Positions 1 to 27,786 of a stretch of DNA of 27,786 nt are shown one piece after another (within the stretch, counting starts at the first letter, position 1; each line of letters opens with the position of its first letter). The stretch covers positions 1 to 27,786 of the IMG/VR virus record IMGVR_UViG_3300036854_000130; one strand, written 5' to 3'. The notes under the pieces were generated by a model. It had not been told where the DNA came from, did not search any database, and was given only the letters and a program-made list of their open reading frames with translations. The DNA comes from a virus. The position numbers and the translations under genes were made by a program.

Positions 1-92
1 ACGCGACGCGCTTCCAGGTCGAGGGTCATTCCTATCCGCTCGAGGACCTCGTGGTGGCCTTCTGGTACCTCGTGCCGCTGAACGAGCGGTGA
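1..92 (+). CDS. C-terminal fragment of an unknown protein
   Basis: The window opens inside a reading frame (codons begin at base 3) that ends at TGA 90-92. The 29 visible residues end with DLVVAFWYLVPLNER and use normal high-GC codons, so this is probably the end of a real gene. The N-terminus lies outside the window and no family can be assigned. It precedes the packaging cassette, so it would be the last gene of the preceding cluster. Confidence 0.5.
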   Translation, partial: ATRFQVEGHSYPLEDLVVAFWYLVPLNER

Positions 93-123
93 TCCGATGC
101 CCCCTTTCTCCCCCCTGCTGCGT

Positions 124-170
124 ACGCCCGGCGCGCGGTCGTCGCTCCCCGCGAATCGCGCGCCGGGCGT
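124..170. repeat. Perfect 14-bp inverted repeat (terminator-like or cos-region element)
   Basis: ACGCCCGGCGCGCG at 124-137 is the exact reverse complement of 157-170, separated by 19 bases. The element lies between the end of the preceding gene (92) and the zinc-knuckle part of the HNH gene. There is no T-tract after it, so a classical intrinsic terminator is not proven. In phages with an HNH-TerS-TerL cassette the cos site often lies close by, so a structural role in packaging is an alternative. Confidence 0.6.
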
Positions 171-178
171 CGTAGCCC

Positions 179-565
179 CTGCCGTATCGATCGCCGCATC
201 CGTGCAACTGGCCGGGCGGCTGCCCGAACGCGACGACCGGCCGCTTCTGCCGCGGCCATGCGCGCCTGTCGATGCGCGCCTACAACGCGACGCGCGGCTC
301 CTCGACGGCCCAGGGCTACGACGCCCAGTGGCGGCGCGAGTCGAAGGCCTTCCTGGCGGCGCACCCGAACTGCGTCGACTGTGGGGCGCTGGCGACGCAG
401 GTGGACCACGAGCGGCCGCACCGCGGCGATCCGGCGCTGTTCTGGGATCGCACGAACTGGCGGCCGCGCTGCCACGCCTGTCACTCGCGCAAGACCGCAC
501 GGCGCGACGGCCGCTGGGGACGACGCTCGAGCTCGTCTGCATCTACTGCGGGCGGCGCTGCGTGA
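179..565 (+). CDS. HNH endonuclease with N-terminal zinc knuckle (packaging-associated)
   Basis: This protein has a zinc knuckle (C9, C15, C24, H27 counted from CTG 179) and then an HNH nuclease fold: C65-x2-C68, D76-H77, H81, N93 and C98-x2-CH102. HNH proteins next to terminase genes are established partners of TerL in DNA packaging and cos cleavage in several siphoviruses, and the gene order here matches. The first ATG in frame is 272, but that start would cut off the knuckle, which reads cleanly in the same frame from 179. Upstream is an in-frame stop (TAG 173-175), and no ATG, GTG or TTG lies between 176 and 271. A CTG start at 179 is therefore proposed. There is no good Shine-Dalgarno site, so the start is uncertain. 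The nuclease call is firm. Confidence 0.85.
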   Translation: MPYRSPHPCNWPGGCPNATTGRFCRGHARLSMRAYNATRGSSTAQGYDAQWRRESKAFLAAHPNCVDCGALATQVDHERPHRGDPALFWDRTNWRPRCHACHSRKTARRDGRWGRRSSSSASTAGGAA

Positions 566-693
566 GCGTCGACAGCCACGGCGACCCCGAGCGCGATCGC
601 GGCCACCGCCCGGGCGTCGAGGCGTTTCGCGCGCAACGCGAGACGCTGCTCGGGCGCTACGGCGTGGTGATCTCGCGGGCGCCGCGCCGATGA
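562..693 (+). CDS. Small unknown protein, 43 aa
   Basis: GTG 562 overlaps the HNH stop as GTGA, and the TGA at 691-693 overlaps the next ATG as ATGA. This is the same coupling used by the following genes. The product is hydrophilic and Arg-rich, with the core GVEAFRAQRETLLGRYGVVI. The frame is also open upstream and carries CIYCGRRC just before the GTG, so a longer 59-aa form from CTG 514 with a Cys cluster is possible. No family is recognised. Position between HNH and terminase genes suggests an accessory role only by association. Confidence 0.45.
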   Translation: MSVDSHGDPERDRGHRPGVEAFRAQRETLLGRYGVVISRAPRR

Positions 694-821
694 CCGCGGC
701 CGACGCGCTGGCGATCGCGCTCGTGGCGCTTCTGGTCTTCGCGTTCCTGGCGCTGCGCTGGGAGAACGAGGACGCCGAGCAGGCCGCGCGGCGGCCGCGA
801 CCGAACGAGCGCCGGCGGTGA
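690..821 (+). CDS. Small single-pass membrane protein, 43 aa
   Basis: ATG 690 overlaps the preceding stop (ATGA) and the gene ends at TGA 819-821, which overlaps the next GTG. Residues about 5-22 (DALAIALVALLVFAFLAL) form one transmembrane helix, followed by a charged Arg/Glu-rich tail. This predicts an N-out or N-in single-pass inner-membrane peptide with its basic tail in the cytoplasm. The function is unknown. Tiny membrane proteins next to terminase genes are common in phages and seldom characterised. Confidence 0.6.
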   Translation: MTAADALAIALVALLVFAFLALRWENEDAEQAARRPRPNERRR

Positions 822-940
822 GGTTCCTCCTCGGCGTCGTGGTCGGCGCGCTCGTCGCCGCGACCTGCATTGGCACCTTCCACGGTCCGCTCTGCTCGAC
901 GGTGAGCGGGACGCGCGGCTTCGCGGTCATCTGCCGGTGA
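818..940 (+). CDS. Small membrane or secreted peptide, 40 aa
   Basis: GTG 818 overlaps the previous stop and TGA 938-940 overlaps the next GTG. The product begins MRFLLGVVVGALVAATC, a short positively charged start followed by a hydrophobic stretch, which could be a signal peptide or a membrane anchor. Three cysteines are present in 40 residues. No family is recognised. Support comes from precise GTGA coupling on both sides and a sensible membrane sequence rather than homology. Confidence 0.5.
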   Translation: MRFLLGVVVGALVAATCIGTFHGPLCSTVSGTRGFAVICR

Positions 941-1125
941 TCGCCGCCGAGCAGCTGCGCGCCGGCGCGCCGAAGGACCGCCTGGTCATCGTCTGCTGCG
1001 GCTGCGGCCAGCAGATCGATCTGCCGACGGTGAGCAGGCTCGTCCATACGCAGCCGACCTGCATTACCTATCGCGCAACCTGCAAATGCGGCTTCGTTCA
1101 CACCATTCGGGTGACACGAAGCTGA
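937..1125 (+). CDS. Small cysteine-rich zinc-ribbon-like protein, 62 aa
   Basis: GTG 937 overlaps the previous stop, and TGA 1123-1125 directly abuts the ATG of the small terminase gene. Cysteines occur as C20-C21-x-C23 and C42...C49-x-C51, consistent with one zinc-binding ribbon of the VCCGCGQ/CKCGF type. It may bind nucleic acid or protein, but no specific family is recognised. It is immediately upstream of and translationally coupled to terS, suggesting packaging-stage expression. Confidence 0.65.
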   Translation: MIAAEQLRAGAPKDRLVIVCCGCGQQIDLPTVSRLVHTQPTCITYRATCKCGFVHTIRVTRS

Positions 1126-1575
1126 ATGGCACCGCGGGGTCGACCGCCGAAGCCGAAGGCGCGGCGCGATCGCGAGGGCAACCGCCGGCGGCGCACCGAC
1201 GCGCGCGTGACGCCGGAGATGCGCGCCCCGCTGCCCGAGGAGCTGAGCGCGCCGAGCTGGCTGGACGCCGGCGCGAAGGCGATCTGGAAGGAGTTCGTCC
1301 CGGAGCTGCAGAAATCGGGCGTGCTCGCGATCGTGGACAAGCCGGCGCTGGCGATCGCCTGCCAGGCCTACTCGGACACCGTCGACGCGCGCAAGAAGCT
1401 GAAGAAGCTCTCGGCCGGCACCAAGGCCTGGTGGCGCGAGACGCAGCGCGCCCAGCACGCGGTGAAGATCTACAAGAGCTTCGCCACGGAGTTCGGGCTC
1501 ACCGCGAGCTCGCGCATGCGTCTCGACCTCGCTCCCGACACCGGCGACGACGAGAGCGACCTGGACGAGATGTAG
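1126..1575 (+). CDS. terS: Terminase small subunit (P27-like)
   Basis: This 149-aa protein starts with the basic GRPPKPKARR segment typical of P27-family small terminases, then PEMRAPLPEELSAPSWLDAGA and a helical core with W-x-E-F...L-x-K-x-G-V-L..D...LA. It ends in an acidic tail (DTGDDESDLDEM). Small terminases recognise the packaging site and recruit the large subunit to viral DNA. The length is normal for the family. ATG 1126 follows the preceding TGA without spacing, and the TAG stop overlaps by one base the GTG start of the large subunit, so the two subunits are coupled. Family assignment rests on sequence style and the neighbour. Confidence 0.85.
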   Translation: MAPRGRPPKPKARRDREGNRRRRTDARVTPEMRAPLPEELSAPSWLDAGAKAIWKEFVPELQKSGVLAIVDKPALAIACQAYSDTVDARKKLKKLSAGTKAWWRETQRAQHAVKIYKSFATEFGLTASSRMRLDLAPDTGDDESDLDEM

Positions 1576-3185
1576 TGGGGCTCAGCTGGACGATCCGCGA
1601 CGGCATCCCGACGGACGGCCACGAGGAGCGCGGGCCGGACGAGACCTACTACTACGACCGCGAGCAGGGCGACGCCGCGGTGGCCTGGCTCGAGAAGTAC
1701 ATCCACATCCCCGAGGGCGACGATCTCGGCAAGCGCTGGAAGATCCCGCCCTGGCAGGCCGACATCAACCGCGCGCTCGACGGCTGGCGCCGGCGCAGCG
1801 ACGGCCGGCGGCGCTTCACCAAGGTGACCTTCTCGGCCGCGCGCGGCAACGCCAAGACGATGCTGTTCTGCGCGCGCACCGTGAAGGGGCTCGCCGGCGA
1901 AGGGCTGCCCTCGCCGATCATCCACTACGCCGGTACCGACGCCGACAACACCGCCCAGGCCCACCGCTACGCCGCGAGCATGGTCCGCCAGTCCAAGCCG
2001 CTGCTCAAGCGGCTGCGGCCGCTGGACTCGACCTACCGGATCCTGCGGCGCAACGGCACCGGCTACTCGCGCGCGCTCGCCTCGGCGCGCAAGCACAGCC
2101 ACGGTGGCCACCCGACGCACCTGGTCGAAGACGACATGCAGGAGATGGACCGCGAGTTCCACCAGGTCGTGCAGAGCTCGCAGTCGACGATCGCCGAGCC
2201 GATCGTGATGCAGGCCTTCACCGCCGGCGTCGACTTCGGCGGCATCGCCCACGAGATCAAGGAGCACAGCGAGAAGGTGCTGCGCGATCCGGAGCTCGAT
2301 CCGGAGCGCCTGGTGCTGCTCTACGAGGCCCGCGCCGATGCGGATCTTGAGGACCCCGCGGTGATGCGCATGGCCAACCCTAACCTGGGGGTGAGCGTCC
2401 ACGAGAAGTTCCTGCGCGAGCAGCTGCGCGCCGCGCGCGGCATGCCCAGCGAGCTCAACGCGATCCTGACCTACAACTACAACATCTGGGTGCGCCAGAA
2501 GGTGCTCTGGCTCACCGACGAGCTCTGGATGGCGGGCAAGGCCAGGGTCGACGAGTCCGCGCTCGCCGGGCGCGACTGCTACCTCGGCGTGGACCTGGCG
2601 AGCGTCGACGACGTCGCCGCGGTGGCCTACGTCTTCCCCGCGCCGGCGCCGGATCCCTGGATCGTCATGTGGGACTTCTTCATCCCCGCGGACAACGTCC
2701 GCCAGCGCGTGCGGCGCAACCGCGAGGCGCCCTTCGATCAGTGGATCCGCCAGGGGTGGGTCACGCCGACGTCGGGCAACGTCATCGACTACGACGAGAT
2801 CGAGACGGTCGCGCTGCGGCGGGTGCGCAAGCTGCGCGCGCGCGTGCGCGAGCTGGCCTTCGACCCGTGGCAGGCCCAGCACTTCGCGCAGAACATCACC
2901 AAGCAGAACGTCAAGACGATCGAGGTCGCCAACACCTGCGCGAAGATGAACCTCGGCGTCAAGACGATCGAGGAGCTCACGCGCTCGAAGCGCCTGCTCC
3001 ACGGATCCAACCCCGTCGCGCGCTGGATGATCGCGAACACCCAGATCATCCAGAACTCGAGCGGCGAGAAGAAGCCGGACAAGGCCAAGTCCGGCGAGAA
3101 GATCGACGGCGTCACCGCGATGGTCCTGGGTGTCGGCCGCGCCGCGCTGCCGGCGCCGCAGCAGCAGCGGATGGGCGCGAGCTGA
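1575..3185 (+). CDS. terL: Terminase large subunit
   Basis: The large terminase is the ATP-driven DNA packaging motor and its maturation nuclease. The 536-aa product has an ATPase domain with Walker-A-like SAARGNAKT (residues 87-95) and Walker B HLVEDD (182-187). A nuclease domain follows, with GVDLASVDD (D340), ELAFDPWQ (D430) and KIDGVTAMVLG (D511) supplying the expected acidic metal ligands. GTG 1575 overlaps the terS stop and gives a normal family length. Starting further upstream would only read through terS in another frame. The Walker A has RGNAKT where RGNGKS/T is usual. It ends at TGA 3183-3185, overlapping the next ATG by one base. Confidence 0.97.
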   Translation: MGLSWTIRDGIPTDGHEERGPDETYYYDREQGDAAVAWLEKYIHIPEGDDLGKRWKIPPWQADINRALDGWRRRSDGRRRFTKVTFSAARGNAKTMLFCARTVKGLAGEGLPSPIIHYAGTDADNTAQAHRYAASMVRQSKPLLKRLRPLDSTYRILRRNGTGYSRALASARKHSHGGHPTHLVEDDMQEMDREFHQVVQSSQSTIAEPIVMQAFTAGVDFGGIAHEIKEHSEKVLRDPELDPERLVLLYEARADADLEDPAVMRMANPNLGVSVHEKFLREQLRAARGMPSELNAILTYNYNIWVRQKVLWLTDELWMAGKARVDESALAGRDCYLGVDLASVDDVAAVAYVFPAPAPDPWIVMWDFFIPADNVRQRVRRNREAPFDQWIRQGWVTPTSGNVIDYDEIETVALRRVRKLRARVRELAFDPWQAQHFAQNITKQNVKTIEVANTCAKMNLGVKTIEELTRSKRLLHGSNPVARWMIANTQIIQNSSGEKKPDKAKSGEKIDGVTAMVLGVGRAALPAPQQQRMGAS

Positions 3186-3361
3186 TGCCGGCGCAGCAGG
3201 AGAAGAAGCAGCCCGCGCGCGCGTTCGACCGCGAGGACCTCGCGGTGCTCGGTCGGCTGGTGCTCATCGCGATCGGTGCGACCGTCGCGGCCGCGGGCGC
3301 CGGCGCGCTCGCGGGCCTCGCGGTGCGGGTCTTCATCGCGACGTCGGGGCTGGGAGGGTAG
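3185..3361 (+). CDS. Small single-pass membrane protein, 58 aa
   Basis: ATG 3185 overlaps the terL stop (TGATG). After a charged N-terminus (about residues 1-22) comes a long hydrophobic helix, VLGRLVLIAIGATVAAAGAG, continuing to about residue 52. It is probably an inner-membrane protein with a cytoplasmic N-terminus. It lies between terL and portal with 4 bp to the portal ATG. Unknown function, no family recognised. The coupling and clean membrane segment support it as real. Confidence 0.65.
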   Translation: MPAQQEKKQPARAFDREDLAVLGRLVLIAIGATVAAAGAGALAGLAVRVFIATSGLGG

Positions 3362-3365
3362 GACG

Positions 3366-4715
3366 ATGGGAATCCTGTCGCGCGCTGCGAAGGCGCTCAC
3401 GATCTACGCCGCGGGCCAGGGCCGCATGTTCCTCGGCTGGGACGGCACGGTCATCGGCTCGACCCAGGGCCTGCCCGGCGAGCGCAACTACGTGCGCTAC
3501 GTCGGCGACGGCAAGGGCACCAACCTCATCACCGCCGGCGTGAACTGGATCATGCGCGAGTTTCCGGCCGCGCCGCCGGCCCTCTGGCAGAGCACGGATG
3601 CGACGAGCGTGCCGACGATCGTGCGCAAGCACGAGTTGCTGCGCGCGCTGCACTATCCGACCGCCGACCCGAGCGACAAGCGCATGCCGCGCGGCTACTA
3701 CTCCGGCCGCGTGCTCTGGCAGGCGACGGCCGCCGAATACATCACCGACGGCAACGCCTACTGGTGGAAGCGCCGCGATTCGACCGGCCGGGTGCGCCAG
3801 CACTGGTACCTGCCGACGAGCTGCATGGATCCCTGGGGTCCGCCGAACGAGGGCACCGACTTCATCTCGAAGTACCGCTACCAGGTCATGGGCAGGACCC
3901 ACGAGTTCGATCCCTGGGACATCGTGCACTACCGCTTCGGCCAGGACCCCAACAACCCGCGCAAGGGGCTCTCGCCGATCCGCGGGCTGCTGCGCGAGCT
4001 CTACAGCGACGAGGAGGCCGCGCGCTTCACCGCGGCGATCCTGCACAACCTCGGGATGCCTGGCATCGTGATCATCCCCGGCAAGGACGTCATCGTCGAC
4101 GACGAAGGCTCCGTCGAAGTGAAGGACCGCTTCAAGGAGGAGTTCGACGGCGATCGCCGCGGCGAGCCGATCTTCCTCAAGGCCAACGCCGAGATCAAGA
4201 CCATCGGCTGGTCGCCGCAGGAGCTCGACCTCTCGCGGCTGCGCGACGTCCCCGAGGAGCGCGTGAGCGCGGCGCTGGGCATCCCCGCCGCGGTGCTCGG
4301 CTGGGGCACCGGGCTGCAGCAGGTCAAGGTCGGCGCGACGATGCGCGAGCTGCGCGCCCAGGCCTGGGAGGGCGCGGTGCTGCCAATGGCCGCGAGCTTC
4401 GCCGCGGAGATCAACACCCAGCTGCTGCACGAGTACGTCACGCCGGCCGATCTCGACAGTTATGAGTTCGGCTTCGACTTCCAGCGCGTGCCGGTGATGC
4501 TCGACTACCACGTGCGGCGCATCGACGCCGAGCTCAAGCAGCTGGGCGCCGAGGCCAAGATGCGCAGCGAGGTCCGCGCGGCGCTGGGGCTGCCGGTGGA
4601 TCCGGAGCGCGACAACGTGTTCGTCCCGGCCAAGGGCGGCATCGTCGCGACCGAGACCCAGCCCGCCGAGCCGACCGGCGAGGAGCTGCCCGCCGAGGAG
4701 ACCCCGGCCGCCTAG
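3366..4715 (+). CDS. Portal protein (HK97-type)
   Basis: The 449-aa product matches HK97-family portals: an N-terminal region entering NLITAGVNWIMREFPAAPPALW, the middle block EYITDGNAYWWKRRDSTGRV followed by YLP, IVHYRFGQDPNNPRKGLSPI with its downstream helix, and the characteristic SRLRDVPEERVSAALGIPAAV. The portal forms the ring at one capsid vertex through which TerL pumps DNA. ATG 3366 is chosen because the frame upstream reads antisense-like Arg-rich sequence. The C-terminus is Glu/Ala-Pro-rich (TQPAEPTGEELPAEE). It lies between terL and the protease, as in HK97. Confidence 0.95.
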   Translation: MGILSRAAKALTIYAAGQGRMFLGWDGTVIGSTQGLPGERNYVRYVGDGKGTNLITAGVNWIMREFPAAPPALWQSTDATSVPTIVRKHELLRALHYPTADPSDKRMPRGYYSGRVLWQATAAEYITDGNAYWWKRRDSTGRVRQHWYLPTSCMDPWGPPNEGTDFISKYRYQVMGRTHEFDPWDIVHYRFGQDPNNPRKGLSPIRGLLRELYSDEEAARFTAAILHNLGMPGIVIIPGKDVIVDDEGSVEVKDRFKEEFDGDRRGEPIFLKANAEIKTIGWSPQELDLSRLRDVPEERVSAALGIPAAVLGWGTGLQQVKVGATMRELRAQAWEGAVLPMAASFAAEINTQLLHEYVTPADLDSYEFGFDFQRVPVMLDYHVRRIDAELKQLGAEAKMRSEVRAALGLPVDPERDNVFVPAKGGIVATETQPAEPTGEELPAEETPAA

Positions 4716-4818
4716 CGATGCGACGTTGCGCGCGAAATCCGAGAGCACCGCGGTGTCCCCCAAACGGGTGACAGGCGTGGCCGCGTTTTGCCCACGAAGG
4801 GCGGGCGGCTTCCGCACG

Positions 4819-5970
4819 ATGCGCAGCGTGGAGAGGAAGGGCGCCGCGACCGTGGCGGCTCCGGCACGGAAGACCTTCCGTTTCGAGTGGAAGGACGGCA
4901 CCGAGCCGGGCTCGTTCCGCGCGACGCTCGCGACGTTCCTTGTCGTCGACAAGGACGGCGACGTCACCTTCCCCGGCGCGTTCCCGGCGGGCAAGGAGAT
5001 CCCGATCTCGGCCTATGGCCACGCGAGCTGGATGGGCGCGCTGCCCGTCGGCAAGGGCGTGATCGGCGCGGACGACAAGATCGCCTGGGTCGACGGGAAG
5101 TTCTTCACCGACACCGTCGCCGGCGCGGACACCTACAAGACGGTGAAGCAGCTCGGCAAGCTCGGCGAGTGGAGCTATGGCTACGACCCGACGAAGGAGC
5201 TCGGCCCGACCGACAGCGCGATGGCCGAGTACCCCGGCGCGCAGCGCGGCCTGGTGAAGCTCGAGGTCTACGAGGCCTCGCCGGTCCTGCTCGGCGCCGG
5301 CGTCGGCACCGGGACGACCGCGATCAAGTCGCGTCTCCGGCTCATCAAGCAAAAGGTCAAGGCCAGCGCGGATCCCGAGACGCTCGCGGTGATCGCGCAG
5401 GTGGACTTCCTCATCGACGAGGCCGACGAGCTGGTCGACACGCTGATGGACGACTTCGGCATCCCCGATCCGGACGAGGCGGCCGAGGGCGAGCCCGAGG
5501 AGCCGGTCGAGGCCGGCGGCGCGAGCGGCACCGCGGACGAGGAGACGATCGCCGCGATCGCGCAGCTCGACGCGCTGATGGACCAAGCCGATGAGATCGT
5601 CGACACACTCATGGACACCTTCGGGATCCCGGATCCCGACGAGGACGAGGCCGCCGAGCCCGAAGAGACGACGGCCGGAAAGTCCGCCGCCCGCTTTGCC
5701 GATGACGCCACGCACGTGCTTGCCGACGTGCAGGCGTTCGCAGGTCGCGCGAAGGCCGTGAAGCGGCTGCGCGAGAAGGAAGGACGCGTCCTGTCCGAGG
5801 CCAACCGTGCCCGGCTGAACTCGCTTGCCGATTCGCTGGACACGGTGCTCGCGGACGTCCGGACGCTGCTCGCGGAGACCGACCCCGGAAAGAGCGCGTC
5901 GCTCGGCTCGCTGATCGCGCAGCTCGAGAGCGACCCGCGCATCACCGGCGCCGGCTACGCCCAGATCTGA
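4819..5970 (+). CDS. Prohead protease (S78) with repeat-containing C-terminal extension
   Basis: HK97-type prohead proteases digest the scaffold and the capsid delta domain during maturation. Here DKDGDVTFPGAF (44-55) is followed by H68 in GHASWMGALPVGKG, S119 in LGEWSYGYDP and E149 in VKLEVYEASPV, matching the His-Ser-Glu triad order and spacing. The protein is 383 aa, about twice the usual protease length. The extra C-terminal half holds two 34-residue acidic repeats (5377-5478 and 5542-5643) and a charged helical end, which could act as a fused scaffold, since no separate scaffold gene lies before the capsid gene. The start is uncertain: ATG 4819 lacks a clear Shine-Dalgarno, and the frame stays open to TTG 4726. 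Confidence 0.92.
   Translation: MRSVERKGAATVAAPARKTFRFEWKDGTEPGSFRATLATFLVVDKDGDVTFPGAFPAGKEIPISAYGHASWMGALPVGKGVIGADDKIAWVDGKFFTDTVAGADTYKTVKQLGKLGEWSYGYDPTKELGPTDSAMAEYPGAQRGLVKLEVYEASPVLLGAGVGTGTTAIKSRLRLIKQKVKASADPETLAVIAQVDFLIDEADELVDTLMDDFGIPDPDEAAEGEPEEPVEAGGASGTADEETIAAIAQLDALMDQADEIVDTLMDTFGIPDPDEDEAAEPEETTAGKSAARFADDATHVLADVQAFAGRAKAVKRLREKEGRVLSEANRARLNSLADSLDTVLADVRTLLAETDPGKSASLGSLIAQLESDPRITGAGYAQI
5377..5643 (+). repeat. Two 34-residue repeats inside the protease C-terminal extension
   Basis: Bases 5377-5478 and 5542-5643 each encode 34 residues beginning ET(L/I)A and ending FGIPDPDE. By eye 26 of 34 positions are identical (shared core: ADE-x-VDTLMD-x-FGIPDPDE). The 63-base spacer encodes a Glu/Gly/Ala-rich linker. 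The copies are predicted amphipathic acidic helices. This looks like an intragenic duplication. Confidence 0.9.
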
Positions 5971-5992
5971 AAATGAGAAGGAGATCGGCAAG

Positions 5993-7258
5993 ATGACCGC
6001 GATCGCAACGCCCAACAGCGTCGAGCTCAAGGAGCTCGGCGACAAGATCGAGGCCAAGCGCAAGGACGTCTTCGAGATCATCGCCGAGGCCAAGGGCACC
6101 GACGGCAACGTCGACCTCGGCCGCATCAAGAAGATCACCGGCACGTCCGAGCAGAAGGCCGCCGAGCTGCAGCGCCGCCAGCAGGAGCTCGCCGTGCTCG
6201 GCGTCGAGTACGACGCCAAGTTCTGGCAGGCGCGCGCCGCGCAGCTCGAGGAGCAGGCCGCGAAGTTCGCCTCGATGCCGGGCTTCCCCGGCGGCGGCGC
6301 GGGCAACACGCCCTCGTCCGGCAAGTCGCTCGGCGAGCTCTTCGTCGAGTCGGTGGCCTTCAAGGAGCGCGGCAAGAACCGCGCGGGCCCGACGAGCGAG
6401 GTCGGCGCCGACGTCGAGGTGAAGACGGTCCTGCAGACGAGCGCCGGCTGGGCGCCGCAGGCCATCCGCACCGGGATGTGGATCGAGAACGCGCAGCGTC
6501 CGATCCAGGTCCTCGACCTGATCCCGCAGGGCGAGACCGACCAGGCCGCGGTCGTGTTCATGGAGGAGACCACCTTCACGAACAACGCCGCCGAGGTCGC
6601 CGAGGCCGCGGCCTACGCCGAGGCCGCGCTCGCGTACACCGAGCGCACCAGCAACGTGCGCAAGGTCGGCGTCTCGCTGCCCGTCACCGACGAGCAGCTG
6701 CAGGACGTGCCGCAGATCCGCGGGATCATCAACAACCGGGTCGTCTTCATGCTGCGGCAGCGCCTCGACTCGCAGGTCCTCGTGGGCAACGGCGTCGCGC
6801 CGAACCTCATGGGCCTGCTCAACGTCGCGGGCGTGCAGACGACCGCCAAGGCCGCGGGCGAGCCGGTGTTCGACGCCGACTACCGCGCCCAGCGCCTGGT
6901 GAAGATCACGGGCCGCGCGATCCCCAACGGCTACGTGTTCCACCCGACGAACTGGGAGTCGCAGCGGCTCACCCGCACGACCGAGGGGATCTACCTCCTC
7001 GGCAACCCGGGCGACGCCGCGCCGGCGCGCCTGTGGGGCCAGCCGGTCACCGAGGGCGATGCGATCACGCTCAACACCGGGCTGATCGGCGCCTTCGCGA
7101 CGATGTGCGAGCTCGTCTTCCGCCGCGGGATCGAGGTCCAGGTCGGTTACGTGAACGACGACTTCCTCAAGGGCAAGTCGACGCTCCGCGCGGACCTGCG
7201 GGTCGCCTTCCCGACGTACCGGGCCGCGGGCTTCTGCACGATCACCGGACTGCCGTAA
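5993..7258 (+). CDS. Major capsid protein (HK97 fold)
   Basis: The 421-aa product has a Glu/Lys-rich coiled N-terminal region (about residues 1-95, the scaffold-like delta domain), a Gly-rich linker (FPGGGAGNTPSSGKS) and a HK97-fold body with KTVLQTSAGWAPQAIRTG, VRKVGVSLPVTDEQLQDVP, NPGDAAPARLWGQPVTE and IEVQVGYVNDDFLKGKSTLR. Residues after the linker are the mature shell. A clear Shine-Dalgarno (AGAAGGAG, 5976-5983) lies upstream of ATG 5993. The gene follows the protease directly and is followed by a strong hairpin (7279-7308), as expected for a gene needing abundant product. Confidence 0.95.
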   Translation: MTAIATPNSVELKELGDKIEAKRKDVFEIIAEAKGTDGNVDLGRIKKITGTSEQKAAELQRRQQELAVLGVEYDAKFWQARAAQLEEQAAKFASMPGFPGGGAGNTPSSGKSLGELFVESVAFKERGKNRAGPTSEVGADVEVKTVLQTSAGWAPQAIRTGMWIENAQRPIQVLDLIPQGETDQAAVVFMEETTFTNNAAEVAEAAAYAEAALAYTERTSNVRKVGVSLPVTDEQLQDVPQIRGIINNRVVFMLRQRLDSQVLVGNGVAPNLMGLLNVAGVQTTAKAAGEPVFDADYRAQRLVKITGRAIPNGYVFHPTNWESQRLTRTTEGIYLLGNPGDAAPARLWGQPVTEGDAITLNTGLIGAFATMCELVFRRGIEVQVGYVNDDFLKGKSTLRADLRVAFPTYRAAGFCTITGLP

Positions 7259-7278
7259 CCGACGAACGACTGAAAAGA

Positions 7279-7308
7279 GGGAGCCGGGCTCGCGCGGGCC
7301 CGGCTCCC
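7279..7308 (+). terminator. GC-rich hairpin after the capsid gene
   Basis: An 11-bp perfect stem (GGGAGCCGGGC, 7279-7289, pairing with 7298-7308) encloses an 8-base loop, 21 bp after the capsid stop. There is no T-run behind it. It may be a partial terminator or an mRNA-stabilising 3' structure that keeps capsid transcript abundant relative to downstream genes. Confidence 0.6.
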
Positions 7309-7349
7309 CAAAGACTCGCGACCGCGCGGAACGAAGGAGGACACCGAGC

Positions 7350-7748
7350 ATGCCGATCGAAGAAGGGACCAGGTCCGAGAAGACCGCGAAGTTCTTCTAC
7401 GACTTCGCCGTCGACGGCGGGGCCATCAGCACGATCAACCTGCGCGGCGAGGACACCATCCCGCCCAACTCGGTCATCACCAGCGGCTACATCGACGTCC
7501 TCACGCAGCTCACCTCGGGCGGCGCGGCCACGATCGCGCTGCAGGCCGAGGCCGCCGGCGACATCGTCGCCGCGACCGCGGTCGCGACCTGGACCGCGGG
7601 CCGCAAGAACACCCTGATCGCGCCGGCATCCGGATCGGTCACTGCGGCGACGATCGTGAAGACGACGGTCGCGCGCAACCCGGCGGTGGTCATCGCCGCC
7701 GCGGCGCTCACCGCGGGGAAGTTCGAGCTCGTGCTGCGCTACATCTGA
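7350..7748 (+). CDS. Probable head decoration/structural protein, 132 aa
   Basis: A strong Shine-Dalgarno AAGGAGG (7334-7340) precedes ATG 7350, matching a highly expressed structural protein. The product starts with a charged segment, then KFFYDFAVDGGAISTINLRG and beta-rich, Ala/Thr-rich sequence (GAATIALQAEAAGDIVAATA, ending GKFELVLRYI). Small beta-rich proteins immediately after the capsid gene are often capsid-stabilising or decoration proteins. This function is inferred from position and composition, with no confident family. It lies in a short operon with 7801 and 8202. Confidence 0.7.
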   Translation: MPIEEGTRSEKTAKFFYDFAVDGGAISTINLRGEDTIPPNSVITSGYIDVLTQLTSGGAATIALQAEAAGDIVAATAVATWTAGRKNTLIAPASGSVTAATIVKTTVARNPAVVIAAAALTAGKFELVLRYI

Positions 7749-7800
7749 GATGCCGCTGGGATTCCTGAGCGCACGACAGCAGAAGGAGAAGGCGAGAACG

Positions 7801-8196
7801 ATGATCACAGTCGATCGGCGGCTCTATCTCGCGGCAGACCGCAAGACCCTCGTCGAGGAGGGCGACCCGCGCGCGGCGTTCCTCTGGGCCGGCGCCGGCA
7901 CCGAGGTCACGCGCGAGGAGGCCACCCGCGTTGGCTACACGCCCGACGACAAGAAGGCCGCCGCGAGCGTTGCGCGCGCAACCGCGAACGACGAGCGCGC
8001 GCCGAATATCGGGCAGCACAGCCCGGACCTCATCGCGCCGCTCACCGACACCGAGATCGCGGCGGCCGAGGACGAGGCGGCCGAGATCCAGGAGGAGGCA
8101 GACATGGAGGCGAAGAGCGCCGGCAAGCCCGCGGACAAGAGCGCCGGGAAGCCGGCTGACAAGAGCGTGCGCAAGCCCGCGCACAAGAGCCGCTAG
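7801..8196 (+). CDS. Unknown structural-region protein with KPADKSAG-repeat tail, 131 aa
   Basis: ATG 7801 has AGAAGGAGAAG just upstream; an earlier in-frame ATG at 7750 would place that Shine-Dalgarno inside the gene, so 7801 is preferred. The N-terminus (MITVDRRLYLAADRKTLVEE) resembles small head-completion-region proteins of siphoviruses, followed by an acidic helix. The C-terminus is a Lys-rich low-complexity stretch with repeats of K-PADK-SAG and KPAHK. The basic tail could bind DNA or acidic capsid surfaces. Unknown function. Confidence 0.7.
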   Translation: MITVDRRLYLAADRKTLVEEGDPRAAFLWAGAGTEVTREEATRVGYTPDDKKAAASVARATANDERAPNIGQHSPDLIAPLTDTEIAAAEDEAAEIQEEADMEAKSAGKPADKSAGKPADKSVRKPAHKSR

Positions 8197-8201
8197 CGGC
8201 G

Positions 8202-8528
8202 ATGGCCGTCCAGAACGACGACGCCAGCGACGTCACCAACGTCGCCGCGGGCGCGGTGAACGTCGACGCGGCCGTCGCGGGGAACGCCGGGCTGCGGCTC
8301 ATGGGCTACTCGATCAAGGAGACCGCGGCCGTGGCCGCGCAGTTCGAGGTCGTGCACGGCGCGACCGGCGCCGGCGGCACCGGCCTCGGCGCGGACCACA
8401 ACCTCGCCGCGAACGGCGACGTCGCGAAATGGTTCGGGCCCAAGGGCATCAAGATCCCCAACGGCCTCTCGGTGAAGCGCACCGCGGGGACGGCCAAGCT
8501 CGCGCTCTACACGAAGATCGTGATCTAG
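8202..8528 (+). CDS. Small Ala/Gly-rich structural-like protein, 108 aa
   Basis: ATG 8202 lies 5 bp after the previous stop. The 108-aa product is Ala/Val/Gly-rich and likely beta-structured: AVAGNAGLRLMGYSIKETAA, a Gly-rich GATGAGGTGLGADHN loop, then KWFGPKGIKIPNGLSVKR and a short end LALYTKIVI. This pattern suits a small virion surface protein, and the gene sits between capsid and connector genes. No family is recognised; the virion role is inferred from position. Confidence 0.65.
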   Translation: MAVQNDDASDVTNVAAGAVNVDAAVAGNAGLRLMGYSIKETAAVAAQFEVVHGATGAGGTGLGADHNLAANGDVAKWFGPKGIKIPNGLSVKRTAGTAKLALYTKIVI

Positions 8529-8536
8529 GGCCGATC

Positions 8537-9166
8537 GTGCCCGACTACTGCACGCGCGCCCAGGTCCTCCTCCACCTCCCGGACGTGGACGCCACCGACT
8601 ACGCGTTCATCGACGACATCATCACCGCCGGCGCGCAGGTCATCGACACGATCGCCAAGCGCGGCTTCGACAAGCGCGTCGCGGTCACGCGGCTCTACGA
8701 CGGCCGGGCCAGCTGGGACGGCGCGATCGCGCCGCTGCGCGGCTCGCGCAAGCTCTTCCTGAAGGACGACCTCGTCACGCTCACCCAGCTGCGGGTCCGC
8801 GATACCGCGCAGTCGGCCTGGCGCGTCGTGCCGCTCGCCGACGTGCTGCTCGAGCCGGGCTGGCGCCGTGCGGAGCAGCCGGCGCGCTATCTGAAGCTCG
8901 TCGATTTCCCGAGCGGCCCCGACGGCGCGTTTCCCAGCGGCGACCGCACGATCGAGGTGACCGGCGACTGGGGCCGCAACGCGATCCCCAAGGCGATCGA
9001 GCTGCTCAACCGCGACATCGCGGTCCGCACGTACAAGTCGCGCGCGAACGGCATGAGCGACGCGGTCGGCGTCGAGGGGATCGAGAGCTTCATCACCACG
9101 AAGATCATCACCGGCCTCGATCGCGAGATCGTGCTGCGCCATACGCGTGAGAGCGTCTTCGCGTGA
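8537..9166 (+). CDS. Head-tail connector (HK97 gp6-like)
   Basis: This 209-aa protein begins MPDYCTRAQVLLHLPDVDAT and continues DYAFIDDIITAGAQVIDTIA, an N-terminal helical pair typical of HK97 gp6-like connectors that dock under the portal. Beta segments follow (LVTLTQLRVRD, RTIEVTGDWG) and a C-terminal helical part with AIELLNRDIAVR. GTG 8537 is the first usable start after the previous TAG. Its final GTGA overlaps the next gene. Placement between capsid and neck genes supports the call. Family match is by pattern, not alignment. Confidence 0.75.
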   Translation: MPDYCTRAQVLLHLPDVDATDYAFIDDIITAGAQVIDTIAKRGFDKRVAVTRLYDGRASWDGAIAPLRGSRKLFLKDDLVTLTQLRVRDTAQSAWRVVPLADVLLEPGWRRAEQPARYLKLVDFPSGPDGAFPSGDRTIEVTGDWGRNAIPKAIELLNRDIAVRTYKSRANGMSDAVGVEGIESFITTKIITGLDREIVLRHTRESVFA

Positions 9167-9654
9167 CCGTCGAGCTGCACATGGACCTCACCAAGGTGCG
9201 CGCCGCGGTGAAGAGCGCGCCCAAGCAGATGCGCGTCCGCTACCCGAGCGCCTTCCGCCAGGCCGGGCTGCTGCTCAAGGACGATGCGCGGTCGCGGATC
9301 CACTCGCCCGCCGGCCACGCGCGGCGTGGCATCCGCTACGACATCACCGGATCCGCCGAGGCGCCGCGGCTCAAGGTCCACCCCGCCCGCGGCCGCGCCG
9401 GCCAGGCGGCGGTCTTCGCGCAGCGCTCGCGCGGCGCCGGCACGACGCCCATGCCGATGAAGGCCGCGCGGCGACTGGCGCGCGAGTACGGTCTGCCCGA
9501 TCGCGCGGCGCGCCCGCTGGCGCTGGCGATCGCGCGGCGCGGCACGCGCGGCAACCCGGTCATGGCCGCGGTGCTGCGCGCGCAGCGCGCGCACCTCGCG
9601 CAGATCTTCCGCGACACGGTCTGGAAGCCGGTCGCGCGGACGATCACGCAGTGA
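9163..9654 (+). CDS. Probable HK97 gp10-like neck/tail-completion protein
   Basis: GTG 9163 overlaps the connector stop. The 163-aa product is strongly basic and begins TVELHMDLTKVRAAVKSAPK, then FRQAGLLLKDDARSRIHSPAGHARRGIRYD. The combination of an N-terminal helix, 'DARSRIHSPAG' and an early 'R-G-I-R-Y-D-I' strand resembles gp10-like proteins that join head and tail. Several in-frame Arg/Ala stretches follow. Gene order (after connector, before tail terminator) agrees. Medium confidence, because no catalytic or signature residues exist for this family. Confidence 0.6.
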   Translation: MTVELHMDLTKVRAAVKSAPKQMRVRYPSAFRQAGLLLKDDARSRIHSPAGHARRGIRYDITGSAEAPRLKVHPARGRAGQAAVFAQRSRGAGTTPMPMKAARRLAREYGLPDRAARPLALAIARRGTRGNPVMAAVLRAQRAHLAQIFRDTVWKPVARTITQ

Positions 9655-10160
9655 GCACCACCGAGCTGCAGCCGCTCCTCGACCAGTGCGCGAAGATCAT
9701 CGGCGGCGGGCCGACCGGCGGCGACCGCGCCGGCCTGTACCGCGGCGCCGGCGGCATCGCTGGCGTGAAGGCCGCCTACTCGACCCCGCCGGATCTCGGA
9801 TCGCTCGCCGTGGACGGCGTGTTCTGCATCTGCGTGCACCGCGGCACCGAGACGGTCACCGGCGACGCCGGCGATCTCACGACCTACCGGCACCGCCTCG
9901 GGCTGCAGCTCCTCGTCGCGCTGGGGCGGTCCGACGCGCTGGCGGCGCATCGCATCCTCAGCCCGTTCGTCGACGCGCTCTACGACACCTTCAAGTCGAA
10001 GACCCACCTCAACGACGGCGTGAACAACCTCGCGACGGCCGGCTGCTTCCTGAAGGGCGTGCTCGGGATCGACCAGACGACGCCCCTGGCACCCGACCGT
10101 TTCGCGATCGAGGGCGAGCTCGTGGCCGAAGTGGAGAAGTCCATCACCTACAGCGGATGA
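9651..10160 (+). CDS. Probable tail terminator/completion protein
   Basis: GTG 9651 overlaps the previous stop. The 169-aa product includes STPPDLGSLAVDGVFCICVH and TYRHRLGLQLLVALGRSDA, then a helix with HRILSPFVDALYDTFKSK. This beta-strand, helix, beta layout with a central YRHRL...QLLV strand is typical of tail terminator proteins that cap the tail tube before joining to the head. The order connector, gp10-like, terminator, tail tube matches siphoviruses. Identification relies on layout and position. Confidence 0.65.
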   Translation: MSTTELQPLLDQCAKIIGGGPTGGDRAGLYRGAGGIAGVKAAYSTPPDLGSLAVDGVFCICVHRGTETVTGDAGDLTTYRHRLGLQLLVALGRSDALAAHRILSPFVDALYDTFKSKTHLNDGVNNLATAGCFLKGVLGIDQTTPLAPDRFAIEGELVAEVEKSITYSG

Positions 10161-10192
10161 AAGAGCGGGCAATGCCCGCAGAGGAGGTCCCC

Positions 10193-10453
10193 ATGCCCCC
10201 CAAGTCCCAAGCGAAGACGGCGACGAAGCTCCGGTTCATCGGCACTCCCGACCACTACGTGGCCGGCGTGCCCCAGGGCGAGGTTGCGATCGTCGAGACG
10301 CCGATCGACGAGACGCAGGTCACGCTCGCTCGCGCGCGCGAGCTCGTCGCGACGCATCTGTACGCGCCGGTCGATGGGGATCTTCCTCCGGCCGAGCCCG
10401 CGCCTTCCGAGGCGACGACGAATGAGGGCGCGACCGCGCCCGAGGAGGTCTAG
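10193..10453 (+). CDS. Small unknown protein of the tail region, 86 aa
   Basis: ATG 10193 has AGGAGG five bases upstream and is preferred. In-frame alternatives are ATG 10157 (overlapping the previous stop) and ATG 10172. The product contains KLRFIGTPDHYVAGVPQGEV, VTLARARELVATHLYAPVDG and an acidic Ala/Pro-rich tail (PPAEPAPSEATT). Such short proteins before the tail tube gene are frequent in siphoviruses, and FIG-x3-HYV-x-GVP resembles the start of a small neck protein. No family confirmed. Its last codons provide GAGGAGG for the next gene. Confidence 0.7.
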   Translation: MPPKSQAKTATKLRFIGTPDHYVAGVPQGEVAIVETPIDETQVTLARARELVATHLYAPVDGDLPPAEPAPSEATTNEGATAPEEV

Positions 10454-10455
10454 CG

Positions 10456-11436
10456 ATGGCTGGCATCAAGATCTTGAGAAAGTGGCAGGCCGGCCTCGAG
10501 GCCGTTCCGGGCACCGGCGTCGTCGCGACGCGCAAGTTCGCCGCGCTCGGTTCGATCGAGAAGAAGCAGCCGGGCTTCTACCCCGACCTCGACGTCGAGT
10601 CGCTCGACCGCCGGCGCGACCGCTTCGCGCTGCTCATCGAGGCCGGCGGCAAGTGCGAGTTCCCGTGGTCGTTCGAGGACGGTCCCTGGTGGATGCAGCT
10701 CGGGGCCAAGGGCGGCGTGGCCGGCGTGCAGATCGGCGCCACCACGGCGTACCGCTACACGCACACGCCGACGACGAACGCCGACGACCGCAAGACCGCG
10801 ACCTTCGAGTGGGGCGACGACTTCCAGGCCTGGCAGTGCCCCTTCGGCAAGGTGAACAAGCTGAACATCAAGGGCACGCCGGCGAGCGCGCTGATGGCCA
10901 GCGTCGACTTCTTCGCCAAGGACCGCATCCCGCAGGCCTTCACGGCCGCGCTCGGCGATCGCCAGATCGAGACGGTGCTCGGCCGCACCTCGACGCTGTA
11001 CATCGACGAGCCCGGCGGCGCGATCGGCACCACCGCCGTCGCGGGCCGGCTGCTCGGGTACGAGCACGAGCTGGTGATCGAGGACGACCGGCTCTACACG
11101 ATGGACAACGCCGACGCCGGCAAGATCGCGGACCTGCCGGCGGGCGCACGGAAGGGGATGACGAAGTTCCTCTTCCGCTTCAACAACCGCGCCGAGTACG
11201 ACAAGTGGGCCGCGAACATCCAGCGGCTCATCGCCGTGAAGTTCAACGGGACGGACGCCGGCGCCGGCAACCTGCGCGAGTACAAGCATTACGCGCCGGG
11301 CTGGTACGAGGACACCAAGATCGCCGAGCAGGGCAACTCGGTGACGATCGAGATGGTCCTGAATCAGGCCTACTCGACCACGCTCGGCTACCAGACGAAG
11401 TACGAGCACGTGAACGCGCTGGCGGCCCTGCCGTGA
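10456..11436 (+). CDS. Major tail (tube) protein
   Basis: The 326-aa product begins MAGIKILRKWQAGLEAVPGT and has a two-part beta-rich body: FPWSFEDGPWWMQLGAKGG, RYTHTPTTNADDRKTATFEW, DFQAWQCPFGKVNKLNIKG and an end VTIEMVLNQAYSTTLGYQTKY. This is the pattern of siphovirus tail tube proteins, which stack as hexamers around the tape measure. Its position before the frameshifted chaperone pair and tape measure gene supports the call strongly. GAGGAGG is 10 bases upstream of ATG 10456. The protein is longer than many simple tail tubes and may carry an extra domain. Confidence 0.9.
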   Translation: MAGIKILRKWQAGLEAVPGTGVVATRKFAALGSIEKKQPGFYPDLDVESLDRRRDRFALLIEAGGKCEFPWSFEDGPWWMQLGAKGGVAGVQIGATTAYRYTHTPTTNADDRKTATFEWGDDFQAWQCPFGKVNKLNIKGTPASALMASVDFFAKDRIPQAFTAALGDRQIETVLGRTSTLYIDEPGGAIGTTAVAGRLLGYEHELVIEDDRLYTMDNADAGKIADLPAGARKGMTKFLFRFNNRAEYDKWAANIQRLIAVKFNGTDAGAGNLREYKHYAPGWYEDTKIAEQGNSVTIEMVLNQAYSTTLGYQTKYEHVNALAALP

Positions 11437-11828
11437 CCGAGACGACCGGAGGCGCGCCGCGGCGGATGCCGGTCCGCACGCGGCGCGTCGAGCTCGATGG
11501 CGACTACGCCGGCTGGTGGATCGACGTGCGCATCAACGCGCCGATGGGCATCCTCGAGGAGCTCGACGCGGCCAAGAAGGCCGCCGAGGTCTACGAGATC
11601 CTCACGCGCATCTTCCCGGGACCGTCGAACTTCGTCGACGACGACGGCGCGCCGATCGACCTCGCCCAGCCCGGGGGCTGGGCGAAGATCGGCGCCGACC
11701 TGGTGGCCGAGTCCCTGCGGAGGTTCCGCGAAGAAGCGCACAGCCCTTTAGCGAAGAGCGCCGCGAAGAGCTCCTCGCCGCTCTCCTCGGCTACGGCGGA
11801 GCCGTCCCCGCCGGCTACGCCGACATGA
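11433..11828 (+). CDS. Tail assembly chaperone G-like
   Basis: GTG 11433 overlaps the tail tube stop. The 131-aa product contains RRVELDGDYAGWWIDVRINA and helical MGILEELDAAKKAAEVYEIL, and it ends in a Ser/Ala/Pro-rich stretch after the slippery site. In lambda and relatives, gpG and its frameshifted form gpGT act as chaperones that coat the tape measure during tail assembly; the position between tail tube and tape measure matches. The stretch after residue 106 is low-complexity and unlike the first part, as expected for zero-frame sequence beyond a slip site. Confidence 0.85.
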   Translation: MTETTGGAPRRMPVRTRRVELDGDYAGWWIDVRINAPMGILEELDAAKKAAEVYEILTRIFPGPSNFVDDDGAPIDLAQPGGWAKIGADLVAESLRRFREEAHSPLAKSAAKSSSPLSSATAEPSPPATPT

Positions 11829-11953
11829 GATTCCGCATGTGGGCGGGCTGGATGGATGATGGCGTCTTCTGGGCCCAGCCGATCGACTGGGTGATGGAGT
11901 GCCTCGACTACTTCGAGGCCGAGATGGCCGCGCGCGCGGCGCGGAGCGAGTAG
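11433..11953 (+). CDS. Frameshifted tail assembly chaperone GT-like fusion
   Basis: A -1 slip at CCCTTTA (11744-11750) would join the first 106 codons of the G-like gene to the frame ending at TAG 11951-11953, giving a 173-aa protein. After the slip the sequence reads FSEERREELLAALLGYGG, then MRFRMWAGWMDDGVFWAQPI and a helical acidic end (ECLDYFEAEMAARAARSE). This second part has no good start of its own. The next gene is tape measure, starting at the following base. The slip site and downstream fold are directly visible; the fusion itself is inferred from the conserved gpG/gpGT organisation. Confidence 0.85.
11744..11784 (+). other. Programmed -1 frameshift site with downstream stem
   Basis: C CCU UUA in the G frame (codons AGC, CCT, TTA) is a canonical X XXY YYZ slippery heptamer at 11744-11750. 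Four bases later AGAGCG (11755-11760) can pair with CGCTCT (11779-11784), and GCGA (11763-11766) with TCGC (11775-11778), forming a stem with a 2-base bulge. A stem just after the slip site commonly stimulates frameshifting. Confidence 0.85.
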
Positions 11954-13861
11954 ATGGGCGACGCGGTCGAGGTCGCGATCATTCTCGCGGCCAAGGACGC
12001 CGCCAGCGGCGTGCTCGGTGGGATCGGCTCGTCGCTCGACAAGCTCGGCAAGTCCGGCGACGTCGCCAAGCTCGCGCTCGCCGGCGTGACGGCGGGTTTG
12101 GGCGCGGCGGTCTTCGCCGGTTTCGATTTCGTGCGCGCCGCGGCCGAGGAGGAGCAGGGCATCTTCCGTCTGGCCCAGGCGGTGCAGAACGCCGGTGGCG
12201 ACTGGGACGTGCTGGGCGAGACGATCGAGGGCCAGATCGCCAAATGGGAGAAGCTCACCGCGTTCAGCGACGGCGAGATGCGCGACGCGCTCTCGCTGCT
12301 GACCGCGTCGACCGGCAACGTCGAGGAGTCGATGAACCGGCTGCCGATCGCGATGGACTTCGCGCGCGGCGCCGGCATCGACCTGGCCACCGCGTCGAAG
12401 CTGCTGGGCAAGGTCACCGACGAGACCACCAACGTCCTCGGCCGCTACGGGATCCACGTGCAGAAGGGCGCCGAGGCGACCGAGGTCCTGGCCGAGGTAC
12501 AGAAGCGCTTCGGCGGGCAGTCCGCGGCGTTCGCGAGCACCGCGGCGGGCCAGTGGAAGATCTTCCAGAACCAGCTGGACAACGTGAAGGAGGACCTGGG
12601 GGCCCTGCTCCTTCCGCTGTTCACCGAGCTCGGGCGCATCGGCGTCGGCGCGATGGACGCGCTGCGCGCGGCGATCAGCTCGCCGGAGTTCCAGCGGTTC
12701 TTCGCCTTCATCGGTGGGGCGCTCTCGACCGCGATCACGATCTTCAAGGAGTTCTTCGGCGTCATCACCGGCACGGCACCCGACGCCGGCGCGGCGCTCT
12801 CGAAGCTCGTCGGACCCGAGGCGGCCGGCGCGATCATGCAATACCTCGCGCTGATCCGCGACACGGTGAAGGCGATTTTCGCCGGCGACATCCCGGCGGT
12901 GCTCGCGACGATGCGCACGCGGCTGCCGGACATCATCGGCGGTCTGCTCGGCTTCATCAAGAGCGTGATCCCGCAGCTCGGCGCGGCGCTGGTCGGCTGG
13001 GCCAAGGAGTTCATCGCTTGGATCGGACCGCAGATCCCGCCGATGCTCGAGGAGCTGCTGCATCTGCTCTCGAGCGCGATCGGCTGGCTGGGCGACCACG
13101 CCGAAGACATCGGTCAGATGCTCGTGCAGTGGGGCCTGAAGTTCGGCGAATTCATCATCACCGTGGCCATCCCGGAGATCCAGAAGAACCTGCCACCGAT
13201 CCTCCTGACCATCGGCAAGTGGGTGGTCACCGAGGCCCTTCCCGGGATCGTGAAGATCTTCTTCAACCTCGGCAAGGGCATCGTCGAGGGGATCTGGGCC
13301 GGCATCCAGGGCCTGTGGTCCTGGCTGCTCGAGCAGATCCACGCCAAGCTCATGGAGCTGCCGGAGCTCGTGCGCAACCTGCTCGGCATCCACTCGCCCT
13401 CGACCGTCTTCGCTGAGATCGGCGAGGAGCTCGCGCGCGGCATGGCCCTGGGCATGACCACCGGCCAGTCGCTGGTGCGGTCCGCTGGGGGCGCGCTCGC
13501 GGCGGCGGCGCTGGCCGGCGTGGCCTACAGCTCGAGTGACAATCTGAAGGAGCGCGGCAGCGGCCTGCTGAGCGACATCCGCGAGAGCTTCGCCGGCAAG
13601 GACGAGCGCGCGGACACCTGGCGCGAGATGCTGGGGCTGCACCCGCGCGACCAGCAGGGCCATGAGATCGAGAATCCCTTCGGGGCCGGCTCGCTCGATC
13701 GCAGCATCGCCCGCGCCGAGCGCAGCGCCCTGGCCTCGGAGCTCGGCCGCGGCGCGCGAGCCGAGGTCACCATCCCGCTGATGCTCGACGGCCGCGAGAT
13801 TGCGCGCGCAATGGGCGAGGTCATCGTCCCCGCCGCCGGCGCGAGCGGCCGCGGGATCTAG
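11954..13861 (+). CDS. Tail tape measure protein
   Basis: The 635-aa product begins with AVEVAIILAAKDAASGVLGG and is mainly helical, with long hydrophobic segments around residues 210-430 (for example LLGFIKSVIPQLGAALVGWA). Near residue 475 it has LLGIHSPSTVFAEIGEELARG, a widely shared tape-measure signature. Tape measure proteins set tail length and later help DNA and peptidoglycan passage. At roughly 0.15 nm per residue, 635 residues predict a tail near 95 nm, an estimate based on the known length rule. ATG 11954 follows the chaperone TAG directly. Confidence 0.95.
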   Translation: MGDAVEVAIILAAKDAASGVLGGIGSSLDKLGKSGDVAKLALAGVTAGLGAAVFAGFDFVRAAAEEEQGIFRLAQAVQNAGGDWDVLGETIEGQIAKWEKLTAFSDGEMRDALSLLTASTGNVEESMNRLPIAMDFARGAGIDLATASKLLGKVTDETTNVLGRYGIHVQKGAEATEVLAEVQKRFGGQSAAFASTAAGQWKIFQNQLDNVKEDLGALLLPLFTELGRIGVGAMDALRAAISSPEFQRFFAFIGGALSTAITIFKEFFGVITGTAPDAGAALSKLVGPEAAGAIMQYLALIRDTVKAIFAGDIPAVLATMRTRLPDIIGGLLGFIKSVIPQLGAALVGWAKEFIAWIGPQIPPMLEELLHLLSSAIGWLGDHAEDIGQMLVQWGLKFGEFIITVAIPEIQKNLPPILLTIGKWVVTEALPGIVKIFFNLGKGIVEGIWAGIQGLWSWLLEQIHAKLMELPELVRNLLGIHSPSTVFAEIGEELARGMALGMTTGQSLVRSAGGALAAAALAGVAYSSSDNLKERGSGLLSDIRESFAGKDERADTWREMLGLHPRDQQGHEIENPFGAGSLDRSIARAERSALASELGRGARAEVTIPLMLDGREIARAMGEVIVPAAGASGRGI

Positions 13862-13863
13862 CC

Positions 13864-15684
13864 GTGCAGCTGAAGATCGACGGCACCGACCTCTCGGCCT
13901 GGGCCGACGCGATCGACTTCACGCCGACCGACTCCGATCTGGGCAACCAGATCGCGACGATGCGCGCGGTGCTGCAGGACAAGAGCAGCGCGAGCTGCCC
14001 GAAGGTGCCGGCCTGGGGCCTCTCCGCGGACCTGATCGACGACGACCACTTCACGCCGCTTTTCGGCGGCCGCGTCTTCCGCGTCACCGAGAAGAGCCGC
14101 CCGATCAAGCGCCGCTGGGAGGTCACCTTCCAGGACCACAACGCGCGCCTCTTCGAGACGACGACCGGATCGCTGGACAAGAGCGGCGTCGTCGACAGCG
14201 ACCGCAACTTCATCATCGCGATCCTGCGCGACGCGCTGAAGAACCAGACCTTCGGCGTCGGCACCGGCCTGGACGACCCGATCATCACTGCGAACGAGCC
14301 GAGCTGGCCGGGCGTGAAGGCGACGACGTTTATGGCGGGTCTGGACTGGTCGTACATGAGCCCGAAGAACGCCTTCGACAACCTCACCAAGTACGTCCCC
14401 GGCACGTACCTGCGGATCCGGCCCGACAAGATCGTCGAGTACGCGCCGCTCGGCGACACCCTCGCGCCGTTCGCGCTGCACACCGCGCCCGATGCGGTCC
14501 ATCAGATGTACAAGGTCGAGGTCCTCGCCGATGCGCCGGTCGCGTACTGGCGGCTCGGTGAGACGAGCGGCGCTGTGGCGGCAGACGCATCGGGGAACGG
14601 TCGCGATGGGACCTATGCGGGCGGTTACACGCTCGGCTTCGCGGGCGCGGTAGACGACGCCGACGCTGCGACGAAGTTCGACGGCGTGACCGGCCGCGTG
14701 AGCTCACCGCACGTCGCAGCGTTCAATCTCGGGACCGCGTTCTCGATCGAGTGCTGGTATTACATGTCGTCGATCCCGAACGCGTTTGTCGAACTCGTGG
14801 TGAAGGGCATCACCGAAAGCGCGTACTTCCTGCGTCTCGGCGCTAACGCTGAGAGCAATCGCGTTCAGGGCTTCATCGTCGTCGGCGGCGCGGCGGAGCC
14901 GCGGGTCATCAGCTCGTACGTCCCCGCCGCCGGGGCTTGGCACCACGTTGTCTTCACCTACGACGGATCGAACCTGCGGCTCTATGTCGATGGGGTCCTC
15001 GATGGGACGACCGCGCGCACCGGGACACCCGACACGAACGCGAATGCTCTCTATGTCTCGTCCACCTTCAACCCTTTCCCCGGCCGCATCGACGAGGTCG
15101 CGCTGTATGCGACCACGCTCTCCGCCACGCGGATCGCCGCGCACTACGCGGCGCGCACCGTGATCGATCTCGTCGGCGTCGAGGGGTGGGAAGAGACGGA
15201 GGAGATGACCGACCACCGGAACAAGCTGCGCCGCGGCGGCGCCGGCGCGTCCACCGCGACCGCGACGGACGAGGTGAGCTACGCGCGCATCGGCCGGATC
15301 CTCGAGGATCCCTACAAGAACGACACGAGCGTCCCCGCCGGCGAGCTCGTCAAGCGCACATACGCCGAGCTGAAGACCCGCGCGGTGCGCCGCCTGGCGA
15401 AAGGGCGGATCTACGTCACGGGCGCCAAGGCCGGCCAGGCCATCGACGTCGTGAACACGCGCATCGGGACGATCGAGAACATCGCGCCCTATCCGGAGGT
15501 CTTCGGTCTGGCGGCGCCGTCGAAGACGGCCAAGCTGAGCGAGGGCTACCGCGGCCGCTTCATCATCCAGAAGGTCACGACGGCGCCGCTGGGCAACGGC
15601 CGCTTCGCCTACGACCTCGCGCTGGGCAGCTACCAGCGCGATCTCACCGCGGCGCTCTCGGTGCTCGCGCGGAAGGTCGGCTAG
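13864..15684 (+). CDS. Tail-tip/minor tail protein with inserted LamG-like domain
   Basis: GTG 13864 begins a 606-aa protein. The N-terminal part (1-216: QLKIDGTDLSAWADAIDFTP and VTFQDHNARLFETTTG) and the C-terminal part (432-606: VGVEGWEETEEMTDHRNKLR, then RFIIQKVTTAP) read as one tail-tip protein. Residues 217-431 form a LamG/concanavalin-like jelly roll: VAYWRLGETSG, FDGVTGRVSSP, FSIECWYYMSS, AWHHVVFTYDGSNLRLYVDG, IDEVALYATTLSATRIAAHY. LamG domains bind carbohydrates, so it may recognise a surface glycan. Placement after the tape measure fits a distal tail or baseplate hub role. The domain boundary interrupts a continuous tail module, and codon use changes inside it. Confidence 0.85.
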   Translation: MQLKIDGTDLSAWADAIDFTPTDSDLGNQIATMRAVLQDKSSASCPKVPAWGLSADLIDDDHFTPLFGGRVFRVTEKSRPIKRRWEVTFQDHNARLFETTTGSLDKSGVVDSDRNFIIAILRDALKNQTFGVGTGLDDPIITANEPSWPGVKATTFMAGLDWSYMSPKNAFDNLTKYVPGTYLRIRPDKIVEYAPLGDTLAPFALHTAPDAVHQMYKVEVLADAPVAYWRLGETSGAVAADASGNGRDGTYAGGYTLGFAGAVDDADAATKFDGVTGRVSSPHVAAFNLGTAFSIECWYYMSSIPNAFVELVVKGITESAYFLRLGANAESNRVQGFIVVGGAAEPRVISSYVPAAGAWHHVVFTYDGSNLRLYVDGVLDGTTARTGTPDTNANALYVSSTFNPFPGRIDEVALYATTLSATRIAAHYAARTVIDLVGVEGWEETEEMTDHRNKLRRGGAGASTATATDEVSYARIGRILEDPYKNDTSVPAGELVKRTYAELKTRAVRRLAKGRIYVTGAKAGQAIDVVNTRIGTIENIAPYPEVFGLAAPSKTAKLSEGYRGRFIIQKVTTAPLGNGRFAYDLALGSYQRDLTAALSVLARKVG

Positions 15685-15687
15685 CAG

Positions 15688-17280
15688 ATGTCCTGGAAGC
15701 TCTGGTCGATCCCGATCCGCATGGAGGGCGGCCCGACCGGCGGCGGCAGCGGCGTGAAGGTGCGCGTCTATGACGACGAGGCGCTCACGATCCTCTCGGC
15801 GCTCAAGGTCAACTCGGCCGGCTCGGTGGCGCAGCAGAACCCGCTCACGCCGAATGCCGGCAAGCAGACCCAGCTGACCGTCGCCGCGCTCGCGGGCGAC
15901 GCCCAGCTGACCGTTGCCGACGTCACGAGCTTCGCGCTCGGCGACCGCATCCGCATCTACGACGGGGTGAACACCCGCAAGCGCTTCATCACCGCGATCA
16001 ACGCCGGTGCCAAGGTCTTCACGCTCGACTCGGCGCTCGGTGTCGGCTTCGCGATCGCCGGCACGAACGTCGGCTGGCAGGGCGACCGCGGCAACGTGAG
16101 CTTCTGGGTCAGCGATGCGCGCGACTACTACGTCGAGGTCGAGGACGTCGGCTCGGGGATGCGCATGTTCGAGCTCGCGATCCCGATCGTCGCACCGGTC
16201 GCGCCGATCACGGTCCAGGACGAGGGCGTCGCGGTGAACACCCGCGGCACGGTCAACTTCATCGGCCCGTCGGTGACCGCGACCGACGACGGCGCGAACG
16301 GGCGGATCAACGTCACGCTCACCGGGCTGCAGGCCGACGGCACGATCGGCGCGCCGTCAATCGGCTTCGCCAGCGACACCGACACCGGCTTCTATCGGGT
16401 CGGCGCGAACGACTTCGCCGCGGTGGCCGCGGGCGTGAAGGTCCTCGAGTTCGTCGGCGCCGCCGGCGGCGTGAACTACCTCGAGGCCGACTCGGCCGTG
16501 ACGGGCGCGAACCCGAGCGTCTTCGCGCGCGGCTCGGACGCGAGCGTCAGCATCACCATCATGGCCAAGGGCGCCAGCGGCTCGGTCAAGATCTTCAGCG
16601 ACCCGGGGAACACCAACGGCGTCGAGGTGCTTGGCGCCGGCGCGTCGACGCCGCCGAAGATCCGTTCCATCGGCGGCGACGCGCACATCGACCTCAAGCT
16701 CGAGGCCAAGGGCCTTGGCGGCGTGATGCTCCCCACGCACACGACGGACTGGATGTACGTGAACGGCGGCACTGGCAGCTTCCAGATCTCGGGCTTCGGC
16801 GGCAGCGCGGCGATCGACATCCTCCTCGCCCCCAAAGGCACCGGGCTGCTGAAGTCGAGCGGCACCGAGGTCGCCACGCGCAGCCGGTCCGCGGCATCCT
16901 GGAGCGACAACACCACGGCGATCGCCGCCGGCGCCACGGTGAGCAAGACCGCCACCGTCGGCGCGCGCCAGATGTGCTCGACCGTCGTGACGAGGACCGC
17001 GGGGCAGGGAGTCGGGGCATTCGCGATCGGCAGTACCGCGACCGTAGATGCGATGAGCTTCGGAACCTCGGCCGGCGTCGGGGCGACCAGCGCCTTCTCG
17101 AATCGCAACTGGAACACGTATGTCGGCGACGACGGAGCGGGGGCGCAGAAATTCGGGGCCGGCGCCGTCGAGCTGCTGGACTTCTACATCAATGGCACCA
17201 GCCTGACCTGGGTCTTCAAGAACATCACTGGCGTCGGCGACACGCTGGATGCCCGCGCCTACGGGCTGGCATGGCTGTAG
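15688..17280 (+). CDS. Tail fibre / receptor-binding-like protein
   Basis: The 530-aa product begins MSWKLWSIPIRMEGGPTGGG and is Gly/Ala/Thr/Val-rich with long beta-repeats, typical of trimeric fibre shafts. Residues about 213-240 read APSIGFASDTDTGFYRVGAN, a motif shared by many phage fibre shafts (P-x-I-x-F-x2-D-x-DTG-x-Y). Shorter related strands follow (DASVSITIMAKGASGSVKIF, DAHIDLKLEAKGLGGVML). The end, DFYINGTSLTWVFKNITGVG, may be the tip domain. It is in the usual place after the tail-tip gene. No enzymatic motif was seen. The start ATG 15688 follows the previous TAG by three bases. Confidence 0.85.
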   Translation: MSWKLWSIPIRMEGGPTGGGSGVKVRVYDDEALTILSALKVNSAGSVAQQNPLTPNAGKQTQLTVAALAGDAQLTVADVTSFALGDRIRIYDGVNTRKRFITAINAGAKVFTLDSALGVGFAIAGTNVGWQGDRGNVSFWVSDARDYYVEVEDVGSGMRMFELAIPIVAPVAPITVQDEGVAVNTRGTVNFIGPSVTATDDGANGRINVTLTGLQADGTIGAPSIGFASDTDTGFYRVGANDFAAVAAGVKVLEFVGAAGGVNYLEADSAVTGANPSVFARGSDASVSITIMAKGASGSVKIFSDPGNTNGVEVLGAGASTPPKIRSIGGDAHIDLKLEAKGLGGVMLPTHTTDWMYVNGGTGSFQISGFGGSAAIDILLAPKGTGLLKSSGTEVATRSRSAASWSDNTTAIAAGATVSKTATVGARQMCSTVVTRTAGQGVGAFAIGSTATVDAMSFGTSAGVGATSAFSNRNWNTYVGDDGAGAQKFGAGAVELLDFYINGTSLTWVFKNITGVGDTLDARAYGLAWL

Positions 17281-17669
17281 CGAGAGTGAGCACCGAGACG
17301 CGGGTGCGCGCGGCGTTCATCAATCGGCTCGGGCTGATCGTCCGCGTCGGACCGAGCGAGCCGGTCTACGACGCGAGCGGGGCGCAGATCGGCATCGCCG
17401 GCGACCTCGGCTTCCGGTTCGGGCCGCAACCCACCCGACCAGACGAGATCGTGATGAGCAAGTGGGTCGACGATCAGGGTGTCCTCACCGTCGTGCGCAT
17501 CCACGCCGCGGATCTCACGACGTTCATCGGCTCTCTGTTCGAGAGCCCGGCGGCGCTCGACGGCGCACCGCCGCTGGTCGAGGACTACATCGCCGCCTGC
17601 AAGGCCGGGGGCGCGGCCGCATTCGCACGCTACGCCGCGAAATTCAAGACCGAGGGCATCCTCGGCTGA
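17271..17669 (+). CDS. Unknown protein downstream of the fibre gene, 132 aa
   Basis: ATG 17271 overlaps the end of the fibre gene by 10 bases; GTG 17286 is an alternative start. The product has beta-like GLIVRVGPSEPVYDASGAQI and VLTVVRIHAADLTTFIGSLF, with a helical Ala-rich end (KAGGAAAFARYAAKFKTEG). Its position directly after a fibre suggests a fibre-associated or tail-tip accessory, but no family is recognised. The product is soluble with no signal or membrane segment. The next gene begins 11 bases after its stop. Confidence 0.7.
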   Translation: MAVARVSTETRVRAAFINRLGLIVRVGPSEPVYDASGAQIGIAGDLGFRFGPQPTRPDEIVMSKWVDDQGVLTVVRIHAADLTTFIGSLFESPAALDGAPPLVEDYIAACKAGGAAAFARYAAKFKTEGILG

Positions 17670-17680
17670 GGAGGGACGAC

Positions 17681-17965
17681 GTGACAGAAGAGAAGATGGT
17701 GAGCGCGACCCCGGTGGACCCGGATGATCGGCGCAAGGACTGGTATTGCCAGGGCTGCGGCGGCCTGCTGGACAAGCGGCTCGAGGGCGATCCGAGCGGA
17801 CAGCTCGCGTGCTCCGACTGCGCGACGTCGCACTGGGCGACGACCCCGCCGAGCGAGAAGCTGCTCGCGGAGCGGCGCGCCGAGCTCGAGCACAACGCCC
17901 GCGCCCGCGCGCTCGCCGATGAGCGGCGCGCCAAAGCGAAGCGCGTCAGCACGGAGCCGGCGTGA
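17681..17965 (+). CDS. Small zinc-ribbon protein, 94 aa
   Basis: GTG 17681 has GAGGAGGG seven bases upstream. The product carries one zinc-ribbon, C23-x2-C26 and C44-x2-C47 (WYCQGCGG...LACSDCATSH), followed by a long Arg/Lys/Ala-rich helix (residues about 57-94). The layout resembles small DNA- or RNA-binding zinc ribbons, though no family is assigned. It is one of several small cysteine-pair proteins in the window and couples by GTGA to the next gene. Confidence 0.75.
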   Translation: MTEEKMVSATPVDPDDRRKDWYCQGCGGLLDKRLEGDPSGQLACSDCATSHWATTPPSEKLLAERRAELEHNARARALADERRAKAKRVSTEPA

Positions 17966-18261
17966 GCGCCGACTTCGACGCCACGGTGGTCCCCGCGGCG
18001 GGCGCGCGGCGGATCGCGGCCGCCTATGCCGCGGTGAGCGAGGCGAACGCCCGCGCGCAGGAGATCGGGCGGGCCGTGCTCGAGGGCATGGGCTTCGACC
18101 TGGACGCCGAGAAGGAGTCGGGCTTCAAGGTCAACGTCATCGCCAAGCCGGATGGCACGATGGTCGCCGTCCGAGCGCCGCTGAGTGCGAAGAGCGCTCC
18201 GGAGCTCGGCGCGGCGGTCGAGTACGAGCACGCGCCGTCACGATCAGCGGCGGGGAACTAA
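17962..18261 (+). CDS. Unknown protein, 99 aa
   Basis: GTG 17962 overlaps the previous stop (GTGA). The product is soluble, with a helical Ala-rich core (AARRIAAAYAAVSEANARAQ-like, residues about 13-40) then DAEKESGFKVNVIAKPDGTM and a short tail ending SAAGN. It uses the same codon style as neighbours. No family is recognised. It is followed by a 93-base gap with no convincing gene or terminator, where only a tiny 11-codon frame at 18323-18358 leads into the next ATG. Confidence 0.65.
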   Translation: MSADFDATVVPAAGARRIAAAYAAVSEANARAQEIGRAVLEGMGFDLDAEKESGFKVNVIAKPDGTMVAVRAPLSAKSAPELGAAVEYEHAPSRSAAGN

Positions 18262-18354
18262 ACGGCCGTGAGGATGGGCTTCGAGCTCCATCGGTCATCC
18301 GGATCCTGCGCGTGATCGCGACATGACGCGCTCCATCCATCGGGCGGTCGTGCG

Positions 18355-18936
18355 ATGAGCGCGGAGCGCATAGCCGAGCTCGACGCGAAGATCGCCGCAA
18401 GCGAGGCCGCGCTGTTGGCGCAGATGAAGATCAGCGCCGACGCATCGGAGACACTGGGCCGCCTTCACGAGCGCGCGATCTCGATTCTCACGTCGCCGCG
18501 TCCGTCAGATCACCAGCCCACGACTGCTGGCGGCTGGACGGTCGAGACACTGAAGCAGCACTTCGATGCGCTGCGGTCTGCCGACTCGCGGTTCCTCGAC
18601 GAGCGGGATCGTCGGTACACGGAGGTGAGCGTCGAGCGTGAGAAGGCGCTGAAGATCAAGGACGAGGCGGACAAGGCCGCGCTCGGCCTGGCGCGCGAGA
18701 TCCAGACCTACAAAGATGAGAAGGCCAACGAGCTGCGCGAGCAGATCGGCAGCGAGCGCGGTCTCTATCCCACGAAGAGCGAGTTGACCTCTGCCATCCG
18801 AGAGCTGCGGACCGAGGTGCAGGGCTGGCTCAGCACCTCGAAGGCCGACAGCCGTTGGACCATCGAGCGCATCCTCCCGATCCTCGTCGCGATCGGCCTT
18901 GTCGCCTTCGATTTCCTCACGAGGAGGGGGCCATGA
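18355..18936 (+). CDS. Coiled-coil protein with C-terminal membrane anchor, 193 aa
   Basis: ATG 18355 starts a product with a helical N-terminus, then DSRFLDERDRRYTEVSVERE and EADKAALGLAREIQTYKDEK, a charged coiled-coil common in uncharacterised phage proteins near lysis genes. The C-terminal hydrophobic helix RILPILVAIGLVAFDFL (about 173-189) ends in RRGP, so it is a tail-anchored membrane protein. Position just upstream of the lysin suggests a lysis-associated role (holin- or XhlA-like accessory), inferred only from context. It ends with ATGA overlapping a start at 18933. Confidence 0.75.
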   Translation: MSAERIAELDAKIAASEAALLAQMKISADASETLGRLHERAISILTSPRPSDHQPTTAGGWTVETLKQHFDALRSADSRFLDERDRRYTEVSVEREKALKIKDEADKAALGLAREIQTYKDEKANELREQIGSERGLYPTKSELTSAIRELRTEVQGWLSTSKADSRWTIERILPILVAIGLVAFDFLTRRGP

Positions 18937-18968
18937 GCCGCGTCTGGGTGTGGCTCGTGATCGTGAGG

Positions 18969-19394
18969 TCAGGCGGCAGCATGCCTCGCGCGGTAGGCGG
19001 CGGTCCGGATGGCATTGCAGCGGCGGCAGTGACGCTCACCGTCGCGGGTGAGATAGGTATTCGCGGGCGTGAAAGCATGGCCTCGTACGCATGTCGTCTT
19101 GGCGGCATTCGCTGCGGCGCGCGTCTCGCCGCGCAAAAGATTGGTTCGTCCCGTGACGGCCTCGAGGTGCCTCGGATTGACACACCGACGGTTTCGGCAG
19201 AGATGGTCGAGCTCAAGCCCCACGGGGATTCGTCCTCGGTGCAGTTCATACGAGACGCGATGGGCCATCAGCTGCGGCGTACCCTTCCGGCCTCCGCTCA
19301 TCACGCCGTAGCCGCGGCATCGGCCACCCGTCCAGATCCAGCAGGTCGGAGTCTTCCGAACGCGCGGCCAGAAACGCTCGGCCACGGTCTTCAT
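18969..19394 (-). CDS. HNH homing-type endonuclease (antisense insertion)
   Basis: The minus-strand 141-aa product is a clear HNH_3-type nuclease: TCWIWTGG at the start, [11 protein letters not shown], then [20 protein letters not shown] with D63-H64, C66, C71, N73 and H76. A C-terminal zinc pair follows (C102...C123-x2-C126). Such genes are free-standing homing nucleases that spread by cutting alleles lacking them. It lies head-on inside the + strand lysis cluster, between the coiled-coil gene and the lysin. Codon choice is looser than in neighbours, supporting transfer. The opposite strand remains open but is not thought to be protein-coding. No intron sequence was identified. Confidence 0.92.
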
Positions 19395-19414
19395 CAGATC
19401 GGAGGATATGCGAC

Positions 19415-20329
19415 GTGATCTGGGTTTGGATTTGGACCATTGAATCGTGTGAGGGCGGAGACCTTGCGCAGATCGTTGCCAAAGCCAAGCAGCATGGAGT
19501 GGGTTGCATGATCAAGACCCATGACGGGCTTGCCACGTCGGGCGCTTGGGACCGCCGCGGCCGCTCGCGCGAGCTGCTCGCGCGACTGCTGGCCGCCGGG
19601 GTGCCATCGCGTTGTTGGGGATACGCGTATCCGACGGTCGATCTCGCCGGCCAGGCCGAGCTCGCGCTGCGCGCCGGCGTCGACTACATCGCCGACGTCG
19701 AGGTCGAATGGGACGGCCACGTCTCCGAGGCGCGGACCTTCGTCGACGAGCTGCGCGCGCGCCGACTATCGGGGCAGCTCGTCGGTTACGCGCCGCTGCC
19801 GATCGTCTCGTACCACGACGGCGCGGGCCAGTACGAGGAGTTCAACCGCCTGGACGTCGCCTGCCCGCAGGCCTACGCCGGCACCGGCGGCCGCGACGCG
19901 ATCGGCGCGCTCACCTGGACCGCCGCAGAGTGGGAGCGGGCCTTCGCTCGCTGCAACATCGAGCCGGCCGTCTACGCCGCGGACCAGGATCCCGCCGATC
20001 TGCGCGCCGCGATCGCCTTCGTGCGCGCCCAGGTGCGGATCTTCGGCGCCGACGGCGACGTCAGCGTGTGGGACTGGCAGCACATGACCGACGAGCACTG
20101 GGCCGTCATCGACGACTTCACCAAGGAGGACGACATGCTGAGTGACGCGGACAAGACCTGGCTCGAGCAGATGGTCGAGGGAAAGGTGATCGCGGCCCGT
20201 GATCACATCGAGGCGCGGCTCGATGTGCCGCTCGTCCGGCCAGTGTCGGGCACGAGCGCGTCACCGCCGACGCCGGTGATCAGCGGGCCGTCGGCCGCGG
20301 AGCCGCGCGAGCCGCGGGATCCGAGCTGA
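19415..20329 (+). CDS. Putative TIM-barrel lysin (glycoside-hydrolase-like)
   Basis: GTG 19415 lies 10 bases after GGAGG and begins a 304-aa product, [20 protein letters not shown]. It has a barrel-like order: [51 protein letters not shown] (acidic D94, E96, E98), [25 protein letters not shown] and [10 protein letters not shown]. This resembles lysozyme-like or DUF1906-type glycoside hydrolase folds where an acidic pair lies on a beta-strand end. An unstructured Pro-rich tail follows residue about 265. It sits in the lysis region before small membrane proteins. Enzyme class is unproven and peptidoglycan specificity is inferred from context. Confidence 0.75.
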
Positions 20330-20373
20330 CGTTTTCGCGCGCAACGAAGCGGATCGGAGAAAGGAGGCGCGAC

Positions 20374-20502
20374 ATGGGCCTGCACCAGGTGCTGTTCGTC
20401 CTCGCGGCGGTCTGCTTCGCGCTCGCCACCGTGGGCGTCGGCGGCCGGGTCAACCTCATCGCGCTCGGTCTCTTGGCCTGGCTACTCACGCAAGTCGTGT
20501 AG
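20374..20502 (+). CDS. Small hydrophobic membrane protein, 42 aa (holin-like)
   Basis: AAAGGAGG (starting at 20360) precedes ATG 20374. The 42-aa product is nearly all hydrophobic: VLFVLAAVCFALATVGVGG, one Arg, then LIALGLLAWLLTQVV, so two short helices separated by a polar turn, or one hairpin. Small proteins of this kind recur in phage lysis clusters. It may be a holin or antiholin partner of the next gene; function is inferred from topology and position. It is too short to be picked by length-based searching. Confidence 0.75.
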   Translation: MGLHQVLFVLAAVCFALATVGVGGRVNLIALGLLAWLLTQVV

Positions 20503-20521
20503 AGAAAAGGAGGAAAACCAA

Positions 20522-20890
20522 ATGGATTTCAGCGCACAATTCATCGCCGCCGCGGTCGCCGGCATCGTCTCGCCGTTCGTCCAGGAGATCCTCTTCGGTG
20601 CCAAGATCAGCGGACGGCTCGCCGGCATCGCGACCATCGGGACGACCCTCGTCATCGCCGCACTGGCATCGTGGATGACGGGCGGATTCGGCGCGGCCGC
20701 GGCCGCGCCGGCCTTCAACCTCATCGACCCGAGTGCCTTCTTCGCCTTCTGGTGGAAGCTCTGGCTGCCGGTCTACGCGATCGCGCAGTTCATCTACTCG
20801 ACGACGACGAAGCACCCGCAGACGCCGTCGGCATCGGGCCCGATCCAGAGCGTCGCCGAGAAGGTGCAGCCGATCATCGGCACCGGTTAG
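20522..20890 (+). CDS. Multi-pass membrane protein, 122 aa (holin candidate)
   Basis: AAAAGGAGG starting at 20506 precedes ATG 20522. The product has three likely membrane helices: about residues 7-25 (FIAAAVAGIVSPFVQEILF), 33-58 (IATIGTTLVIAALASWMTGG region) and 73-93 (FFAFWWKLWLPVYAIAQFIY), then a polar tail. The topology and size fit class I holins, which open the inner membrane and release the lysin. It is last in the + strand late operon and is followed by a hairpin at 20894. Holin function is inferred from position next to the lysin. Confidence 0.7.
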   Translation: MDFSAQFIAAAVAGIVSPFVQEILFGAKISGRLAGIATIGTTLVIAALASWMTGGFGAAAAAPAFNLIDPSAFFAFWWKLWLPVYAIAQFIYSTTTKHPQTPSASGPIQSVAEKVQPIIGTG

Positions 20891-20893
20891 TTA

Positions 20894-20923
20894 GGATGGG
20901 CCGCGGGGCGGCGCGGCTCATCC
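20894..20923. terminator. Hairpin between convergent operons
   Basis: Bases 20894-20905 pair with 20912-20923 (12 bp with one G-U pair) around a 6-base loop. It sits between the ends of the + strand late operon (20890) and the - strand repressor operon (20953). A shared bidirectional terminator is the natural reading. No T-run follows on the + strand. Confidence 0.7.
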
Positions 20924-20952
20924 ACTAGCCGAACGTAAGACGACGCCGACTT

Positions 20953-21195
20953 TCATCGCATCATCGCCGCCGCCAGCATCAGAGCCACGAGTGTCGGCAA
21001 CAGACATCCAGTCCCGACCTTCTGGCTGTGCGACACGCCGGTGCCCGGGATCCCAGTGGTCACGCGCGTGCCGCGCTTACCCGCGCTGAGTCGCGCGCCG
21101 CGCCGGCCCACGCTCAGCGACGAGAGGCCCTTCTTGCTGATGTTCAGCGTCAAGCCCTTCGCGAGCCGGATCCGCTTCTGGAAGCGCCAGGGCAT
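20953..21195 (-). CDS. DUF4236-like protein with membrane tail, 80 aa
   Basis: The N-terminal part matches the DUF4236 pattern: RFQKRIRLAKGLTLNISKKG, LSVGRRGARLSAGKRGTRVT and GIPGTG (about 4-57). A hydrophobic C-terminal segment follows (CLLPTLVALMLAAAMM), suggesting membrane anchoring. DUF4236 proteins are widespread in bacteria with unknown role. Its ATG (21195) abuts the stop of the upstream lipoprotein gene, so the two are translated together. It is probably expressed from the repressor operon in the lysogen. Confidence 0.85.
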   Translation of the reverse strand: MPWRFQKRIRLAKGLTLNISKKGLSSLSVGRRGARLSAGKRGTRVTTGIPGTGVSHSQKVGTGCLLPTLVALMLAAAMMR

Positions 21196-21783
21196 CTACT
21201 GCACCGTGAAGAACGCGCGTGCCGAGGCGCGCGCACCGGCCGGCGCCGTGCAGCTCACGTCGACCGGATAGGTACCGAAAGCGGTTTGCCCGCCGACCAT
21301 CCATGTCCAGCTCACTCGGCCGGACGCGTCCGCGTTCTTTGCGCCGAGGCCCTGCGCTGAGCTCGGCCCGCTGTTGTAGGTCACGGTGATCGTGCAAGCG
21401 GATCCGGGCGTCGTCGTCGCATTCGCCGTCGCCATTGAATTCCGGCCGACGGGAGTCGAGACCGTGAGCGAGACCGAATGCGCCGGCGCGGGCTGTGGCG
21501 TCGGCGGCGCCGCGGTCGGCGGCGCCGCGGTCGGAGCGAGCGTCGGCGGAGGGGTCGTCGCCTGGGTCGGTCTCGGCGTTGATGTGGGGAGCGACGTGGA
21601 CGCCGCGACCGCGGCCTGCGAGCTGAGACTGGGGACCGATGTGACGGGCCTCGTCGGAGCGACCGTCGAGCGAGGGCTCGCGGTCGACCGCGCTGCCTCT
21701 GTCGAGTCCGAACACGCCGTCATCGCGGCGATGAGTATGGAACCGCTGATCGCGCACTGAACTAGTCGGCTCGCCTCCCTCAC
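21196..21783 (-). CDS. Predicted lipoprotein with Pro/Thr linker and Ig-like end
   Basis: From GTG 21783 the 195-aa product has a lipoprotein signal peptide: a basic start (MREASRLVQ), a hydrophobic core and lipobox AAMTAC, with Cys as the lipidated residue. Next is a long low-complexity Pro/Thr/Ala linker (about 50-95, several AAPPT repeats), then a beta-rich domain with HSVSLTVSTPVGRNSMATAN and ACTITVTYNSGPSS ending VSCTAPAG, like secreted Ig-like folds. It would sit on the outer face of the cell membrane. In phages, such lipoproteins often block superinfection or change the host surface. No function is proven. The start lacks a strong Shine-Dalgarno. Confidence 0.8.
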   Translation of the reverse strand: MREASRLVQCAISGSILIAAMTACSDSTEAARSTASPRSTVAPTRPVTSVPSLSSQAAVAASTSLPTSTPRPTQATTPPPTLAPTAAPPTAAPPTPQPAPAHSVSLTVSTPVGRNSMATANATTTPGSACTITVTYNSGPSSAQGLGAKNADASGRVSWTWMVGGQTAFGTYPVDVSCTAPAGARASARAFFTVQ

Positions 21784-21806
21784 CCTGCTGCGGCCATGCC
21801 CCTCAA

Positions 21807-22184
21807 TTACCTGGAGGCTCCGGCCGCCCCGGCTTTTGGGCGGTGCTCGTCCGCCGAGGAGATCTCGTCGCGCAGGATCGCCCGCAGATGGCGCTTGAGC
21901 TGGCGATAGCGCTGATCGGGCAGCGCACCGACCGCGAGGTCGACGGCGGCGAGGGGATCGCGCTTCGGCACGGCGCGGAGCACGGCCTCGCAGCGCGCCG
22001 CCCACTCGGCTGCTTTGTCCAGCGCGATCTCCGTCTTGCCTTCCAGGAACAGCCGGATCATCTCCTCGCCGGTCTTCCATCCGAGGGCTCGCCCGAACTC
22101 GCGCCGAGATCCGACGTCGGTGCGCTCGAGGAGCTCGGACAGGTCCGTCCGCAGCTGCGCGAGCTGGTCGTTCCCATTCCCCAC
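21807..22184 (-). CDS. Putative HTH repressor, 125 aa
   Basis: GTG 22184 starts a minus-strand 125-aa product. Residues about 26-68 (SRREFGRALGWKTGEEMIRL then LEGKTEIALDKAAEW) fit an XRE-like helix-turn-helix with helix, turn, recognition helix. The C-terminal part is charged and helical (LPDQRYRQLKRHLRAILRDE). It lies divergently opposite an XRE-type regulator, across a region with operator-like inverted repeats, the arrangement of a lambda-type immunity switch. No clear Shine-Dalgarno is visible, so a leaderless start is possible. The two moron-like genes follow in the same operon. Repressor role is inferred. Confidence 0.6.
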   Translation of the reverse strand: MGNGNDQLAQLRTDLSELLERTDVGSRREFGRALGWKTGEEMIRLFLEGKTEIALDKAAEWAARCEAVLRAVPKRDPLAAVDLAVGALPDQRYRQLKRHLRAILRDEISSADEHRPKAGAAGASR

Positions 22185-22206
22185 TGCGCAGGGCAGTGTC
22201 CCGCTC

Positions 22207-22276
22207 CATTCGGCCTATTGGCTAAAAAGCCGAATGTGACTCTTGACACGCGCGACAGAGCCGAATAGCGTTCGGC
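22207..22276. promoter_or_regulatory. Operator-like inverted repeats in the divergent control region
   Basis: CATTCGGC (22207-22214) is the inverse of GCCGAATG (22229-22236), spaced by 14 bases. A second inverted pair, GCCGAA (22260-22265) and TTCGGC (22271-22276), is separated by TAGCG. The shared GCCGAA half-site occurs four times between two divergent HTH genes and overlaps the -10 of the rightward promoter. A weaker pair, GTGACG/CGTCAC (22294-22319), lies downstream. Confidence 0.8.
22243..22271 (+). promoter_or_regulatory. Probable rightward early promoter
   Basis: A perfect TTGACA (-35, 22243-22248) is followed by 17 bases and TAGCGT (22266-22271, three matches to TATAAT at positions 1, 2 and 6). 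The operator half-sites flank and overlap the -10, so repressor binding would block RNA polymerase. The first downstream gene starts at 22341. Confidence 0.7.
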
Positions 22277-22340
22277 CCGACTCGGTAAGGGCCGTGACGA
22301 AGGCGACACGGTCCGTCACTGATAGAAGGAGACGGACGAC

Positions 22341-22613
22341 TTGGCTCGAGACGCGGAACGCGAGCAGGGGCCGTACGCGAACGAGATCAGCGAGGCCATC
22401 TACCAGGCCCGGATGCTCACGATCGCCGAGCTCGCGCGGCGCACCGGCATCGACCGCCCGCTCCTGTCGCGCATTGTCAACGGCTGGGCCCTTCCCTCTG
22501 CGGAGCAGCTCGATCTGATCGCCACCGAGACAGGCTGGTCGGCCGAGAAGCTCTACCCGCGCGAGCAGTTCCGAGTCGCGATCGAGGCGACGCGCCGCGC
22601 GGAGGTGGCGTGA
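22341..22613 (+). CDS. XRE-family (Cro/CI-like) regulator, 90 aa
   Basis: The TTG start at 22341 follows AGAAGGAGACGGACGAC, with a good Shine-Dalgarno, and no ATG offers a better start. Residues 26-66 form an XRE helix-turn-helix: TIAELARRTGIDRPLLSRIV followed by NGWALPSAEQLDLIATETGW. It is the first gene of the rightward operon behind an operator-controlled promoter, so it probably plays the Cro-like part opposite the minus-strand repressor. It ends with GTGA coupling to the next gene. A role as excisionase or other early regulator is less likely. Confidence 0.85.
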   Translation: MARDAEREQGPYANEISEAIYQARMLTIAELARRTGIDRPLLSRIVNGWALPSAEQLDLIATETGWSAEKLYPREQFRVAIEATRRAEVA

Positions 22614-22885
22614 GCGCAGCGCGCCGTGATCGCCGGCGTGTCCGCGCGGTCGAGCTGTCGATGGAGGCGCAGACCGCGCTCGTCGAGGCGCGCGATCTCG
22701 ATACGCGTGAGGACACCGCACGCGGACGCGCCCGCACCTTCCTGAACGGCGCGCTCGACGCGCTGCGCGCGGAGGAGGCCATCGACGCGCTAGGCGACCA
22801 GCAGCGCGATCGCGCGCTAGAGCTCGTGAACGAGCTCAGCGGGATCCTCGACAGCAGGCGCAAGTCGATCGAGGTGGCCTCGTGA
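22610..22885 (+). CDS. Small helical unknown protein, 91 aa
   Basis: GTG 22610 overlaps the regulator stop and the gene couples again by GTGA to the next. The product is highly charged and helical (RVRAVELSMEAQTALVEARD, RALELVNELSGILDSRRKSI), with no membrane segment or cysteine pairs. No family is recognised. Its position second in the early operon suggests an early phage function, not further definable. Confidence 0.65.
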   Translation: MSAARRDRRRVRAVELSMEAQTALVEARDLDTREDTARGRARTFLNGALDALRAEEAIDALGDQQRDRALELVNELSGILDSRRKSIEVAS

Positions 22886-23163
22886 CGTTCGCGCGCGCGC
22901 TGCCTCGTCTGCGCCCGGGAGCGAAGAGCGAGGTCGATCTTGCCGAGGTGGATCGGCACGAGCGCGCGCTTGAGCGCCTTCGCGATCACGAGGCCGCGAA
23001 CCCGCCGGAGTTCACCACCGTCGCGCACGGCCGCGTCGATCCGTTCGGTCGCAGCAACGGCCGGCGCGCGTGGGAGCGGATCTCGCCGGCGGTCGAGATC
23101 CACCGGTGGCAGCTGCCGAAGTTCGTCCAGCGTCGCGCGGCCGACAAGGGCATCGCGATCTAG
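22882..23163 (+). CDS. Small basic unknown protein, 93 aa
   Basis: GTG 22882 overlaps the previous stop. The product begins MTFARALPRLRPGAKSEVDL and includes EFTTVAHGRVDPFGRSNGRR and VEIHRWQLPKFVQRRAADKG. Its basic character suggests nucleic-acid binding, but no motif is present. It follows the early-operon coupling pattern, then a 54-base gap precedes the next gene. No family recognised. Confidence 0.65.
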   Translation: MTFARALPRLRPGAKSEVDLAEVDRHERALERLRDHEAANPPEFTTVAHGRVDPFGRSNGRRAWERISPAVEIHRWQLPKFVQRRAADKGIAI

Positions 23164-23217
23164 CAAGTCTGCCGGCGCGCGGCGCCGGTCGCGGGTAACG
23201 GAATGGGGGAATTGAAG

Positions 23218-23571
23218 ATGGATCGGGAATGCCTCGTGACCGGCGGGATGACGCCGACGATCGTCATCGGTGAGGCCGAGGCCGCGTGGGCGCGTCGTCT
23301 GCTCGCGGCGATGCCCTTCGGCGCGATGGCCCACTTCCGCAGCACCCAAAAGTCCGGGGAGCTGACCGTCCGCGACGTCCTCGACGATGTGGATCGACTC
23401 CGCGAGGTCCTCGTGGACCAGGCGGCCGTGGACCAGGCTCGGGATCAAGAGCTCTCCCAACTTCACTCTGACGTGGCGGCGGTCCGCCGCCTCTTCGGCG
23501 CCCCGGCCGCCCTGCATGGCTACGACTCTGGGGGGCGGCCGATCACTGTCCGGTCAGGAGCGTCGTCATGA
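23218..23571 (+). CDS. Unknown protein, 117 aa
   Basis: ATG 23218 has GGGGGA upstream; ATG 23203 in the same frame is an alternative. The product has a helix-strand N-terminus (TPTIVIGEAEAAWARRLLAA), then a coiled-coil-like region (VRDVLDDVDRLREVLVDQAA, QELSQLHSDVAAVRRLFGAP). The heptad-like leucines suggest an oligomerising protein. No family is recognised. It ends with ATGA overlap to the ParB-like gene, so co-translation is likely. Confidence 0.65.
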   Translation: MDRECLVTGGMTPTIVIGEAEAAWARRLLAAMPFGAMAHFRSTQKSGELTVRDVLDDVDRLREVLVDQAAVDQARDQELSQLHSDVAAVRRLFGAPAALHGYDSGGRPITVRSGASS

Positions 23572-25043
23572 CCGTCGTCCCGGAGCAGCTCGGGCTCATC
23601 GAGATCCCGCTCGACGACCTGAAGGTCCATCCCCACAACCCGCGCACCGACATGGGCGACCTCACCGAGCTCGCGGCGTCGATCAAGGAGCACGGTCTGT
23701 TCGAGCCGATCGTCGTCGTGCGCAAGAACGGCGGCTATCTCAACGTCATGGGCAGCCGGCGCGCCGCCGCCGCGCGCAAGGCGGGGAAAAAGACGATCAC
23801 CGCACGGGTCATGGATCTCGACGAGGCCAAGGCCGCGGCCGCGGCGCTCATCGAGAACCTGCACCGCAAGGACCTCAACCCGATCGAAGAGGCGCAGGGC
23901 TACGCGAACTACCTCGCGCTGACTGACGAGTCGCAGAAGACACTCGCCGAGCGCGTCGGCCGCGCACCGTCGACGATCGCGAACGCGTTGCGGTTGCTCA
24001 AGGCGCCGAAGGCGATCCAGGACGCGTTGCGTGCGCAACGGATCACCGCCGCGCACGTGCGCGTGCTGCTGCAGCTCAAGGACGATTCGCTCTTCGTGCG
24101 CGTGAACCTCGACCGGAGGGTGTCGTACCGCGGCGCCGACAAGATCGAGACGATCACCGTCGACGACCTGAGCTACCGCGTCCATGAGCTGAACCAGTCG
24201 TTCGAGAAGAGCGGGCCGCCGGCGATCGAGCGCGCGAAGGCCTATCTCGCCGAGGTCCAGAAGAACAACAAGGGCTACACGATCACCTGGTCGAGGGACG
24301 ACGTTCGCTACGGCGACGAGCTCGATCTGGTGAAGGCCCTCGGTGCCGCGCCGGCGAAGGTCGTCGGCGAGATCTGGTCGGGCAGTGCGAAGCGCCACGA
24401 CAAGGCCTGCGCGTGCCGCGCGTTCGAGCTCAAGCAGGAGTACGACGGCAGCTTCGAGATCCAGCGTGCCTGCATCGACGCAAAGGGCTTCGCGAAGTTC
24501 GGTGAGGGCGCGGTCCGGCGCGAGGGCCGCTATCGCGATCCCTACGCGCGACCGACGACGAAGGCCGGCACGGCCGCGTACGTCGCGAAGCGCGTCGACC
24601 AGTACCTGGCCGTGAAGAGCGGTGGGTCCTACGGACGGCGCAAGCCCGCGGACCCGATGTACCGCAAGCTCGTCGCCGGTGGCTGGGAGGCCGACAACGT
24701 CGCGCGGCTCCTGGCATACGCGCTCACCGTCGATCGCTGCGTGAATGTGGGGGCCGAGCAGCTCGAGCTCTACCGACGAATTCAGAAGATGGCGCCGGCC
24801 AAAGCGCGCGGGCTCGTGCTCGAGCACGCCGCGGCGATCGTGAACGGCGAGGTCCTGGCGACGACCGACGGCGGGGCGCGGCTCGCCGCGCGCGTCGAGG
24901 TCATGCGCGGCTTCGGGATCCCGGTCGGGCCGAAGATCGGCGAGCAGGCCGACGAGTACGTGCGCAAGGCCACACCGGCCGCAGGGGGGCGGCCGCGTCG
25001 GAAGCCGGCCGCCTCTCGCGCGAAGAAGAAGGCCAAGCGATGA
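23568..25043 (+). CDS. ParB-like DNA-binding protein
   Basis: The 491-aa product begins with a ParB/Spo0J-type domain: IPLDDLKVHPHNPRTDMGDL (13-32), LAASIKEHGLFEPIVVV, box GSRRAAAAR (62-70), ENLHRKDLNPIEEAQGY (96-112) and a helix-turn-helix KTLAERVGRAPSTIANALRL (124-143). In the ParB family the box and ENL motif bind CTP and the HTH binds a parS-like site. The rest (about 180-491) is larger than in chromosomal ParB, has a Cys cluster near KACACRAFE and an Arg/Lys-rich end. No ParA is nearby. Role may be partition, gene regulation or replication-associated; it is not decided. Coupled to both neighbours. Confidence 0.9.
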   Translation: MTVVPEQLGLIEIPLDDLKVHPHNPRTDMGDLTELAASIKEHGLFEPIVVVRKNGGYLNVMGSRRAAAARKAGKKTITARVMDLDEAKAAAAALIENLHRKDLNPIEEAQGYANYLALTDESQKTLAERVGRAPSTIANALRLLKAPKAIQDALRAQRITAAHVRVLLQLKDDSLFVRVNLDRRVSYRGADKIETITVDDLSYRVHELNQSFEKSGPPAIERAKAYLAEVQKNNKGYTITWSRDDVRYGDELDLVKALGAAPAKVVGEIWSGSAKRHDKACACRAFELKQEYDGSFEIQRACIDAKGFAKFGEGAVRREGRYRDPYARPTTKAGTAAYVAKRVDQYLAVKSGGSYGRRKPADPMYRKLVAGGWEADNVARLLAYALTVDRCVNVGAEQLELYRRIQKMAPAKARGLVLEHAAAIVNGEVLATTDGGARLAARVEVMRGFGIPVGPKIGEQADEYVRKATPAAGGRPRRKPAASRAKKKAKR

Positions 25044-25366
25044 GCGTCGTCCAGGAGGACCGCCGCTTCGACCTGCTGAGGGACGACGACAACCGCGCGT
25101 GGTGGGAAGCCGTCCAGGATGCTGCGCGGTCGACGATCGCCATGCAGACCGGCTCGCGCATCTACGTGACCGAGCACATCGACGCGCTCGCGCTCCACGA
25201 CGCACGCCGGGCCTTCCTCAAGGTGCACGTCGTCTCGGTCGCGACCGGCAGCCCGTACGAGTTCTACCGCGTGGTCAGCACGCCCGCGGTCCGCCGGCTG
25301 CTCCCGGTGGCGAAGATCGCGAACATCGCGCCCGTCGTCGACTTGGAAGCGGCGATCCAAGCGTGA
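25040..25366 (+). CDS. Unknown protein, 108 aa
   Basis: ATG 25040 overlaps the ParB-like stop. The product contains FDLLRDDDNRAWWEAVQDAA, a helical start, then RIYVTEHIDALALHDARRAF, VHVVSVATGSPYEFYRVVST and a final helix. No metal-binding or membrane motifs are seen, and no family is recognised. The tight coupling to the ParB-like gene suggests a partner or downstream early function by association only. Confidence 0.7.
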   Translation: MSVVQEDRRFDLLRDDDNRAWWEAVQDAARSTIAMQTGSRIYVTEHIDALALHDARRAFLKVHVVSVATGSPYEFYRVVSTPAVRRLLPVAKIANIAPVVDLEAAIQA

Positions 25367-25536
25367 GCTTCGCGACGTGCCGCGGCTGCGATCGCGCCTT
25401 CACGAAGGACGGCTACGGCGCACAGTCCGCGAGCTCACCGCGTCTCTGCCGCGATTGCGACGCGCGCGAGCGCGCGTACCACCCGCGGCACGCGCCGGGC
25501 ACCGAGTGCATCGGCAAGTACCGAGGGACGAGCTGA
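25363..25536 (+). CDS. Small zinc-ribbon protein, 57 aa
   Basis: GTG 25363 overlaps the previous stop. The 57-aa product has C6-x2-C9 (TCRGCDRAF) and C29-x2-C32 (RLCRDCDAR), a four-cysteine zinc ribbon, with a charged tail. Its TGA (25534-25536) overlaps the next ATG by one base. It is like small zinc-binding phage proteins that bind nucleic acid or inhibit host enzymes, but no family is assigned. Confidence 0.75.
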   Translation: MSFATCRGCDRAFTKDGYGAQSASSPRLCRDCDARERAYHPRHAPGTECIGKYRGTS

Positions 25537-25946
25537 TGCTCGAGCATACCGCAGCGGTCGAGCTCGAGCCCTTCGTGCTGCATCCGGAGACCGACGCGCA
25601 CGCGCGCGCCGCGCTGCGCGCCTACGCCCGCTCGGTGATCGGCGAGAACAAGGCGCTCGCGCGCGACATCTACGCCACGCTGCGGCCGTACGACGTCGAG
25701 ATCCCGCAGCGCACCGAGGTCACGATCGTCGCGTCCGCGCTCCGCCAGCTGCTCATCGCCGCGCGCGCCGCCGCGCGCCACGGGACGCGCTGCGCGGCGC
25801 TGCAGTTCACGACGTCGTACGCGAAGGAGCTCGAGGCGCTCGTCGACGAGCTCATGTGCGCGAACTGCCACGGCCGCGCCGTCCGGCCCGATGCCGAGAA
25901 CGTGCCGCGGCCCTGCGCCGCCTGCGCGGGGACCGGCCTCGCATGA
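25536..25946 (+). CDS. Protein with C-terminal zinc finger, 136 aa
   Basis: ATG 25536 overlaps the previous stop. A helical N-terminal region (ARAALRAYARSVIGENKALA and VTIVASALRQLLIAARAAAR) is followed by C108-x2-C111-HG and C127-x2-C130-x-G, a DnaJ-like CxxCxG zinc finger. It may bind partly unfolded protein or nucleic acid. Function unknown, no full-length family recognised. It ends in ATGA coupling to the next gene. Confidence 0.75.
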   Translation: MLEHTAAVELEPFVLHPETDAHARAALRAYARSVIGENKALARDIYATLRPYDVEIPQRTEVTIVASALRQLLIAARAAARHGTRCAALQFTTSYAKELEALVDELMCANCHGRAVRPDAENVPRPCAACAGTGLA

Positions 25947-26140
25947 GCGTGTCGATCGACGCGCTGGTCCGCGAGGGCCACCCCAACCTCGAGCAGCTCG
26001 AGCGTGAGCGCGACGTCCTCGAGGTCCAGCGCCGGCTCTATGACACCACCGGGATCCTGCAGCGCTTCCATGCGAGCGCCGAGGACCTCGCCGCGCTGCG
26101 CGTGCGCGAATGGATCCTCGGACTGCGGCGGGCCCGATGA
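25943..26140 (+). CDS. Small helical unknown protein, 65 aa
   Basis: ATG 25943 overlaps the previous stop (ATGA). The product is an acidic/basic helix: PNLEQLERERDVLEVQRRLY then FHASAEDLAALRVREWILGL, with coiled-coil-like leucines. It has no motif of known function and no family is recognised. It ends ATGA-coupled to a membrane-protein gene. Confidence 0.65.
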   Translation: MSVSIDALVREGHPNLEQLERERDVLEVQRRLYDTTGILQRFHASAEDLAALRVREWILGLRRAR

Positions 26141-26361
26141 AGCCACCCGCCTGGATGCGCGTCGAGGAGAAGGGTCTGAGCGCCGACGGCCGCTCGATCG
26201 AGGTCGTGATCCACATCCTGCGCTGGCATCCGGGCTTCTGGCTCTTCGTTGCGCGCGGAATGCTCGGGGACGCCCTGCGTTGGATCGACCGCGTCCTGCT
26301 GCTCGCGGCGATGCTCGTGCTGCTGTACGCGATCGCGGCGTTCGTGAGCGCCGCCCGATGA
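26137..26361 (+). CDS. Small membrane protein, 74 aa
   Basis: ATG 26137 overlaps the previous stop. After a soluble part (RVEEKGLSADGRSIEVVIHI, about 8-27) come hydrophobic segments around HPGFWLFVARGML and VLLLAAMLVLLYAIAAFVSA (about 53-72), giving one clear membrane helix and perhaps a shallow second. Family unknown. It may be an inner-membrane early protein that alters host physiology, which is only inference. Confidence 0.65.
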   Translation: MKPPAWMRVEEKGLSADGRSIEVVIHILRWHPGFWLFVARGMLGDALRWIDRVLLLAAMLVLLYAIAAFVSAAR

Positions 26362-26651
26362 AGGCCCTGTACATCGTCTTCAACGGCCTGCAGACGACCG
26401 AGGCGCTGGCCTTTCACATCTACGTCGAGGCGAGCTCGCCTGGAAATGCGATCGATATCGCGCGGCCGATCTTCACCTGGATGGCCGAGCACTTCGGGCA
26501 CGGCGAGCTCTTCGCGAAGGATCTCTACGCATTCCCGGCTGACGCCGGCGCGCTGTTTTCGTTTGCGGCTGCCATCCCATACCACGAGAGCGGGGAGCTT
26601 CTCGTAGGTCAGAGTCCAGGCTCCCCAGGGAGCCCGCATGAGCGCTCGTAG
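26358..26651 (+). CDS. Unknown protein, 97 aa
   Basis: ATG 26358 overlaps the previous stop. The product begins ALYIVFNGLQTTEALAFHIY and contains EASSPGNAIDIARPIFTWMA and FAKDLYAFPADAGALFSFAA, a mixed alpha/beta pattern without cysteines. No family is recognised. Its last 14 bases overlap the next gene, which starts at ATG 26638, so its C-terminal tail (PGSPGSPHERS) is low-complexity. Confidence 0.65.
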   Translation: MKALYIVFNGLQTTEALAFHIYVEASSPGNAIDIARPIFTWMAEHFGHGELFAKDLYAFPADAGALFSFAAAIPYHESGELLVGQSPGSPGSPHERS

Positions 26652-27069
26652 TGCGACGCGTCGTGCGCTTCCCGCGACGCCAGCCCGACACGGGCATGCG
26701 CCGGTGCGACAGATCGACCGCGACGTCGCCGATGTGCTGCGCTGGCTGCACCAAGGCGCCCAGGACCGCGGGATCCTCGCGCAGAAGATGGGCGTCCCCG
26801 ATCGGCGCATGCGCCTGGCGATCCAGGAAGCGCGTCGCCGCGGCGAGCTCGTCATCGTCACGCGGCCGGGCCCGCTGCACCTCTACGCGATCGCGAGCTC
26901 GCGCGCCGAGTACGACGAGTGGCGCCGGCACGAGCTCATGAGTCGGCTCGGGGCCTTCGGCGAGCAGCTCCGCGCGATGGACGCGCGGGCGAGCCGCATC
27001 TGGCCTCTCGAGCAGCTGCGCATTGCGTTCGACCGAGATCCACGAAGAGAGGAGGTACAGGCGGAATGA
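26638..27069 (+). CDS. Probable winged-helix DNA-binding protein, 143 aa
   Basis: ATG 26638 overlaps the previous gene by 14 bases. After a basic N-terminus, residues about 25-80 read VADVLRWLHQGAQDRGILAQ, KMGVPDRRMRLAIQEARRRG, ELVIVTRP and LHLYAIASS: helix, helix, recognition helix, beta wing, as in winged helix-turn-helix proteins. The rest is helical (ELMSRLGAFGEQLRAMDARA). It could be an early or replication regulator. Inferred from fold pattern; no family match is claimed. ATGA coupling to the next gene. Confidence 0.7.
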   Translation: MSARSATRRALPATPARHGHAPVRQIDRDVADVLRWLHQGAQDRGILAQKMGVPDRRMRLAIQEARRRGELVIVTRPGPLHLYAIASSRAEYDEWRRHELMSRLGAFGEQLRAMDARASRIWPLEQLRIAFDRDPRREEVQAE

Positions 27070-27236
27070 CGAAGAACCTGGTCGCGGTCAGCAACTTCCC
27101 AAAGAAGGAGCTTCCCGGCGAGGCCGCGGACGCCGAAGGGCTCATCGAGTCCGGCACGGCGCTCGGCACCGTCGACGACGACGTCGCCAAGAAGCTCATC
27201 GACAAGGGCTGGGCGAAGGAAGTGGAGCCAGCGTAG
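27066..27236 (+). CDS. Small acidic unknown protein, 56 aa
   Basis: ATG 27066 overlaps the previous stop, and GAGAGGAGG lies 14-22 bases upstream. The product NLVAVSNFPKKELPGEAADA, then LGTVDDDVAKKLIDKGWAKE, has no motif, membrane segment or cysteines. It is the last gene of the coupled early string, before a 150-base non-coding gap. No family recognised. Confidence 0.65.
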   Translation: MTKNLVAVSNFPKKELPGEAADAEGLIESGTALGTVDDDVAKKLIDKGWAKEVEPA

Positions 27237-27282
27237 CGCGGGCCGCGGCCGCAGCCCTCACCGAAAGGCGGGCCGCACAGAT

Positions 27283-27361
27283 CGGACGGATCTTCCGTCC
27301 GCATAGGGGAGCAGGACTCGGACCGCTGGCGGGCGGGCCGGTCGAAAGAGGACTGCTGCCC
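27283..27361 (+). other. Two adjacent hairpins in a gene-free stretch
   Basis: The 150 bases between 27236 and 27387 hold no gene. CGGACGGA (27283-27290) pairs perfectly with 27294-27301 over a 3-base loop. Then 27306-27319 pairs with 27348-27361 at 11 of 14 positions, enclosing GACCG/CGGTC (27321-27325 with 27339-27343). It may be a leader, a non-coding RNA or a terminator plus leader. No T-run was seen. Confidence 0.45.
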
Positions 27362-27386
27362 TGTGTGGGCGGAAAGGACGAGCGGG

Positions 27387-27786
27387 TTGGCGGTGGCGAC
27401 CAAGGCGAGGCGAAAGCAATGCACCCGTGCGGGCTGCCGCGCGATCGCGGTGCTTTACGAGGACGTCTGCTTCGAGCATCTCGACTTCGACGAGGAAGGA
27501 GGTGGAAGGAAACGAACCTTTTCCCCCGAGGTGCGCGCGCGGATGAGCGCGGCGAGGCGGAAGGCGTGGGCCGACCCCGAGGTGCGCGCGCGGATGAGCG
27601 CGGCGAGCCGGAAGGCGCTGGCCGACCCCGAGGTGCGCGCGCGGATGAGCGCGGCGAGGCGGAAGGCGTGGGCCGACCCCGAGGTGCGCGCGCGGATGAG
27701 CGCGGCGCGCCGGAAGGCGCTGGCCGACCCCGAGGTGCGCGCGCGGATGAGCGCGGCGAGGCGGAAGGCGCTGGCCGACCCCGAGG
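27387..27786 (+). CDS. Zinc-knuckle protein with tandem 17-residue repeats (partial)
   Basis: The frame starts at TTG 27387, eight bases after AAAGGA; GTG 27393 is an alternative. The first part has C12-x4-C17 and C28-x2-H31 (QCTRAGCRAI...VCFEHL), similar in spacing to the knuckle of the HNH gene near 200. From residue 47, exact 17-residue units repeat: PEVRARMSAA-x-RKA-x-AD (x = R/S and W/L), five full copies and the start of a sixth before the window ends. The units resemble NUMOD3-like DNA-binding modules often joined to homing nucleases, but no nuclease domain is visible yet. Function is unknown; the gene is truncated by the window edge. Confidence 0.75.
   Translation, partial: MAVATKARRKQCTRAGCRAIAVLYEDVCFEHLDFDEEGGGRKRTFSPEVRARMSAARRKAWADPEVRARMSAASRKALADPEVRARMSAARRKAWADPEVRARMSAARRKALADPEVRARMSAARRKALADPE
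27525..27786 (+). repeat. 51-bp coding tandem repeat
   Basis: Units start at 27525, 27576, 27627, 27678, 27729 and 27780 (partial). Differences lie mainly in two codons (AGG/AGC/CGC and TGG/CTG), so the copies are recent duplications kept in frame. The array is contiguous with no unique spacers. Confidence 0.95.

Follow-up and report, generated by a model that had tools for sequence, protein, structure and literature searches.

The tandem array at the end of this phage contig belongs to a family of 17-residue repeats that evolve in concert while keeping variation at two residues, positions 10 and 14 of each unit. We infer both DNA binding and a code: with evenly divided confidence, we read the array gene of this tailed phage as encoding a modular DNA-binding protein that has no nuclease and in which these two residues would set the preference of each helix.

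A tandem array at the contig end

The window, the whole stretch of 27,786 bp analysed here, is an entire IMG/VR virus record, so the contig truly terminates in the array. Terminase, portal, protease, capsid, tape-measure and ParB-like genes of a tailed phage are present, and the array gene lies downstream of the ParB-like gene in a regulatory/replication module. The features are as follows.

23568–25043, + strand: ParB-like gene (PHROG ParB-like partition protein, E 2e-38)
27371–27379, + strand: putative ribosome-binding site GGAAAGGAC, judged from sequence, 8 nt upstream of TTG 27387
27387–27786, + strand: array gene, open frame without a stop up to the contig end
27420–27479, + strand: zinc-knuckle-like motif C-X4-C-X10-C-X2-H in the translation, zinc binding putative
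27480–27527, + strand: linker, acidic then basic, LDFDEEGGGRKRTFSP in the translation
27528–27578, + strand: unit 1, EVRARMSAARRKAWADP, positions 10/14 R/W
27579–27629, + strand: unit 2, EVRARMSAASRKALADP, positions 10/14 S/L
27630–27680, + strand: unit 3, EVRARMSAARRKAWADP, positions 10/14 R/W
27681–27731, + strand: unit 4, EVRARMSAARRKALADP, positions 10/14 R/L, with arginine codon CGC, elsewhere AGG
27732–27782, + strand: unit 5, EVRARMSAARRKALADP, positions 10/14 R/L
27783–27786, + strand: sixth unit, first four bases GAGG, cut by the contig end

The TTG at 27387, with its GGAAAGGA-like ribosome-binding site, is a plausible start for the array gene, GTG 27363 and GTG 27393 being alternative candidates; the C-terminus of the protein is missing, cut by the contig end. 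Five complete 51-bp units (27528–27782) follow one another in a single frame and read EVRARMSAA-x-RKA-x-ADP. TRF delimits the array at 27524–27786 (period 51, 5.2 copies, 94% matches) with a score of 477, against 107 for the next independent array in the window, and identity at a lag of 51 is 200/212 in the array and at most 99/212 elsewhere. An earlier note on this DNA had described five complete units running off the window behind a C/C/C/H knuckle, and both the units and the putative knuckle are indeed there; C-X5-C-X7-C-X2-C or a similar motif also precedes the array in the relatives L005, L142 and L050. The note called the repeats exact, which they are not. Fifteen of the 17 codons are identical in all five units and the differences are confined to codon 10 (AGG, AGC, AGG, CGC and AGG in units 1 to 5, R or S) and codon 14 (TGG, CTG, TGG, CTG and CTG, W or L), a restriction to two positions that the note had missed.

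Elsewhere in the window, at 18969–19394 on the minus strand, opposite to most genes, lies an HNH_3 endonuclease gene (Pfam 51 bits; phrog_826, E 1.5e-51), which is probably a free-standing homing endonuclease.

Variation at positions 10 and 14

Relatives came from 2.9 million viral contigs, scanned both at the protein level and by DNA pattern, and 22 phylogenetically non-independent arrays (that of the window and those of other phages) were kept for comparison. Their selection fixed some of the other positions but left positions 10 and 14 free and synonymous sites unaffected, and a collection anchored on the ADP motif alone gives the same peak at 10 and 14. Position 10 varies within 18 of the 22 arrays, as does position 14, against 7 of 22 for position 6 and 0 to 5 for every other position. 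The alternatives are nearly always R or S at position 10 (45 and 47 occurrences) and W or L at position 14 (52 and 46), including in unrelated phages, and all four pairs are common (SL 28, RW 27, RL 17, SW 16); uniform arrays are those of L122 and L126, both with three RW units. Unit order shows neither clustering nor alternation, with the caveat that order may be unreliable in arrays assembled from short-read metagenomes.

The same residues are spelled by differing codons in different phages, so that the alternatives are maintained at the protein level. Arginine and serine are CGC and AGC in most phages, AGA and TCA in L142, and AGG, AGC and CGC in the window, while L021 uses AGC, CAT and CGT for S, H and R; leucine at position 14 is written as TTG, CTG or CTT in different phages.

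In other 17-residue arrays, a good number of which belong to nuclease genes, variation is spread over many positions, chiefly 6, 10, 2, 13 and 14, and synonymous differences are larger. In sister 17-residue arrays, position 14 alternates between H and N (ALHADP/ALNADP), which is a second two-letter alphabet. These occur in L104/L145, L058, L050 and Burkholderia phage Maja CPT_Maja_110 (L187:662-1468), that is, in nuclease-free proteins as well as in a GIY-YIG nuclease.

Homogenisation of the units

At codons 10 and 14 the amino acid varies in 34 of 41 columns, compared with 9 of 191 fourfold synonymous sites (Fisher p about 1e-25, a value that serves only as a guide since the counts are non-independent). 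Pairwise differences within arrays amount to 56% at codons 10 and 14 and 2.9% at fourfold synonymous sites, whereas between arrays the fourfold synonymous difference is 49.5%. The earlier note took the near-identity of the units as a sign of recent expansion, and this homogenisation within arrays agrees with it. The fifteen other unit positions are largely conserved among phages whose synonymous sites are about 50% different.

The orthologues L114 and L127, which have in common an HTH N-terminus (62% identity) and the WVP C-terminal domain described below, allow the process to be followed between two phages. Codons 2, 12, 13 and 17 differ synonymously between them in all four compared units, indicating that changes have spread through each array. 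Both arrays remain mixed at codons 10 and 14, but the order differs; in L008 and L009, whose upstream sequences are 92% identical, the code is the same in the three comparable units. Homogenisation should erase such mixing, yet it persists, which argues from direct counts that selection keeps positions 10 and 14 mixed.

Relationship to NUMOD3 and domain organization

The window units match Pfam NUMOD3 (PF07460) at 25.8 bits, above the cut-off of 20.4, as do relatives L004 (25.8), L116 (28.1), L142 (22.9) and L073 (22.1); L122 scores 17.0 bits, below the cut-off, and no NUMOD3 profile match was reported for L114, L006 and L075. The best PHROG for the window and eight relatives (whole or partial frames) is phrog_22215 (E 1e-16 to 1e-7), which describes arrays generally and not the two-position pattern. 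The earlier note had likened the units to nuclease-associated repeats. The NUMOD3 match bears this out for the repeat itself, but no recognisable nuclease domain (GIY-YIG, HNH or other catalytic) was found in the scanned full-length relatives L004, L114, L116, L122, L142 and L073, which are thus not ordinary homing endonucleases.

The closest parallel is the DNA-binding part of I-TevI, which consists of a zinc finger, a minor-groove helix and an HTH (PMC1564403) in an enzyme that doubles as a transcriptional autorepressor (PMC2988022). The unit pattern E-x-R-x-[RK]-[MI]-S-x-A-x-K aligns to NUMOD3, the I-TevI NUMOD3 helix (1i3j) could be aligned weakly to the consensus (E 0.22), and the zinc finger that precedes the I-TevI helix (PMC1564403, PMC2988022) has its counterpart in the knuckle-like motif before the window array. 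The window family resembles this part of I-TevI, but with several copies of the helix and without the nuclease. It departs from NUMOD3 homing endonucleases in the nuclease-free architecture of the scanned full-length relatives, in its strict 17-residue tandem units, in the two-residue variation and in the homogenisation at the DNA level. The GIY-YIG arrays of Burkholderia phage Maja CPT_Maja_110, L061 and L049 have the same 17-residue period and ADP-E helix break, with variation concentrated on positions 6, 10, 2, 13 and 14; unlike the window family, these proteins have a GIY-YIG domain, and their units differ at numerous positions rather than just two, and at many synonymous sites as well.

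Partner domains are diverse. Knuckles occur in the window, L005, L142 and L075, HTH domains in L114 and L127, and L122 has a GcrA match above cut-off; the HTH and GcrA-like domains are N-terminal. The C-terminal domains of array proteins are exchangeable, and one is also found on phage proteins without arrays. This small domain, PxWVPxDLxxxFxxxAxxxGEEAAAxxxRRLKxEM, has been swapped among array proteins and phage proteins of HTH- or DnaA-like type, its carriers being L147, L152 and L154 and also L114, L127, L006, L073 and L111. A distinct Cys-rich C-terminal motif, CxxCxxGNCLACxGxxCxCPC, follows the array at L100:3536-3850 and L020:1-281.

Among gene neighbours, only clear ones were counted, since GC3-based gene calling around the arrays is unreliable in GC-rich DNA. 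They include a primase (L073, overlapping), a DnaA C-terminal domain protein (L127), ParB and an MT-A70 methylase (L006), integrases (L008, L051) and HTH regulators (L122). Array genes overlap adjoining genes by a few bases in L073, L122 and L051. We infer a role of the array protein in phage regulation or replication.

Predicted structure

From the single sequence of the window protein, AlphaFold2 predicted five helices of 15 residues, separated by breaks of two residues (pLDDT 92-96); confidence is low for the knuckle. In this model positions 6, 10 and 14 would fall at i, i+4 and i+8, on one side of the helix. In the L114 model, three N-terminal helices precede the helix array, which is followed by two helices at the C-terminus; the model's top fold matches are weak and mostly to HTH domains of regulators. 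Searches of the PDB by sequence and by fold (Foldseek) returned no solved structure resembling the array, while the best matches among predicted viral structures were intron or GIY-YIG nucleases by name and an SP-15 resolvase (E about 1e-3 to 6e-3).

Unit number, assembly breaks and distribution

Comparison of relatives gave about 2 to 11 units per array, the variable length that the earlier note had suggested. Neither the frameshift or pseudogene nor the lack of repeat variation that it had set against its own proposal was seen: the gene shows no frameshift, its frame is kept from phage to phage, and variation is present in the arrays. Its suspicion that the repeat caused the assembly break also holds up, as, of 23 contigs with an array, at least 8 stop inside it (the window, L005/L006, L007, L009, L019, L020, L021 and L051). 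G005 and G013 have the array at both contig ends, which suggests circular genomes opened within it. Contig 3300045912_000162 (L051) carries two array genes with a common C-terminal domain, 5 and 11 units, and differing codes.

A tandem MSAA pattern found no real member in 84,980 species genomes, and a profile that recovered all 14 phage controls found no array in the 385 genomes sampled from the class of a Bradyrhizobium genome or in the 398 sampled from its phylum. Cultured phages yielded nuclease-type arrays only, at about 30-43% identity, and the plasmids searched yielded no array. The open literature searched contained no description of NUMOD3 arrays of the 17-residue two-position kind, an absence that is no proof of novelty. 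Two repeat-mining papers (PMC11417379, PMC5472282) leave arrays of this kind unmentioned. STAR, MOON, pTERF and NORD (PMC11417379) belong to the same general class of mined repeat DNA binders, but their description has neither NUMOD nor 17-residue units; the TALE-inspired screen (PMC5472282) tested only 30-43-residue repeats and set composite ones aside. Array genes are overlooked because assemblies break inside them.

A proposed modular DNA-binding protein and its rivals

In design the arrays recall TAL effectors and TALE-like proteins, whose near-identical tandem repeats likewise have their differences concentrated in a pair of residues; the resemblance concerns architecture and evolution and not homology. 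TALE units comprise 33-35 residues with two helices and a loop that reads the major groove, whereas the phage array has a 17-residue period with one predicted helix per unit. There is no sequence match between the two, and the Foldseek PDB search of the array returned nothing. By analogy with I-TevI, whose NUMOD3 helix is related, each helix would lie along DNA, in the minor groove, with basic residues 3, 5, 11 and 12 holding the backbone and the residue pair 10/14 setting the preference of the unit, so that unit order would spell the target as the repeat-variable residues of TAL effectors do. Knuckle, HTH or GcrA-like ends may anchor the array or link it to transcription or replication. Recombination, by turning over units, would alter the array's length and spelling while selection would hold the remainder of the unit fixed. 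The fuller version, a compact natural DNA-reading system in which each 17-residue helix reads a short DNA step through its R/S-W/L pair (four unit types) and phages re-spell the target by shuffling, we put forward tentatively, as possible rather than probable.

We attempted to read such a code from the genomes of six phages, the array itself left unmasked, using 24 mappings, 7 spacings and 2 directions. The best score was equalled by 1 of 265 derangements. On five held-out arrays the best one-base-per-unit mapping ranked 7 to 13 of 13 and so did not replicate, a null result from a low-power test.

The R/S and W/L alternatives could instead serve helix packing or protein contacts. If the protein bound DNA without sequence specificity, as a backbone clamp or condensing protein, they would adjust affinity or the packing of helices against one another, and the number of units would set the footprint through the length of the array. 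Strongly basic helices, a variable unit number and the failure of any code-to-base mapping to replicate all fit this explanation, but it predicts that uniform arrays should be common, while 18 of 22 keep variation at each of the two positions despite homogenisation; moreover, unit order is irregular rather than alternating, and partner domains of HTH and GcrA-like type suggest roles at specific sites. We consider it rather unlikely. A protein- or RNA-binding solenoid (a scaffold, host-factor decoy or anti-defence protein) with positions 10 and 14 as its hypervariable face in an arms race is a more doubtful proposition still. Two-residue hypervariability on a conserved helical scaffold is known from ankyrin-type and other repeat binders, and diversifying selection would fit a conflict; however, the motif matched, NUMOD3, is a DNA-binding one, K/R content is high and the gene neighbours are those of DNA replication and transcription.

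The closest relatives with an annotation are the NUMOD3 arrays found in GIY-YIG homing endonucleases, which could be taken to mean that the array is a homing endonuclease remnant, or else a neutral, functionless repeat expansion. The conservation of the fifteen other positions across phages with such diverged synonymous sites makes this very improbable, as do the short overlaps with neighbouring genes and the varied but intact N- and C-terminal domains. Variation at codons 10 and 14 might also stem from targeted mutation, through a hot spot or a retroelement-like process, rather than from selection, and many of the changes are indeed single transversions at fixed places (AGC/CGC, TGG/TTG). Yet the same alternatives are reached elsewhere by two- or three-base changes (AGA/TCA, AGC/CAT, TGG/CTG), outcomes are almost limited to two residues per site, a non-exhaustive search saw no template repeat, and the close relatives L008 and L009 keep a stable code in three units, so that we give this explanation very little credence.

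If residues 10 and 14 do set unit binding in a modular DNA-binding protein, the arrays would represent a phage-evolved repeat code with a unit about half the size of that of TALEs. Even without a code, they would explain a phage regulatory protein family of no assigned function and are a clear natural example of arrays homogenised everywhere except at two sites.
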